A stretch of 64,000 nt of DNA from Rhodospirillales bacterium (GTDB lineage Bacteria > Pseudomonadota > Alphaproteobacteria > Rhodospirillales > Casp-alpha2), in contig JAEPQO010000003.1 in NCBI GenBank assembly GCA_017640505.1, forward strand, positions 248,001 through 312,000. The letters run 5' to 3'. This document shows, in pieces, positions 1 to 64,000 of this stretch (positions are counted from its first letter, which is position 1; each line of letters starts with the position of its first letter). The notes beneath the pieces are model-generated. The model saw only the letters and a list, made by a program, of their open reading frames with translations, was not told the DNA's origin and ran no database searches. The position numbers were made by a program, and so were the translations under genes.

Positions 1-378
1 GAAAGGGCGGCTTACGTCTTCGACGGCGTTTCCGTCATCCTGTTGATCGGGTTCGCCGTCGGGGTCATGGACGGGATCACGGCCCGGCTGATCGGCGATC
101 CGGGCTACATCGCCTTTGTTGCGGCACTTTCGTTCGCGGTTTACGTCGGCATGATGATCGTCAGTTACGTGGTCTTCATCGTCGCCGTACCGGGGGCGGG
201 ACGGCGTGCCGCGATCAGTGCCGGATTTATTTCAGGGACCCGCAATCTTGCCATAATTCTGGCCGTTTTGCCGGCAAGTGTGGATCCGGATCTGCCGCTC
301 TTTTTTGCGGTCGGGCAGTTCCCCATATACATTATGCCGATTATCCTAAAGCCGGTGTTTCGGCGGTTGCTACGTTGA
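1..378 (+). CDS. Bile acid:sodium symporter-like membrane protein, C-terminal part (5' end outside window)
   Basis: The frame is open from the first base and ends in TGA at 376-378, so only the last 125 residues are present. They are strongly hydrophobic, with about four membrane helices. The segment SGTRNLAIILAVLP followed by a helix and the ending FPIYIMPIILKPVFRRLL resemble the C-terminal half of the BASS/SBF (bile acid:Na+ symporter, also ACR3-like) transporter fold. The substrate cannot be judged from this fragment. A UPF-type permease of similar fold is the main alternative. The next gene starts about 50 bases downstream on the same strand, with no evident terminator between them. Confidence 0.55.
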   Translation, partial: ERAAYVFDGVSVILLIGFAVGVMDGITARLIGDPGYIAFVAALSFAVYVGMMIVSYVVFIVAVPGAGRRAAISAGFISGTRNLAIILAVLPASVDPDLPLFFAVGQFPIYIMPIILKPVFRRLLR

Positions 379-428
379 CGTAGCACGAATGAACGAGTTC
401 AAGTGAAGCGTTTTTGGTGCGCGCAAAG

Positions 429-1220
429 ATGCGCGATGGACGGAGTAGAGGGATCTTGCGAACTTGGAAATTCTGGCGTCGGGGGGCACTGGTATTTGCG
501 CTGGTCGTGGCAGGTTCTGCCCTGACCGCGCTGGACAGACATAGCGTGAAAGCGGACTGGCGGACGGCAAGCCGCGAGTCGGTGGGCATCGCACCCGACC
601 CGGCGGAAGTACGCGAAGCCGTGATCCAGGTCTACGGCGCGCGGGCATATAATTGGCGTGGCTATTTCGGCATTCACACCTGGGTCGCGGTCAAGCGGAC
701 AGGCGCGGCGCGCTTTACCGTCTACGAGGTCATGGGCTGGCGGGCGTACCGCGGCGGTGACGCGGTCGCGATCTCGAGCCGCGCCCCCGACGGCCGCTGG
801 TTCGGCGCGGCGCCGACCATCCTCGCCGACGTGCGCGGCGAAGGCGTCGATGCGCTGATCGACAAGGTGGACGCAGCGGCGCGGAGCTATCCATACAACG
901 AATCCTATACCGTCTGGCCGGGACCGAATTCCAATACGTTCACGGCGCATGTGGCACGCGCGGTGCCGGAACTGCGTCTCGATCTGCCGCCGACCGCGAT
1001 CGGCAAGGATTATATCCCCCACGGCAAGATGTTCGCCGAGGCGCCCAGCGGCACCGGTTATCAGGTTTCATTGTTTGGCCTGCTTGGTATTCTGGCGGCC
1101 AGGGAAGAGGGGGTCGAGATCAACGTTCTTGGACTCACCTTCGGCCTGGACCTGACGAGCCCGGCGCTCAAACTGCCGCTCGCGGGGCGAATCGGATCGG
1201 ATAACGTAAGCGGGAGTTGA
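429..1220 (+). CDS. DUF3750 family membrane-anchored protein
   Basis: This 263-residue protein has one N-terminal hydrophobic segment (about residues 19-35) after a basic stretch, which suggests an inner-membrane anchor with the rest in the periplasm. The core holds the pattern NWRGYFGIHTWVAVK, then FTVYEVMGWR, which is characteristic of DUF3750, a family of unknown function common in proteobacteria. I chose ATG at 429. An in-frame TTG at 414 would add five residues, and neither start has a strong Shine-Dalgarno sequence. It ends 10 bases before the TerB-DnaJ gene, so the two are probably co-transcribed. No catalytic function is claimed. Confidence 0.7.
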   Translation: MRDGRSRGILRTWKFWRRGALVFALVVAGSALTALDRHSVKADWRTASRESVGIAPDPAEVREAVIQVYGARAYNWRGYFGIHTWVAVKRTGAARFTVYEVMGWRAYRGGDAVAISSRAPDGRWFGAAPTILADVRGEGVDALIDKVDAAARSYPYNESYTVWPGPNSNTFTAHVARAVPELRLDLPPTAIGKDYIPHGKMFAEAPSGTGYQVSLFGLLGILAAREEGVEINVLGLTFGLDLTSPALKLPLAGRIGSDNVSGS

Positions 1221-1230
1221 GCTGAGGGTT

Positions 1231-1983
1231 ATGAGCGTTTGGGGTAAAGTCATCGGCGGCATCGCCGGTTTGGCGGTCGGGGGGCCGATCGGCGCGGTGA
1301 TCGGCGCCGTTGCCGGGCATCATGTCGTCGACAAGAAAAAGGCCGGCGAACTCAATCAGGACGACAAACAGGTTGCATTCACGACGGCCGTCATCGTGCT
1401 TTCGGCGAAGATGGCCAAGGCCGACGGCCGCGTTACGCGCGACGAGGTCGACGCCTTCAAGCAACTGTTCCATATCGAGCCCGAGGACGTGCCGACGGTT
1501 GCCGCGATCTTCGACGAAGCCAAACAGAATGCCGAAGGGTTCGAGCCCTATGCCGAGCAGATCGGTGATATGTTCAAGGGCGACTGGCATCTGCTGGAAG
1601 AGATCATTGGCGCGCAGTTCCACATCGCCAAGGCGGACGGCGTTATTCATCCCGGCGAGGTCGAATATCTGCGCAAGGTCGCGCTGCTGTTCGGCTTTAC
1701 GGAGCGTGACTTCGACCGGCTGCAGACGATCTATCTCGGTGGCTGGCAGGGCGAGGGGGGCCGTTCATTCCGTGCCGACGACGCCTATCAGGTGCTGGGG
1801 GTCTCCAAGGAGGCATCCGATGCCGACATCAAGAAGGCGTACCGGGATCTGGTTCGTGAAAACCACCCCGATACCCTGATGGCCAAGGGCATGCCCGAGG
1901 AATTCATCGAACTGGCCAACGAGAAGCTGGCCAAGATCAACGACGCCTACGACCGCATCAAGAAAGCCCGCGGGTTCTCGTGA
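1231..1983 (+). CDS. TerB and DnaJ domain co-chaperone (DjlA-like)
   Basis: The 250-residue protein has three visible parts. Residues 5-33 are a Gly-rich hydrophobic segment that could insert in or associate with the membrane. Residues about 45-165 form a helical TerB-type domain with two acidic ADG motifs (AKADGRV, AKADGVI). Residues 183-250 form a C-terminal J domain with the HPD tripeptide at 212-214. J domains stimulate the ATPase of DnaK-type chaperones. This order (membrane segment, TerB, J domain) is that of DjlA, a membrane-linked co-chaperone of the stress response. The gene follows the DUF3750 gene by 10 bases. Confidence 0.85.
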   Translation: MSVWGKVIGGIAGLAVGGPIGAVIGAVAGHHVVDKKKAGELNQDDKQVAFTTAVIVLSAKMAKADGRVTRDEVDAFKQLFHIEPEDVPTVAAIFDEAKQNAEGFEPYAEQIGDMFKGDWHLLEEIIGAQFHIAKADGVIHPGEVEYLRKVALLFGFTERDFDRLQTIYLGGWQGEGGRSFRADDAYQVLGVSKEASDADIKKAYRDLVRENHPDTLMAKGMPEEFIELANEKLAKINDAYDRIKKARGFS

Positions 1984-2023
1984 GGCTGCCGGTGGCGACA
2001 CCGGCTCAGCTTAAGGAACTGCC

Positions 2024-2920
2024 ATGCCGCTGATCGGCGTTCTCGCCGCGCTTGCGACCGTGACCCTTTGGGGGTGCAACTTCGTTGCCGTGAAAGTCGC
2101 GGTGACGGAGGTGCCGCCGTATTTCGTCACGGCGATGCGGTTTGCGTTGCTGGCGATCCTGCTGTCGCCGTTCCTGCGTATTCCGAAAGCACGTACCCGC
2201 GATATCGCCGGTTACGCCCTGATCATGGGCGTCGGCCATTTCGCGATCATGTTCTATGCGATCCAGTTCCTAGACATATCGACGACGGGGATCGTTCTGC
2301 AGCTGGGCACACCGTTCGTCGTCCTGCTGGCGTGGCTGATGCTGAAGGAAACGTTCGGCCTCTGGCGTATGGCAGGGATGGCGCTGGCGTTCACCGGGAT
2401 CGTCATTCTGATTGGCGTGCCCACCGTCGGCGTCGACGTGGCGGCGCTTCTGATCCTGGTCGTCGCCGCGTTCATGTGGGCGCTGGGCTCGATCCGCGCC
2501 AAGCAGATTCCGGACGTCTCCGCATTCAGCCTGATCGCCTGGATGGGCTTGATTGTCGCGCCGGTCGCGCTCGGGCTTTCCATGCTGTTCGAGGCCGATC
2601 AGCTTGCGCGCACCATGTCGGCGCCGCCGAAGTTCTGGTATGGACTCGTCTACATGACGCTGGCCAGTTCCATTGCCGGATATGGTCTCTGGTACTGGTT
2701 GCTCAACAGGTATGACGTGACCGCCGTTGCGCCGTACAATCTATTGGTGCCGCTGATCGCGGTCGCCAGCGGCGTGACGATCATGGGGGACGAATTGACG
2801 CTGACCAAGCTGATCGGGGGCGGGATGATCCTGGGCGGGGTATCGTTGATCACGGTCCGACAGATCGTGCTGGCCCGGCGTGCACGGCGCACGGCGACAC
2901 TGCAGGGGCCGCCATCATGA
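2024..2920 (+). CDS. EamA-family (DMT superfamily) transporter
   Basis: This 298-residue protein shows about ten hydrophobic helices in two repeated halves, as in the drug/metabolite transporter superfamily. The N-terminus (LAALATVTLWGCNFVAVKVA) is the typical EamA start, and the second half repeats the fold from about residue 145. These exporters usually handle amino acids or small metabolites, but the substrate cannot be read from the sequence. ATG at 2024 is preceded by AAGGAA. The end overlaps the next gene by four bases (ATGA), so the amidase is translationally coupled. Confidence 0.88.
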   Translation: MPLIGVLAALATVTLWGCNFVAVKVAVTEVPPYFVTAMRFALLAILLSPFLRIPKARTRDIAGYALIMGVGHFAIMFYAIQFLDISTTGIVLQLGTPFVVLLAWLMLKETFGLWRMAGMALAFTGIVILIGVPTVGVDVAALLILVVAAFMWALGSIRAKQIPDVSAFSLIAWMGLIVAPVALGLSMLFEADQLARTMSAPPKFWYGLVYMTLASSIAGYGLWYWLLNRYDVTAVAPYNLLVPLIAVASGVTIMGDELTLTKLIGGGMILGGVSLITVRQIVLARRARRTATLQGPPS

Positions 2921-3600
2921 CCGGGGACGACGGCAAACCCTGGCGCTCACCAAATTTCAACAGCCGCGACGGCACGCCGGTCGACATGCTGGTGCTGCAT
3001 TACACCGGGATGCAGACCTGCCGGGAAGCGCTCGACCGGCTGTGCGATCCTGCGGCCGAGGTCAGTGCGCATTACCTGATCGAAGAGGACGGCACGCTGC
3101 ATCGTCTGGTCGACGAGGCCGAACGTGCGTGGCACGCGGGTGTGTCGTCGTGGCGCGGCAAGACTGACATCAACAGCCGTTCCATCGGCATCGAGCTGGT
3201 CAATCCGGGGCATGAATGGGGATATCGCAAATTCCCGGTTCCGCAGATGAAGGAACTGGTCCGGCTCGCCAAGCAGATCGTCGCCCGCCACGATATTCCG
3301 GCCCGCAACGTGGTCGGGCATTCCGATGTCGCGCCGGCGCGAAAGCTCGATCCCGGCGAGTTTTTCGACTGGCCGGCGTTGGCGCGAAACGGGCTCGGCA
3401 TCTGGCCTGACGAAAACAACCTGCCCGAAGCCTGTGAAACCTATGACGTGACGCGCTACCTGGCCGATATCGGCTACGACATCGACAACGAACCCGCGGC
3501 CATTGCCGCCTTCCAGCGCCATTTCCGGCGCCGCTGGTTCGACGGCAAGGCGGACGAGGAAACGCGCCGCACTATTGCCGCGGTGCGCGCTCTTATATAA
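2917..3600 (+). CDS. amiD: N-acetylmuramoyl-L-alanine amidase, AmpD/AmiD type
   Basis: The 227-residue enzyme has an Amidase_2 (zinc amidase) domain over about residues 22-155. The zinc ligands of the family are visible as His28 (LHYTG), His135 (GHSDVAP) and Asp145 (KLDPG). A C-terminal stretch of about 65 residues looks like a short peptidoglycan-binding domain. It cleaves the bond between MurNAc and the peptide stem in muropeptide recycling. I see no clear signal peptide or lipobox, so a cytosolic AmpD-like role is as possible as a periplasmic AmiD one. Its TAA stop overlaps the -10 box of rnpB. Confidence 0.87.
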   Translation: MTGDDGKPWRSPNFNSRDGTPVDMLVLHYTGMQTCREALDRLCDPAAEVSAHYLIEEDGTLHRLVDEAERAWHAGVSSWRGKTDINSRSIGIELVNPGHEWGYRKFPVPQMKELVRLAKQIVARHDIPARNVVGHSDVAPARKLDPGEFFDWPALARNGLGIWPDENNLPEACETYDVTRYLADIGYDIDNEPAAIAAFQRHFRRRWFDGKADEETRRTIAAVRALI

Positions 3601-3601
3601 T
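3575..3601 (+). promoter_or_regulatory. Promoter of rnpB inside the amidase 3' end
   Basis: A perfect TATAAT lies at 3596-3601, overlapping the amidase stop codon and ending nine bases before the rnpB P1 helix. A TTGCCG at 3575-3580 could be the -35 box, though the 15-base spacing is short. The location fits a strong constitutive promoter for the stable RNA. Confidence 0.6.
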
Positions 3602-3609
3602 GTCCGCCG

Positions 3610-3989
<380 letters not shown>

Positions 3990-3990
<1 letters not shown>

Positions 3991-4466
3991 TAATTTTTCC
4001 TATTCAGGAAAATTTCAGCGGGTGAGAGAGGTGCGGAATTCCGGCGGTCAACGACACTAATGTTTCCGCCGGAGATGGCGGATATCGTGCCGTCATCAGA
4101 CGTTGCGGCTTCGGCCGTCTGTTTAAACATGAGGCAGATAACCAAATAAAAGGCGAAGATGCCGATCACGCCGCAATACGGTTTCGATTTATCCCAGCCC
4201 ACGTCGAATGATCGCCGGGTCGTAAGGCGGGCAACAAGATACGTCGCACTCAGTTTGTAAACGATGTCACATACCAGAAGCCACTTGGGGCTCCGCGCGG
4301 CACCGGCAAAGAGATGGAGCACAGTGCCGACCATAAAGATGATGGCGATGTAGGCCACATACGGTTGCCTTGAGAGTCGGACGCCGGCTTTCTGGTGCCA
4401 GACGCCGAGCACCCAGGATGCACAACTTCTCAAAAGGCCTATGACTTGAAGTTCTGCTGCCGTCAT
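3990..4466 (-). CDS. Membrane protein with DUF805-like half, in rnpB mini-island
   Basis: This is a hypothetical 158-residue protein with about three or four hydrophobic segments. I chose ATG at 4466; an in-frame GTG at 4487 would add seven residues. Its second half (TRRSFDVGWDKSKPYCGVIG, then a hydrophobic helix ending LMFK) lines up with the same region of the neighbouring gene (RRCRDAGWTKGAAYACAVPY, then a helix ending LLFK). The two are therefore probably diverged paralogues of the DUF805 type. The C-terminal tail of about 40 residues is polar. The stop codon (3990-3992) includes the last base of rnpB, so the insertion junction defines the gene end. Function unknown. Confidence 0.55.
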
Positions 4467-4524
4467 TGCTTTGCGCTTGTCGTGCACTTCATAGCGCGTC
4501 TCAGTTTGTTCGGTCCTGAATTCT

Positions 4525-4917
4525 TCATGTCTCCGGATTTAGGTCCGGGCGCAGCGGCCCGGGCTCCGATCCCTTGAACAACAATACCAGCGAGATGAAA
4601 GTTCCAAGGTAGGGGACGGCGCAGGCATATGCGGCGCCCTTCGTCCAACCGGCATCCCGGCATCGGCGCACCAAAACCTGCGCGAAGGGATACGCCACCG
4701 CCATGGCGAACAATAGCGATGCGATATTGACCACGTACCCTGAATAGGCGCCGAAGACGAACCCGATCATGAATTGAATGATGAAGATGGCGGCGACCCA
4801 CTTGAAGAAATCCATGCGCGTTGCGCGCAGTCGGCTGTTCTCGGACCTGACGCCGTATATATGGAGGGCCAAGGCGGCAGCCGCGATGACAAGAATAAAG
4901 ATGAGTGCACCGTCCAT
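4525..4917 (-). CDS. DUF805-like small membrane protein, in rnpB mini-island
   Basis: This 130-residue protein has about four membrane helices and the pattern RRCRDAGWTKG, which matches the R-x-x-D-x-G-W signature seen in DUF805 inner-membrane proteins. ATG at 4917 has GGAG eight bases upstream; an upstream in-frame TTG at 4929 lacks one. It lies 58 bases before the second membrane-protein gene on the same strand, so the pair probably forms an operon transcribed toward rnpB. DUF805 proteins have no established function. Their presence as the only cargo of an insertion is discussed under findings. Confidence 0.6.
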   Translation of the reverse strand: MDGALIFILVIAAAALALHIYGVRSENSRLRATRMDFFKWVAAIFIIQFMIGFVFGAYSGYVVNIASLLFAMAVAYPFAQVLVRRCRDAGWTKGAAYACAVPYLGTFISLVLLFKGSEPGPLRPDLNPET

Positions 4918-5100
4918 ATTTTGCTCCAACCCATGTCTGAGGTCACGTTGTGTATGTTTGTGATGCGGTTATTGAAGGCACAGGGGGATATTTTTACCAA
5001 CACTACCTTAAGAAGTATATTTTTTTAGTTATATAGAAAAACAGGTAGAGCGACGGCGCAAGATTGCGAATGCTTGCCGGCCTGCATCCCGGGCGCCCCG

Positions 5101-5160
5101 GATGAATGGTCATCCATCGCCTTCGGGCGGGGACAGAATCCGGCTTACAGACCGTCTGGC
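5101..5160 (+). repeat. Displaced copy of the rnpB 3' end (att-like direct repeat)
   Basis: These 60 bases match 3931-3990 at 59 positions. They include the 3' strand of helix P1 (CCGTCTGGC), but the rest of rnpB is absent, so it cannot form RNase P RNA. The T-rich bases that follow (5161-5170) may be part of the original rnpB terminator. Confidence 0.85.
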
Positions 5161-5233
5161 TTTTCTTTTCCGTAGGCAGCTTGGGGATGGTCGGGTTGGC
5201 CGAGCTACCGCTTACAGCCTTTGGTGCAAGTTT

Positions 5234-5260
5234 CTGGGTCCCCGCTTTCGCGGGGATGAC
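5234..5260 (+). repeat. 27-bp palindromic dispersed repeat (copy A)
   Basis: The sequence begins CTGGGTCCCCGC and ends CGCGGGGATGAC. It contains a self-complementary core and is followed after 24 bases by an inverted copy at 5285-5311, so the two can form a long hairpin. A third copy in the same orientation as this one lies at 5630-5656. Similar CTGGGT-to-ATGAC palindromes are familiar as dispersed intergenic repeats in alphaproteobacteria. Confidence 0.8.
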
Positions 5261-5284
5261 AATGGTGCTGGTGTCATCTTTCTT

Positions 5285-5656
5285 GTCATTCCCGCGAAAG
5301 CGGGAACCCAGTAATATCAGGCCACAAGTCGTGCCAGTTGGGATTATCCCGCTCGATCAGTTCCAGTTTCCATTTGCGATACCATTTTTTGATCGCCTTC
5401 TCGCGGCGGATCGCATCTTCGATGTTCGCAAATATCTCGAAGTGTACGAGCGTTGTAACGCCATACTGCTTGGTGAATCCGTCAGCCGTGCCATTCCGAT
5501 GTTGCCAGATGCGCGCAACGAGGTCCGATGTGACGCCGGTGTAAAGCGTGCCGTTGCGCCGGCTGGTGAGGATATAGATGTAGCCCGGCTTCTCCATGCG
5601 AATGCATATGGAAGGTTTTTGAAACTTTTCTGGGTTCCCGCGTTCGCGGGGATGAC
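5285..5656. mobile_element. GIY-YIG unit bounded by 27-bp inverted repeats
   Basis: The left end (5285-5311, GTCATTCCCGCG...AACCCAG) and the right end (5630-5656, CTGGGTTCCCGC...GATGAC) are inverted copies with two mismatches by my reading. Between them there is essentially only the GIY-YIG gene, whose stop codon lies inside the left repeat. The arrangement resembles a 372-bp insertion-sequence-like unit, but no target duplication is evident and no mobility has been shown here. A chance placement of dispersed palindromes around a nuclease gene remains possible. Confidence 0.5.
5286..5597 (-). CDS. GIY-YIG nuclease domain protein
   Basis: The 103-residue protein is a single GIY-YIG domain: GYIYILTSRRNGTLYTGVTSD at the N-terminus carries the two half-motifs (GYIYIL and LYTGVT), followed by the conserved Arg in LVARIWQHRNG. 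The Glu of the active site is likely in REKAIKKWYRKWK. The family contains small endonucleases of the UPF0213/YhbQ kind, whose cellular substrate is generally unknown. ATG at 5597 gives the normal length; reading further upstream would run into repeat C. The last residues and stop codon are encoded by the inverted repeat, so the repeat and gene have probably travelled together. Confidence 0.85.
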   Translation of the reverse strand: MEKPGYIYILTSRRNGTLYTGVTSDLVARIWQHRNGTADGFTKQYGVTTLVHFEIFANIEDAIRREKAIKKWYRKWKLELIERDNPNWHDLWPDITGFPLSRE

Positions 5657-5776
5657 CATCTTTGAGTTTCTGCCCCGCCCCGAAAAGACCCAAATCCGCC
5701 CATCGTTTTGACATGACCAGGTGCGAAAACCGGACGCTGCGACATGCGCTATGGCCCGGATTTCCTTGGCTTGGCG

Positions 5777-5840
5777 TTAACCATATGGGGACGGAACCCA
5801 TTGACGCCCATAAAAACCCATGATATCCCAAAATATCCCA
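5777..5840 (+). promoter_or_regulatory. mraZ control region: five 10-bp-spaced MraZ boxes and a CtrA half-site
   Basis: CCCA (TGGG on the other strand) occurs at 5797, 5807, 5817, 5827 and 5837, an exact 10-base period with five copies. MraZ is known to bind TGGG-type direct repeats with this spacing in its own promoter. Just upstream, TTAACCAT at 5777-5784 equals a half-site of the alphaproteobacterial cell-cycle regulator CtrA. TTGACG at 5801-5806 could be a -35 element within the boxes, but its -10 partner is poor. Autorepression by MraZ is expected; control by CtrA is an inference. Confidence 0.7.
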
Positions 5841-5927
5841 TAAAGGGTACGTGCGCCAAATCCGGTCACGTGTTCGGGGGGAGGCGGCAGAAGCCGTTTG
5901 TAACGCGTTGGAATTAAGGAGCCCTAA

Positions 5928-6410
5928 ATGGGCGTCTTTACGGGAACACATACGAACAAGGTCGATAAAAAAGGCCGCGTGTCCGTGCCGAAGACCTTCA
6001 GGGCGCTGTTTGAAAGCGAGAGCTTTCAGGGCGTCTACGTGTTTCCGTCTTTCCGCCAGTCCGCGCTCGAGGCGTGCGCCGAGAGTTTCATGGAGCGCAT
6101 CGTCGACAGTCTGGAAGACCTGCCGATGTTCTCCGACGAGCAGGACGATCTTTCCATCATCGTCGAAAGCGCGCAGCGGCTGTCGTTCGACGGCGAAGGC
6201 CGCATCGTCGTTCCCGAAGATTTTCTGGGCAACGTCGGGATCAAGGACGAGATCACCTTCGTCGGCCGTGGCCGCACGTTCCAGATGTGGGCGCCGAAGA
6301 CCTACACCGATGCCCGCAAGCCCGCATTCGAGCGGGCGCGCACGCGTGGCCTCACCCTCAAGCTCCGGCGTCCCAGTGACTCCCGTGGCGATGCCGGCGG
6401 GGAGGGCTGA
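5928..6410 (+). CDS. mraZ: Transcriptional regulator MraZ
   Basis: First gene of the dcw cluster. The 160-residue protein has two AbrB-like DNA-binding repeats, each with the MraZ pattern: KVDKKGRVSVPKTFR near residues 11-25 and FDGEGRIVVPEDF near 86-98. MraZ forms a ring-like oligomer that binds repeated TGGG boxes upstream of its own gene and adjusts expression of rsmH and the cluster. AAGGAG six bases before the ATG fixes the start. rsmH follows after four bases, so the two are co-translated. The five boxes upstream support autoregulation. Confidence 0.96.
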   Translation: MGVFTGTHTNKVDKKGRVSVPKTFRALFESESFQGVYVFPSFRQSALEACAESFMERIVDSLEDLPMFSDEQDDLSIIVESAQRLSFDGEGRIVVPEDFLGNVGIKDEITFVGRGRTFQMWAPKTYTDARKPAFERARTRGLTLKLRRPSDSRGDAGGEG

Positions 6411-6414
6411 GACG

Positions 6415-7362
6415 ATGAGCGAAAAACATATCCCCGTGCTGCTGGATGATGTGGTGGATGTGCTGGCGCCCCGCGACGGGGCCGTCTACGTGGATGCGAC
6501 CTTTGGTGCCGGCGGGTACTCGCGTGCCCTTCTCGAAGCCGCCGACTGCACCGTCTGGGGGATCGACCGCGATCCGGACGCCGCCGCCGCGGGCAATGAA
6601 ATGGCCGCCGGGTACGGCAACCGCCTGACGGTCCTCAAGGGCCGCTTCGGCGACATGCGCGAACTGCTGGCCGGCGTCGGCGTGACCGAGGTCGACGGCA
6701 TCGCGCTGGACCTGGGTGTTTCGTCGATGCAGATCGACGAGCCGTGCCGGGGGTTTTCGTTCCGTTTCGATGGCCCGCTCGACATGCGCATGGAACGCGA
6801 CGGCATGAGCGCGGCGGACGCCGTCAACCGCCTCGCCGAAAAGGAACTGGCGGACATTATCTATCGCTACGGCGAAGAACGCGCGTCGCGCAAGATCGCG
6901 CGCGCCATCGTCGAGCTTCGCGAACAATCGCCGATCACCCGCACCGGTCAGCTGGCTGAACTGGTGCGCCGTGTGGTCCGGCGTTCAAAGGATGGCATCG
7001 ATCCGGCGACGCGCACGTTTCAGGCGCTCCGGATCTACGTCAACGAGGAGCTGGCCGAGCTGGACCGCGGCCTGGCTGCCGCCACCGCGCTGCTGCGCGA
7101 GGGTGGCCGTCTGGCCGCGGTCTCGTTCCACTCGCTGGAGGATCGTCGCCTGAAGACGTTTTTCCAGGAGCGGAGCGGCGCAGGCCCGCAGCCGTCGCGT
7201 CACATGCCGATGACCGGTGACGCCGCTGCCCACATTTTCGAAGTGCCGGAACGCCGCGGCCGCGTGCCGTCGGACGAAGAGGTTCAACGCAACCCGCGTG
7301 CCCGTTCGGCGCGCCTGCGCTGGGGAATCCGCACTGCGGCCCCCCTGGCGGAAGCGGCGTGA
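6415..7362 (+). CDS. rsmH: 16S rRNA (cytosine1402-N4)-methyltransferase
   Basis: RsmH (formerly MraW) uses S-adenosylmethionine to methylate C1402 in the decoding centre of 16S rRNA. The 315-residue protein starts MSEKHIPVLLDDVVDVL and shows the SAM-binding loop DATFGAGGY at about 28-36, the acidic strand GIDRDP near 51-56, LDLGVSS near 103-109 and the C-terminal AVSFHSLEDR. The frame stays open far upstream, but ATG at 6415 gives the family's normal N-terminus and lies four bases after mraZ. Confidence 0.97.
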   Translation: MSEKHIPVLLDDVVDVLAPRDGAVYVDATFGAGGYSRALLEAADCTVWGIDRDPDAAAAGNEMAAGYGNRLTVLKGRFGDMRELLAGVGVTEVDGIALDLGVSSMQIDEPCRGFSFRFDGPLDMRMERDGMSAADAVNRLAEKELADIIYRYGEERASRKIARAIVELREQSPITRTGQLAELVRRVVRRSKDGIDPATRTFQALRIYVNEELAELDRGLAAATALLREGGRLAAVSFHSLEDRRLKTFFQERSGAGPQPSRHMPMTGDAAAHIFEVPERRGRVPSDEEVQRNPRARSARLRWGIRTAAPLAEAA

Positions 7363-7372
7363 GGAGAGACGC

Positions 7373-7714
7373 ATGATCATCAAGCGCTCCACCCTGATGC
7401 TTCTGTTGATGGCTGCCGCGGTCAGCGTCGCGCTGTTCGTCGTCAAGTACCGGGTGCAGGACCTGGACGATCAGATGCGCGATCTTAGCCGCGAGATCGT
7501 CGAGACGCAGGAAAGCATTCACGTCCTGAAATCCGAATGGGCGCACCTGAACCAGCCGGCGCGCCTGCGCACGCTGGCGGGCAAGTACCTGGAAGTCGGG
7601 CCGCTCGACGCCGAACGGATCGGCGATGCAGGCCGCATGCTGGATCAGCTGCCGGCACGGCCCGAGGAAGCGGCCAAGGATTCCGAAACGGCCAAGGCGG
7701 AGGATGTGCAATGA
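7373..7714 (+). CDS. ftsL: Cell division protein FtsL
   Basis: This 113-residue bitopic protein has a short cytoplasmic start, one membrane helix (about residues 7-24) and a coiled coil (about 27-62) with the pattern DLDDQMRDLSREIVETQESIHVLKSEW on the periplasmic side. FtsL forms a complex with FtsB and FtsQ and helps activate FtsWI septal peptidoglycan synthesis. The family is poorly conserved, so position between rsmH and ftsI and the topology carry the assignment. GAGGAGAG precedes the ATG. The end overlaps ftsI by four bases. The tail of about 25 residues is Glu/Lys-rich and likely disordered. Confidence 0.9.
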   Translation: MIIKRSTLMLLLMAAAVSVALFVVKYRVQDLDDQMRDLSREIVETQESIHVLKSEWAHLNQPARLRTLAGKYLEVGPLDAERIGDAGRMLDQLPARPEEAAKDSETAKAEDVQ

Positions 7715-9636
7715 CCAGCCGTCAACTGCCGCCGCCGAGTGAACACCGCCGGATCGAGGGTTTCGGCAAGCAGGCGCTGGAGACCGGCCGAAATCGGCTT
7801 CTCGTCACGGCCGCCGTGATTGCCATCGCGTTTGCCGGAATCGGCGCGCGCCTTGTCGATCTCACCGTGATCGGCGGCACCGAACAGGATGACCGCGCGA
7901 CGCTGACGACACAGCCCCCGGCGCTCGTAAGCCGCGCCGATATCGTCGACCGCAACGGTGTCGTGCTGGCATCGAGCCTGCCGACGGCATCGCTTTACGC
8001 CGATCCGTCCGAGGTGATCGACCCGGAGGACGCCGCAGAGAAGATCGCCGGTGTATTCCCGGAAATTGACGCCGAAAAGCTCGCGCGTCACTTGGGCGGC
8101 GACGGGCGCTTCATCTGGATCAAGCGCAACCTGACGCCGGAGCAGCAGCTCGAAGCGAACCGCCTGGGTCTGCCGGGTTTCGATTTTGTCGAGGAAGAGC
8201 GCCGTATTTATCCGCACGGGCCGCTGAATGCGCACGTGCTGGGGGCGACCGATATTGACGGCAACGGGATTTCCGGGGTCGAAGCCTATTTCGACCAGCG
8301 GCTGCGCCAGAGTGCCAAGCCGCTTGCGCTGTCGCTCGATGTGCGGGTGCAGTCGATCCTGCGTGCCGAACTTTCCGCCGCCGTCACCGAATTCAAGGCG
8401 CTGGGTGGTGCGGGTGTCGTCTACGACGTGCGCACGGGCGAAACGGTGGCCCTTGCCTCGCTGCCGGATTTCGATCCCAACGACCGCTCTTCCTATGTCG
8501 GCGAGGCGCGGTTCAACCGTGCCACCAAGGGCGTCTACGAGATGGGATCGACGTTCAAGCTGTTCACGGCGGCGATGGCGCTCGACAGCGGCACCGTCGA
8601 CATGCAGGGCGGCTACGACGCCACGCAGCCGATCCATATCGCGCGCTTCACGATCTCGGATTACCACGCCAAGAAGCGTTGGCTGAGCGTGCCGGAGATC
8701 ATCGTGCACTCGTCGAATATCGGCGCCGCGAAGATGGCGGTCGATGTCGGCGGCGCGGGCCAGCAGGCGTATCTCAGGAAATTCGGCCTGCTGCGCGATG
8801 CCGCGCTCGAACTGCCGGAAATCGGTCATCCGCTCACGCCGTCGACCTGGCGCGAGATCAACACCATGACTATTTCTTACGGGCACGGCATTGCGGTGAC
8901 GCCGGTACAGCTGGCGGCGGCCATCGGCTCGCTGGTCAACGGCGGTGTGCTGCGTCCGGCGACGCTGATCAAACATGAAGACGGCGCGCCCGTTGCCGGC
9001 GAACAGATTCTTTCGAAGGAAACGTCGGACAAGATGCGCCAGCTGATGCGCCTTGTCGTCGCCAAGGGCACGGGGCGCAAGGCGGAAGCGCCGGGTTATT
9101 TTGTTGGCGGCAAGACCGGGACGGCGGAAAAGCAGTTCGGCGGGACGTACCGCAAGAAGGCGTTGATGTCCTCGTTTGTCGGCACGTTCCCGATCAACGA
9201 TCCACGTTATGTCGTTTTCGTCATGGTGGACGAGCCCGTCGGCAACAAGCGCACGTTCAACTATGCGACAGGCGGCTGGGTCGCCGCACCCGTGGTCGGC
9301 CGGGTCATTTCGCAGATCGGGCCGCTGCTCGGGATCGTGCCGGGCAGGGCCGACGAAGAGCCGCTGACGTTACCGCTGATCGACGAGGAGCGGATGAAGG
9401 CGCCGAAGATCGCGACGAGCGGCATGGTCAAGAAGGCCTCCGTTTCCAGTGGCGTGGTGAGACCCGTAAGCAAGCCGAAACCGTCGACGACGATCGAGAT
9501 CCGGACGCCGCCGCCACCGCCGGTACCGAAAAAGGCGGCCGCGCCGCCGGACGGCGGTCCGCCCGGCGAGACGCCGGACGAACGTATTGCACGCAAGACC
9601 CGCGAAGCGCTGGAGCAGGCCTTTGCGGCTCAATGA
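7711..9636 (+). CDS. ftsI: Septal peptidoglycan transpeptidase FtsI (PBP3)
   Basis: The 641-residue class B penicillin-binding protein has a membrane helix at about 29-50, the PBP dimerisation (pedestal) domain from about 70 to 205, and the transpeptidase domain with all three motifs: STFK with nucleophile Ser280, SSN at 334-336, and KTG at 468-470. It crosslinks septal peptidoglycan together with FtsW. After the catalytic domain comes a tail of about 70 residues rich in Pro and Lys (IEIRTPPPPPVPKKAAAPP), which is longer than in E. coli. It overlaps ftsL by four bases and murE by 14. Confidence 0.97.
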   Translation: MTSRQLPPPSEHRRIEGFGKQALETGRNRLLVTAAVIAIAFAGIGARLVDLTVIGGTEQDDRATLTTQPPALVSRADIVDRNGVVLASSLPTASLYADPSEVIDPEDAAEKIAGVFPEIDAEKLARHLGGDGRFIWIKRNLTPEQQLEANRLGLPGFDFVEEERRIYPHGPLNAHVLGATDIDGNGISGVEAYFDQRLRQSAKPLALSLDVRVQSILRAELSAAVTEFKALGGAGVVYDVRTGETVALASLPDFDPNDRSSYVGEARFNRATKGVYEMGSTFKLFTAAMALDSGTVDMQGGYDATQPIHIARFTISDYHAKKRWLSVPEIIVHSSNIGAAKMAVDVGGAGQQAYLRKFGLLRDAALELPEIGHPLTPSTWREINTMTISYGHGIAVTPVQLAAAIGSLVNGGVLRPATLIKHEDGAPVAGEQILSKETSDKMRQLMRLVVAKGTGRKAEAPGYFVGGKTGTAEKQFGGTYRKKALMSSFVGTFPINDPRYVVFVMVDEPVGNKRTFNYATGGWVAAPVVGRVISQIGPLLGIVPGRADEEPLTLPLIDEERMKAPKIATSGMVKKASVSSGVVRPVSKPKPSTTIEIRTPPPPPVPKKAAAPPDGGPPGETPDERIARKTREALEQAFAAQ

Positions 9637-11119
9637 TATTTGGGATGAAGACACTTTGAACGCCATGGACGACGCTCTCAGCCGTATCGAGATCACAGGG
9701 GTAACCTGCGACTCGCGGCGTGTCGAGCCAGGTTTCGTGTTCGCCGCATTGCCGGGCAGCAAGACGGATGGCAGCAAGTTCGTTGCCGACGCCGTTGCAC
9801 GTGGCGCCTCGGCGATCATCGCGCCGAGCGACGGCATCGAGATCGGCGATATCGACATTCCCGTCGTTCGGGAACGCGATCCCAGACATCGCTACGCGGT
9901 GCTCTGCGCCGGATTCTACGGCGTGCAGCCCGCGCACACCGCGGCGGTGACCGGCACCAACGGCAAGACGTCGGTGGCATGGTTCGGGCGGCAGTTGCTG
10001 AATGCCGCTGGTCTGCCCGCGGCCAGTGCGGGCACGCTCGGCATGCTGGGCACGGCAGCCGACGGCAGCGTCCTGGCCGAGGTGCCGGGCGCGCTGACGA
10101 CGCCGGACCCGGCCGATCTGCATCGCGATTTGAAAAGTCTCAGCGCGGCCGGAATCGATCATCTGGTCATCGAAGCGTCGAGCCACGGTCTTGATCAGCG
10201 CCGCCTCGACGGTGTGCGTGTCAGCGCATGTGCATTCACCAACCTGAGCCGCGATCATCTCGATTATCACGGCACCGAAGATGCCTACCTGACCGCCAAG
10301 CTGCGCCTGTTCGACACGCTCGCCGTCGACGGCGGACAGGCCGTGGTCAACATGGATGCCCGCTTCGCCGAGGCGTTCGCCGGCGCGGCACGTTGCCGGG
10401 CGCTGGAGGTCATTACCGTCGGCAGTGGCGACGGCTGCCGCTTCCGCATCATCGATGTCGTGCCGACACCGGCCGGTCTCGATCTCGGTGCCGAGATCGA
10501 CGGCGCGTGGTATAATCTTCAGGTGCCGTTGATCGGCGCATTCCAGGCATCCAATGCAATGGTGGCGCTGGGTGTGGCGGCTGCGCTCGGCGTCGACCCC
10601 AGATCGTGTATCGAAAGCCTGCAAAACCTGTGCGCTGCGCCGGGCCGCATGCAGTTTTGCGGTGCGCATTCATCGGGCGCGGGCGTCTATGTCGATTATG
10701 CGCACACCCCGGATGCGCTCGAGACCGTCCTCAAGGCGGCCCGGCCGCATGCGGAAGGACGGGTGCACGTGGTGTTCGGGTGCGGCGGGGACCGCGATGC
10801 CGGCAAGCGTCCGGAAATGGGCCGTGCCGCCGCTGCCTATGCCGACGTGGTGATCGTCACCGACGACAATCCGCGCAGCGAGGACGCCGCCGAGATCAGA
10901 AAACAGGCATTGGCAGGCGCGCCCGACGCGGTCGAGATCGGCGGTCGCCACGATGCCATCCGCGCCGCCGTCGACGGCCTTGCCGCCGGCGACGTTCTGG
11001 TGATTGCCGGTAAGGGCCACGAACAGGGGCAGATTGTTGGTGACGAGGTCTTGCCGTTCGACGATGTGACCGAGGCCAGGAGAGCTCTTGGCCTGACAGG
11101 TGCGGAGGAATCTTCATGA
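9623..11119 (+). CDS. murE: UDP-MurNAc-tripeptide synthetase MurE (meso-DAP adding)
   Basis: The ligase adds meso-diaminopimelate to UDP-MurNAc-L-Ala-D-Glu. Visible motifs are the ATP loop TGTNGKTS, EASSHGL, and DDNPR, the signature of meso-DAP rather than lysine specificity. I place the start at TTG 9623, inside the end of ftsI, because GGAG lies seven bases upstream and the resulting N-terminus (MRLNDIW...VEITGVTCDSR-type) fits the family. ATG at 9665 would remove 14 residues. The protein has 498 residues. It overlaps murF by four bases. Confidence 0.96.
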   Translation: MRLNDIWDEDTLNAMDDALSRIEITGVTCDSRRVEPGFVFAALPGSKTDGSKFVADAVARGASAIIAPSDGIEIGDIDIPVVRERDPRHRYAVLCAGFYGVQPAHTAAVTGTNGKTSVAWFGRQLLNAAGLPAASAGTLGMLGTAADGSVLAEVPGALTTPDPADLHRDLKSLSAAGIDHLVIEASSHGLDQRRLDGVRVSACAFTNLSRDHLDYHGTEDAYLTAKLRLFDTLAVDGGQAVVNMDARFAEAFAGAARCRALEVITVGSGDGCRFRIIDVVPTPAGLDLGAEIDGAWYNLQVPLIGAFQASNAMVALGVAAALGVDPRSCIESLQNLCAAPGRMQFCGAHSSGAGVYVDYAHTPDALETVLKAARPHAEGRVHVVFGCGGDRDAGKRPEMGRAAAAYADVVIVTDDNPRSEDAAEIRKQALAGAPDAVEIGGRHDAIRAAVDGLAAGDVLVIAGKGHEQGQIVGDEVLPFDDVTEARRALGLTGAEESS

Positions 11120-12549
11120 CGGAAATTGCTCGCGAACCGCTATGGACATCAGAGGATGCCGCCCGGGCGACGGGCGGCGAGGTTGCCGCCGACTGGACGG
11201 CGAGCGGCGTTTCGATCGATAGCCGAACCCTCGCACCGGGTGATCTTTTTGCTGCCCTCAAGGGGCCCAACCACGACGGGCACGACCATGTCGAAGCAGC
11301 GCTCGAAAGTGGTGCCGCCGCCGCCATGGTCGAGCGTATTGGCGGTATCGACGTGCCGCAGGATCGCCTGCTCATGGTTCGCGACACCGTACGGGGGCTG
11401 CGCGATCTCGCGTCATTCGCCCGCGCCCGTGGTTCGGCGAAGGTGTGTGCCATTACGGGCAGCGTCGGCAAGACCGGCACCAAGGAAATGCTGGCTGCGG
11501 CCCTCGGCGCGCAGGGCAAGGTCGCCGCGACCGCGGGCAACCTGAACAATCATCTAGGCCTGCCCCTGTCGCTGGCGCGCATGCCCGCCGATTGCGACTA
11601 CGGCGTGTTCGAGATGGGCATGAACCACGCCGGCGAAATTTCGCCGCTGTCGGCACTGGCGCGCCCACACGTGGCGATCATCACCACGGTCGCACCGGTT
11701 CACATCGAATACTTCGACGACGAAGAAGGTATCGCCGACGCCAAGGGCGAGATTTTCGATGGCCTCGAAGAAGGCGGTACCGTTGTGTTGAACCGCGACA
11801 ACGTGCATTTCGACCGCCTGGCCGAACGGGCACGCGCCGCGGGCGCCAAGATGGTCTGGGGCTTCGGCGTGCACTCGTTCGCGAACGCGCGGCTATTGGC
11901 ATACGAGCCGGATGCGACCGGTGCGCGCGTCGAAGCGACCATCGGGTCGCAGCATTTGAAATACAGGATTTCCATGCGCGGCAAGCACTGGGCTTTGAAT
12001 TCCATTGCCGTGCTCGCGGCGGCGGGCGCGATGGGCGCCGACCTCGACAAGGCAGCCGCCGCGCTCGCCGATGTGATGCCGACCAAGGGCCGGGGGGAGT
12101 ATTTCTCGGTCGCGCTGGCCGACGGCAGCATCGGCGTCATCGACGAAACCTACAACGCAAGCCCGATTGCGATGCGTGCCGCGTTCGACGTGCTGGCGGC
12201 AACCAGACCCGGCCGGGGTGGACGCCGCGTCGTCGTGCTGGGCGACATGCTGGAACTGGGCAAGCATGCCCGCGACGAGCACGTCGGCCTCGCCGCCGAC
12301 ATCAAGAAGCACGACTTCGATCTCGTCTTCGCCTGCGGTCAGTACATGACCGACATTCTCGGCGAACTTCCGAACGACCTTCATGGCGGTAGCGCGGCGA
12401 CGTCCGCGCAGCTCGCGGAAAAGGTGACGGCCAAGCTGCGCGCCGGTGACCTCGTTCTCGTCAAGGGATCGGCAGGGGCGCACATGTCGAAGATCATCGA
12501 CGCGATCCGGGATATGGGCGATGTCGCCGAGAGCGGGGGGGACGCGTAA
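11116..12549 (+). CDS. murF: UDP-MurNAc-tripeptide:D-Ala-D-Ala ligase MurF
   Basis: MurF completes the pentapeptide stem by adding D-Ala-D-Ala. The 477-residue protein has the N-terminal uridine-binding domain with [18 protein letters not shown] (about 35-52), the central ATPase loop [11 protein letters not shown] near 114-124, and a C-terminal domain ending with [11 protein letters not shown], all typical of MurF. ATG at 11116 overlaps the murE stop (ATGA), and mraY begins two bases after its TAA. Confidence 0.97.
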
Positions 12550-12551
12550 CC

Positions 12552-13640
12552 GTGCTGTTTCACATCCTTTATCCGCTGGCGGACCAGTTCGGCGCCCTCA
12601 ACGTCTTCCGCTACATCACCTTCCGCACCGGCGGTGCGATGATGACGGCGCTGATCGTCAGCTTCCTGTTCGGCCCCGTGATGATCGAACTGTTGCGCGC
12701 GCGCCAGGGCCAGGGGCAACCGATCCGCGATGACGGACCGGAAAGCCATCTGTTGACCAAGAAGGGCACGCCGACGATGGGCGGCGTGCTGATCCTGCTG
12801 GCCGTCTGTTCCTCGACGATCCTGTGGGCGGACCTGACCAACCCGTACATCTGGGCGGTGCTCGGCGTGACCGTCGGGTTCGGCATCATCGGCTTCCTTG
12901 ACGATTTTCTGAAGGTCTCGAAGCGCAATACCAAGGGGCTGGCGGGCAAACTCAAACTGGCGATGCAGCTTTCCATTTCCGCGGTTGCCGCGTTTTGGGT
13001 CCTGAGCCATCTGCCCGAAAACCTGCAGACAACGCTGGCGGTGCCGTTCTTCAAGGATCTGCTGCTCAACCTGGGCTGGCTGTTCGTTGTCTTCGCCGTG
13101 TTCGTCATGGTGGGATCCTCCAACGCTGTCAACCTGACCGACGGGCTGGACGGTCTGGCCATCGTCCCGGTGATGATCGCCTCGGGCGTGTTCGGCATGA
13201 TCGCGTATCTGGCGGGTAACACGATCTTTTCCAACTACCTGCAGATTCACTACGTGCCTGGCTCGGGCGAGCTTGCGGTGCTGTGCGGCGCGCTGGTCGG
13301 TAGCGCGCTCGGCTTCCTCTGGTTCAATGCCCCGCCGGCCAAGGTATTCATGGGCGACACTGGCTCGCTGGCGCTGGGCGGCGCACTCGGCGCCGTCAGT
13401 GTCGTCACCAAGCACGAACTGGTGCTGGCCATCGTCGGCGGGCTGTTCGTGCTGGAGACGGTTTCCGTCATCGTGCAGGTGGTGTCGTTCAAACTGACCG
13501 GCAAGCGCGTCTTCGCGATGGCGCCGCTGCATCACCATTTCGAGAAAAAGGGCTGGGCGGAATCGACCATCGTCATCCGCTTCTGGATCATTGCCATGAT
13601 CCTGGCACTCGCCGGCCTCGCCACGTTGAAGCTGAGGTAG
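12552..13640 (+). CDS. mraY: Phospho-MurNAc-pentapeptide transferase MraY
   Basis: This integral membrane enzyme transfers phospho-MurNAc-pentapeptide to undecaprenyl phosphate to make lipid I. The 362-residue protein has about ten helices and begins [25 protein letters not shown], as MraY proteins do. Catalytic acidic motifs are visible: [19 protein letters not shown] and [11 protein letters not shown], along with the basic [12 protein letters not shown]. The start codon is GTG, two bases after murF. Confidence 0.98.
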
Positions 13641-13646
13641 GCCAGG

Positions 13647-15083
13647 ATGATCGAAGTTTTCCCATTCGATGGTTTGCCGGTGCCCGTCCTGGGACTTGGA
13701 CGCAGCGGCCTGGCCGCGGCTAAGGCGCTTTACCGCGGCGGCGCCGAGGTGTGGGCGTGGGACGATGACGAGGAAAAGCGTGCCGCCGCTGCCGAAGAAG
13801 AAGGCATCGAGATCGTCGACCTGACCACCATCGACTGGCGTGAGGCGACGTCACTGATCCTGAGCCCCGGCATCCCGCACACGCATCCCAAGCCGCATCC
13901 GGTGGTGCGCATGGCGCGGGACGCGGGCTGCGAAATCATCGGCGACGTGGAACTGCTGGCGCGCACGCAACGCGATGCGGCCTACGTCGGCATCACCGGC
14001 ACCAACGGCAAGTCGACGACGACGGCGCTGATCGGCCATATCTTCCAGACGTCGGGCCGCGAGGCCGAGATCGGCGGCAACCTGGGCATGCCGGCCTGCG
14101 CGCTGGAACCGCTCGGTCCCGACGGCACCTACATTCTCGAGATGTCGTCCTACCAGCTGGAATTGACGTTCTCGATTACCTTCGATGTCGGCGTGCTCTT
14201 GAACATCAGCGCCGATCACCTCGACCGGCACGGCGGCATGGACGGTTATATCGCCGCCAAGCGGCAGATTTTCCATCGCCAGACAAAGCCGCGCACGGCG
14301 GTCATCGGCGTTGACGACGATTTCTGCCGCGCCATCTACGAAGAGCTTTACGAGAAGGACGAGCAGCTCGTCGTCGGGATCTCGTCCAAGGAACGCGTGC
14401 ACGGCGGCGTCTATGTCGTCGACGGCGTCCTTTATGACGATACCGAAGGCAAGGAAACGCCCGTCATGGATCTGAAGACGGTCGCCAGCCTGCAGGGCGT
14501 GCACAACTGGCAGAATGCGGCGGCGGCGTACGCGGCGTGCAAGATGACCGGGATTGCGCCGCACGCGGTGATGGCCTGCATCAACAGCTATCCGGGTCTC
14601 GTCCACCGTCAGGAACCGGTGGAGATTGTCGACGGCATCGGCTTCGTGAACGACTCGAAAGCCACCAACGGCGAGGCCGCGGCCCGCGCCCTGGCATGTT
14701 ACGACGATATCTACTGGATCGCCGGCGGACGGCCCAAGGAAGGCGGGCTCGAAGCCTGCGCACCCTATTTTGACCGTATCCGCAAAGCCTATCTGATCGG
14801 CGAGGCGGCGATGCAGTTCTCGCAGGAGTTGGACGGCAAGATGCCGCTGACGATTTCCGGCGACCTGGAAGCCGCAACGAAGGCGGCGTTCGCCGATGCC
14901 AAGGCGGCCGGTCTGCCGGGCGCCGTGGTGCTGCTATCGCCGGCCTGCGCATCGTTTGATCAGTTCTCCAATTTCGAGGCGCGCGGCGATGCGTTCCGCG
15001 ACATCGTCGAGGACCTGCCGGGCGAACATGTGGATCCGTTTGAAGAGCCGGGCGTGTTCCCGGGATCGGCGGGCGTCGGATGA
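13647..15083 (+). CDS. murD: UDP-MurNAc-L-Ala:D-Glu ligase MurD
   Basis: MurD adds D-glutamate to UDP-MurNAc-L-alanine. The 478-residue ligase has an N-terminal Rossmann region (VPVLGLGRSGLAAAKAL), the ATP loop GITGTNGKSTTTA near 114-126, NISADHLDRH, and the C-terminal FVNDSKATNGEAAARAL motif. The ATG is preceded by GCCAGG and lies six bases after mraY. The 3' end overlaps ftsW by four bases. Confidence 0.97.
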   Translation: MIEVFPFDGLPVPVLGLGRSGLAAAKALYRGGAEVWAWDDDEEKRAAAAEEEGIEIVDLTTIDWREATSLILSPGIPHTHPKPHPVVRMARDAGCEIIGDVELLARTQRDAAYVGITGTNGKSTTTALIGHIFQTSGREAEIGGNLGMPACALEPLGPDGTYILEMSSYQLELTFSITFDVGVLLNISADHLDRHGGMDGYIAAKRQIFHRQTKPRTAVIGVDDDFCRAIYEELYEKDEQLVVGISSKERVHGGVYVVDGVLYDDTEGKETPVMDLKTVASLQGVHNWQNAAAAYAACKMTGIAPHAVMACINSYPGLVHRQEPVEIVDGIGFVNDSKATNGEAAARALACYDDIYWIAGGRPKEGGLEACAPYFDRIRKAYLIGEAAMQFSQELDGKMPLTISGDLEAATKAAFADAKAAGLPGAVVLLSPACASFDQFSNFEARGDAFRDIVEDLPGEHVDPFEEPGVFPGSAGVG

Positions 15084-16213
15084 GTGCACTGCACCGCACG
15101 GATACGAGCCTGCTGGGCCGCTGGTGGTGGACCGTCGACCGCTGGACATTGGCCGCGGTCGCCTTGTTGCTGGCGTTCGGTGGTGTGATGACGCTTGCCG
15201 CGTCGCCCGCGGTGGCCGAACGCATCGACGTCGGATCGTTTCATTTCATCAAGCGTCAGGCCGTTTTTTTAGGCCTTGGTGCATTAACCATCTTCGGTGT
15301 TTCGTTGATGTCGCTGAAGGGTGTCCGGCGGCTCGCGATCCTGACGACGCTGGCTTCGCTGTTCCTGATGCTGCTGACGTTAATGTTCGGCGCCGAGATC
15401 AAGGGGGCGACGCGCTGGCTTTCCGTTGGCGGGTTCTCGCTGCAGCCGTCCGAGTTCGTCAAGCCGGGCCTTGCCGTCGTTGCCGCGTGGCTGTTCGCCC
15501 GCCAGCGCATGGATGAGCGGTTCCCGGGTTTCCAGATGTCGATCGCCATTTACCTGGTCACGGTCGCGATCCTGCTGATGCAGCCCGATGTCGGCATGAC
15601 CATCGTCGTATCCGTCGTCTGGGGGACGCAGTTCTTCGTTGCCGGTCTGCCGCTGGTGTTCGTCGGCCTGATCGCGGTGCTGTTCATCGGCGCCGGGGTC
15701 GCCGCGTACTTCACGTTCGATCACGTACAGCTTCGCGTCGACAGGTTCTTTGGACCGGAAGCGGATATCGGTTATCAGGCGTCGCGCGCCATCGAGGCGT
15801 TTCAGCGCGGCGGCATCGCCGGGCGCGGCCCGGGCGAAGGCCGGGTCAAGGAAGTGCTGCCGGATGCGCACGCGGACTTCATCTTTGCCGTGACCGGCGA
15901 AGAGTTCGGTTTGTTGGCCTGTCTCGTGCTGGTCGGCCTTTTTGCCTTTGTCGTACTTCGCGGTTTCGGCCGCGTGATGAAACGCGACGACCTGTTCGTG
16001 CTGCTGGCGGTGACGGGACTGCTGTCCCAGTTCGCCGTGCAGGCGCTCATCAACATGGCGTCCTCGGTCAGCCTGATCCCGCCCAAGGGTATGACGCTGC
16101 CGTTCATTTCCTACGGCGGTTCGTCGACGCTGGCGCTGGCCGTCGGCATGGGCATGGTGCTGGCGCTGACGCGCGAACGCCCGGACGAGGGGGGAGGCGG
16201 CTATGGCAGGTAA
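15080..16213 (+). CDS. ftsW: Septal peptidoglycan glycosyltransferase FtsW
   Basis: A SEDS-family polymerase with about ten membrane helices and 377 residues. It polymerises lipid II at the septum together with FtsI. Recognisable elements are the large periplasmic loop with QASRAIEAFQRGGIAGRGPGEGRVKEVLPDAHADFIFAV and the catalytic Asp within it, and the C-terminal FISYGGSSTLAL. The cytoplasmic start of about 20 residues is short. It overlaps murD by four bases and murG by eleven. Confidence 0.97.
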   Translation: MSALHRTDTSLLGRWWWTVDRWTLAAVALLLAFGGVMTLAASPAVAERIDVGSFHFIKRQAVFLGLGALTIFGVSLMSLKGVRRLAILTTLASLFLMLLTLMFGAEIKGATRWLSVGGFSLQPSEFVKPGLAVVAAWLFARQRMDERFPGFQMSIAIYLVTVAILLMQPDVGMTIVVSVVWGTQFFVAGLPLVFVGLIAVLFIGAGVAAYFTFDHVQLRVDRFFGPEADIGYQASRAIEAFQRGGIAGRGPGEGRVKEVLPDAHADFIFAVTGEEFGLLACLVLVGLFAFVVLRGFGRVMKRDDLFVLLAVTGLLSQFAVQALINMASSVSLIPPKGMTLPFISYGGSSTLALAVGMGMVLALTRERPDEGGGGYGR

Positions 16214-17333
16214 ACGCCTCATCGTCCTTGCTGCCGGCGGCACCGGCGGGCACGTCTTTCCGGCAGAAGCATTGGCGCGTGAACTGATGCAGCGGGGCCA
16301 TCGCCTCGCGCTCGTCACCGATCGCCGTGGCGATGCCTATGGCGGGGCGTTGGGTGAAATCGACACGCATCGCATCCGCGCCGGCGGGATTGCCGGCAAG
16401 GGGCCGCTGGCAAAGGTCAGGAGCGTCGCCGAGCTGGGACTCGGCACGTTGCAAGCCCGCGCACTCCTGAAGGATCTGAAACCCAGTGCCGTCGTCGGCT
16501 TCGGCGGCTATGCGTCGATCCCGACCATGATGGCGGCGGGCTTTGCCGGCATTTCGACGGTACTGCATGAACAGAACGCGATCCTCGGCCGCGCCAACCG
16601 GTTGCTCGCCGGCCGCGCCCGCGCCATCGCGGTCTCGTTCCCGGAGAGCCTCGGCATTCCCGCCAATGCGGAGTCCAAGGTCACGCATACCGGCATGCCG
16701 GTGCGGACGAACATCCTCGAGGTGCGCGACACGCCCTATCCGACCTTCACCGACGACAAACCGTTCAACGTGCTGGTGCTCGGCGGCTCGCAAGGTGCGC
16801 ACGTCCTCAGCGAAGTAATCCCCGAAGCGATGGGCCGCCTTGCCGAGAAAACCCGGAAACGTCTCAGCATCACGCAGCAATGCCGCCCCGAAGACCTGGA
16901 AAACGTGCGCGGGACCTACAAGCGTCTCGGCATCGACGCCGAGCTGGCGAGCTTCTTCGACGATGTCCCGGCCCGCCTGGCGACGTCGCATCTGGTGATT
17001 TCACGCTCCGGCGCGTCGACGGTCGCGGAGCTGCTGGCGGTCGGCCGCCCGGCGCTTTTAGTGCCCTACCGGTACGCCATCGACGATCACCAGTCCCTGA
17101 ATGCGCACGCGGTCGACGAGGTCGGCGCGGGTTGGCTGATTCCGGAAGTGGATTTCACCGCCGAAAGCCTGGCGTCCCGTCTGGAAAGCATGTTCGGCAT
17201 GCCGATGATCCTGGAAAAGGCGGCCGAGGCGGCGCGCAAGGCCGGGCGCCCGGACGCGACGGAGCGGCTGGCGACGCTGGTCGAGGCGATGCTCGACGGC
17301 GAAAACGGCGCGGACGCGCGGGAGGCGGCATGA
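16203..17333 (+). CDS. murG: UDP-GlcNAc:lipid I transferase MurG
   Basis: MurG adds N-acetylglucosamine to lipid I on the inner face of the membrane, giving lipid II. The 376-residue GT-B enzyme begins with the diagnostic [22 protein letters not shown] and also has [29 protein letters not shown] and the donor-site [26 protein letters not shown]. It overlaps ftsW by eleven bases and murC by four. Confidence 0.98.
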
Positions 17334-18781
17334 ACTCCGGTATCAGGTCCATCCCGCTCAACATCGGCACGCTGCATTTCGTCGGCATCGGCGGCATCGG
17401 CATGAGCGGCATCGCCGAAATCCTGCACAACCTGGGTTACAGCGTGCAGGGCTCGGACATCGCGGAAAGCGCCAACGTCAAACGCCTGCGCGACATGGGC
17501 ATCCATGTCGCCATCGGTCACGCCGCCGAGAACGTGGCCGACGCCACGGTTGTCGTTATTTCGTCGGCCGTCAAAAGCGACAATCCGGAAGTCCGCGCCG
17601 CGCGCGAAAAGCTGATCCCGGTTGTGCGGCGTGCCGAAATGCTGGGCGAGCTGATGCGTCTCAAGTGGTCGATTGCCATTGGCGGCACGCACGGCAAGAC
17701 AACGACGACGTCACTGATTGCAGCGGTGCTCGAAGCTGCTGAAATGGACCCGACCGTGATCAACGGCGGCATCATCAACGCCTGGGGGAGCAATGCGCGG
17801 CTGGGCGACGGCGACTGGATGGTCTGTGAAGCTGACGAATCCGACGGCACCTTCCTGAAGTTGCCCGCCGCCATTGCGGTCGTCACCAACATCGATCCGG
17901 AGCACCTGGATCACTACGGTGACTTCGACGCGCTCAGGAAAGCCTTCGACGCATTCGTCGAGAACGTGCCGTTTTACGGTTTCGCCGCGCTCTGCATCGA
18001 TCATGCGGAAGTGCAGGCGATGATCCCGCGGGTTTCCGACCGGCGCATCGTCACCTACGGGTTCAGCCCGCAGGCCGACGTACGCGCGGAAAACGTCACG
18101 CCGGGGCCTGACGGCACCACGTTCGACGTCACGATTTCGAACCGGAAAACAGGTGAAAGCCGCGAGATCAAGGCGCTCAGGCTCGCCATGCACGGTCTTC
18201 ACAACGTCCAGAATGCGCTGGCCGCGGTCGCCATCGCCTGCGAGATGGGATTGTCCGACGAGGTATTGAATAAGGCGCTTGGCGGTTTCAAAGGCGTTAA
18301 GCGCCGCTTTACGCACACCGGCACCGTCGACGGCATTACGATCATCGATGATTACGGCCACCACCCGGTCGAGATCGCCGCCGTGCTTAAGGCGGCACGT
18401 GACGTGGCACAGGGGCAGGTGATCGCCGTCGTGCAGCCGCACCGCTACTCGCGTCTTCGCGACCTGTTCGAAGATTTCTGCTCATGCTTTAACGCCGCCG
18501 ACGCCGTCGTCGTCGCCGACGTGTATCCGGCCGGCGAGGACCCGATCCCCGGTATCGACCGCGATGCGCTTGTTGCGGGCCTGCGCGAGCGCGGGCACCG
18601 CACGGTGGTGGCGCTTGAAGGCGCCGAAGCCCTGGCGAAGACCATCGACGCCATGGCGGGCGAGGGCGATTTCGTCGTCTGCCTGGGCGCCGGCAACATC
18701 TCTGCCTGGGCCAACGCGCTGCCGGGCGAGCTTGAGACCCTAAGGGGCAAGACGCGGGAGGCTGCGAATGATGGCCGCTGA
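17330..18781 (+). CDS. murC: UDP-MurNAc:L-alanine ligase MurC
   Basis: MurC attaches the first amino acid, L-alanine, to UDP-MurNAc. The 483-residue protein has [16 protein letters not shown] and GYSVQGSD in its first 45 residues, the ATP loop [11 protein letters not shown] near 120-130, [10 protein letters not shown], and [13 protein letters not shown] at 17330 overlaps the murG stop. The 3' end overlaps murB by 14 bases. Confidence 0.98.
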
Positions 18782-19715
18782 GCGTCACGCCCCGCACCTG
18801 ATCGACCGCATGCCCCCGGTGCGCGGACGCCTGCGGGCCGACGAGCCGCTGGCGAAGTACACCTGGTTCCGGGTCGGCGGACCGGCCGAGGTCCTGTTCG
18901 AACCGGCGGACATGGATGATCTGACGTCGTTCATGGCGAACAGGCCGGGCGGCGTCGACGTCACGGTGATCGGCGGCACCTCGAATATCCTGGTGCGCGA
19001 CGGCGGTGTGCCGGGCGTGGTGATCCGTCTCGGCAAACCTTTTGCCACGATCGAGACGGATGGCGTGAGTGTGCGCGCCGGTGCGGCGGCGGCCGATATC
19101 AACGTGGCGCGCCGCGCCGCGGAAGCCGGCATCGCCGGGCTTGAATTCATGGTCGGTATCCCCGGCACCCTTGGCGGTGCGCTGCGCATGAACGCCGGCG
19201 CGTATGGCACGGAAATCGCGGACGTGTTCGAAAGCGCCGAGGCGATCGACGGTCACGGACAGGTGCATACGCTTTCGGCTGCCGATATGGGGTTTGCCTA
19301 CCGCCACACGGACGTGCCGGATGATTTCATTTTCACCGGCGCGGTCCTTAAAGGAACAGCGGGCGATGCCGACGCCATTCTGGACCGGATGAAGGACATT
19401 CAGGATCAGCGCGAGGCATCGCAGCCGGTTCGTGAGCGCACCGGCGGTTCGACCTTTGCCAACCCCGACGGCGCCAAGGCTTGGGAACTGATCGACAAGG
19501 CCGGGTGCCGCGGATTGACCATCGGCGGCGCGCAGGTGTCGCCGGCGCATACCAATTTTCTGATCAACACCGGCAACGCATCGGCGGGCGATCTTGAAAG
19601 CCTCGGCGAGGAAGTGCGGCGCCGTGTCATGGACAAGTTCGGGATCGAGCTTCGGTGGGAAATCCGCCGCCTCGGCAAAACAATAACAAACGGACCCGAG
19701 GAGGTGCAGCCATGA
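18768..19715 (+). CDS. murB: UDP-N-acetylenolpyruvoylglucosamine reductase MurB
   Basis: MurB is a FAD flavoprotein that reduces UDP-GlcNAc-enolpyruvate with NADPH to UDP-MurNAc. The 315-residue protein has [17 protein letters not shown], the FAD-binding [40 protein letters not shown] and the C-terminal [15 protein letters not shown]. It resembles the type I enzymes. Two adjacent ATG codons (18768, 18771) could both serve. It overlaps ddl by four bases. Confidence 0.97.
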
Positions 19716-20617
19716 CGAGACACGTCGCGGTATTGATGGGCGGCTGGTCGGCGGAGCGCGAGGTATCGCTGGCGTCCGGCGCGGCGTGTGCGAAGGCCCT
19801 CAAGGAAGCGGGCTTCGACGTCACCCCGATCGACGTGCAGCGCGACATGGGCGCGCTGATCACACGCCTTTATCCCAAACCCGACGTGGTGTTCAACGCG
19901 TTGCATGGCCGTTGGGGCGAAGACGGCTGCGTGCAGGGGTTGCTGAATATCCTCGGTATTCCCTACACCCACTCCGGGCTGATGGCCTCTGCATTGGCCA
20001 TGGATAAGCCGACCGCAAAGCGCCTGTTTGTCGACGCCGGCCTGCCGGTAGCGCACCACGTGGTGACCAGCGAAGACGAAATCCGCGCCGGCGACCCGAT
20101 GCCCAGACCCTATGTGATCAAGCCCTGCAACGAAGGCTCCAGCGTCGGCGTGCATATCGTGCGCGAAGGCGACAACGCGCTCAGCTTCGAAGGGACCGGT
20201 TGGCCGCACGGCGACCGGGTCATGGTCGAGGAGTTCATCGCCGGCCAGGAACTGACCGTCGTCGTGATGGGCGACAGGCCGCTGACCGTGACAGATATCT
20301 CAACGGAACGAAATTTTTACGATTACGAGGCTAAGTATGCTGATGGGGGATCGAAACACGTTCTTCCCGCCGACATAGACCAGGAGACGTTCGATGCCTG
20401 CTTGGACCTTGCCCTGCAGGCTCATCGGACTCTCGGATGCCGGGGCGTTTCCAGGGCCGATTTCCGATACGACGGCGAGCGGCTTTATCTCCTGGAGGTC
20501 AATACCCAGCCCGGCATGACGGCAACGTCGCTGGTGCCTGAACAGGCGGATTACGTGGGCATTTCCTTCCCCGAGCTGGTGACCTGGATGGTCGATAACG
20601 CGGAGTGCGACGAATGA
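19712..20617 (+). CDS. ddl: D-alanine--D-alanine ligase
   Basis: This ATP-grasp enzyme makes D-Ala-D-Ala for MurF. The 301-residue protein starts VAVLMGGWSAEREVSLASG and contains PYVIKPCNEGSSVGVHIV, EEFIAGQELTVVVMG and LLEVNTQPGMTATSLVPEQA. ATG at 19712 overlaps the murB stop (ATGA); the frame is open further upstream but the typical N-terminus begins here. Its 3' end overlaps ftsQ by four bases. Confidence 0.97.
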   Translation: MTRHVAVLMGGWSAEREVSLASGAACAKALKEAGFDVTPIDVQRDMGALITRLYPKPDVVFNALHGRWGEDGCVQGLLNILGIPYTHSGLMASALAMDKPTAKRLFVDAGLPVAHHVVTSEDEIRAGDPMPRPYVIKPCNEGSSVGVHIVREGDNALSFEGTGWPHGDRVMVEEFIAGQELTVVVMGDRPLTVTDISTERNFYDYEAKYADGGSKHVLPADIDQETFDACLDLALQAHRTLGCRGVSRADFRYDGERLYLLEVNTQPGMTATSLVPEQADYVGISFPELVTWMVDNAECDE

Positions 20618-21459
20618 TGTTTGGGCGTAAGAAAAAGTCGCAAGACGGATCCGAACGCACGCGGGCGCAGCCAAGGCCGCGGGTTCGTCCGATGTGGCGC
20701 CGCGCCTGGTTCATTCCCGTTGCCGCTGCCGTGATCATGGGGACCGCATCGGGCGGTGGCTGGTGGGCGATTTCGTCCGGTGCCGCCGGGCAGGCCTACG
20801 ACAGCGTGCGCTGGGCGGCGATTTCCGCGACGGCGTCGATGGGATTCCGGGTCCAGGAAGTCATGGTTTCGGGACGCCAGCAGACCGACCGGAATACGCT
20901 TATCAAGGCGCTGAACGTATCGCGCGGCGCGCCGATCCTTGCGTTCGACATCAACGCCGCGAAGGCGCGCCTCGAAGTGCTGCCATGGGTCCGCGCCTCG
21001 ACGATCGAGCGCATGCTGCCCGATACGATCCTGATCAGCATCGTCGAACGTGAACCGCTCGCGCTGTGGCAGAAGGATAGCAAGCTGCATCTGATCGATG
21101 CCGAAGGCTCGGTGATCCTGTCGGACGGACTGGAACCCTATGCCGACCTGCTGGTCGTGGTCGGGGACGGCGCCGAGATGCAGGCGGGGGCGCTGCTTGC
21201 GCTGCTGGGAACCGAGCCGACGTTGATGCAGCAGGTCCGGGCCGCGACATGGGTCGGCAACCGCCGTTGGAACCTGCATCTGAAGGGCGGCATCGACGTA
21301 CGCCTGCCCGAGGACGATGCACAGAACGCATGGGCCAGGCTCGCGACGTACCACCGCAATCACAAGGTGCTGGACAAGGACGTGACGGTCCTCGACCTGC
21401 GCATTCCGGATCGCCTGATCGTCAAGACCGGGCCCAAGGGAAGCGGCCAAGAGACGTAA
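20614..21459 (+). CDS. ftsQ: Cell division protein FtsQ
   Basis: FtsQ is a bitopic divisome protein that links the FtsL/FtsB module to the division ring. The 281-residue protein has a basic cytoplasmic start of about 30 residues, a membrane helix at about 31-50, a POTRA domain (FRVQEVMVSGRQQTDRNTLIKALN, about 71-94), then the FtsQ/DivIB beta domain. ATG at 20614 overlaps the ddl stop; a GTG at 20605 is an alternative. Confidence 0.94.
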   Translation: MMFGRKKKSQDGSERTRAQPRPRVRPMWRRAWFIPVAAAVIMGTASGGGWWAISSGAAGQAYDSVRWAAISATASMGFRVQEVMVSGRQQTDRNTLIKALNVSRGAPILAFDINAAKARLEVLPWVRASTIERMLPDTILISIVEREPLALWQKDSKLHLIDAEGSVILSDGLEPYADLLVVVGDGAEMQAGALLALLGTEPTLMQQVRAATWVGNRRWNLHLKGGIDVRLPEDDAQNAWARLATYHRNHKVLDKDVTVLDLRIPDRLIVKTGPKGSGQET

Positions 21460-21506
21460 TAGGGAAACGCATAAGAGTTCGAGTTGGGGTTGAGAGAGAC
21501 ACGCGA

Positions 21507-22787
21507 ATGAAAAGAAACGGTGCAACGCTGAAACCGAGATCGGGCTTCGTGGCCGCGCTGGATATCGGCACCACGAAGATTTGCTGCCTGATCGCAAAAC
21601 CGAGTGTGGACCGCGGCCCGTACGGCGCCGGCGGGCCCAAGGTCGTCGGTATCGGTACGCATCAGGCGCACGGCATCCGTAACGGCGCCATCGTCGACAT
21701 GGACGCCGCCGAACACGCGATCCGCGCCGCCGTCGAGCGCGCGGAACAGATGGCGGGTGACAACATCGAGCGGGTCGTCATCAACGTTTCCGGCGGCAAG
21801 CCGAAGTCAAAGCTGGTTTCCTGCGAAGTGTCGATCGGCGGACACGGCATCACCGAACACGACATGCGCCGCCTGATGGACCCGTCGGTGCTGCTCAGCG
21901 ACATGCCTGACGACCGCGAGATCGTGCACAAGCTGCCGGTCGGGTTCACCGTCGACGGCAATCGCGGTGTCAGAGACCCCATCGGCATGTATGGCGAAAC
22001 GCTGGGCGTAAACGTTCACGTGGTGACGGCGCAGACGGCGCCGCTCAGAAACCTGCACGCGGTCGTCGAACGCTGCCACCTGCACGTCGACAGCATGGTC
22101 GTATCGCCATTTGCCTCGGCGCTTGCCTGCCTGGTCGACGACGAAAAGAAGATGGGCGCGGCCTGCATCGACATTGGTGGCGGCACAACCGGCATCGCAC
22201 TGTTCTTCGATGGTGAACTGGTGCACACCGATGTCATTCCCGTTGGCGGCAACCACATTACCAACGATATCGCCCGCGGTCTGTCGACGCCGTTCGGCCA
22301 TGCCGAGCGCATGAAGAACCTTTACGGCACGTGCCTGCCGTCGGCATCCGATGACGCCGAGGTGATCCAGGTGCCGCTGGTCGGCGAGGACGACGAGACC
22401 GGCACCGTGCAGGTGCCGCGATCGATGCTGGTCGGCATCATCCGCCCCCGCGTCGAGGAGATCATCGATCTCGCCCACGAGCGGCTGGAAAAGGCCGGCT
22501 TCGCGCAGCTCGCCGGGCGTGTCGTGCTGACGGGCGGGACATCGCAGCTCACCGGCATTTCCGAGATGGCGTCGCAGGCGTTTTCGCACCATGTGCGGCT
22601 CGCCAGCCCCAAGCCGATCGAAGGGCTCGCCGAAGCCGTCGCCGGGCCGGCGTTCTCGGCCGCGTCGGGACTGCTGCAGTACGCCGTCGCCGCCGCCGAG
22701 GTGCCGATCGAGGCGGAAATGAATATCGCGCAACCGCCGAGCGGCTGGCTGGGCCGCATCGGGCACTGGTTGAGGGAGAATTTTTAA
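21507..22787 (+). CDS. ftsA: Cell division protein FtsA
   Basis: An actin-like ATPase that tethers FtsZ to the membrane. The 426-residue protein has the phosphate-1 loop AALDIGTTKICCLIA at about 14-28, a FtsA-specific 1C subdomain, GAACIDIGGGTTGIALF (phosphate 2) and VVLTGGTSQLTGI (adenosine site). The last residues (SGWLGRIGHWLRENF) form the amphipathic membrane-targeting helix. It follows ftsQ by 47 bases. A spacer of 96 bases separates it from ftsZ, the largest gap within the cluster, and may hold an ftsZ promoter. Confidence 0.97.
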   Translation: MKRNGATLKPRSGFVAALDIGTTKICCLIAKPSVDRGPYGAGGPKVVGIGTHQAHGIRNGAIVDMDAAEHAIRAAVERAEQMAGDNIERVVINVSGGKPKSKLVSCEVSIGGHGITEHDMRRLMDPSVLLSDMPDDREIVHKLPVGFTVDGNRGVRDPIGMYGETLGVNVHVVTAQTAPLRNLHAVVERCHLHVDSMVVSPFASALACLVDDEKKMGAACIDIGGGTTGIALFFDGELVHTDVIPVGGNHITNDIARGLSTPFGHAERMKNLYGTCLPSASDDAEVIQVPLVGEDDETGTVQVPRSMLVGIIRPRVEEIIDLAHERLEKAGFAQLAGRVVLTGGTSQLTGISEMASQAFSHHVRLASPKPIEGLAEAVAGPAFSAASGLLQYAVAAAEVPIEAEMNIAQPPSGWLGRIGHWLRENF

Positions 22788-22883
22788 CAATGGGCGAAAC
22801 AACGGAATTCCGAACTCTCCGCACGCAAAAGCGGGGGGAAGAGGTCAAGAGGTCACATCAAACCGATAGGAGCGGAGATTGAC

Positions 22884-24785
22884 ATGAGTATCAACATTAG
22901 CGTCCCCGAGGGTGCCGATACCCCGGAACTGAAGCCGCGCATCACCGTACTCGGTGTCGGCGGGGCTGGCGGCAATGCCGTCAACAACATGATCTCGAAA
23001 GAATTGCAGGGTGTCGACTTCGTCGTCGCCAACACCGACGCGCAGGCGCTGGTGCGGGCCAAGACGGACCGGCGCGTGCAGCTTGGTCAGGATGTCACGG
23101 AAGGCCTGGGCGCCGGTTCGCGCCCCGATGTCGGCCGCATCTCGGCCGAGGAGAGCCTCGAAAAAGTCATGGCCGAACTTGACGGCGCACACATGTGCTT
23201 CGTCGCCGCCGGCATGGGTGGCGGTACCGGTACCGGTGCAGCACCCGTCATCGCCAAGGCGGCCAAGGAGCGCGGTATCCTGACCGTCGCCGTGGTCACC
23301 AAGCCGTTCCAGTTCGAAGGATCGCACCGCATGCGCATCGCCGAGGCGGGCATCCAGGATCTGGAAAGTTATGTCGACACGCTGATCATCATTCCGAACC
23401 AGAACCTGTTCCGGATCGCGAACGAGAACACCACCTTCGCCGACGCCTTCGCGATGGCGGATGAGGTGCTGTATTCGGGCGTGCGCGGCGTCACCGATCT
23501 GATGACGATGCCGGGCCTGATCAACCTCGACTTCGCGGACATCCGCTCGGTCATGGGCGAGATGGGCAAGGCGATGATGGGCACCGGCGAAGCGCAGGGC
23601 GAACGCCGCGCGCTGGAAGCCGCCGAAGCGGCCATCAACAACCCGCTGCTGGACGATTCCTCGATGAAGGGCGCCAAGGGCGTGCTCATCAACATCACCG
23701 GCGGCATGGACATCACGCTGTTCGAAGTCGACGAAGCCGCGAACCGTATCCGCGACGAGGTCGATAACGATGCGCATATCATCATCGGTTCCGCGTTCGA
23801 TCAGGAACTTGATGGCCTGATGCGTGTGTCCGTGGTTGCCACCGGCATCGATGCGATTGCGTCCGAACAGCCGCGTCCGCAGGTCCTGACCGTTTCCGAA
23901 CGGGTTGAGCCGCGCACCGTCAAGCCGGAAGCGCCGAAAGCGCAAACACCCGAACCGGCCCGCCGGGTCCCGGCCGCACAGCCGGCACCGGCTGCCGCCG
24001 AGGGAACGCCGAAGCCGGCCGCCGCTGCGGGAGATACCGCCGTGGATAAGGCCGAAGCCGAGGATGATGCGCAGATCGATCTGGAAGACGCCCCCGCGTT
24101 CGAGATCAAGGACGCACCGCGTCCGGCCGCGGCAGCTGCCGAGGTTGAAGAAGAAGCCGAGTCCGATCTCAAGGCCGTCGCCGACGAAGCCGCGGAAGAA
24201 ACCGAAGACGACCTGACCGCCGAACTGGAAGAGGCACCGAAGCCCGCCGCGGCAGCCGCCGCCGAGGAAGAGGCGCCGAAACCCGCTGCGGCCGCAGAAG
24301 AGCCGGAAACGCCGGTTGCCGCCACGCCGAAAGTCGGCGCGACGGACGCCTTCATTCCGAAGCCGGCGGCCGGCGTCGACGAGGACAAGCGCGAGGTCGC
24401 CGAGAAGGCCGATCCGATGGCGGAAGCCGATCTGATCAACGGCGGCAAGGAACCGGAAGAGAAGAAACCGGCCGCGAAGTCCAAGTCGAGCCTGTTCGAA
24501 TTGGTCACCGGGACCGGCAAGGCGGCGATCGACCGCGTCACCGGCAGCGGCCAGCGCACGGAAACGCCGCAGCCCGCCGCCAGCAACGGCGAGCCCAAGG
24601 CGGAACGGATCATGACCCCAAGTGGTGGTGGTGGAAGCCGCGCCGCGGTCGGTCAGGCCGGGCCGCAGGCAATGCCGCAGCCGACACTGGGCGGTCTCGA
24701 TCCGGAAGACCGCATTCAGGAATCCGCGGATGAGGATGACGATATGCTCGACATCCCCGCATTCCTCCGCCGCCAGGCCAATTGA
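22884..24785 (+). CDS. ftsZ: Cell division GTPase FtsZ with long linker
   Basis: FtsZ is the tubulin homologue that forms the division ring. Residues 1 to about 320 are the GTPase core, with GGGTGTG at 112-118 and the synergy loop [11 protein letters not shown]. The end [11 protein letters not shown] is the conserved C-terminal peptide that binds FtsA and other partners. Between them lies a linker of roughly 300 residues, rich in Ala, Glu, Pro and Lys, with recurring EAPKPAAAA-like units. At 633 residues it is far longer than the E. coli protein (383); long linkers are known in alphaproteobacteria. A terminator follows, so this is the last gene of the main cluster. Confidence 0.98.
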
Positions 24786-24820
24786 CCGGGCCTGACGGGT
24801 CTCTGAGCTCCTATCGGCGG

Positions 24821-24850
24821 AAGGGGTGCCTCCGGGCACCCCTTTCGTTT
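24821..24850 (+). terminator. Terminator after ftsZ
   Basis: AAGGGGTGCC at 24821-24830 pairs with GGCACCCCTT after a four-base TCCG loop, and a T-rich tract (TTTCGTTTG) follows. It closes the dcw operon 36 bases after the ftsZ stop. Confidence 0.85.
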
Positions 24851-25029
24851 GTTCTGGATGCGAATCGAAAGTGTTTCATGTGCTCTAGTAAGTAACTGTT
24901 TTTAAATACAAAAAACGTAACATTACGAAACAATTGTTGATTTGAGTAGATGCGGGCCGCTTGTTACACCGATATTCAACAAACGTACCAAAATTTAGGG
25001 GCGCGAAGCGCTCGGGGGTTTAAGAGAAC
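24851..25029 (+). promoter_or_regulatory. AT-rich lpxC promoter region
   Basis: This stretch between the ftsZ terminator and lpxC is much AT-richer than its surroundings. It includes TTTTTAAATACAAAAAAC near 24899 and a small palindrome CGTAACATTACG near 24916. It must hold the lpxC promoter, but I cannot pick -35 and -10 boxes with confidence. Confidence 0.35.
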
Positions 25030-26010
25030 ATGTTCGATCAGAATGACCAAGCCGCGATGACGGACCTCGACCAGAACGAACCGGTAGTTCGTCAGCGCAC
25101 GCTGAAGTCTTCGATCAACTGCACCGGGGTCGGCCTCCACTCCGGCGAAAAGATTTCCATGACCATGAAACCGGCGCCGGTGAATACGGGCGTGGTTTTT
25201 CATCGCACCGACATCAATGGCAAGGGTGCGGTCATTCCGGCACGTTTCGACCGTGTCGTCGACACGCGGCTGTGCTCGGTTCTCGGGAACGAGGATGGGG
25301 TCACCGTCGGGACCGTCGAACACGTGATGGCCGCGCTGGCCGGTTGCGGCATCGATAATGTCGAAATCGAATTGAACGGCGCCGAAGTGCCGATCATGGA
25401 CGGCAGCTCCGAGCCGTTCGTGTTCCTCATCGAATGCGCGGGTATCGTCGAGCAGGACGCACCGCGCCGTGTGATCCGCGTTCTCAAGCGGGTCGAAGTC
25501 TCTTACGGCTCCGGCCATGTCGCGATCTCGCCGGCCGATACGCAGATCATCGATATTGAAATCGACTTCGACAGCCAGGTGGTCAACCGCCAGGAAATGA
25601 GCCTGAAGGTCGTCAACGGTGCCTTCCGCAAGGAACTGGCCAAGGCGCGCACGTTCGGTTTCCTGCACGAAGTCGAAGCGCTTTGGGAAGCGGGTCTCGC
25701 CAAGGGCGGCTCGCTCGACAACGCGATCGTCGTCGGCCACGAGGGCGTCATGAACGAAGACGGTCTTCGTTTCGACGACGAGTTCGTTCGTCACAAGGCG
25801 CTGGACGCGATTGGCGATCTGTACCTCGCGGGCGCACCGCTTATCGGTCGCTTCGAAGGGGTCTGCTCCGGCCATGCCGCCAACAACAAGCTTGTGCGTG
25901 CGTTGCTCGCCGACGAATCCGCTTGGGAGTGGGGCGTGCTCCGCGGTGACGCGGTTAACGATGCCGTCGACGGCGGGCTTGAAGCCGAGCGTGTCGCGGC
26001 CGCCGTCTGA
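25030..26010 (+). CDS. lpxC: UDP-3-O-acyl-GlcNAc deacetylase LpxC
   Basis: LpxC catalyses the committed step of lipid A synthesis. The 326-residue zinc enzyme has the metal ligands His98 (TVEHVMAAL), His255 (RHKALDAIGD) and Asp259, and His282 (CSGHAANNK) as the catalytic base. The first about 20 residues precede the family's usual RQRTLK start; ATG at 25057 is an alternative. As in many proteobacteria it follows ftsZ, but here behind a terminator with its own AT-rich leader. Confidence 0.97.
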   Translation: MFDQNDQAAMTDLDQNEPVVRQRTLKSSINCTGVGLHSGEKISMTMKPAPVNTGVVFHRTDINGKGAVIPARFDRVVDTRLCSVLGNEDGVTVGTVEHVMAALAGCGIDNVEIELNGAEVPIMDGSSEPFVFLIECAGIVEQDAPRRVIRVLKRVEVSYGSGHVAISPADTQIIDIEIDFDSQVVNRQEMSLKVVNGAFRKELAKARTFGFLHEVEALWEAGLAKGGSLDNAIVVGHEGVMNEDGLRFDDEFVRHKALDAIGDLYLAGAPLIGRFEGVCSGHAANNKLVRALLADESAWEWGVLRGDAVNDAVDGGLEAERVAAAV

Positions 26011-26160
26011 CTTCCCAAGGCGTTCCCGGACGCCGTTTTCCGCAAATTCGACGTAAAATCACTGCCATCCGGCGTGTCTCAGCCCTTGCGGTTTCTTGGG
26101 GGCTGCATGATATACTCCAGGACGTTTAAAGCCCTTGTTCATGACGGGAACGGCACTCCG

Positions 26161-26964
26161 ATGGTACGCGTTAACCGCACCCTGAAGGTTCTTACCGCGA
26201 CAATACTGCTGGCGGTTTCGACGGCTGCCTGCACATCCGACGAAGAACCGGAGTACGTCGAGCGCCCGGTCTCGGAAATCTACAATTCCGCCATGAACCG
26301 GATGCAGGACGAGTATTACCGGGACGCGGCCAAAGAGTTCGACGAGGTCGAGCGCCAGCATCCGTATTCGATCTGGGCGACCAAGGCGCAGCTCATGGCG
26401 GCCTATTCCTACTACCAGTCCAACCGCTACGACGACGCCATCATCGCGCTCGACCGGTTCACGCAGCTGCACCCGGCGAACCGGGACGTCGCTTATGCCT
26501 ACTATCTGAAGGCGCTCTGCTACTACGAACAGATTTCCGACGTCGCCCGGGATCAGAAGATGACCGAGCTGGCTCTCAATTCACTGAACGAAGTCATCAA
26601 GCGTTTTCCGGATTCCGAATACGCACGGGACGCCAAGATCAAGGTCGATCTGACGTATGACCACCTCGCTGGCAAGGAAATGGAAATCGGGCGGTATTAC
26701 CTGACCCAGAAGCACTATCTGGCGGCGATCAACCGGTTCCGCACGGTGGTCGAAAAATTCGAGACCACGACGCACGTGCCGGAAGCGCTGCACCGGCTGA
26801 CGGAGGCCTACCTCGCGCTCGGCGTGACCAGTGAAGCCCGTAAGACTGCGTCCGTGCTCGGTCACAATTTCCCGGGCAGCGAATGGTATTCGGATTCGTA
26901 CCAACTGTTTGAGGGCAAGCCCGTATCCGAAACCGAAGAGACGCCCTGGTACAAGATTTGGTGA
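26161..26964 (+). CDS. bamD: Outer membrane assembly lipoprotein BamD
   Basis: BamD is an essential lipoprotein of the BAM complex, which inserts beta-barrel proteins in the outer membrane. The 267-residue protein has a lipoprotein signal ending AVSTAAC (lipobox Cys about residue 23), followed by five TPR-like helical repeats (for example YNSAMNRMQDEYYRDAAKEFDEVERQHPYS and YYQSNRYDDAIIALDRFTQLHP). ATG at 26161 gives the normal signal peptide; an upstream in-frame ATG at 26107 would add 18 residues. The 150 bases after lpxC contain no other gene. Confidence 0.94.
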   Translation: MVRVNRTLKVLTATILLAVSTAACTSDEEPEYVERPVSEIYNSAMNRMQDEYYRDAAKEFDEVERQHPYSIWATKAQLMAAYSYYQSNRYDDAIIALDRFTQLHPANRDVAYAYYLKALCYYEQISDVARDQKMTELALNSLNEVIKRFPDSEYARDAKIKVDLTYDHLAGKEMEIGRYYLTQKHYLAAINRFRTVVEKFETTTHVPEALHRLTEAYLALGVTSEARKTASVLGHNFPGSEWYSDSYQLFEGKPVSETEETPWYKIW

Positions 26965-27001
26965 GAGAGTTGACGCCGATCCGTCCGGGAGGCCGACAAC
27001 C

Positions 27002-30816
<3,815 letters not shown>

Positions 30817-30836
30817 CACTTGTGCTTTCAGAATAG

Positions 30837-30888
30837 CCGGTTATAAGGAATTGTGCGTGCCGTCACATTCCTGAATTTGTTATAACGG
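30837..30888 (+). promoter_or_regulatory. Inverted repeats upstream of XRE regulator
   Basis: CCGGTTATAAGGAAT at 30837-30851 is partly mirrored by ATTCCT at 30867-30872 and TTATAACGG at 30879-30887. The symmetric TTATAA blocks flank a likely promoter region and could be an operator bound by the XRE protein encoded just downstream. This is an inference from symmetry alone. Confidence 0.4.
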
Positions 30889-30931
30889 TATGGTAAATCA
30901 GGACGACGATCTCCTTAGGAGGAATAAAAAA

Positions 30932-31276
30932 ATGCCCCATCCCACTGACGTTCATGTCGGTCATAGACTAAGAGAGGTGCGCATCATGCGTGGCCTCACG
31001 CAAACCCAACTAGGCGAACGTCTCGGTATCAGCTTCCAGCAGGTTCAGAAGTACGAGAAAGGCACCAACCGTATCGGTTCGAGCCGCCTATGGGATATGT
31101 GTGGAATACTGGACGTGCCGGTAAGCTTCTTCTTCGAAGGGCTTGGTGACGAGAAAGCGGACGACGAAAAAATCTCGCGTCGCGCGCTTCAGCTCGCGAA
31201 AGAACTCGACCGCATTGCGGACGACGACGTTAAGACGAACTTCCTTCAGCTTCTGAAGGTCTACAACACCAACTGA
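30932..31276 (+). CDS. XRE-family helix-turn-helix regulator
   Basis: The 114-residue protein has an N-terminal Cro/CI-type helix-turn-helix (VGHRLREVRIMRGLTQTQLGERLGISFQQVQKYEKGTNRI, about residues 9-48), followed by SRLWDMCGILDVPVSFFFEGL and a helical C-terminal part. This pattern (FQQVQKYEKG, VPVSFFF) belongs to a family that is abundant in alphaproteobacteria. A perfect AGGAGG nine bases before ATG 30932 fixes the start. Its targets are unknown; autoregulation through the upstream inverted repeats is plausible. Confidence 0.9.
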   Translation: MPHPTDVHVGHRLREVRIMRGLTQTQLGERLGISFQQVQKYEKGTNRIGSSRLWDMCGILDVPVSFFFEGLGDEKADDEKISRRALQLAKELDRIADDDVKTNFLQLLKVYNTN

Positions 31277-31391
31277 TCCCGCCAACCGGGCCCTTTGGGG
31301 GCGGAGGACCCGGGAAAACGGACAGTTCCTTAATTCCAAGCAACATACGGGCTGGCTGCAATCTTTTGCAGGCGGTCCCGTGTGTGCGGTT

Positions 31392-32465
31392 TCAGGCGAA
31401 CGTGCCGGTGATGGCGTCGGTTTCCTCCGGCGCCGCATGCACGGTCCAGTCGACACGCTCGGCATGGATGCGGAATACCGCCGTCACCAGCGTACAGCCG
31501 TAATCGTCGCCACCGTCGCCGGGGCGGCGCAGGACGCTTTCGCCACCGTCGTCGCCACGCTGGAAGAGAATCCGTTCCGCGTGTTTCGGGTCGCCGCCCG
31601 CCGCAAGGTATTCGTCGACGGCGTGCTGGCGGAAGTCCGATGACGCCGTCACCGTCTGCGCCATGGAGGCGAAGTGATCGTCGAGCAGATGATTGGCATG
31701 TCCGGCTGCCGTGTCCACGGTGCGGATCACGCTGGCGGATGCCGGTGCCTCGATCGACATCGGTTGTTCTACTCCCATCATCCCGATGGCATGGTGAAAA
31801 CCGGATGCCCGGTCCGGCCGGCGCAGATGTCCAATGACGTCCGGAATGTTCTCGGCTTCAAGAACGGCCCGGCAGATGAAATGGCGCGGAATGCCCGGCT
31901 TAAGGTCATCGGCGCGGATATTGTTGATCGTCTGTACGAGGCCGGCGTCGGTGACGGCGACGCTGTGCCCCGCAAGCATCCCGGGATAGAGATAGCTCTC
32001 GAACGCAGGGGCGTCATCGGGCCGTGCCCTGAGCCAATAGCGGTGCATCATGAAATCGCCGGAACCGTCTTCGTTGTGGGCGATAACGGCGGGTACACCT
32101 GCCTCGAAGTCGCCGGCTGAAATGACGGTCGTACAGGCATCGTGCATGGCGTCCAGACGTGCCTGTGCGGTTTCGGGCGGAAACCGGAGGTCGCCCCGGC
32201 AATTCCATAGAAACAGCGTTTCCGCGTCGGTGCCGATGCTTTCCGCCATGCCTTCCAGTTCGGCCATGTGGCGCGGATAATGGGCCGCGGCGGCATCTCG
32301 GAGCGCCTTCAGGTAGTCGCTGCCGGCGAACAGTTTCTGCGTTTGCCGGAACTCATGGTTGAGCATGACCGCCTCGTTGAAGGAGGCGGCGACGGCGGCG
32401 CCGATCTGGCGGCCCATATCCGCGGGCGCACCGGTTGCTTCGATGATCTTGATACTGTCTGACAT
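31392..32465 (-). CDS. C45-family hydrolase / acyltransferase (acyl-CoA:6-APA acyltransferase-like)
   Basis: This 357-residue protein resembles peptidase family C45, Ntn hydrolases that include isopenicillin N acyltransferase and related amidohydrolases. The motif DACTTVISAGDF with Cys111 fits the self-cleavage site, which would free Cys111 as the N-terminal nucleophile, and AHNEDGS (Asn131, Asp133) follows as expected. The real substrate is probably an N-acyl amide or peptide rather than a penicillin. ATG at 32465 is preceded by TAGGA. It lies seven bases after a secreted protein of unknown function, which suggests a two-gene operon. Confidence 0.8.
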   Translation of the reverse strand: MSDSIKIIEATGAPADMGRQIGAAVAASFNEAVMLNHEFRQTQKLFAGSDYLKALRDAAAAHYPRHMAELEGMAESIGTDAETLFLWNCRGDLRFPPETAQARLDAMHDACTTVISAGDFEAGVPAVIAHNEDGSGDFMMHRYWLRARPDDAPAFESYLYPGMLAGHSVAVTDAGLVQTINNIRADDLKPGIPRHFICRAVLEAENIPDVIGHLRRPDRASGFHHAIGMMGVEQPMSIEAPASASVIRTVDTAAGHANHLLDDHFASMAQTVTASSDFRQHAVDEYLAAGGDPKHAERILFQRGDDGGESVLRRPGDGGDDYGCTLVTAVFRIHAERVDWTVHAAPEETDAITGTFA

Positions 32466-32472
32466 GACCGTC

Positions 32473-33432
32473 CTAGAGAAACTGTTCGATGTAGCGGTAG
32501 AACGCGCCGACGCGGCTCGGATGCTGGCGGAAGGTGCGCAGCACTTCACCGCAGGATTCCTTGCTCTTGGCATCCTGGGCTTTCATGCCCTTGTCGCGCG
32601 CGGTGGCGAATGCGCGCACGGCCTTGGACGAATCCTGATCGTTCGAGGTCACGTGCGCGAACATGCGCTCGATCTTGCTCGTCAGGGGCTCCACATCCTC
32701 CCCGCAGGCTTCGGCACGGCCGGTGAGATCGCCCAGTTTGCGGCCGACTTTGAGGGCGTCCGCCGCCGATACGACGGGTTTTGCCGAAACGGGCAGGGCG
32801 CGCATCGTTTTGAACCGCGGGTCGGCATGGACGATTTCGGCCTGAGCCGGATCGCAGGGACTGGTCAGCGTATTGCAGACCGAAATGCGCGAAAAGTATA
32901 CGGCCCACTGCTCGCCGGTACGCGGCGAGTTTGACGGGCTGCCGGGATCGTCCTTGCGACCGAGCCAGATACGCCGCACGGAGAAGGTATAAAAATCCCC
33001 GATGTACACCTTGCCCATGGCGAACAGGGCGGTATCTGCAGGCGTGTCCTTAACGGACCTGCATTGCGCGGTGAACGACGCGGTGGTGCCGATCTGTGCC
33101 TTGTCGCGTTTGATTTCGGACACCGTCGGTTTGGCGCAGCCGGCGGTCATCGCCTTGGCAAGGTCGCGGGCCGCCAACTGCGCCACGCGGTCCTTCGCGT
33201 TCTCGCTGCGCGTGATGACGACGCGTTCAACGACGCCGTTCTCGGTGGCGAAGCCGCGCCGCCATTCGCGGCGAATGCCTGTGTCGGTTTTCTCGGGTGT
33301 GCCGCCGGTCCAGTTCGGTGGTGCAGGTGCGACCAGGACCTCGCCATTGAACGGAGACTGCGCCCATGCTTCGCCGGAAGCCGAAGCCGCCGCGATCAGG
33401 ATTGCCGTGCCAAGGATGCGAAGAAAATCCAT
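32473..33432 (-). CDS. Secreted hypothetical protein
   Basis: I do not recognise this 319-residue protein. Residues 1-24 form a signal peptide ending AWA, so it is exported. Four cysteines lie in the middle (AGCAKP, AQCRS, SVCNTLTSPC) and two more in a helical C-terminal part of about 90 residues (AEACGEDV, KESCGEVL), so several disulfides are likely in the periplasm. The gene is co-directional with and seven bases upstream of the C45 hydrolase, so the two may act on the same substrate, but nothing in the sequence gives a function. Confidence 0.7.
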   Translation of the reverse strand: MDFLRILGTAILIAAASASGEAWAQSPFNGEVLVAPAPPNWTGGTPEKTDTGIRREWRRGFATENGVVERVVITRSENAKDRVAQLAARDLAKAMTAGCAKPTVSEIKRDKAQIGTTASFTAQCRSVKDTPADTALFAMGKVYIGDFYTFSVRRIWLGRKDDPGSPSNSPRTGEQWAVYFSRISVCNTLTSPCDPAQAEIVHADPRFKTMRALPVSAKPVVSAADALKVGRKLGDLTGRAEACGEDVEPLTSKIERMFAHVTSNDQDSSKAVRAFATARDKGMKAQDAKSKESCGEVLRTFRQHPSRVGAFYRYIEQFL

Positions 33433-33497
33433 AGCTACTTATACGCGGCGTGAAACCCGAAGAGAAGGGCCGACGTCGCGTTCGGGAAAGGCGGCAT

Positions 33498-33528
33498 AAA
33501 AAAAGGGAGGCCGAAGGGCCTCCCTTTT
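33498..33528 (-). terminator. Terminator after the ATP synthase F0 operon
   Basis: GGGAGGCC at 33505-33512 pairs with GGCCTCCC at 33517-33524 around a GAAG loop. It is flanked by seven A residues on the left and TTTT on the right, so it can act for the minus-strand operon that ends at 33550. Confidence 0.88.
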
Positions 33529-33549
33529 CATAACCGTATCGGATTCGCT

Positions 33550-34032
33550 TTAATGCAGGCGGCCCGGCAGTTGATTGATTGCATCGTCGATCAGCGCATC
33601 GGCCTTGTCGGCGCTCAGGCTGTCGGCCAGCATCTGGCCGGTGGCGGCGATAGCGACGTCCACGGCGCGGGCGCGGACCCGTTCGATGGCGTGCTGCTCG
33701 GCCATCTGGATCCGGTCCATGGCAAGCTTTTCACGGCGTTCCAGCGAAGCCTTGAGCCGTTCGCGACCTTCACGGTCCATGCGTTCGGCTTCTTCCTTGG
33801 CGTGCTGGATGATGGCTTCCGCCTCGTTAGCGGCGTCACGCTGTTTGCGCTGGTACTGGGCCAGAAGGTCCTGTGCTTCGTTGCGCAGGCGCTCGGCTTC
33901 GTCCAGCTCCGCCTTGATCTTGTCGGCACGTTCGTCGAGCGCCTTGGTCGCCATTTTTGAGACCGGCTTGGCGATCAGGATGACGAAGAGGACGACGGCG
34001 ACGGCGGTCCAGAAAGTCGGATCGTTAAACAT
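33550..34032 (-). CDS. atpF: ATP synthase F0 subunit b
   Basis: Subunit b forms the peripheral stalk that links F0 to F1. The 160-residue protein has one N-terminal membrane helix (TFWTAVAVVLFVILIAKPV, about 5-23), then a long charged coiled coil (about 30-125). It is the last gene of the minus-strand F0 operon, 11 bases after b'. Presence of two b-type genes in tandem is normal for alphaproteobacteria. Confidence 0.94.
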   Translation of the reverse strand: MFNDPTFWTAVAVVLFVILIAKPVSKMATKALDERADKIKAELDEAERLRNEAQDLLAQYQRKQRDAANEAEAIIQHAKEEAERMDREGRERLKASLERREKLAMDRIQMAEQHAIERVRARAVDVAIAATGQMLADSLSADKADALIDDAINQLPGRLH

Positions 34033-34043
34033 ATCGTCCTCCC

Positions 34044-34529
34044 TCAGGATTTGAGAACGCTGTCGACAGCGCCCTCAACCTTGCCGCCCGCAGGCGCTTC
34101 GCCGGTCAGTTTCTCGATCGCGTCGGCGGCGACATCGACGGCGACGTCACGGACGCTCTCCATCGCTTTCTCCACCTCGGCGGCGATGGCCTTCTCGCTT
34201 TCGGCGATACGGGCATCGAGTTTGTCCGAGAGTTCGGCTTCTTCCTTGGCGGCGGCTTCCTGGAGCTGCTGCTGGATCTTCTGAATGTCGTCGTGCGCCT
34301 GGGCACGTGCGTCGGCGAGGGCCTTTTCATACGAAGCAAGAGTTGCTTCCGCTTCGCGTTGCAGGTCCTCGGCCTTCTTCAGATTGTCTTCCAGCCGCAT
34401 CTGCCGGGTTTCCAGCGCGTCGGAGATCTTCGGCACCGCGATTTTCCACATGATGATGAACATCGCGGCGAACGTGATCGCGAGCCAGACCAGCTGCGGT
34501 GCAAATGTGGTGACGTCTAGTTGAGGCAT
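34044..34529 (-). CDS. atpG: ATP synthase F0 subunit b'
   Basis: The second, diverged b-type subunit (b') of the peripheral stalk, 161 residues. It has a membrane helix at about 11-30 (VWLAITFAAMFIIMWKIAVPKI) followed by a long coiled coil rich in Ala, Glu and Lys. The pair b'/b replaces the b homodimer of E. coli. It lies between atpE and atpF. The symbol for b' varies between annotations (atpG, atpX, atpF2). Confidence 0.93.
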   Translation of the reverse strand: MPQLDVTTFAPQLVWLAITFAAMFIIMWKIAVPKISDALETRQMRLEDNLKKAEDLQREAEATLASYEKALADARAQAHDDIQKIQQQLQEAAAKEEAELSDKLDARIAESEKAIAAEVEKAMESVRDVAVDVAADAIEKLTGEAPAGGKVEGAVDSVLKS

Positions 34530-34584
34530 GACATCCCCGCTTCAAGCGGCGGATTCCGCGGGGGACGTGAACGTCCCCCGGAAA

Positions 34585-34809
34585 TCAACCGAACAGAATG
34601 ACCAGTGCGATAACCAGCGCGAAGAGCGCGATGGCTTCGACGAGCGCGAAGCCCAGCATCGTCATCGGGAACACCGCGCCCTGAGCGGACGGGTTGCGGC
34701 CAACGGCCTGGATGAACGAAGCAAAGATGTTACCGATACCGATACCGGAACCGATGACGCCGATAACGGCGAGGCCGGCACCGAGGAGCTTTGCAGCTTC
34801 AAGTTCCAT
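34585..34809 (-). CDS. atpE: ATP synthase F0 subunit c
   Basis: A 74-residue hairpin of two membrane helices that forms the rotor ring. The polar loop AVGRNPSAQG (about 35-44) contacts the F1 central stalk, and Glu58 in GFALVEAIALF is the ion-carrying carboxylate. The residues that define sodium-binding rings are not evident, so proton coupling is expected. Confidence 0.97.
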   Translation of the reverse strand: MELEAAKLLGAGLAVIGVIGSGIGIGNIFASFIQAVGRNPSAQGAVFPMTMLGFALVEAIALFALVIALVILFG

Positions 34810-34864
34810 GGGTCAGATCCTTTCTAGGTTTAGTTCAACAGTTAATCAGGAATATCTGCGTGGC

Positions 34865-35599
34865 TCAGTGCAGATGCAGCGCATCGTTGAGATAGAGACA
34901 CGTCAGAATGGTGAACACGAACGCCTGCAGGAAGGCGATCACGAATTCGAGGCCCGTCAGCGCGACGACAAACACGAACGGCAGCCAGCCCGCGGCAATG
35001 CCGAGCGAGATGATGAAGCCGGCGAACACCTTCAGCAGCGTGTGACCGGCCAGCATGTTGGCGAACAGCCGGACGCTCAGGCTAATCGGGCGCGACAGGT
35101 AGGAAATGATTTCGATCGGGACCAGCAGCGGCGCCATGTACATCGGCACACCCGGCGGCATGAAGAAGGCCAGGAAGTGCAGCTTGTGCTTGGCAATGGC
35201 GATCAGGGTCACGCCGACGAAAATGAAGAATGCCATCGCAAAGGTGACGGCGATGTGGCTCGTGAAGGTGAACGAGTAGGGCATCATGCCCCACATGTTG
35301 CCGACCAGCACGAACATGAAAATCGTGAAGACGAACGGGAAGTACGGGCGGCCTTCGCTACCCACCGTGTCTTTCAGCATGTTGGCAATGAAGACGTAAC
35401 TGAGCTCCGCCATCGATTGCCAGCGCCCCGGTATCAGCGCGCTTTTACGCATGCCGCCGACCAGGAACAGGGTGACGGTCGCAACCGTCAGCACCATGAA
35501 CAGCGATGAATTGGTAAAGGATGCGTCGATGCCCGCGACATTGATGTCCACGAGCGTCTTAATCTCGAACTGTGCGAGCGGGGATTGTCCCTCAGCCAC
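34865..35599 (-). CDS. atpB: ATP synthase F0 subunit a
   Basis: Subunit a is the stator half-channel for protons. The 244-residue protein has five or six membrane helices. The conserved [13 protein letters not shown] carries the essential Arg, and [35 protein letters not shown] is the typical C-terminus. Its start overlaps the end of atpI by eight bases. Confidence 0.97.
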   Translation of the reverse strand: [244 protein letters not shown]

Positions 35600-36005
35600 C
35601 TCGATCTTTCCCTTCCTCGGGCGTCCCGGACGCTTCAGATCCGGACGCGTCGTCTTTTTCTCTATAGCCCATGGTATTCGTCATACCAGAGGCCATGCGA
35701 TAAACGTTCATGACACCGGCGGCGAACCCCAAAACGATGAACGCCACCATGACCCAAGGACGCGTACCCAGCCACTCGTCGAGGGCCCAGCCAATAGCCA
35801 GCCCCACGGCCACGGCGGAAACTAACTCGACAGACACCCGAAAAGCAAGCCCTAGAGCCGTCTTCGGCGGCCTATTTAGCTGCTTTTTCCACAGGCGCCT
35901 GGATTCCTCGGTTTCCCGGGCTTTTTTAAGCCTTTGCCCGAAACTGTCGAGGTCTCCCTCACGGTCTCCATGGGGCCCGCGGCCGGTGTTATCGTCGGAT
36001 GCCAT
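35592..36005 (-). CDS. atpI: ATP synthase-associated protein AtpI
   Basis: A 137-residue protein with a charged N-terminal half (about 1-50) and two membrane helices (about 56-76 and 83-103). AtpI is the usual first gene of the F0 operon and helps assemble the c ring in some species. The helix pair with GLAIGWALDEWLGTRPW in between is typical of the AtpI family. The operon promoter should lie in 36006-36145. Confidence 0.9.
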   Translation of the reverse strand: MASDDNTGRGPHGDREGDLDSFGQRLKKARETEESRRLWKKQLNRPPKTALGLAFRVSVELVSAVAVGLAIGWALDEWLGTRPWVMVAFIVLGFAAGVMNVYRMASGMTNTMGYREKDDASGSEASGTPEEGKDRGG

Positions 36006-36145
36006 CTGGTGTCCCCCGAGGCAGCCTGCCGCCTCAAAAAATGGACTATGCCACCCCGTTTCCCGTCCTTAAGTCCGGGGGTGTTGTAGCAAAATAACCC
36101 GGCCCCGCAAGCCCTGTTTTCGCGGGTGCGAGATTCGCCACTTCA

Positions 36146-36256
36146 CCCCCTCACCTAACCTCTCCCCCTTGGAGGGGGGGAGGGATAAGAGAATCCCGGT
36201 TTTCATGCGTGGGTCCCTCTCCCCTACGAAAGTGGGGGAGAGGACAGGTGAGGGGG
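36146..36256. repeat. Palindromic dispersed repeat between smc and atpI
   Basis: CCCCCTCACCT at 36146-36156 is mirrored by AGGTGAGGGGG at 36246-36256, and the interior holds further hairpin-forming CTCTCCCC / GGGGAGAG blocks. This is the pattern of intergenic repeat units common in proteobacterial genomes. It begins three bases after the smc stop codon and may serve as its terminator. Confidence 0.75.
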
Positions 36257-36259
36257 CAT

Positions 36260-39200
36260 TTAAGCCGACTCGCGGATTTCCTCGGCCTGCTGCAGGTCGA
36301 CGGAGACCAGCTGCGACACGCCGCGCTCCGACATGGTGACACCATAAAGACGGTCCATGCGGGCCATCGTCATGCGGTGGTGCGTGATGACGAGGAAGCG
36401 CGTGCTTTCCTGCTTCGACATGTGCTCCAGCATGGCGCAGAAGCGGTCGACGTTGGCGTCATCGAGCGGCGCGTCGACCTCGTCGAGCACGCAGATCGGC
36501 GACGGGTTCGTCAGGAACACCGCGAACAGCAGCGAGAGCGCGGTCAGTGCCTGCTCCCCGCCCGACAGCAGGGTCAGGTTCTGCAGTTTTTTACCCGGCG
36601 GCGACGCCATGATTTCGAGGCCCGCATCCAGCGGATCGTCGGCCTCGGTCAGTTCAAGGTGCGCATGACCGCCGCCGAACAGCTTCTGGAACAGTTCCTG
36701 GAAGTGGGTGTTCACTTCCTCGAACGACTGCAGCAGGCGCTGACGGCCTTCTCGGTTCAGTTCCGAGATGCCGCGGCGCAGCTTGTCGATGGCCTTGATC
36801 AGGTCTTCGCGCTCGACGTTGAGGGTTTCGATCTGTTCTTCCAGCTCGCGCATTTCCTGTTCGGCGCGCAGGTTCACAGGCCCCATGGTCTCGCGTTCGC
36901 GCTGCAGGCGTTCGACCTTGCGCTCGGTCGCTTCCAGCTCCGGCAGCGGTTTTTCCGGGTCGAGCCCGGCGATCTCGAACAACTGGTCGGGCCGGCATTC
37001 GAGCCGGTCGTCGACCCGTTCGGCGATGGCGTGGCAGGTCTGCAAGGCCTGTTCGACGCTGCCCTCGGCACGGACGCGGTTTTCGCGGGCGCGGGCCATG
37101 TCGGCTTCGACGGTGCGCAGCCGCTTGTCGGCCTCGGCGAGACGGGTCTCCGCGATCTGCAGCTTATCGGCGGCATCACGGCGGTTCTGTTCGGCGGTCT
37201 CGATCTCGCTCAGCAGCGCCTGGCGCTTTTCGTTGAGCGCCGCCGGCTTCTGCGCCAGTTCTTCGCGCACCGTTTCAAGTTCGGCGCGCCGCGCGGTCAA
37301 CTCCTCGAGCCGGGCTGCGGACGCCTCCTTGCGGTCGCCCCAGCTCTGCGTTTCGCGGGCAATGGCGTCGAGCCGCTGCGCGCGCTCGCGCGCCATGCGT
37401 TCGATCTCGTCATGCCGCGCGCGGCATTCCATCAGGTGCGAGCGGCGTTCGTTCAGTTCTTCACGGAGCGTTTCGATCCGGGCGCGGTCGTCATCGACGC
37501 TGGGCAGGGCGGTCAACTCGCGCTTCCCTTCCTCGACCTGGCCGTTCACTTCGCCGAGGTCGCTTTCGACGCTCGTGATCTGATCGCCGATGGCCGCCAG
37601 CTTGGAGCCGTGCGCGGCCATCTTTTCCTTGATCGCGGCGAGCACGTCGCGGGATTCGGAAAGCGCGCTTTCGGCGTGGCGCAGCCCGTCACGCGCGGCC
37701 TGTACGGCCTGATTGCGGGCCTCGACCGCTTCCCGGGCACGCTCAAACGCGGCGTCGGCCGCGGCAAGACGCTGGTTGGCGCCGGTTGCCTGTTCCTCGA
37801 CCTCGCGCAGCCGGTTGCGCTGTTCCAGCCGGCGCGCGGCGGACGTGGTGGCGCCGGTGCCGACGGTGTAGCCGTCCCAGCGCACCAGCGCGCCGTCGCG
37901 GGTGACGAGCCGCTGGCCGGGGCGAAGCTGATGGATCAGATTGCGAGCCGCATCGACGGAATCGACAACGCCGATTTGTGCGAGACGGCGGGCCAGCGCG
38001 GGCGGCGCCTGTACCCACTGGCTGAGCGGCGTGGCTCCGGCAGGCAGCGCCGGGGCATCGGCAATCGGCGGCAGGGCGCGCCAGTGAATGGCGGCGGCCT
38101 CGTCGATCGGCGCCTCGATTTCGTCGCCGAGCGCGGTGCCGAGCGCGACCTCGAACCCGGGTTCGACGGAAACCGCGTCGATCAGTGGCGGGAACATGTC
38201 CGGATCGCCGGTATCCAGCAGCTTGGTGAGGGCCTCGCGTTCTGCCTGCAACTTGGTCGCCGCATCGCGCGCCTCGTTCAGGCTCGCGCGCAGCTGTTCG
38301 CGTTCGGCTTCCGCCTGCTGATGGGCTTCCTCGGCGCTTTCAAGCACGGCCTGCGCATCGGCGACCGCACCCTGCGTCCTCGCAACGTCGCTTTCCGCGT
38401 CGGCCATGGCTTCCGCCTCGGGGGCATCTGCCTCGAGCCGGGCGCGCTCGGCGCCCAGTTCCTCGAGCCGCCCGGTCAGACGGGTCTGGCGGTTGGTCAG
38501 TTCTTCCAGCCGGCGTTCCAGCGATCCGCGCCGCGCTTCGGTATCGGCGACGCGCTGGGTCAGACCGGAAAGCTCGCCCTCATGCGCTTCGACGGCGGCA
38601 CCGGCGGCCGACAGGTCTTCCTGCGCCTTGGCGCGGTTTTCCTCCTCGCCTTCGCGCGCCGCGACGATACCGGCCTGTTCTTCGGCAAGGCGCGTGTGCG
38701 CGGCCTCGGCATCGGAGATCAGCGACTGTTCGCGCGTGGTGTCGGCAATCGTTTCCTCGATCCGGCTGCGCGTGTCGTTGGCCTGGGCCTCGATCCGCTG
38801 TTCTTCCTCGTCGAGCCCGTCGCGCGCGATCATGAGCCGCTGCAGGGCAGCCGCCGCGGCGGCTTCGGTATCGCGAAGCGCCGGGATATCGGCCGCGGCC
38901 TCGGCCTGTTCCGTGCCGGCTTCACCGACGATGACGCCGAGCCGGTTGACCTCGGCTTCGACCTCGGAAAGGCGCATGCGGTACTGCTCGAGATCACTTT
39001 CCGCCGTGGTCCAGCGCAAATAGAACAGCGTCGCTTCGGCGGTGCGGATCAGATCCGACAGATTGCGGTAACGGGTCGCCTGGCGGGCCTGTTTCTTGAG
39101 GCCGTTCATCTGCGTTTCCAGCGTCACAAGAATGTCGTCGAGGCGCTCCAGGTTGGTTTCCGCGCCCTTAAGCCGCAGTTCGGCCTCGTGCCGGCGCGAA

Positions 39201-39724
39201 TGCAGGCCGCGGATGCCGGCGGCTTCTTCCAGAAGAAGGCGGCGTTCCGTCGGCTTGGCGGCGATAACGGCGCCGATCTTGCCCTGGCTGACCAGCGCGG
39301 TGGAGCGCGACCCGGTGGCCTGATCGGCGAACAGCAGCTGCACGTCGCGCGCACGCACGTCGGCGCCATTGATCTTGTAAAGGGAGCCTTTCTCGCGCTC
39401 GATCCGGCGCGCGATCTCGAGGTCGTCGCCTTCGCCGAACTGGACCGGCGCGCCCTTCATGGCGTTATCGAGGGTCAGCACCACTTCGGCCACGTTTCTG
39501 GGCGGGCGGCGATCGGTGCCGGAGAAGATGACGTCGTCCATTTCGCCGCCGCGCATCTGCTTGGCCGACGTTTCGCCCATCACCCACTTCAGCGCCTCGA
39601 CAAGGTTCGACTTGCCGCAGCCGTTGGGGCCTACAACCCCTGTCAGGCCGGCGTCAATCTCCAGCGTCGTCGGTTCGACGAAGGATTTGAAACCGCTCAG
39701 GCGCAACTTCTTAAAGTGCAGCAC
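36260..39724 (-). CDS. smc: Chromosome segregation protein SMC
   Basis: SMC forms the condensin-like ring that organises the chromosome, normally with ScpA and ScpB. The 1154-residue protein has Walker A GPNGCGKS at 32-39, a first coiled coil (about 165-500), a hinge (about 505-640), a second coiled coil, then the signature LSGGEQALTALSLLFAVF and Walker B PICVLDEVDAPLDD near the C-terminus. I chose GTG at 39724, with GGAG upstream, which gives the family's MxFxKLRLSGFKSF start; an in-frame TTG at 39742 is possible. A perfect inverted repeat lies about 80 bases upstream. Confidence 0.97.
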   Translation of the reverse strand: MLHFKKLRLSGFKSFVEPTTLEIDAGLTGVVGPNGCGKSNLVEALKWVMGETSAKQMRGGEMDDVIFSGTDRRPPRNVAEVVLTLDNAMKGAPVQFGEGDDLEIARRIEREKGSLYKINGADVRARDVQLLFADQATGSRSTALVSQGKIGAVIAAKPTERRLLLEEAAGIRGLHSRRHEAELRLKGAETNLERLDDILVTLETQMNGLKKQARQATRYRNLSDLIRTAEATLFYLRWTTAESDLEQYRMRLSEVEAEVNRLGVIVGEAGTEQAEAAADIPALRDTEAAAAAALQRLMIARDGLDEEEQRIEAQANDTRSRIEETIADTTREQSLISDAEAAHTRLAEEQAGIVAAREGEEENRAKAQEDLSAAGAAVEAHEGELSGLTQRVADTEARRGSLERRLEELTNRQTRLTGRLEELGAERARLEADAPEAEAMADAESDVARTQGAVADAQAVLESAEEAHQQAEAEREQLRASLNEARDAATKLQAEREALTKLLDTGDPDMFPPLIDAVSVEPGFEVALGTALGDEIEAPIDEAAAIHWRALPPIADAPALPAGATPLSQWVQAPPALARRLAQIGVVDSVDAARNLIHQLRPGQRLVTRDGALVRWDGYTVGTGATTSAARRLEQRNRLREVEEQATGANQRLAAADAAFERAREAVEARNQAVQAARDGLRHAESALSESRDVLAAIKEKMAAHGSKLAAIGDQITSVESDLGEVNGQVEEGKRELTALPSVDDDRARIETLREELNERRSHLMECRARHDEIERMARERAQRLDAIARETQSWGDRKEASAARLEELTARRAELETVREELAQKPAALNEKRQALLSEIETAEQNRRDAADKLQIAETRLAEADKRLRTVEADMARARENRVRAEGSVEQALQTCHAIAERVDDRLECRPDQLFEIAGLDPEKPLPELEATERKVERLQRERETMGPVNLRAEQEMRELEEQIETLNVEREDLIKAIDKLRRGISELNREGRQRLLQSFEEVNTHFQELFQKLFGGGHAHLELTEADDPLDAGLEIMASPPGKKLQNLTLLSGGEQALTALSLLFAVFLTNPSPICVLDEVDAPLDDANVDRFCAMLEHMSKQESTRFLVITHHRMTMARMDRLYGVTMSERGVSQLVSVDLQQAEEIRESA

Positions 39725-39800
39725 GCTCGTTATAGCTCCCAAAACCTGGCCGGCGGGGCCTCAAGTGTTCAGCCTAAGACCCTGACTATACCCCATTTTA

Positions 39801-39832
39801 TGTAAATATGGCGTCTTTTTGTCATATTTACA
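39801..39832. promoter_or_regulatory. Perfect 10-bp inverted repeat upstream of smc
   Basis: TGTAAATATG at 39801-39810 and CATATTTACA at 39823-39832 are exact reverse complements, 12 bases apart, in an AT-rich stretch of the otherwise GC-rich gap between dsbA and smc. The shape is that of an operator for a dimeric regulator. Which protein binds it cannot be told from the sequence. Confidence 0.5.
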
Positions 39833-39957
39833 CAATATATGGTGGGACTATAAGAGCGGTCCGGCGCCCGAGTCGAATCAAATCGGCAGCAATTCTGGGG
39901 ATAAGTTAACGGCCTGAGGCCCCTCTCCCCGCGGAAGAGGGGCTCGGGTCATGGCGA

Positions 39958-40581
39958 TCAGGTGCCCTTAAGCGCCTTCTCGATGGCTTTCTTCATGACG
40001 CCGGGTTCCAGCGCGTTTTCGACCTCTTCGCCGTTGACGAACAGCGTCGGCGTCGCCTTGACGCCCTTTTCTTCGTTCGCCTTCTGGGCCTGCGTGTTGA
40101 TGCCGTTCATCAGGTCCGAATTCTTGAGGCACTGATCGACATCATTGGGGCCAAGGCCGGCCATTCGGGCGACCATGGTCAGAGCCTGCAGCGGGTTCTC
40201 GGCGCGGCCCCACTGGCTCTGCGTGTCGAAAAAGATGTCGACCATGCCTTCGTGGCGGCTCGGTCCCGCGCAGCGCGCGATCATGGCGGCGGCGAGCGCC
40301 GGCGTGTTGGTCGGGAAGTCGCGGTAGATGAACTTCACCTTGCCGGTGTCGATGAACTCCGTCTTGAGTTCCGGATAGATGTTTTCATGGAAATGCAGGC
40401 ACGCCGGGCAGGCGAGAGATGCATACTCGATCACTTCGACGGGCGCGTCCGCCTTGCCGATGACAAGCTCGGTCAGGGCCGCTTCGGTGTCGACGATCTT
40501 GGCGGTGGCCGTCAACGGGAATGCAAGGGCTGCGGCGGCGGCGAGGCCGAGAACCGAGAACAAACGGCGGGAAATCAGCAT
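39958..40581 (-). CDS. DsbA-family thiol:disulfide oxidoreductase
   Basis: The 207-residue protein has a signal peptide (1 to about 27, ending TATA) and a thioredoxin-fold domain with the active site CPAC at Cys58-Cys61, followed by the helical insert of the DsbA family. It should introduce or shuffle disulfides in periplasmic proteins. A GC-rich hairpin at about 39918-39940, downstream of the stop, may act as a terminator but lacks a T tract. The gene sits between dciA and smc, a common alphaproteobacterial arrangement. Confidence 0.9.
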   Translation of the reverse strand: MLISRRLFSVLGLAAAAALAFPLTATAKIVDTEAALTELVIGKADAPVEVIEYASLACPACLHFHENIYPELKTEFIDTGKVKFIYRDFPTNTPALAAAMIARCAGPSRHEGMVDIFFDTQSQWGRAENPLQALTMVARMAGLGPNDVDQCLKNSDLMNGINTQAQKANEEKGVKATPTLFVNGEEVENALEPGVMKKAIEKALKGT

Positions 40582-40621
40582 GAGGGGGTCTCCATTCTTA
40601 GGACTAATCTGGTATCGGCCA

Positions 40622-41140
40622 TTACGTGTCGCTTTGGCGGCGGCGGGCGACGTGTTCGCCCAGGCGCGTCAACGCGTCCCGGAGTTCCTCGTCGCCGACA
40701 CTGGCAAGGCTCTGTTCAATTTCCTGGCGCCGTTCCGGGCGGATCGCCGGCAGCGGCGGGCGCTTCTGAGTGCCGCGCTTGGGCAGCGGACCGTGGATGA
40801 TCTTGATATCGCCGACGGCACGGAACCCGAAGAACCGGTTGATACGCTCCAGCAGGATCGGCTGGAAGTGAATCACCTCCGTCGCCAGTGCGCCGTTTTC
40901 AAGCACGAGATAAAGCGTGCCCGGCTGCGAGCGGTCGCGCGGAAAGCGGATGCGGTCGGGCAGGCTGTGCGCACCGATCAGCTCGCCGGCGATGGATTGC
41001 CATTCGTTGACGATGGCGGCATCCACGAAGCCGCGTTTGTCCAGCGCCTTGCGGGTCAGGCCGGACACCACGCGGCTGAGCGGCTGGCTGCGTGCGCGCC
41101 GCGCCGTCTCGTAACCTGAATTCGTCGGGGAATATGCCAT
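40622..41140 (-). CDS. dciA: DUF721/DciA-like replication helicase accessory protein
   Basis: The 172-residue protein contains the DUF721 domain over about residues 20-115 (IVNEWQSIAGELIGAHSLPDRIRFPRD, then TLYLVLENGALATEVIHFQPILLERINRFFG). DciA proteins load or support the replicative helicase in bacteria that lack DnaC. The tail after residue 120 is basic and probably flexible. It is divergent from mutY and upstream of dsbA and smc on the same strand. Confidence 0.87.
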   Translation of the reverse strand: MAYSPTNSGYETARRARSQPLSRVVSGLTRKALDKRGFVDAAIVNEWQSIAGELIGAHSLPDRIRFPRDRSQPGTLYLVLENGALATEVIHFQPILLERINRFFGFRAVGDIKIIHGPLPKRGTQKRPPLPAIRPERRQEIEQSLASVGDEELRDALTRLGEHVARRRQSDT

Positions 41141-41312
41141 GCCGGGTCCGATGTCCTGATGTCAGTGGCGCCGCTGGACGCTCATGACGTATATGGGGCG
41201 GATGGTACGGTCGTGTACCCTGCGGGGCAAGAGATTGCGGCCGGCCTCGCGATCTTGTGTACTCTGCCGGCACGCATCCGGGGTGCACACAACCGACATG
41301 TAATTAAGTGGC

Positions 41313-42365
41313 ATGACTGACACCGATCATATCCGCACGGCACTCCTCGACTGGTACGACGCGCACCGCCGCGACCTGCCGTGGCGCGCTGGGCCAGGCG
41401 AAACGCCCGATCCTTACAAGGTCTGGCTATCGGAAATCATGCTGCAGCAGACCACCGTGGCAACGGTCGGCGGCTATTTTGGCGAATTTATGGCGCGCTG
41501 GCCCGATGTGGCGGCGCTGGCGGCGGCGGACCTGGACGAGGTGCTGGTGGCGTGGCAGGGGCTTGGCTATTACGCGCGGGCGCGGAACCTGCACAAGTGT
41601 GCGCGCGCCGTTGCCGAGGATTACGGCGGCCGGTTCCCGGACACCGTCGACGGTCTCAAGGCGCTGCCGGGAATCGGGCCCTATACTGCCAATGCGATTG
41701 CCGCCATCGCTTTCGAGCGTGCCGCGATGCCGGTCGACGGCAATATCGAGCGGGTGACGGCCAGGCTTTTCAACATCGAAACGCCGTTACCCGCGGGCAA
41801 GGCCGAGATCGCCGAGAAGGCATCCACATTTGCCAGCGATCACCGGCCCGGCGACTTCGCGCAGGCGATGATGGATCTCGGCGCCACCGTATGTACGCCC
41901 AAGTCACCGAAGTGCCTGCTGTGTCCGCTGGCCGACTTTTGCGATGCCCGGGCGGCGGGTGCCCCGGAACGGTTGCCGGCGCGGGCCGAGAAGAAAGCGC
42001 GCCCCGAGCGCACGTGCGTGATGTTTTGGGTGGAGAACCCGAAGGGCGAGGTGCTGCTCCGGAAGCGGCCGGAACAGGGTCTGCTGGGCGGCATGACGGA
42101 ACTGCCGTCGACACCGTGGCGCGAGGGGGACTGGCCGGATGCGTCGGAAATTTCGGCGCATCAGCCGCTCGACCTCGACTGGCAGCCGGCCGACGGCGAA
42201 GCCGTGCACGTGTTCACCCATTTCCGCCTGACGATCCGGCTGCTTGTCGGCAAGTCCCGGTCCCGCGCCAATGCCGACGGGTTCTGGGCGCGGCCGGCCG
42301 ATTTTACGGGTCACGCGCTGCCGACGGTGATCAAGAAAGCGATGAAGCTGGTGACCGACGCCTGA
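41313..42365 (+). CDS. mutY: A/G-specific adenine DNA glycosylase MutY
   Basis: MutY removes adenine paired with 8-oxoguanine. The 350-residue protein has catalytic Glu41 (SEIMLQQT), the helix-hairpin-helix LPGIGPYTANAIAAIAF, catalytic Asp142 (VDGNIERV), the iron-sulfur motif C-X6-C-X2-C-X5-C (VCTPKSPKCLLCPLADFC), and a C-terminal NUDIX-like domain that recognises 8-oxoG. Length and order are normal. Confidence 0.97.
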   Translation: MTDTDHIRTALLDWYDAHRRDLPWRAGPGETPDPYKVWLSEIMLQQTTVATVGGYFGEFMARWPDVAALAAADLDEVLVAWQGLGYYARARNLHKCARAVAEDYGGRFPDTVDGLKALPGIGPYTANAIAAIAFERAAMPVDGNIERVTARLFNIETPLPAGKAEIAEKASTFASDHRPGDFAQAMMDLGATVCTPKSPKCLLCPLADFCDARAAGAPERLPARAEKKARPERTCVMFWVENPKGEVLLRKRPEQGLLGGMTELPSTPWREGDWPDASEISAHQPLDLDWQPADGEAVHVFTHFRLTIRLLVGKSRSRANADGFWARPADFTGHALPTVIKKAMKLVTDA

Positions 42366-42368
42366 CAT

Positions 42369-42743
42369 TCAGCCGGACGTCACGGCGCGTTTGAAAGCCT
42401 TGATATCGTCATCGAGCGTGCGCTCGATCATGCGGGTTAGCGCCTGCGCCTGCAGGATCGCCTGACCGCGCGCCGGCAATGCCAGGACGCGGTCGAGTTC
42501 GACCAGCATATTGCCCAGCCGCTTGAGGCCGTGTTTTTCCGCCCATGTCTGAAAGGCGTGGGTTTCCGCCTTGAGGCCGGAAACGTCGCCCGCAACGGCC
42601 AGCGCGGCCATCTGCCGGGCCCTGTCCTCGGGTGACGGCGTGTCGCTCATCAGCGCGCCCAGAACGCGCTCGGCGCCGCCGTCACCGACAAGGTCGTCGA
42701 TGGCGCGGCGGTCGAGAACATCCCAGGTTGCTGTGTCAGGCAT
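42369..42743 (-). CDS. Hpt-like helical protein
   Basis: The 124-residue protein looks all-helical. Its centre, KAETHAFQTWAEKHGLKRLGNMLVELDRVL, resembles a histidine phosphotransfer (Hpt) helix pair, with His62 at the position of the phosphorylated His but without the usual Lys-Gly after it. It may be a diverged Hpt domain of a phosphorelay or only share the fold. It ends three bases after the convergent mutY stop and begins five bases downstream of apt, with which it may be co-transcribed. Confidence 0.55.
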   Translation of the reverse strand: MPDTATWDVLDRRAIDDLVGDGGAERVLGALMSDTPSPEDRARQMAALAVAGDVSGLKAETHAFQTWAEKHGLKRLGNMLVELDRVLALPARGQAILQAQALTRMIERTLDDDIKAFKRAVTSG

Positions 42744-42748
42744 ATCTA

Positions 42749-43264
42749 TCAGTCATCGTATTGAATAAGCGCGTCGAACGGCACGCCGATCTTATCGCGT
42801 CCGCCGAGAAACGTCAGTTCAATGATGCACGCCGCGCCGACGACCTTGGCACCGACCTTGTCGAACAGTGCCAGCGACGCACCGAGCGTACCGCCCGTCG
42901 CCAGCAGGTCGTCCAGCACGACGACGCGCTGGCCCGGCGCCACGGCGTCGGACTGAATCTGGATCGAGTCGGAACCGTATTCGAGCTCGTATTCGTGGCT
43001 GATCACGTCGCCCGGCAGCTTGCCCGGTTTTCTGACCATGCAGAACCCGAGGCCGAGCTTGGCGGCGAGCGGCGCCGCGACCAGGAACCCGCGGGATTCG
43101 ATGCCGGCCAGAATGTCCGGTTGATGCTTGGAAACGATCCGCGCCAAGCGGCCGAGTGCGACCTGCCATGCATCCGGATGCGCCAACAATGTGGAAATAT
43201 CGTAAAAAAGAATGCCCGGTTTCGGGAAATCGGGGACGCCCCGGATGTGCTCTTTAAGGTCCAT
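42749..43264 (-). CDS. apt: Adenine phosphoribosyltransferase
   Basis: Apt salvages adenine to AMP with PRPP. The 171-residue protein begins [27 protein letters not shown], has the purine-site [21 protein letters not shown], and the PRPP loop [13 protein letters not shown] near 122-134. GGAGG lies just before the ATG. Confidence 0.97.
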
Positions 43265-43402
43265 TCATGCCTCCAGTGATGTTGCGGCATCCTAGCACGG
43301 GGTGGTCGGTCTGCAATCGCCGAGTGTCGGATGTGGAGTTGCAAGGCCCTGTCAAACATGGTGAGCTTCAGAATGCGTACGCCGGGTTGGGAGGCCCTGT
43401 CT

Positions 43403-44758
43403 ATGTCATCCGAAACTCATGTATTTCACCGGGCGCCGAAATCGGCGTTGCCGAAAGCGGTTAAAGGTGACGGCATTTATGTCGTCGACAGCGATGGAAA
43501 ACGCTATCTGGACGGATCCGGCGGCGCGGCGGTGTCGTGTCTCGGCCATTCCGATCCGGACGTTATCGCGGCCATAAAGGGACAACTGGACGAAATCGCG
43601 TTCGCGCATACGGGCTTCTTTACGTCGGGCCCGGCCGAGGAACTGGCGGATTTTCTGGTCGAGCGCGGCCCGAAAGACGAAAACGCCGGTATGCGGGCGG
43701 TCTATTTCGTTTCCGGCGGCTCGGAAGCCGTTGAAGCGGCGCTCAAGATGGCGCGGCAATACCACCTGGAGCGCGGCGAGCCCAAGCGCGCACGCTACAT
43801 CGCCCGGCGCCAGAGCTATCACGGCAACACGCTGGGCGCGCTTGCCGTCGGCGGCAACGTGTGGCGGCGCGAGCCGTATGCGCCGTTGCTGGTGGAAACA
43901 TCGCTGATCGCGCCGTGCTATGCCTACCGGGACAAGCAGGACGACGAAAGCGACGAGGAATACGGGCTGCGCGTGGCGAACGAACTGGAAGCCGAGATCG
44001 AACGCCTTGGCGCCGCGAACGTGTCGGCGTTCATTGCCGAAACGGTGGGCGGGGCGACGGCCGGCGTGATCCCGCCGGTGAAGGGCTATTACAAACGCAT
44101 CCGCGAAATCTGCGACAAGCACGGCGTTGTCATGATTCTCGACGAGGTGATGAGCGGCATGGGCCGGACCGGGACGCTGTTCGCGTGCGAGCAGGACGGC
44201 GTCGTGCCGGACATTGTCTGTATCGCCAAGGGACTGGGCGCCGGGTATCAGCCGATCGGCGCGACCATGGTCACCGACAAGATCTATGATGCCTTCATCC
44301 AGGGCTCGGGCGCGTTCCAACACGGGCATACTTATATGGGCCATCCGACGGCCTGTGCCGGCGCGCTGGCGGTGCAGAAAAAGATCGAAAGCCACAACCT
44401 GCTGGAAGCCGTCAGGAACCAGGGGAACGCGCTGGTCAACAAGCTGCATGAGCGCTTCGGCAATCACGCGCACGTCGGCGATATCCGCGGACGTGGCCTG
44501 TTTCAGGGCGTCGAACTGGTCAAGGACCGGGCGACCAAAGAGACGTTCGATCCGGCGCACAAGCTGCACGCGAGGATCAAGAAACATGCGTTCGAGGCCG
44601 GCCTGATCTGCTATCCGGGCGGGGCGACGGCGGACGGCGTGCGCGGCGATCACATCCTGATCGCGCCGCCGTTCATTATCACGGATGCACAACTGGACGA
44701 GCTCGTGGACAAGCTGGGGCACGCGGTAGAGACCTCGCTTGCCGAGATAGGGCATTGA
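43403..44758 (+). CDS. Class III PLP-dependent aminotransferase
   Basis: A 451-residue aminotransferase of the class III fold: VVDSDGKRYLDGSGGAAVSCLGH at the start, VYFVSGGSEAVEAALKMARQYH for the phosphate site, ILDEVMSGMGRTG for the cofactor Asp, and IAKGLGAGYQPIGA with PLP-binding Lys276. Members use omega-amino acids, amines or ornithine-like donors; the exact substrate is not clear. GGAGG eight bases before ATG 43403 fixes the start; the open frame to 43331 is not needed. The TAXI-TRAP genes downstream, on the same strand, could supply an amino or carboxylate substrate. Confidence 0.9.
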   Translation: MSSETHVFHRAPKSALPKAVKGDGIYVVDSDGKRYLDGSGGAAVSCLGHSDPDVIAAIKGQLDEIAFAHTGFFTSGPAEELADFLVERGPKDENAGMRAVYFVSGGSEAVEAALKMARQYHLERGEPKRARYIARRQSYHGNTLGALAVGGNVWRREPYAPLLVETSLIAPCYAYRDKQDDESDEEYGLRVANELEAEIERLGAANVSAFIAETVGGATAGVIPPVKGYYKRIREICDKHGVVMILDEVMSGMGRTGTLFACEQDGVVPDIVCIAKGLGAGYQPIGATMVTDKIYDAFIQGSGAFQHGHTYMGHPTACAGALAVQKKIESHNLLEAVRNQGNALVNKLHERFGNHAHVGDIRGRGLFQGVELVKDRATKETFDPAHKLHARIKKHAFEAGLICYPGGATADGVRGDHILIAPPFIITDAQLDELVDKLGHAVETSLAEIGH

Positions 44759-45140
44759 TTAAAAAAGGTAATTCTTGCCGGGAACCCCTGTCTTGCACCG
44801 GAACGGTGCTATGCTACACTTTTTCTCAATAATGACGGACGGGAACAAAATGACCGCGTCAGGGAGACTAAACACAGAGGTAGATGCGACGTCCGGCCAT
44901 GCGCCCGGCCTGTTTTTGCGTCCCTTCGACAATACTGGTTTTCATGGAATTCGCTCGTTGGCCAATCCTCTTGCTGGGACAAGCGACGAACGGATGGCCG
45001 GGGATTTCGCCCGGCTGTTTCAAGGTCGGTCTATTGGGCCGTCCGTCATTTGGCATTGACGGCAAGGGAGGGATTTCTGCCGACGGTGCCTTAAGTGATT
45101 TGGAGAGCTTAACTAGATCAAAATCTCAAGGAGGAGTCAT
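44759..45140 (+). other. Non-coding gap upstream of the TAXI receptor
   Basis: These 382 bases hold no gene I can support; the short open frames here have no database-like features, codon bias or ribosome sites. Near 44893-44925, GGCC blocks before TGTTTTTG may form a weak terminator for the aminotransferase. The promoter of the TAXI receptor must lie here, and a good AGGAGG (about 45129-45134) precedes its ATG. Confidence 0.5.
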
Positions 45141-46112
45141 ATGCACTTCAAGAAAACTCTGGCGGTGAGCGCTGCCGTTATCGGCCTTACGTTCGCTGTC
45201 GGCACAGCCGAAGCGGCGCAGAAGTTCATCACCATCGGTACCGGTGGTGTGACGGGCGTGTACTACCCGACGGGTCAGTCGATCTGCCGTCTCGTGAACA
45301 AGACGCGCAAGGAACACGGCATCCGCTGTTCGGCGGAATCGACCGGTGGTTCGGTGTACAACATCAACACCATTCGCGCTGGCGAGCTGGACATGGGCGT
45401 CGCCCAGTCCGACTGGCAGTATCACGCCTATAACGGGACCTCCAAGTTCGAAGACCAGGGCCCGTTCAAGGAACTCCGCGCGGTGTTCTCGGTTCACGCC
45501 GAGCCGGTTTCGATCGTTGCCCGCAAGGACAGCGGCATCAAGACCGTCGACGATTTGGTCGGCAAGCGCGTCAACATCGGTAACCCGGGTTCCGGTACGG
45601 AAGCGACCTGGAACGTCATGTGGGGCGCCATGGGTAAAACCAATGACGACCTGAAACTGGCGGCGCAGATGAAGTCGTCGGAAACCCCGTCGGCGCTGTG
45701 CGACAACAAGATCGACGCGTTCTTCTGGCTCGTCGGTAACCCGTCGGCGCTGAACAAGGAAGCGGCGACCACGTGTGACGTCGTTTTCGCGCATACCGAC
45801 AACGCGGCCATCGCCAAGCTCGTCGCCGACAACCCGTTCTATCGCTATGCGACCATTCCGGGCGGGATGTACAACGGCAACCCGGACGACATTACGACGT
45901 TCGGTGTCGGTGCCACCTTCGTCAGCTCGACGAAGGCTGCCGACGACACGGTCTACTACGTCGTGAAAGCGGTCTTCGACAACTTCGATCAGTTCAAGAA
46001 GCTGCACCCGGCGTTCGGTCACCTCAAAGAATCCGAGATGATCAAGGACGCGCTTTCCGCACCGATTCACGGTGGTGCGATGAAGTACTACAAAGAACGC
46101 GGCTGGATGTAA
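45141..46112 (+). CDS. TAXI-type TRAP transporter solute receptor
   Basis: The periplasmic binding protein of a TRAP-TAXI system, 323 residues. Residues 1-25 form a signal peptide ending AEA. The mature protein starts with KFITIGTGGVTGVYYPTGQSICRLVNK, the hallmark of TAXI receptors, and continues with STGGSVYNINTIRAGELDMGVAQSD. TAXI receptors usually bind dicarboxylates or amino acids such as glutamate, but the ligand is not readable here. A terminator follows before the permease gene, so receptor should be made in excess. Confidence 0.96.
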   Translation: MHFKKTLAVSAAVIGLTFAVGTAEAAQKFITIGTGGVTGVYYPTGQSICRLVNKTRKEHGIRCSAESTGGSVYNINTIRAGELDMGVAQSDWQYHAYNGTSKFEDQGPFKELRAVFSVHAEPVSIVARKDSGIKTVDDLVGKRVNIGNPGSGTEATWNVMWGAMGKTNDDLKLAAQMKSSETPSALCDNKIDAFFWLVGNPSALNKEAATTCDVVFAHTDNAAIAKLVADNPFYRYATIPGGMYNGNPDDITTFGVGATFVSSTKAADDTVYYVVKAVFDNFDQFKKLHPAFGHLKESEMIKDALSAPIHGGAMKYYKERGWM

Positions 46113-46123
46113 GCCGACGGGAG

Positions 46124-46153
46124 CCGGGGGAGATATTTTCTCCCCCGGTTTTT
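46124..46153 (+). terminator. Terminator or attenuator between TAXI receptor and permease
   Basis: CCGGGGGAGA at 46124-46133 pairs with TCTCCCCCGG at 46139-46148, followed by TTTTT. Since the co-oriented permease gene starts about 95 bases on, it probably lowers permease expression rather than ending the operon. Confidence 0.88.
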
Positions 46154-46247
46154 CGTTTTCCGTATTGGTTTATCGATTTATCGACGAGGTCATTCGAAGA
46201 CCTGGTATTTGCATCAATAATAAGGTCGTTAAGCGCAGGGGGACCGA

Positions 46248-48839
46248 ATGAGCGAGCAAAGTAAGGATTTCACGCCGGACCAGGACAAGCTCCAGGAAAT
46301 GATCGCCGACTCGGATACCGGTGGGCGTAGTCCTGAGGGTATCCCGGCAAAGGTTCTTTGGGGCGTGCCGTTGGCGTGGTCCTTGTTCCAGCTCTGGTAC
46401 GCGTCGCCGCTGCCCTACATCTTCAACATCGGCCTGTTCAATTCGACCGAGGCGCGTTCGATCCACCTGGCGTTCGCGGTGTTTCTTGCCTTCACCGCGT
46501 ATCCGACGTTCAAAAGCTCGCCCCGCAATTACATCCCGATCCAGGACTGGATCGCGTCGCTGGTCGGCGCTTTCGCCGCCGGTTACCTGTTCCTGTTTTA
46601 TAACCAGCTGGCCGAGCGGCCGGGCCTGCCGACGACGACCGACCTGGTGGTCTCATGGGTCGGCCTGATCCTCGTTCTCGAAGCGACGCGGCGTGCCCTC
46701 GGGCCCCCGCTCATGATCGTTGCCGCGGTGTTCCTGCTCTACACCTTCTTCGGCGACATGGCGCCCGACATGATCAGTTGGAAGGGCGCATCGACCGCCA
46801 AGGCGATGTCGCACTATTACCTGACGACAGAAGGCATGTTCGGTGTCGCGCTGGGCGTGTCGACCGGGCTCGTGTTCCTGTTCGTGTTGTTTGGCTCGCT
46901 GCTCGAAAAAGCGGGCGCGGGGAACTACTTCATCCGCGTCGCGTTCGCCTTGATGGGCCACATGCGCGGCGGCCCGGCCAAGGCGGCCGTCGTCTCGTCG
47001 GCGCTGACCGGTCTTGTTTCCGGGTCCGCCATTGCCAACGTGGTGACGACAGGGACGTTTACGATCCCGCTGATGAAAAAGGTCGGCTTCACGGCCGAGA
47101 AGGCGGGCGCCGTCGAAGTGGCGTCTTCCACCAACGGTCAGCTGACGCCGCCGGTCATGGGCGCGGTTGCGTTCCTGATGGTCGAATACGTCGGGATTTC
47201 GTATGTCGAGGTCATCAAGCACGCCTTCCTGCCGGCGATGATTTCCTATATCGCGCTGGTCTATATCGTTCACCTCGAAGCGCTCAAGGCCAACCTCAAG
47301 GGGTTGCCGCGCCGCCACGTGCCGACGTTCGTCGGTCAGATCATGGGCTTCGGCGGGACCTTCGTGGGCCTCGCGGCGCTGAGCGCAGGCCTTTACTACG
47401 GTCTCGGCTGGACCAAGGACGTCTTCGGTGACGCGACCCTTTATGCCGTCTGCGTCATGATCGCGATCGCTTACGTCGGGCTCGTCTGGTACGCGACCAA
47501 GGTGCCGGAACTGGAGACGACGTTCGAGATCAACGAACTGCCGGACCCGAAACCGACGATCCGCGCCGGGCTTTATTACCTGCTGCCGGTGGTCGTGCTG
47601 ATCTGGTGTCTCGTGGTTGAGCGCCTGTCGCCGAGCCTGTCCGCATTCTGGGCGTCGATCCTGATGCTGGTCATCCTGGTGACGCAGAACTGGCTGAAAT
47701 CGATCTTCCGTGCCGAGGGCGGCGCGATGATGGATTACATGCGCCAGGGTGTCATCGACGGGCTCGAAGGGCTTGTCGCCGGTGCCCGCAACATGATCGG
47801 CATCGGTGTCGCGACCGCGGTCGCCGGGATCGTCGTCGGTACGCTGACGCTGACCGGTGTCGGCGCGCTGTTCGCCGAAGTGGTCGAGTACCTGTCCGGC
47901 GGTTACGTGCTGCTGATGCTGATCCTGACCGCGATCCTCAGCCTGATCCTTGGCATGGGGCTGCCGACAACGGCCAACTACATTGTCGTGTCGTCGCTGA
48001 TGGCACCGGTGATCGTCACCGTCGGTGCGGAGCAGGGGCTGATCGTGCCGCTGGTCGCGGTGCATATGTTCGTGTTCTACTTCGGCATCCTTGCCGACGA
48101 TACGCCGCCCGTCGCCATGGCCGCGTTTGCCGCCTCGGCGATTTCAGGCGGCGATCCGATCAGGACTGGCGTACAGGGGTTCCTCTACGACATCCGGACC
48201 GCGATCCTGCCGTTCCTGTTTATCTTCAACACGGAACTGCTGATGATCGGGATCGAAAGCTGGGTGCACCTCGTCATCACCATCGTCACGGCGATAATAG
48301 CGATGCTTTTATTCGCCGCGGCGACACAGGGCTTCTTTATCGTCAGAAGCCGGATCTGGGAAACGGTCGCGCTGTTGCTGATCGCGTTCACCCTGTTCCG
48401 GCCCGGCTACTGGATGGACCAGATCTATCCGCCGCTGGTCTCGACGCCGGCGACGCAGATCTACGACGTCGCGTCCGAACTGCCTGAAAACGGTCAGCTC
48501 CGCATCCGCGTGAAGGGCGAAACCCTCGAAGGCGCCGCCGTCGACAAGACGGTGATGCTCAACATGGGTGAAACAGGTTCCGGCGAGGACCGCCTGATGA
48601 AGGCCGGCCTCGAGCTGCGCGAGGACGAGGGCAAGATGATCATCGACAACGTGCAGTTCGGCAGCCCGGCGGAACGCCAGAAGCTCGATTTCGACTGGGA
48701 GGTCGTCAGCGTCGAGCAGGAAGCCGACCGCCCCGACAAGCAGTGGTTCTATATTCCGGCCCTGCTGTTGTTGTTCGTCGTCGTGACGCTGCAGCGCCGC
48801 CGCCTGAAAGCGGCTGGGGGCGATCCCGCCCACGCCTGA
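46248..48839 (+). CDS. TRAP transporter fused permease (4TM/12TM) with DUF3394 tail
   Basis: The 863-residue protein fuses the small (DctQ-like) and large (DctM-like) membrane subunits of a TRAP transporter, as is usual for TAXI systems. Over 15 hydrophobic helices are visible from about 35 to 720, including VVSSALTGLVSGSAIANVVTTGTFTIPLMKK and LGMGLPTTANYIV. After the helices a soluble segment (about 740-835, PENGQLRIRVKGETLEGAAVDK) corresponds to the DUF3394 domain often found at this place, and a last helix ends the protein. It drives uptake of the ligand of the preceding receptor using an ion gradient. Confidence 0.94.
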   Translation: MSEQSKDFTPDQDKLQEMIADSDTGGRSPEGIPAKVLWGVPLAWSLFQLWYASPLPYIFNIGLFNSTEARSIHLAFAVFLAFTAYPTFKSSPRNYIPIQDWIASLVGAFAAGYLFLFYNQLAERPGLPTTTDLVVSWVGLILVLEATRRALGPPLMIVAAVFLLYTFFGDMAPDMISWKGASTAKAMSHYYLTTEGMFGVALGVSTGLVFLFVLFGSLLEKAGAGNYFIRVAFALMGHMRGGPAKAAVVSSALTGLVSGSAIANVVTTGTFTIPLMKKVGFTAEKAGAVEVASSTNGQLTPPVMGAVAFLMVEYVGISYVEVIKHAFLPAMISYIALVYIVHLEALKANLKGLPRRHVPTFVGQIMGFGGTFVGLAALSAGLYYGLGWTKDVFGDATLYAVCVMIAIAYVGLVWYATKVPELETTFEINELPDPKPTIRAGLYYLLPVVVLIWCLVVERLSPSLSAFWASILMLVILVTQNWLKSIFRAEGGAMMDYMRQGVIDGLEGLVAGARNMIGIGVATAVAGIVVGTLTLTGVGALFAEVVEYLSGGYVLLMLILTAILSLILGMGLPTTANYIVVSSLMAPVIVTVGAEQGLIVPLVAVHMFVFYFGILADDTPPVAMAAFAASAISGGDPIRTGVQGFLYDIRTAILPFLFIFNTELLMIGIESWVHLVITIVTAIIAMLLFAAATQGFFIVRSRIWETVALLLIAFTLFRPGYWMDQIYPPLVSTPATQIYDVASELPENGQLRIRVKGETLEGAAVDKTVMLNMGETGSGEDRLMKAGLELREDEGKMIIDNVQFGSPAERQKLDFDWEVVSVEQEADRPDKQWFYIPALLLLFVVVTLQRRRLKAAGGDPAHA

Positions 48840-48860
48840 TCAGGTACATTGACCAACAAA

Positions 48861-48890
48861 AAACGAGCCCGGCAGGTCCGGGCTCGTTTT
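48861..48890. terminator. Bidirectional terminator between TRAP permease and acnB
   Basis: ACGAGCCCGG at 48863-48872 pairs with CCGGGCTCGT at 48878-48887. It has an A tract on the left and TTTT on the right, so it can end both converging transcripts. Confidence 0.9.
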
Positions 48891-48920
48891 CGTTTGGATC
48901 CAGCTTGATCCGCCCGGCAC

Positions 48921-51686
48921 TCAGGCCCTGGGCGGCGCGAACTTGGTCAGGTTGATGCCGTTCACCGCGGTCTTGTACTCCTCGATGCTCGGCGTGCGGC
49001 CAAGGATGGTCGAGAGCACGACAACGGGTGTCGACGCCAGCAGGGACTCGCCCTTCTTCTCGTCCGAATCGGCCACGACCCGTCCCTGGAACAGGCGGGT
49101 CGATGTCGCCATGACGGTATCGCCTTTCTCCGCTTTTTCCTGGTTACCCATGCAGAGGTTGCAGCCCGGGCGTTCCAGATAAAGGGTGTTCTCGTACTTC
49201 GTCCGCGCCTCGGTCTTGGGATGGGAATCGTCGAACTCGAAGCCCGCGTATTTCTGTAGGATCTCCCAGTCGCCTTCGGCCTTCAGCTCGTCGACGATGT
49301 TGTAGGTCGGCGGTGCAACGACCAGCGGCGCGTGGAACTCGATCTTGCCGTTCGCCTTTTCAAGGTTGCGGAACATCTGCGCGACGATGTTCAGGTCGCC
49401 CTTGTGCACCATGCACGACCCGACGAAGCCGAGGTCGACTTTCTTGTCGCCGCCGTAATACGAAATCGGGCGGATGGTATCGTGCGTGTAGCGTTTCGCG
49501 ACGTCGATGTTGTTGACGTCGGGGTCGGCGATCATCGGCTCGTTGATCTGGTCGAGATCGACGACGACTTCGGCGAAGTACTTGGCGTTGTCGTCCGGCT
49601 TGAGGGCCGGGGCCTCGCCGGATTTAATTTCGGCGATGCGCTTGTCGGCCTTGTCGATCAGCCCCTGCAGCATCCCGGATTCGATTTCCATACCCTTGTC
49701 GATCATGACCTGGATACGGGACTTCGCGATTTCGAGGGATTCGATCAGCGTTTCATCGTTGGAAATGCAGATCGACGCCTTGGCCTTCATTTCCGCCGTC
49801 CAGTCGGTGAAGGTGAAGGCCTGGTCGGCCAGCAGCGTGCCGATGTGCACTTCGATGATGCGGCCCTGGAAGACGTTCTCACCATCAAATTGCGCCAGCA
49901 TCTGCGCCTGGGTGGCGTGGACAACGTCGCGGAAATCCATGTGATCGGCCATATGGCCCTTGAAGGTGACCTTCACGGATTCAGGGACCGAGATGCTCGC
50001 CTGGCCCGTGGCCAGCGCCAGCGCGACGGTGCCCGAGTCGGCGCCGAAGGCAACGCCCTTGGACATCCGCGTGTGCGAGTCGCCGCCGATAATGATGGCC
50101 CGGTCGTCGACGGTGATGTCGTTCAGGACTTTGTGGATGACGTCCGTCATCGGCGGATAGACGCCCTTCGGATCGCGCCCGGTGACGCAGCCGAACTTGT
50201 TCATGAAGGCCATCAGCTTCGGCGTGTTGGCCTGCGCCTTCTTGTCCCACACGGACGCCGTGTGGCAACCGGACTGGTATGCGCCGTCCAGCACCGGGGA
50301 AATGACGGTGGCCGCCATGGCTTCCAGTTCCTGCACGGTCATCGGGCCGGTCGTATCCTGCGAGCCGACGATGTTGACCTTCACCAGCGCGTCGGAACCG
50401 GCGTGCAGCACGGTGCCTTCCGGCACGCCCACGGCATTTCTGTTGAAGATTTTCTCGACCGCGGTCAGGCCCTGACCCGGGTGGCTGACCACCTTGGCGG
50501 GGGCGAAGACCTGTTTCGGCTCCACGCCGAGTGTTTCGGCGGCGAAGATCTGCAGTTTCTTGCCGAAGTCGATGGCATAGGAGCCACCGGCTTTCATGTA
50601 TTCCATCGATTGCGGCGAGAAGGCTTTCGAGACGTCGGCCAGTTCTTCGGTGCCGTCTTCGTTGCAGAGTTTCTTGGTCTTCGTATTGATGCTCAGCGGG
50701 GTGCCGGTCGCGACGGAGTATTTTTCTTCCAACACCGGGCTGCCATCGTTGTTGATGATGGTCTTGCCGTCTGCGTCGACTTTCTTGACCCAGTTCTTGA
50801 GGTCGACGCCGATACCGCCGGTAACGCCCACGGTGGTCTGGAAGATCGGCGAAATGCCGTTGGTGCCTGCGACGATCGGCGCCATGTTGACGAACGGCAC
50901 GTAAGGGCTGGCCTGTTCACCCATCCAGAGCGCGACGTTGTTGATCCCGGACATGCGCGACGACCCGACGCCCATGGTGCCTTTCTCGGCGACCATCATC
51001 AGGCGCTTGCCGGGGTGCTGGAGTTTAAGGGCCTCGATTTCCTTCTGGGCCTTTTCCGAGATGAAGCTCTTGCCGTGCAGTTCCCGGTCGGCGCGGGAAT
51101 GCGCTTCAGCGCCCGGGGACATCAGGTCGGTGGAGATATCGCCTTCCGCTGCGACGTACGTCACGACATCGATTTTTTCCGGAACGTCCGGCAGCTTGGT
51201 AAAGAATTCGGCGTCGGCATAGCTCTGCAGGATATCCTTGGCGATGGCGTTGCCGGCCTTGTATGCCGCTTCCAGCCGGTCGGTATCCGCTTCGTACAGG
51301 AAGACCTGCGTTTTCAGGACGTCGGCGGCCTCCGCGGCGATACCGGCATCGTCGCCCAGTGCCAGGTCGATCAGCACTTTAACGGACGGGCCGCCTTTCA
51401 TGTGCGACAGAAGCTCGAACGCGAATTCCGGCGTGATCTCCTTGACGTCGGCCTGGCCGAGGATGATTTCCTTCAGGAACGCCGCTTTCACGCCTGCCGC
51501 ACTCGTGGTGCCCGGCAGGGTGTTGTAAATGAAGAACTTCAGTGAATCTTCCCGGTGCTCGTTGCCGGTGTCCTTGATCTGGGCGATCAGTTCCTCGACG
51601 AGCGCCCCGTCTTCGATCGGTTTGGGGTGCAGATCCTGTTTTTTGCGTTCTTCGATCTCGGCCAAATATTCCGTGTACAAGCTCAT
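48921..51686 (-). CDS. acnB: Aconitate hydratase B (bifunctional 2-methylisocitrate dehydratase)
   Basis: AcnB interconverts citrate and isocitrate in the TCA cycle and can act on 2-methylcitrate intermediates. The 921-residue protein starts MSLYTEYLAEIEERKKQDLHPKPI and has the helical N-terminal domain, the swivel domain (RADRELHGKSFI), and the catalytic domain with iron-sulfur cysteines in VGSCMVHKGDL and GCNLCMGNQ. It is about 55 residues longer than E. coli AcnB, mostly in an insert near 315-380. ATG at 51686 has GGAG upstream. It is monocistronic by appearance. Confidence 0.97.
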   Translation of the reverse strand: MSLYTEYLAEIEERKKQDLHPKPIEDGALVEELIAQIKDTGNEHREDSLKFFIYNTLPGTTSAAGVKAAFLKEIILGQADVKEITPEFAFELLSHMKGGPSVKVLIDLALGDDAGIAAEAADVLKTQVFLYEADTDRLEAAYKAGNAIAKDILQSYADAEFFTKLPDVPEKIDVVTYVAAEGDISTDLMSPGAEAHSRADRELHGKSFISEKAQKEIEALKLQHPGKRLMMVAEKGTMGVGSSRMSGINNVALWMGEQASPYVPFVNMAPIVAGTNGISPIFQTTVGVTGGIGVDLKNWVKKVDADGKTIINNDGSPVLEEKYSVATGTPLSINTKTKKLCNEDGTEELADVSKAFSPQSMEYMKAGGSYAIDFGKKLQIFAAETLGVEPKQVFAPAKVVSHPGQGLTAVEKIFNRNAVGVPEGTVLHAGSDALVKVNIVGSQDTTGPMTVQELEAMAATVISPVLDGAYQSGCHTASVWDKKAQANTPKLMAFMNKFGCVTGRDPKGVYPPMTDVIHKVLNDITVDDRAIIIGGDSHTRMSKGVAFGADSGTVALALATGQASISVPESVKVTFKGHMADHMDFRDVVHATQAQMLAQFDGENVFQGRIIEVHIGTLLADQAFTFTDWTAEMKAKASICISNDETLIESLEIAKSRIQVMIDKGMEIESGMLQGLIDKADKRIAEIKSGEAPALKPDDNAKYFAEVVVDLDQINEPMIADPDVNNIDVAKRYTHDTIRPISYYGGDKKVDLGFVGSCMVHKGDLNIVAQMFRNLEKANGKIEFHAPLVVAPPTYNIVDELKAEGDWEILQKYAGFEFDDSHPKTEARTKYENTLYLERPGCNLCMGNQEKAEKGDTVMATSTRLFQGRVVADSDEKKGESLLASTPVVVLSTILGRTPSIEEYKTAVNGINLTKFAPPRA

Positions 51687-51856
51687 GATTGCTCCGTGAT
51701 TCTGGGTGTTCTCGAAATTAAACGGCGGATCGCCCCAAACGATCACGTCAAAAACGGCGTCGATGTTGATGTAATTTAGCCCGGTACGGCTTGCAAGACG
51801 AATCTAGTTACCGGGTATGACCGGGATTCACCGGGTTTCCAGCGGAATCAGGGGCT

Positions 51857-53017
51857 TCACTGAGGGCGCGCCAGCTCTTCCCAGATCGACTGACCCTTGA
51901 TGAACTGCCGCCAGGATTTCTGGATGCGCGAATAGGGGCGGCTCGATTTCTGCTTTTCCGCCGCCATCTCGTCCCACGTCCTGCGCATTGCCTCGGTTAC
52001 CTCGGTCGGCCAGGGGCTGACGTCGGCGCCGGCCTTGATGATGTCCTTCAGCGCATTGAACTGTAGCGCCTCGCCCTCGGCGATGGCGTGGCGGATGTTG
52101 TCGCCGCAGGCCGTGGAAAGCTGCGAGCGGCGTACTTCGCTCAGGCCCGCCCACTTGTCCTTGTGCATCACCAGTACGAACACCCGGGCCGGCGTGCGCC
52201 AGCCGGGCACGTAATAGGTCCAGCCCTCACGTGCCGCACCGAGCGCCAGGTCGACATGCGGCGCCGACAGCTGGGCACCGTCCAAGAGGCCGGATTCCAT
52301 CGCGATCAGGGTTTCCGCGTACGAGAAATCAACCACGTCGGCGCCGAGCGTGCGGTACAGATCGGCCTGGATGCCGGTGGCGCGGATGCGCTTGCCCTTC
52401 AGGTCTTCCGCGGTTTTGAGGGGCGTTTTGAACCAGCCGCCCGCCGCATGCGGGATGATCCCGCAGACCACGCCGCCCAGCTTCATTTCCTCCAGACGCT
52501 CAAGCATGCGCTCGCGTCCGCCGCCCGACGACATCCAGCCGAGATAACCGGCGACCGAAGCGCCGAACGGCGGGCCCGCCAGCAGTGTCATCGCCGGGTC
52601 GCGCGCCGCCAGCACGTCCATGTCGGTGAAAAAGGCGTCGATCGCGCCGGATGTTACGGCATCGAGTGCTTCCGCGTCCTTTACCAGCGCACCCGGCGGG
52701 TGGAACCGGACTTCAAGCGCGCCGTCGGAAATGCGCCAAACGTTGCGTTCCAGCCGCTTGGCGAGGCTGCCGTGCCCGACAAGCCCCTCGGCAAAGCCGC
52801 TTGCCATGTTGATGCGGTCCGGCGCGGGGCCGTCGGGCGCTTTTTCGGGAACCGGCTGCGATGTGCTTGTCTCGGAATCGTCGGAAACGGGGGGCTCGGC
52901 GACGGTTAGGCCGATTTCCTTTTTCACGTTCTGCGCCAGGCGCGGTGCTATGACCGTGGTGCCGAGCACGATCCCGGCGACGATCCCGATGATCAGGCCG
53001 ATGACGGCGTTGCGCAT
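51857..53017 (-). CDS. DctP-like TRAP substrate-binding protein with N-terminal membrane anchor
   Basis: The 386-residue protein has a membrane helix at about 5-27, then about 40 acidic and Pro-rich residues, then a DctP-type binding fold from about residue 66 (INMASGFAEGLVGHGSLAKRLERNVWRISDGALEVRFHPPGAL, later LKGKRIRATGIQADLYRTLGADVV). The helix is followed by charged residues with no clean cleavage site, so the protein may stay anchored in the inner membrane. No DctQ or DctM genes are adjacent, so its partner permease, if any, is elsewhere. Confidence 0.82.
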   Translation of the reverse strand: MRNAVIGLIIGIVAGIVLGTTVIAPRLAQNVKKEIGLTVAEPPVSDDSETSTSQPVPEKAPDGPAPDRINMASGFAEGLVGHGSLAKRLERNVWRISDGALEVRFHPPGALVKDAEALDAVTSGAIDAFFTDMDVLAARDPAMTLLAGPPFGASVAGYLGWMSSGGGRERMLERLEEMKLGGVVCGIIPHAAGGWFKTPLKTAEDLKGKRIRATGIQADLYRTLGADVVDFSYAETLIAMESGLLDGAQLSAPHVDLALGAAREGWTYYVPGWRTPARVFVLVMHKDKWAGLSEVRRSQLSTACGDNIRHAIAEGEALQFNALKDIIKAGADVSPWPTEVTEAMRRTWDEMAAEKQKSSRPYSRIQKSWRQFIKGQSIWEELARPQ

Positions 53018-53114
53018 TGGTCCTCCGCTGTCGCTTTCGGCGCGGTCTCAGCCGCACCGGATTGGCCCATCGATAGCACGGGCCGGGTCCGGCTTCCAGC
53101 ATTGGCGGTGTGCG

Positions 53115-53990
53115 CTACAGCAGATCGAGCGGCAGCTTCAGATATCGCGTCCCGTTGTCTTCGGGCTCGGGCAGCTTGCCGGCCCGGATGTTGACCTGAA
53201 CGGACGGCAGGATCAGCACCGGCATGGAAAGCGTCGCGTCCTTGTCGGCGCGCATTTTCGCGTAGGCCGCCGCATCCTTGCATGTCGTCAGGTGCACGTT
53301 CTGCTGGCGCTGCTCGGCGACGGTATTGCTGATCATCAGCTCACGCCCGCCCGGCTGGTAATCGTGGCACAGGAACAGCCGCGTCGCATCCGGCAGGGCG
53401 AGGATCTTCTGGATCGAGTTGTAAAGAACCTCGCCGTCGCCGCCCGGGAAATCGCAGCGCGCACTGCCGTAATCGGGGGCGAACAGGGTATCGCCGATGA
53501 ACGCCGCATCGCCGAACACGTAGGTCGCGCAGGCCGGCGTGTGCCCCGGCGTATACATCGCGTATCCCGTCAGCCCGCCGATGGAAATTGCCTCGCCATC
53601 GGCAAACAGGTGGTCGAACTGGCTGCCGTCGGTGGCGACGCCGGGCAGGTTGAAGACGCCGGTGAAGACGTCCTGAACGGTGCGGACATTGGCGCCGATG
53701 CCGATCGGCGCACCTGTCTTTTCGCGGATGTAGCTGCCGGCGGTCAGGTGATCGGCATGGACGTGGGTTTCCAATACCCATTCGAGCGTCAGCCCGCGCG
53801 CGTCAATTCGTGCCAGCGCCTTGTCGGCGGATTTCGTCGAGGTGCGGCCGGACTTCGGATCGAAATCGAGCACCGAGTCGATCAGCGCGCACTTCCCGCT
53901 CGCGGGATCGGTGACGAGGTGGGTCAGAGTGAAGGTGTCCGGGTCGAAAAAACTCTCGACGTCGGTTTTGATATCACTGTGTGTATCCAT
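53115..53990 (-). CDS. MBL-fold metallohydrolase
   Basis: A 291-residue metallo-beta-lactamase-fold protein with the metal motif H-X-H-X-D-H at His76-His81 (ETHVHADHLT), GHTPACATY for the next ligand, and FIGDTLFAPDYGSARCDFPGG. This last pattern fits the group containing persulfide dioxygenases and the Blh/BigR-linked hydrolases. It probably acts on a thioester or persulfide, but the substrate is not certain. ATG at 53990 is the likely start. Confidence 0.87.
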   Translation of the reverse strand: MDTHSDIKTDVESFFDPDTFTLTHLVTDPASGKCALIDSVLDFDPKSGRTSTKSADKALARIDARGLTLEWVLETHVHADHLTAGSYIREKTGAPIGIGANVRTVQDVFTGVFNLPGVATDGSQFDHLFADGEAISIGGLTGYAMYTPGHTPACATYVFGDAAFIGDTLFAPDYGSARCDFPGGDGEVLYNSIQKILALPDATRLFLCHDYQPGGRELMISNTVAEQRQQNVHLTTCKDAAAYAKMRADKDATLSMPVLILPSVQVNIRAGKLPEPEDNGTRYLKLPLDLL

Positions 53991-54049
53991 GCCGGGAGTG
54001 TAACAGGCATGAACCGGTATCACATTCAAAAAATGTATAATGAAGAGTT

Positions 54050-54703
54050 TTAAATGTGATCGCTGACGAAGGCGGTCATGTCGCGGACGACCTCGCCCCG
54101 GACCATGGGCATGCAGTCGTCGGGGAAGTCCTGGCGGTACTCGACGCCGATGCCGTCCAGTTCGTCCAGGAACCGGGCGAGGTGCGCCATCGCGCCGGTG
54201 TCCATGCCGTGGATCACGATCACCGACCAGTCCTGATCGGCGAGGGTTTCAAGCGCCGTTTCGACCCAGCCGTCAGGGTCTTTCCAGTCGCCGGGAACAT
54301 TGTTCCAAAGCACGCACGAATAGCCGTCGTCCTTGAGATAGTCGAAGCACCGCTTGTTCAGCAGCCGTTCCGAGATCGCGCCGCCGCCACCGAACGGGCG
54401 GAACAGCTTGTCGGCGTGCGCGCAGGCGCCGATCGCCTCCTGGGTGCGGCCGATCTCGTTCTCGGCGATGGCCGGGTCGCCGAAGATCTCGCCCAGGGGC
54501 GTCGTGTGCGACCAGGTGTGATTGCCGATGATGTGGCCCTCGGCGTGGGCCCGGCTGGCGGCCTCGAGGCCGGCCTCGGTGTCCAGCTTGCGGCCGATGA
54601 CGAAGAACACCGCCCCGATGCCGCGCGCGCCCAGTTCGTCCAGCACCCCGTGGGTGATGTCCGGTTCCGGCCCGTTGTCGAAGGTCAGCGTCACGCGCTT
54701 CAT
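54050..54703 (-). CDS. Polysaccharide deacetylase (NodB-like)
   Basis: The 217-residue protein is a single NodB homology domain without a signal peptide. Motif 1 reads TFDNGPEPD instead of the usual TFDDGP, so the metal-binding Asp is replaced by Asn10. Motif 2 is NHTWSH with both His (62, 66) present. Enzymes of the family remove acetyl groups from glycans. The substitution may alter metal binding or reflect a subfamily with another substrate. It lies close to the edge of the tRNA-Pro island but reads outside it. Confidence 0.85.
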   Translation of the reverse strand: MKRVTLTFDNGPEPDITHGVLDELGARGIGAVFFVIGRKLDTEAGLEAASRAHAEGHIIGNHTWSHTTPLGEIFGDPAIAENEIGRTQEAIGACAHADKLFRPFGGGGAISERLLNKRCFDYLKDDGYSCVLWNNVPGDWKDPDGWVETALETLADQDWSVIVIHGMDTGAMAHLARFLDELDGIGVEYRQDFPDDCMPMVRGEVVRDMTAFVSDHI

Positions 54704-54793
54704 CGTTCACTCCCTGTCCGGCGTCACCAGCGCCGGTTACCGGGCAGGGTATATGAGATTGCGGGGGAGGGGAAATTTTTCGGCTGGAAACAA

Positions 54794-54822
54794 AAAACCC
54801 CCGGCTTGCGCCGAGGGTTTTT
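54794..54822 (-). terminator. Probable original terminator of the tRNA-Pro gene
   Basis: Read on the minus strand, AAAACCCTCGGC pairs with GCCGGGGGTTTT around GCAA, followed by a T run. It sits two bases beyond the displaced tRNA fragment, where the terminator of the tRNA gene would have been before insertion. Confidence 0.75.
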
Positions 54823-54824
54823 AT

Positions 54825-54869
54825 TGGTCGGAGTGAGTGGATTCGAACCACCGGCCCCTGCCTCCCGAA
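54825..54869 (-). repeat. Displaced 3' half of tRNA-Pro (att-like direct repeat)
   Basis: These 45 bases match 57335-57379 at 43 positions. Read on the minus strand they cover the tRNA from the anticodon loop (TTCGGGA) to the encoded CCA. The two differences lie opposite each other in the T stem (T-A here, A-T in the intact gene). The 5' half of the tRNA is absent, so this is a fragment. Confidence 0.9.
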
Positions 54870-55109
54870 TTTTGCGGAACACCTAATTTCTGTTGTATTC
54901 CAAAGCATTGTAATGCTGTCTGACGCAAGTGTTCGCGGTTTGTCGCATGGGAAGCATAACCAAAACGACACCTGATGGTTGATGGCCTTGGTTAAGCAAA
55001 CTTTTATACTTCGAGTGCACGTTTGACCCTGACGTAATGTCTTTTATCTGACCTGGGCTCGAAGCATATCGAATATTGCAAAGTATCGCTTCGATCAGAT
55101 GAGGGAAGC

Positions 55110-55892
55110 ATGAGTACTAGCCAAATTGAATGGACGGATGCGACGTGGAATCCTGTATCTGGATGTAGCATCGTTACCGCGGGGTGCAGCAATTGTTATG
55201 CGATGCAGTTAGCACGCCGCCTTGAGGCGATGGGGGTTGCGAAATACTCTGGATTAACCCGCAAAAGCGGCAAGCGTACGGTGTGGAACGGGGAGGTTCG
55301 AGAGAGCAAAGAGGCGCTTGAAGTCCCGCTGTCGTGGAAGAAGCCGCGGAAAATTTTTGTCAATTCGATGAGTGACCTCTTTCATGAAGGGGTTAGTGAT
55401 GAATTCATTGGTAAGGTCTGGGACGTAATGCGGGCAACGCCGCATCACAATTATCAAATATTGACCAAGCGCCCGGAACGTATGGCAGAGTTTGTTTCCA
55501 ATAACGTTACTGATGTTCTGAAGAACATCTGGCTAGGTACCAGCATTGAAGACAAGGAAGTTTCGCATCGAGCAGAGGCATTGAGGTCAACTCCTGCTGC
55601 CGTCCGGTTTATCTCATTCGAACCCTTGATCGGTTCCGTTGGGTCCATTGATTTAAATGGGGTCCATTGGGCAATCGTCGGCGGTGAGAGTGGACACAAT
55701 GCTCGACCGATTTGTGAGGAATGGATTGACGAAATCCATAAGCTTTGTAAGCGGCATGGGACGGCATTCTTCTTCAAGCAGTGGGGTACTTGGGGAGCGG
55801 ATAACAAGCGGCGGTCAAAGAAGGCGAATGGGCGCAAATATCGTGGCCGAACATGGGATGAGATGCCGCACGGCACGACTTTGGCAATGTGA
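55110..55892 (+). CDS. Three-Cys-motif protein (DUF5131, phage Gp37/Gp68-like)
   Basis: This 260-residue protein has the diagnostic N-terminus IEWTDATWNPVSGC and a three-cysteine motif C-X6-C-X2-C at Cys19, Cys26 and Cys29 (ending CSNCYA). The rest has conserved DUF5131 features: RKIFVNSMSDLFHEG, YQILTKRPERM, NIWLGTSIED, RFISFEPLIG, WAIVGGESG and FFFKQWGTW. The cysteine cluster recalls radical-SAM proteins, but the spacing is not the standard CX3CX2C. GAGG precedes the ATG. It is followed after 12 bases by tcmP, the expected partner. The molecular function is not established to my knowledge. Confidence 0.88.
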   Translation: MSTSQIEWTDATWNPVSGCSIVTAGCSNCYAMQLARRLEAMGVAKYSGLTRKSGKRTVWNGEVRESKEALEVPLSWKKPRKIFVNSMSDLFHEGVSDEFIGKVWDVMRATPHHNYQILTKRPERMAEFVSNNVTDVLKNIWLGTSIEDKEVSHRAEALRSTPAAVRFISFEPLIGSVGSIDLNGVHWAIVGGESGHNARPICEEWIDEIHKLCKRHGTAFFFKQWGTWGADNKRRSKKANGRKYRGRTWDEMPHGTTLAM

Positions 55893-55904
55893 TTGAGATA
55901 GAAA

Positions 55905-57149
55905 TTGGTACAGAAAGCCTACGATTGGAAAAACGGCGCTGTATTAGAAGATCATTCACGCAGAAAGCATAAGATCATTGGAGAGTACTTCTATGACTAC
56001 CTTTTGGTGCGTTGTAGAAGGCCGCAGCAGTCCCTGTTCCGTCTCGCTATCATTGACGGTTTTGCAGGTGGTGGTCGGTATCAATGTGGGTCTCCTGGAT
56101 CGCCGCTAATTTTCATCGAAGAACTTGTTCGAGCGAATTCCACTGTGAATCTTTCGCGGATCGATCAAGGTTTACCCCCTGTCAGCTTCCAATGTTTGTT
56201 GATCGTAAACGACTTCGATCCGGAGGTTATCAACATTCTCAGGGAGAATGTTTCCCCGCTCGTCGCCCGGATCAAAGAAACGAACCAAAATATAAACCTC
56301 CAAGTCAAATTTCTGACCAGCCCGTTTGAGAAAGCGTTCATAGAGATAGAGAAAATTCTGAACTCTGAAAAATATACGAATGTCGTTTTCAATTTAGACC
56401 AATGTGGGCACAGCTTGGTTGAGGTTGATACGGTGAAGAAGATCGTGTCTTCGTATCCGTCAGCAGAAATTTTCTTCACTTTTGCGATTCAGTCATTGAT
56501 CGCATTTCTACAAAAATCGGACCCAAGTAAGTTGATCCGTTATGGCGTCGGCAAGGAAGAATTGGCGGTGTTAAACGGACCATTGAATCGGGAGGAATGG
56601 CTGGGACTGGCCGAACGAATTGTATTTGAGACGTTCAGCAAGTTCGCCGGCTTTGTAAGCCCGTTTTCAATTCACAATCCAAATGGATGGCGATATTGGC
56701 TTTTGCATATGGCCAACAGGTCATTTCGAGCTCGTCAGGTTTTCAATGACGTTCTGCACCGAAACAAAAATATGCAGGCGCACTTTGGGCGCTCCGGATT
56801 GAATATGCTTGCTTACAACCCAGACAATGATGCGAATGCGCTTTATCTCTTCGGAGAGGAAGATCGAAAGGCTGCGACCGAAGAGCTCATCTACGATATA
56901 CCGCGGTTTGTAACTGATAGCGGGAGTGAGATGCCGCTCTCTGATTTCTATCGGCAAGTTTACAACGGCACGCCAGCTCACTCAGACGATATACATGCAG
57001 CAATAATTGAAAGCTCTGAGGTTCAAGCAGTGACGCGGCATGGCGGAGTCCGTAGGAAAGGGACATCAATACGTGCCGAGGATGTGTTGAAGCTCAAACC
57101 GCAACGATCCTTTTTCCCGATGCTTGCGAAGAAAAACAAGAAACCTTGA
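55905..57149 (+). CDS. tcmP: Three-Cys-motif partner protein TcmP
   Basis: The 414-residue protein resembles TcmP, the family found next to three-Cys-motif proteins. The N-terminal EDHSRRKHKIIGEYFYDYL and IIDGFAGGGRYQCGSPGSPL (about 49-68) are characteristic; DGFAGGG looks like a SAM-methyltransferase-type glycine loop, and NLDQCGHS near 165 occupies the place of the acidic strand motif. No nuclease motif is evident. The best start is TTG at 55905, 12 bases after the previous stop, since no in-frame ATG precedes the conserved part. This argues for translational coupling. Base composition is low-GC like its partner. Confidence 0.83.
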   Translation: MVQKAYDWKNGAVLEDHSRRKHKIIGEYFYDYLLVRCRRPQQSLFRLAIIDGFAGGGRYQCGSPGSPLIFIEELVRANSTVNLSRIDQGLPPVSFQCLLIVNDFDPEVINILRENVSPLVARIKETNQNINLQVKFLTSPFEKAFIEIEKILNSEKYTNVVFNLDQCGHSLVEVDTVKKIVSSYPSAEIFFTFAIQSLIAFLQKSDPSKLIRYGVGKEELAVLNGPLNREEWLGLAERIVFETFSKFAGFVSPFSIHNPNGWRYWLLHMANRSFRARQVFNDVLHRNKNMQAHFGRSGLNMLAYNPDNDANALYLFGEEDRKAATEELIYDIPRFVTDSGSEMPLSDFYRQVYNGTPAHSDDIHAAIIESSEVQAVTRHGGVRRKGTSIRAEDVLKLKPQRSFFPMLAKKNKKP

Positions 57150-57257
57150 ACTGATTCGGGTGTGAGGCGCCGTTGCGATGTGATGCGGCCGGGCACTGTT
57201 CTACACGGGACAGCGTCCGGAGACGAAAAAACACTTTTGTATCAATATGTTGTGTGT

Positions 57258-57288
57258 GGTGCAGTAAAACTGTGGTTTTTACTACACC
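57258..57288 (+). terminator. Hairpin after tcmP
   Basis: GGTGCAGTAAAA at 57258-57269 pairs, with one mismatch, with TTTTACTACACC at 57277-57288. Its position about 110 bases after tcmP suggests the end of the TCM/TcmP transcript, although no T tract follows. Confidence 0.5.
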
Positions 57289-57297
57289 AAAACGAAA

Positions 57298-57330
57298 CAA
57301 GGGCTTAGGCGAGATCGCCTAAGCCCTTGA
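57298..57330 (-). terminator. Island-supplied terminator behind tRNA-Pro
   Basis: CAAGGGCTTAGGCGA at 57298-57312 and TCGCCTAAGCCCTTG at 57315-57329 are exact reverse complements. On the minus strand the hairpin lies five bases after the tRNA CCA and is followed by a T-rich tract, so it should terminate the tRNA transcript. Confidence 0.85.
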
Positions 57331-57334
57331 TTTT

Positions 57335-57411
57335 TGGTCGGAGTGAGAGGATTCGAACCTCCGGCCCCTGCCTCCCGAAGACAGTGCTCTACCAGGCTGA
57401 GCTACACTCCG
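57335..57411 (-). tRNA. tRNA-Pro (anticodon CGG)
   Basis: On the minus strand the 77 bases fold as a standard tRNA: acceptor CGGAGTG / CACTCCG, D arm GCTCAGCCTGGTAGAGC, anticodon stem CTGTC / GGCAG around TTCGGGA with anticodon CGG, T loop TTCGAAT, and an encoded CCA. Its 3' half is shared with 54825-54869. Confidence 0.96.
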
Positions 57412-57690
57412 TCCGGGTCGGCGCGCTTTATAGACCCGCACTTGCCCAAGAGCAAGAACCCGCTTCCCCGGAAACGCAAAAAATATCAGGTGGGTACTGG
57501 GCGGGTATTGGGCGGCTGCCGGTGCCCCCGGAATGCTTCAGGACGCTTGAGTAAACGCACTTCGTGCGTAAAATGGCCCTGCCCGGCATATTTCAGTTAT
57601 GTTACGGCATGAATCGTGGCGGGCGAAATCAGGGGGAGTGACCTGGGCATGACTGGGACGTTCCGGAGGCTCTCTGGGGAGCGAGCGGAG

Positions 57691-57909
57691 ATGAACGGCA
57701 AGAAATTCAGAAAGTGGCGCAAGGAGCGCAAGCTGTCGCAGAAGAAGGTCGCGGAGATGCTCGGCCTCAAGCCGCGCATGATCCAGTACTACGAAAAGGG
57801 CGAACGCGACGGCAAAAGCGTGCAGATCCCGAAATCCGTGCGCCTCGCGTGCTATGCGATCGACGCCGGGATCGCCGATTACGACGGCGAGGACGTGAAG
57901 AAGGCCTGA
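57691..57909 (+). CDS. Small XRE-like helix-turn-helix protein
   Basis: The 72-residue protein consists of little more than a helix-turn-helix: FRKWRKERKLSQKKVAEMLGLKPRMIQYYEKG, then VQIPKSVRLACYAIDAGI. Such single-domain XRE proteins act as repressors or phage-like regulators. GGGGAG nine bases before ATG 57691 supports this start; ATG at 57652 is the alternative and would add 13 residues. It lies outside the tRNA-Pro island and has normal GC. The 57412-57690 gap holds no other gene I can support. Confidence 0.75.
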   Translation: MNGKKFRKWRKERKLSQKKVAEMLGLKPRMIQYYEKGERDGKSVQIPKSVRLACYAIDAGIADYDGEDVKKA

Positions 57910-57920
57910 TCCTTCGGGGC

Positions 57921-58004
57921 GTGCCTCAGTGGGCGCGCTGGATGCAGTCGCGCCACGACGGCGCGCAAACCAGAGCCGTGCCCTAGTGGGCGCGCTGGAT
58001 GCAA
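57921..58004. repeat. Duplicated 3' end of the polyprenyl synthase gene
   Basis: Positions 57921-57946 and 57979-58004 match at 24 of 26 bases. The second copy spans the end and stop of the polyprenyl synthase gene (CIQRAH-stop on the minus strand) and the first repeats it just beyond the gene, including a stop codon. The offset is 58 bases. A local tandem duplication is the simplest reading. Confidence 0.8.
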
Positions 58005-59002
58005 AAGTCGATCAGGTTGATCAGGGCGCGTTTTTCCGGGCAATCCTCGAAAATTCCCAATGCATCGCGGGCGATGGCGCCGTAATGCCGCGCGCGGTCG
58101 ACGCTGTCGGTCAGCGCCTTGTGCTTTTCCATCAGTTCGATGCCGCGTTCGAGATCGCCGTCCTGCTGGTCGAGGTCTTCGAGGCAGCGGCGCCAGAATG
58201 TGCGTTCTTCCTCGGTGCCGCGGCGGAACGCGAGGATCACCGGTAGCGTGATCTTGCCTTCACGGAAGTCATCGCCGACGGTCTTGCCGAGCTTGGTCTG
58301 GTCGGCCCGGTAATCGAGCACGTCGTCGATCAGCTGGAACACGATGCCGAGGTTCATGCCGAACGCTTCGAGCGCGTCTTCCTCCACGTTCGGGCGGTCG
58401 GCGACGACCGCGCCGATGCGGCAGGCGGCGGCAAACAGTTGCGCCGTCTTGGACTTGATGACTTCCAGGTACTGGGTTTCGCCGGTTTCCGTGTCGTTGG
58501 TGGTCATCAGCTGGAGGACTTCGCCCTCGGCGATGACCGACGAGGCGCGGCTGAGGATCTTGAGTACCTTGAGCGAGCCGTCCTCGACCATCAGTTCGAA
58601 CGAGCGCGAGAACAGGAAGTCGCCGACCAGCACGCTTGCCTTGTTGCCGAACAGGGCATTGGCGGACTGCATGCCGCGCCGCAGTTCGCTCTCGTCGACG
58701 ACATCGTCGTGCAGCAGGGTCGCGGTGTGGATGAACTCGACACAGGTCGCCAGCGTCACATGGCGGTTGCCGCCCTCGTAACCGCAGAGCTGCGCGGACG
58801 CCAGTGTCAGCATCGGCCGGAGCCGCTTGCCGCCGGCCGCGACGATGTGCGATGCCAGCTGCGGGATCAGCCCGACGGGACTGTGCATGCGGTTGACGAT
58901 TTCCTCGTTCACCGCCCGCAAATCGTCGGCGATCAGCGTATGGAGTTCATCGAGTGACGGCCGCTTGTCGCGTTCACCGTCCAGGCTTACGACTACACCC
59001 AC
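57983..59002 (-). CDS. ispB: Polyprenyl (octaprenyl/decaprenyl) diphosphate synthase
   Basis: This trans-prenyltransferase makes the long isoprenoid side chain of ubiquinone. The 339-residue protein has GGKRLRPML, the first Asp-rich motif LLHDDVVDESELRRG (99-103 core) and the second, QLIDDVLDY, with GKTVGDDFREGKITLP after it. The residue pattern before the first Asp motif (TATL) fits long-chain products; alphaproteobacteria usually make decaprenyl, so ispB is used in the broad sense. The start is GTG at 59002. Confidence 0.93.
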   Translation of the reverse strand: MGVVVSLDGERDKRPSLDELHTLIADDLRAVNEEIVNRMHSPVGLIPQLASHIVAAGGKRLRPMLTLASAQLCGYEGGNRHVTLATCVEFIHTATLLHDDVVDESELRRGMQSANALFGNKASVLVGDFLFSRSFELMVEDGSLKVLKILSRASSVIAEGEVLQLMTTNDTETGETQYLEVIKSKTAQLFAAACRIGAVVADRPNVEEDALEAFGMNLGIVFQLIDDVLDYRADQTKLGKTVGDDFREGKITLPVILAFRRGTEEERTFWRRCLEDLDQQDGDLERGIELMEKHKALTDSVDRARHYGAIARDALGIFEDCPEKRALINLIDFCIQRAH

Positions 59003-59134
59003 GTATCTATCCTCTCCCGGTTGACCCGTTCGGCCTGTTGGCCGCTTCCCTTGATACGGCGCTGGGCCGTTCTTGGTTCCAAAGCATAAGGACCGCTATT
59101 AAGGTGGGCAAGAACTGAGAACGACGGGATTTTT

Positions 59135-60076
59135 ATGCGCGAAATCACCCGCTCTAACGACCCGGTTTTCCTGTCCTACCTGCAGGCGGAGCTTGCTGCC
59201 GACGGGATCGAGGCACTGGTGCTCGATGCCTTTGCATCATCCGTGCTGGAACCGATGAACGTGACCGCGCAGCAGCGCGTTATGGTCGGCGACGACGATT
59301 ACTGGCGCGCCTGGGCAGTCGTCGAAGAAGCCGAGGAGCGGGTCACGGAGGACGCCATCCTGGGCGGGCGCGTCACGCTGTTGCAGCCGAAAACGGGCTT
59401 CCGCGCCGCCATCGATCCGATCCTGCTGGCCGCCGTGGTGCCGGCACGGCCCAAGGATCAGGTGCTGGACTGCGGGACCGGTACGGGCGCGGCGGCACTG
59501 GCGCTGGCGGCCCGTGTTGCCGATGTCACGGTGACGGGGATCGACGTGCAGCCGAACCTGATCGCGCTTGCCGGGCGGGCGGCGCACAAGAACGGGATGG
59601 AGAACCGGGTGGATTTCCTGACGGTCGACATCGGGGCGCCGGAAAAGACGATGCAGGCTCGGATGTTCGATCACGTCATGTCCAATCCACCGTTTCTGGA
59701 TGCGGCCCACGGCCAGTTGCCGAAAGACCCTGCACGTGCGCTGGCCAGTGTTGAAAGTACGGCGGATCTGAAAACATGGGTCCGGTTCATGGCGGACCGG
59801 CTCAGGGACGGCGGCACGCTCAGCCTCATTCACCGCCATGATCGCGTGGCCGAGATCATCGGCCTGTTGGGGGATGCGTTCGGGAACATCCGGCAGCTCG
59901 ACCTGCAACCGGTCGATGACGGCCGGCCGGTCAAGCGGTCGATCGTGCAGGCGACCAAGGGCGCCCCGCTTGGCGAGGTAACGGCGGGCCGGATCGTGAT
60001 CCACGATGCGGACGGCGGCTTCACGCCCGAAGCCGATGCCGTGTTGCGCAATGCCGAGGCCCTGCCCATTTCTTGA
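59135..60076 (+). CDS. DUF2007 - TrmN6-like methyltransferase fusion
   Basis: The 313-residue protein has two parts. Residues 1 to about 70 (MREITRSNDPVFLSYLQAELAADGIEALVLD... WRAWAVVEEAE) match the small DUF2007 domain. Residues about 75-310 form a SAM-dependent methyltransferase with GFRAAIDPILLAA, DCGTGTG at 112-118 and NPPF at 184-187, the TrmN6/YfiC pattern for N6-adenine methylation in tRNA. In related genomes these two are, as far as I recall, often separate neighbours. It is divergent from ispB. Confidence 0.85.
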   Translation: MREITRSNDPVFLSYLQAELAADGIEALVLDAFASSVLEPMNVTAQQRVMVGDDDYWRAWAVVEEAEERVTEDAILGGRVTLLQPKTGFRAAIDPILLAAVVPARPKDQVLDCGTGTGAAALALAARVADVTVTGIDVQPNLIALAGRAAHKNGMENRVDFLTVDIGAPEKTMQARMFDHVMSNPPFLDAAHGQLPKDPARALASVESTADLKTWVRFMADRLRDGGTLSLIHRHDRVAEIIGLLGDAFGNIRQLDLQPVDDGRPVKRSIVQATKGAPLGEVTAGRIVIHDADGGFTPEADAVLRNAEALPIS

Positions 60077-60112
60077 TAAGACAATGAGGGGGCAGATCGA
60101 AGGAGCAGAACG

Positions 60113-60970
60113 ATGGGATTCATTTCCGATACCGTGACCCCGAAAATTCGAGAGATCGTCACCGGCGACCGGCCCCCCGTGGTACCGGTGGTGCCGCTCA
60201 GGGGCGTGATCGGGCAAATGGGGCCGATGCGAAAAGGCCTGACGCTGGAAAGCCTCGCCGAGATCCTCGACAGCGCCTTCAAGGTCAAGAAAGCAAGCGC
60301 GGTGGCGCTGGTCGTCAATTCGCCCGGCGGCTCGCCGGTGCAGTCGGCGCTGATCGCCAGGCGTATCCGCCAGCTGGCGGACGAAAACGACGTCAAGGTC
60401 ATCGCCTTTTGCGAGGATGTGGCGGCGTCGGGCGGTTACTGGCTCGCCTGTGCGGCGGACGAAATCATCGTCGACGATAATTCCATCGTCGGCTCCATCG
60501 GCGTCATTTCGTCGAGCCTGGGGTTCTCGGAAGCGATCAAGAAGATCGGCGTCACGCGCCGTCTGCACACGGCCGGCGACAAGAAATCCTTCATGGACCC
60601 GTTCCAGCCGGAAAAGAAAGCCGACGTGGCACGGCTCAAGGAAATTCAGGGCGACATGCACGAAAGCTTTCAGGATTACGTGCGGTCCCGGCGCGGAGCG
60701 GCGCTCAAGGACGATCCGGACCTGTTTTCGGGCGCGTTCTGGACCGGCCGGCGTGCGGTCGAACTGGGGCTGGCGGATGCGACCGGTGATCTTCGCGAGG
60801 AACTGCGCCAGCGTTTCGGCGAACGGGTCCGGATGCCGGTGTTCAAGAAGCGCAAGGGCTGGCTGTCGCGCCGTTTCGGGGCGAATGCGGGCGCCGATGT
60901 GTCGATCTGGGCCGACGGCCTGATCGCCGCGGTCGAGGAGCGCATGATCTGGGACCGATACCGGTTATAG
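60113..60970 (+). CDS. S49-family peptidase (SppA-like)
   Basis: The 285-residue protein has the signal peptide peptidase A fold: VVPVVPLRGVIG, ALVVNSPGGSPVQS, the nucleophile Ser106 in VAASGGYWLA, and the general base Lys158 in AGDKKSFMDPF. There is no clear membrane helix at the N-terminus, so it may be cytosolic or peripheral, unlike E. coli SppA. It follows the methyltransferase by 36 bases and has a GGAG ribosome site. Confidence 0.93.
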   Translation: MGFISDTVTPKIREIVTGDRPPVVPVVPLRGVIGQMGPMRKGLTLESLAEILDSAFKVKKASAVALVVNSPGGSPVQSALIARRIRQLADENDVKVIAFCEDVAASGGYWLACAADEIIVDDNSIVGSIGVISSSLGFSEAIKKIGVTRRLHTAGDKKSFMDPFQPEKKADVARLKEIQGDMHESFQDYVRSRRGAALKDDPDLFSGAFWTGRRAVELGLADATGDLREELRQRFGERVRMPVFKKRKGWLSRRFGANAGADVSIWADGLIAAVEERMIWDRYRL

Positions 60971-60979
60971 GATCTGGCC

Positions 60980-61441
60980 ATGCCTTCACCGGAAATCCGC
61001 CGTGCCCGCGTCGACGAGGCAAACCTGCTGACGGACCTTTCCATGCGCTCGAAACAGTCGAACGGCTACGACGATGCGTTCATGGCGGCCTGCCTTGAAG
61101 AACTGACGGTCACGCCCGATCAGATGGCAGCGAACGAATACTGGGTCGCCGATGCGGACGGTATTTGCGGCTGCGCATCCCTGACCGTCGACGGCGCAAC
61201 GCGTTCGGGCGAGGTGCACTCGTTCTTCGTCGAACCGGAACTGCGTGGTCACGGTATCGGCAAACTGTTGTGGCGGAAGCTGCGTGAACGCGCCGCGGCG
61301 CATGGGCTCGATTACCTCGTGCTCGATGCCGATCCGAACGCCGTGCCGTTTTATCAACGCCTTGGGTTCGAAGAAGTCGGCTGCTCACCCTCCGGGTCGA
61401 TTCCGGGGCGGTTCATCCCGCAGATGAGGTTGGAGCTTTGA
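60980..61441 (+). CDS. GNAT-family N-acetyltransferase
   Basis: A 153-residue acetyltransferase. The acetyl-CoA loop is visible as VEPELRGHGIGKLLWRKLRERA (about 86-107), followed by LVLDADPNAVPFYQRLGFEEVG. The first part (IRRARVDEANLLTDLSMRSKQSNGYDDAFMAACLEELTV) is typical of a common family of small GNATs. The acceptor is unknown. It starts nine bases after the S49 peptidase, so both are probably in one operon. Confidence 0.92.
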   Translation: MPSPEIRRARVDEANLLTDLSMRSKQSNGYDDAFMAACLEELTVTPDQMAANEYWVADADGICGCASLTVDGATRSGEVHSFFVEPELRGHGIGKLLWRKLRERAAAHGLDYLVLDADPNAVPFYQRLGFEEVGCSPSGSIPGRFIPQMRLEL

Positions 61442-61450
61442 ACAAATCAT

Positions 61451-61599
61451 CGTCATCCCGGCCGAAGCCGCGGCGTTGCCGGGGCGGAGAGCCGGGACCC
61501 ATTGAGATACTGCGCCAAGCCGCAGGAATGGGTCCCGGATCGTAAGCCTCGCCAACGAAAACCGGTGGTTTCCGGGCTCGTCTAACGTCCGGGATGACG
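61451..61599. repeat. Nested palindromic repeat element
   Basis: The ends CGTCATCCCGG (61451-61461) and CCGGGATGACG (61589-61599) are exact inverted repeats. Inside, CCGGGACCCATT (61492-61503) and AATGGGTCCCGG (61527-61538) form a second perfect 12-bp inverted pair. Such CGTCATCCCGG-flanked units are common intergenic repeats in alphaproteobacteria. It fills most of the gap between the GNAT gene and the next one. Confidence 0.8.
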
Positions 61600-61654
61600 T
61601 GTTCGTTATTTTGAAAACCTTGACCGCGAATCCCCCGGCCCCGTAAAACAACGC

Positions 61655-61912
61655 ATGTTCGGATTTTCACTCCCCAAGCTGATAATCCTCGCGCTGATCA
61701 TCGTCGGCGTCTGGAAGGGCTTCAAATACCTGCAGCGCCGCCAGGAAGTGCAGGACCGCGACCGTCACGAAAAGGTCCGCAAGGCGCGTGAAGAAACGCA
61801 GGGTTCGGCCGATCCGGTCGAGGATATGCAGCGTTGCCCGGTGTGCGGCACGTACTTCTCCGGCAAGCCGGGCGAAACCTGCGGCCAGCCCGACTGCAAG
61901 GGCAGAGCCTGA
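61655..61912 (+). CDS. Small membrane protein with zinc-ribbon end
   Basis: The 85-residue protein has one N-terminal membrane helix (LPKLIILALIIVGVWKGFKYL, about 6-26), a charged helical linker, and a C-terminal RCPVCGTYFSGKPGETCGQPDC with four cysteines spaced as in a zinc ribbon. The layout is that of the small PP0621-type conserved proteins. Function unknown; it may be a membrane-linked adapter. Confidence 0.8.
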   Translation: MFGFSLPKLIILALIIVGVWKGFKYLQRRQEVQDRDRHEKVRKAREETQGSADPVEDMQRCPVCGTYFSGKPGETCGQPDCKGRA

Positions 61913-62035
61913 GCCGCTGCGGCCACCCCTTAACCTGAGCCCCAATAAAGCCAAAAACCGCCGCGTTCCGCCTTGATTGCCGTGGCCTCGGCCCGTATGT
62001 TGCGTCGCACCGAAACGGAGCCGAACACCCCATCG

Positions 62036-62956
62036 ATGGCGAACGCACCGGATAAAGAGACCTGCTTCCAGAATCTGATCCTGAAGCTGCAAGGCTACTG
62101 GGCGGATCAGGGCTGCGTGATCCTGCAGCCGTTCGACATGGAAGTGGGCGCGGGCACCTTCCACCCGGCGACCACGCTCAGGGCCCTGGGCCGTGCCGAC
62201 GATGTCTGGAACTGCGCCTACGTGCAGCCGTCACGCCGTCCGACCGACGGGCGCTACGGCGAGAACCCGAACCGGCTGCAGCACTATTACCAGTACCAGG
62301 TGCTGATGAAGCCGTCGCCGGCCGATCCGCAAAAGCTTTACCTCGATAGTCTTCGCGTGCTCGGCATCGATCCGGACATGCACGATATCCGCTTTGTCGA
62401 GGACGACTGGGAAAGCCCGACGCTGGGCGCCTGGGGCCTCGGCTGGGAAGTCTGGTGCGACGGCATGGAAGTGACCCAGTTCACGTACTTCCAGCAGGTC
62501 GGCGGTTATGACTGCAACCCGGTCCCGGTGGAACTGACCTACGGCCTCGAGCGCCTGGCGATGTACGTGCAGGGCGTCGAGAACGTTTACGACCTTGACT
62601 GGGACGGCATCGACAAGTCGAAGGGCGGCAAAACATATGGCGACGTGTTCCACCGCGCCGAGGTCGAATACTCCGGCTACAACTTCGAACATGCCAATAC
62701 CGAAATGGTGCGCAAGCACTTCGAGGACGCAGAAGCCGAATGCATGGCGGTGCTGGGCGCCGGCGGCAACAAGGACCTCGTGCTGCCGGCCTATGACCAG
62801 TGTCTTAAGGCATCGCACCTCTTCAACCTGCTGGATGCGCGCGGCGTCATTTCCGTGACCGAACGCCAGGCCTACATCGGCCGCGTCCGGGCGCTGGCCA
62901 AGGGCTGCGCGGAAGCCTGGATGCGCCAGCACGGCGCACTGCCGGAGGACGGGTGA
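62036..62956 (+). CDS. glyQ: Glycine--tRNA ligase alpha subunit
   Basis: The catalytic subunit of the heterotetrameric bacterial glycyl-tRNA synthetase, 306 residues. It has [42 protein letters not shown] at the start and [38 protein letters not shown] and [20 protein letters not shown], the class II motifs of this family. ATG at 62036 is chosen since homologues begin just before CFQNLI. Its stop shares a base with the glyS start. Confidence 0.98.
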
Positions 62957-64000
62957 TGCCCGAACTCCTGCTCGAAATTCTGTCCGAGGAAATCCCCGCC
63001 CGCATGCAGGCCCGCGCCGCCGCCGACCTGAAGCGGCTGGTGACGGACGGCCTCAAGGCCGCCGGTCTCGAATTCTCGTCGGCAAACGCGTACGTGACGC
63101 CGCGCCGCCTCGCCCTCGTCGTCGACGGTCTGCCGGAAAAGCAGCCGGACGTGTCGGAAGAGCGCCGCGGCCCCAAGGTCGACGCGCCCGAACAGGCGGT
63201 CAACGGCTTCAAGGGTTCGCTCCCGGATGGTGCCGTGATCGAGGAACGGGAAACCCCCAAGGGCACGTTCTTCTTCGCGCTGGTCGATACCAAGGGTGCG
63301 GCGACGGCGGACGTGCTGCCGGACCTGCTGTCGAAGGCGATGGCTGATCTGCCGTGGCCCAAGTCCATGCGCTGGGCAACGTACCCCGGCCGCTGGGTGC
63401 GTCCGGTCCATTCGATGATCTGTGTATTCGGTGGCGCCGTGGTTGCCGCCAAGCTGGGCGAAGTGACGGCGGCGGATACGACTGTCGGCCACCGGTTCCT
63501 GGCGCCCGATGCGATCACGGTCACGGACTTCGCGGATTACAAAAAGAAACTCGAAGCCGCCAAGGTGATGCTCGACCCGGCGGAGCGCCGCGCCAAGATC
63601 GAGGCGGACGCCAAGGCGCTTTGCGAGAAAGAGGGCCTGAGCCTCAAGGACGATCAGGGGCTGCTGGACGAGGTCACGGGCCTCGTCGAATGGCCGGTTA
63701 CCCTGATGGGGACCATCGACGATCAGTTCATGGACCTGCCGGACGAGGTGCTCTCGACCTCCATGCGCGCGCACCAGAAGTATTTCTCGACGCTGGGCAA
63801 GGGCGGCAAGCTCGCCAACCGCTTCATCGTCGTCGCCAACACGGAAACCGGCGACGGCGGCAAGCAGGTCGTGGCCGGGAACGAACGCGTGCTGCGCGCG
63901 CGGCTGTCGGACGCCAAGTTCTTCTGGGATCAGGACCGCGCCGCGAGCCTCGCGTCCCGCGCCCCGGCGCTGAAGGACCGGGTGTTCCACGCCAAGCTTG
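62956..64000 (+). CDS. glyS: Glycine--tRNA ligase beta subunit (3' end outside window)
   Basis: The frame begins with ATG at 62956, overlapping the glyQ stop by one base, and stays open to the window end, giving the first 348 residues. The start [22 protein letters not shown] is typical of GlyS, and MSFDDE-like family landmarks such as [23 protein letters not shown] and [16 protein letters not shown] are present. GlyS binds tRNA and completes the alpha2-beta2 enzyme. The part seen is about half of the usual length of about 690 residues. Confidence 0.97.

Follow-up and report, generated by a model that had tools for sequence, protein, structure and literature searches.

Genes encoding a DUF5131 protein and its partner TcmP are already catalogued together in PADLOC-DB as PDC-M30/PDC-M41, an uncharacterised and unvalidated candidate defence system. 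PDC-M30 is reported in 32 of 100 Pseudomonas aeruginosa strains, 68.8% of those 32 being resistant (PMC10855318), and validation is described as pending for most such core-set candidates (PMC12988326). The literature searched yielded neither a mechanism or proposed chemistry for the pair, nor an activity or phage assay of it. The original prediction for the present locus held that such families are known by name but have no settled function. The lack of a settled function is borne out, with the refinement that a defence catalogue already gives the pair a name.

At this locus the DUF5131 protein matches PDC-M41B (E = 3.6e-101) and PDC-M30B (E = 3.8e-96), and TcmP matches PDC-M30A (E = 5.2e-18). 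Both components are present and adjacent, as judged by the component matches and not by PADLOC's system rules. The match of TcmP is partial (residues 13-213) and far weaker than that of DUF5131, and PDC-M41A is matched with an E value of only 0.0032. The same two genes in the same order are carried by pKLC102 of Pseudomonas aeruginosa, where TcmP is 50.7% identical. pKLC102 is an integrative element, conjugative and 103,532 bp long, whereas here the pair stands alone between two tRNA repeats. There is a further likeness to the NCBIfam family TIGR04471, whose name, radical SAM mobile pair protein A, also speaks of a mobile pair. It matches residues 16-224 of DUF5131 with E = 1e-20; the score of 74 bits is below the cut-off, which is 355, and the likeness is judged on the DUF5131 side alone.

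The locus lies within a stretch of 64,000 nt that was analysed as a whole (the window). Its features are as follows.

54825-54869, minus strand: displaced tRNA-Pro 3′ half, identified from the repeat and reaching from the region of the anticodon to the 3′ end
54870-57334, no strand: AT-rich insert, GC 0.478, the 5-kb flanks having 0.628 and 0.631
55110-55892, plus strand: DUF5131 (three-Cys-motif) protein, 260 aa, ATG start, PF07505 E = 7.6e-101
55905-57149, plus strand: TcmP, 414 aa, TTG start, TIGR04474 E = 6.5e-53
57298-57329, minus strand: terminator-like hairpin with a 14-pair stem, within the insert and immediately downstream of the tRNA that is intact, a pattern match only
57335-57379, minus strand: attachment-site copy, forming the part of the intact tRNA between the anticodon region and the 3′ end, 43/45 identical to the displaced copy
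57335-57411, minus strand: intact tRNA-Pro(CGG), the integration site, by ARAGORN and Rfam (RF00005, 62.2 bits)

The tRNA-Pro(CGG) is the sole tRNA found by ARAGORN in the window. Rfam concurs over 54600-57700, where its scan returned the tRNA and no second RNA family. The direct repeat (54821-54869 and 57331-57379) is 49 nt long with 94% identity and a spacing of 2510, and its tRNA portion of 45 nt has 43 identical positions, in agreement with the 45-bp repeat of the tRNA 3′ half that had been noted at that spacing. The displaced copy was recovered independently by a tRNA search of the genome itself (G000:C6:302825-302869, 96%). Between the repeats the open reading frames and Pfam give DUF5131 and TcmP and nothing else, and in particular no endonuclease. 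Nor is there an integrase; PF00589 has six matches in the genome, and all are outside the window. The AT-rich, integrase-free interior with two genes is thus as originally described.

The same site was compared in related genomes. In one congener it is empty, the tRNA-Pro (1502-1578) being followed after 125 bp by the same deacetylase gene. A second congener has a different, one-gene insert at the site (GC 0.38) with a 29-bp tRNA remnant, and a genome of the same family has a tRNA remnant at the equivalent position. TcmP was found in none of seven other genomes of the genus, two of these assemblies being just 58% and 65% complete. The same DNA is therefore not common to all relatives; its presence in all of them regardless of phylogeny is what the original prediction had named as counting against it, and the proposal of a mobile insert at the tRNA stands. 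Given the 43/45 match to a tRNA 3′ half, the adjoining AT-rich insert and the empty site elsewhere, it is untenable that the repeat arose by chance. The insert is a genomic island of small size that arose by site-specific integration at the tRNA-Pro(CGG) 3′ end. It has the flanking tRNA 3′-end repeat and the empty site in a relative that characterise tRNA-integrated islands, and lacks an integrase of its own.

The DUF5131 protein belongs to PF07505 with 337.1 bits against a gathering threshold of 28.9 (residues 4-253). The three cysteines noticed originally, C19, C26 and C29, form a CX6CX2C cluster, and all three are kept in 88 of 88 sequences. In the structure model (pLDDT 89.8) they lie between a strand (residues 11-13) and a helix (residues 30-40), and so occupy the loop that follows the first strand. 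Searching with this model in VIA placed spore photoproduct lyase at ranks 1-6 (Z 13.1-13.3, 193-196 residues, 2.9 Å), the top entry being 4fhf (Z 13.3), followed by RlmN (10.8), viperin (10.7) and other radical-SAM enzymes. Identification of DUF5131 as viperin was dropped, viperin being only the third-ranked fold group in VIA. Foldseek also gave spore photoproduct lyase at ranks 1-6, with a best E value of 4.1e-3; nothing reached 0.001 or better, and the match is weak in itself. Searches of the PDB by sequence, made both protein by protein and with profiles, found nothing credible for DUF5131 or for TcmP, so the folds of both proteins are those of predicted models.

At its best the likeness of the predicted DUF5131 fold to spore photoproduct lyase covers 193 residues (Z 13.3) at 12% identity, and includes the position of the three cysteines ahead of the first long helix. 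The motif of spore photoproduct lyase is CX3CX2C. The CX6CX2C of DUF5131 differs from it, and DUF5131 has conserved stretches of its own (SMSDLF, LTK, GGESG and FFFKQWG), so that the resemblance is one of fold and not of family. Compared with the radical-SAM superfamily as a whole, DUF5131 has three cysteines in the expected loop, and the barrel in its predicted model. We propose, for the first time here, that DUF5131 is a predicted radical-SAM barrel whose nearest fold is that of spore photoproduct lyase. It would be a putative radical-SAM enzyme that binds a 4Fe-4S cluster and cleaves SAM. In PHROGs it falls in phrog_2045, with no function annotated; PHROGs gave nothing useful for TcmP.

TcmP is a member of TIGR04474, scoring 180.3 bits against a curated cut-off of 53 (residues 16-287). 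It follows DUF5131 on the same strand after 12 bp, and at least 90% of 65 aligned sequences have their start residue opposite its first residue, which supports the TTG start; the spacing and the start are as first read. Its structure model has a pLDDT of 84.3. Ranks 1-10 in VIA (Z 15.4-16.3) are nine entries for RlmJ and a Legionella DUF519 protein, DUF519 being a former name of the RlmJ family; the next is Trm1 (Z 13.5). RlmJ is the 23S rRNA A2030-N6 methyltransferase; the predicted fold of TcmP resembles it over 212 residues (Z 16.3) at 11% identity, and shares its glycine motif and a GSP stretch. In Foldseek an aminopropyltransferase came first (E = 5.5e-4) and other methyltransferase-fold enzymes lead, RlmJ not being among the top 50 matches listed. 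Alignment of TcmP with RlmJ by hhalign gave a probability of 79% over about the N-terminal third only, so the likeness is one of fold, not family. TcmP gave no match to PF04378 (the RlmJ family) at E values up to 1, where three RlmJ proteins scored 1e-45 to 2e-58. Six proteins matched TIGR04474 below its cut-off, and all three of those scanned were RlmJ.

Motif I of TcmP is at residues 51-57, and the suggestion that its glycine loop binds SAM fits the RlmJ-like predicted fold. The sequence at residues 165-168 is DQCG. Among 88 sequences this altered motif is DQCG in 71, DQYG in 15, DQFG in one and DPCG in one, whereas three RlmJ proteins aligned alongside carry DPSY or DPPF. Since none of the 88 retains PP(Y/F) at the catalytic motif and 87 have DQ there, ordinary adenine-N6 methylation by TcmP is doubtful. 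TcmP differs from RlmJ also in an extra C-terminal region and in having DUF5131 alongside. Residues 304-377 match the winged-helix family PF22560 (GMT-wHTH; E = 2e-5) with 25.4 bits, below the cut-off of 27, so TcmP possibly has a winged-helix domain. We describe TcmP, newly here, as having a predicted RlmJ-like SAM methyltransferase fold in which DPP(Y/F) is changed to DQ(C/Y)G.

The pairing of the two genes is conserved. In a sample of 289 genomes of the class, 17 of 18 TcmP matches above the cut-off lie within 1 kb of DUF5131, and in the best 80 genome loci DUF5131 is directly upstream of TcmP on the same strand in all 80 (five being cut by a contig end). The distances of the two proteins correlate, with r = 0.88 over 87 loci and 0.75 when these are restricted to the 74 genome loci (of 101 loci, 14 with incomplete or interrupted proteins had been omitted); none of 999 permutations was as high, host phylogeny not being removed. 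TcmP is patchily distributed, being above cut-off in 17 of the 289 genomes, and 19 of 36 genomes bearing DUF5131 lack it. At least 491 relatives of TcmP were found in one scan. Relatives occur in 61 plasmid records (28 typed conjugative), including pKLC102, and in 21 viral contigs, mostly distantly. Phage records gave a single partial match, so in that collection phages do not typically carry the pair.

The neighbours of the relatives include genes of defence. In 13 of 80 loci there is a third open reading frame with a 4-bp overlap at the TcmP stop; Mrr-type nucleases account for nine of the 13 and a SIR2 domain, at locus L147, for one. The Mrr-type family is present in 10 of 80 loci, all but one with this overlap. 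Most relatives lack such a coupled gene, as does the locus here, and with no endonuclease present a plain restriction-modification system was rejected for it. Other neighbours are Hachiman, MmeI-type IIG restriction, AbiEii, Abi_2, DarG and toxin-antitoxin genes. At 1e-10, 152 PADLOC models were matched by 128 nearest neighbours and seven by 128 control proteins. These figures are models and not proteins, and the control is a housekeeping region and not other mobile DNA, so that part of the enrichment may be a general property of mobile islands. Integrase or serine-recombinase genes are found in 31 of 80 loci, a count biased by its profiles, the former built from six host-genome matches and the latter from the pair's own neighbours. 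One cluster, present in eight loci, was recognised by eye as what we take to be ArdC-like antirestriction proteins. In the census 11 of 80 loci were dropped as near-duplicates judged by neighbour layout, and frames were chosen by length (some are spurious), those above 1300 aa or touching a contig end being excluded. Single metabolic neighbours occur at some loci; consistent embedding in core metabolic operons, which would speak against the original idea of defence, was looked for, and the homologues are instead linked to mobile DNA. That idea has gained a listing in PADLOC-DB and defence-rich neighbours, i.e. context and not assay.

From this context the pair probably has a role in defence, and its predicted folds and motifs make nucleic-acid modification its likely chemistry. 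That both hold together, the pair being a mobile two-enzyme module for nucleic-acid modification in anti-phage defence, has close to an even chance of being right. The island, having no integrase of its own, would carry one operon encoding two SAM-using enzymes that act as one functional unit. The pair would modify a base, more probably in DNA than in RNA, and the modification would block or mark the DNA of invading phages or plasmids; a coupled effector gene might work together with the pair in some genomes. The activity, the nucleic acid as target, the order of reactions and the protection from phage are what we infer, and the two folds are predictions of models. A more specific version is rather doubtful, namely that the radical-SAM enzyme and the altered class I methyltransferase act sequentially on one base to generate a hypermodified base, as a constant core combined with varied effectors. 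In the same tentative scheme these would be an Mrr-type nuclease, a SIR2-domain protein or a membrane protein, often translationally overlapping. If sequential hypermodification were true, this would be nucleic-acid modification defence of a new kind. A widespread, defence-flagged pair in any case gains a testable chemistry, with two SAM-dependent enzymes, three cysteines, an altered catalytic motif and an occasional coupled nuclease, and two genes between two tRNA repeats make a very small insert that is a handy unit for cloning and testing.

Four other explanations were weighed. The pair could be a toxin-like, abortive infection system in which the radical-SAM or the RlmJ-like protein, once a phage infects, alters rRNA, tRNA or nucleotides of the host cell itself so that growth stops. 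The nearest methyltransferase fold to TcmP is indeed that of a 23S rRNA enzyme, RlmN (which acts on RNA) and viperin (which makes an antiviral nucleotide) are the next radical-SAM folds for DUF5131, and toxin-antitoxin and Abi genes are among the neighbours. The conserved partner is however a second enzyme and not an antitoxin-like protein, and the nuclease added in 10 of 80 loci is of restriction type, so we consider this unlikely. Modification of plasmid or island DNA by the pair, protecting the mobile DNA from host restriction, would suit the conjugative plasmids, pKLC102 among them, the recombinase genes and the ArdC-like cluster, but the pair is also the sole cargo of an integrase-free insert and the adjacent nucleases fit restriction better than evasion; its chance is small. 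Repair of DNA or maturation of RNA, with lesion repair of the spore photoproduct lyase type aided by a methyltransferase for tolerance of UV or alkylation, finds support in the closest fold of DUF5131 being a DNA repair enzyme, yet it would be unusual for a repair system to be so patchily distributed, to lie in mobile and defence surroundings and to be regularly paired with a second SAM enzyme, which makes this improbable. Least probable is that the insert is the decayed remnant of a larger element with the pair functionless here, in keeping with the missing integrase and with the failure of a pattern scan to find a sigma-70-like promoter, but that scan covers one promoter type only, and DUF5131 and TcmP both have full-length frames that retain the alignment-invariant residues.

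At the repeats themselves the T arm is TTCAAATCC in the congeners and TTCGAATCC in both copies here, so that comparison of the tRNAs does not tell which copy is native. A second hairpin near the displaced copy (about 54790-54820) is apparent by eye and is absent from the list of the pattern scan. The two mismatches between the copies are the swapped partners of a single T-stem base pair.

The DUF5131 and TcmP genes lie in an insert bounded by two copies of tRNA-Pro sequence:

57335-57411, minus strand: tRNA-Pro(CGG), the sole tRNA gene of the window
54825-54869: displaced copy of the 3′ half of tRNA-Pro, 45 nt, from the anticodon region to the 3′ end

The displaced copy is identical to the last 45 nt of the tRNA-Pro at 43/45 positions, with a spacing of 2510 bp. 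The two mismatches are the swapped partners of one T-stem pair, so that the stem could still form in both copies; two genomes of the same family (G011 and G029) have the T-stem of the displaced copy in their tRNA-Pro. The 2465 bp between the copies have a GC content of 0.478, compared with 0.628 and 0.631 in the flanks, and contain two codirectional genes separated by 12 bp. None of the ORFs between the repeats is an integrase. Thus the direct repeat, AT-rich interior, closely-spaced gene pair and lack of an integrase in the original prediction are all borne out. A second direct repeat, of 27 bp and 93% identical, is found in the window at 57920-57946 and 57977-58003, at and beyond the end of the polyprenyl synthase gene.

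The congener G001 has the empty site: an intact tRNA-Pro and, 125 bp further on, the polysaccharide deacetylase gene that borders the insert in the window. In a second congener (G003; L034:1616-3206) the same tRNA-Pro precedes a single unrelated gene (1684-2880, minus strand; product of 398 aa), beyond which lies a 29-bp tRNA-end remnant (3178-3206). This insert is also integrase-free (GC 0.38), and its repeat extends beyond the tRNA. Pfam, PADLOC and NCBIfam gave no match for the 398-aa protein, and the plasmid collection contains no relative. TcmP was found in none of seven other congeners searched (two of these assemblies are 58 and 65% complete); 10 of 61 genomes, the host among them, have a TcmP match over the cut-off. 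The empty site, the different cargo and the missing TcmP support the proposal of a mobile insert at a tRNA site. In a genome of another genus of the family (G010) a 50-bp tRNA remnant precedes the counterpart of the window ORF 53115-54029, where the contigs end. The host genome has six matches to the PF00589 integrase family, none within the window, and some of these may be housekeeping recombinases; it is possible that the insert was moved by an integrase acting in trans. In the congener G005 (L033:1738-13045) the tRNA-Pro is followed by ~11 kb of other genes, with no second tRNA-Pro copy within the 20 kb examined; by eye, some of these genes resemble a sensor kinase and response regulators.

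The two genes are consistently associated. A class sample of 289 genomes gave 18 TcmP matches above the cut-off, of which 17 were <1 kb from DUF5131 and one was at a contig edge. DUF5131 occurred in 36 of these genomes, 17 with TcmP and 19 without. In the best 80 loci of the genome-collection scan, five of which are cut by a contig end, DUF5131 was directly upstream of TcmP on the same strand in every case. The sequence distances of the two proteins are correlated, host phylogeny being retained in the comparison.

PADLOC-DB already contains the pair as the candidate systems PDC-M30/PDC-M41. The present locus adds a very small example of this catalogued, uncharacterised defence candidate. Of 100 P. 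aeruginosa strains, 32 are reported to carry PDC-M30, and 68.8% of these 32 were resistant (PMC10855318). The available parts of other sources report two copies in PA14 (PMC11878078), TcmP among Sinorhizobium prophages (PMC12429752), and that most such core-set candidates still await validation (PMC12988326); the available part of PMC10853773 has no bearing on the pair. Among the open-access journal papers listed by the searches, no study of its mechanism was found. The original prediction is upheld in its observations and main interpretation, and we infer that the pair functions in defence. The analysis adds a specific enzyme hypothesis, in which the residues are named, and a coupled effector that recurs.

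DUF5131 is predicted to have a radical-SAM barrel fold (pLDDT 89.8, pTM 0.87). C19, C26 and C29 are kept in 88/88 sequences and in the model occupy the loop that joins strand 1 to helix 1, the site of cluster binding in radical-SAM enzymes. Spore photoproduct lyase occupied ranks 1-6 both in Foldseek, where the best E was only 4.1e-3, and in the structure comparison VIA (Z 13.1-13.3, 2.9 Å over 193-196 residues), followed in the latter by RlmN (Z 10.8) and viperin (Z 10.7). DUF5131 also matches a radical-SAM 'mobile pair' family, with a score far under the family cut-off.

The glycine motif DGFAGGG of TcmP varies little across 88 sequences, and from its sequence is a putative SAM-binding motif. 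With the predicted model (pLDDT 84.3, pTM 0.82), VIA ranks 1-10 were nine RlmJ entries and a Legionella DUF519 protein (Z 15.4-16.3), followed by Trm1 (Z 13.5); Foldseek alone did not recover the likeness to RlmJ. Independently of the model, of the six class-sample matches to the TcmP family TIGR04474 that fell below the cut-off, three were scanned and each proved to be RlmJ. The catalytic motif is DQCG in 71 of the 88 sequences, DQYG in 15, and DQFG and DPCG in one each; thus the aspartate of RlmJ is kept in TcmP but PP(Y/F) is lost. Residues 304-377 match a winged helix slightly under the cut-off.

Among the 80 genome loci, 13 have an ORF that starts inside the last 4 bp of TcmP; the viral loci have no such ORF. 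A single Mrr-type nuclease family accounts for nine of the 13 and is present in 10/80 loci overall (three nearly identical, one of these with a short frame). A full-length Mrr relative was found in 1 of 289 class-sample genomes, beside the pair; one further match was partial. At L147:3845-5233 the position taken elsewhere by the Mrr-type nuclease is occupied by a SIR2-domain gene, with a 4-bp overlap at the TcmP stop. Another overlapping ORF has a DUF4145 domain, one is without a known domain in domain searches, and that of L152, with a TTG start, looks spurious. Seven loci (L155, L157, L159, L161, L162, L163 and L170) share a ~260-aa protein just 3′ of TcmP (36-37 bp downstream in six); it gave no clear known domain in domain searches, and by eye looks membrane-bound.

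Elsewhere the neighbours of the pair include genes for Hachiman HamA and HamB, MmeI-type IIG enzymes, AbiEii, Abi_2, DarG, PIN and HipA, together with single metabolic genes. In a census of 69 of the 80 loci, 152 PADLOC models (models, not proteins) were matched at 1e-10 by the 128 nearest neighbours vs 7 by 128 control proteins, which came from a housekeeping region of relatives and were not matched for mobility. Matches to integrases or serine recombinases were found in 31/80 pair loci vs 1/20 control loci, using profiles that favour the pair loci. The pair is present in pKLC102. In S. meliloti pSymA (L225:5147-10808) DUF5131 and a long TcmP face an ORF that by eye resembles a shorter TcmP; the next ORF encodes an 845-aa protein, which is probably the Hna helicase, because hna and a TcmP gene are in successive rows of a table in the available part of PMC12445080. 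At L118:7853-14181 the pair is flanked on one side by tRNA-Gly and on the other by a 41-bp duplicate of the tRNA-Gly 3′ half; by eye, these ~6.3 kb also contain a gene resembling HipA and a short ORF resembling an integrase. At L163 (8844 and 13322) the pair lies between tRNA-Gln and a 22-bp copy of its 5′ end.
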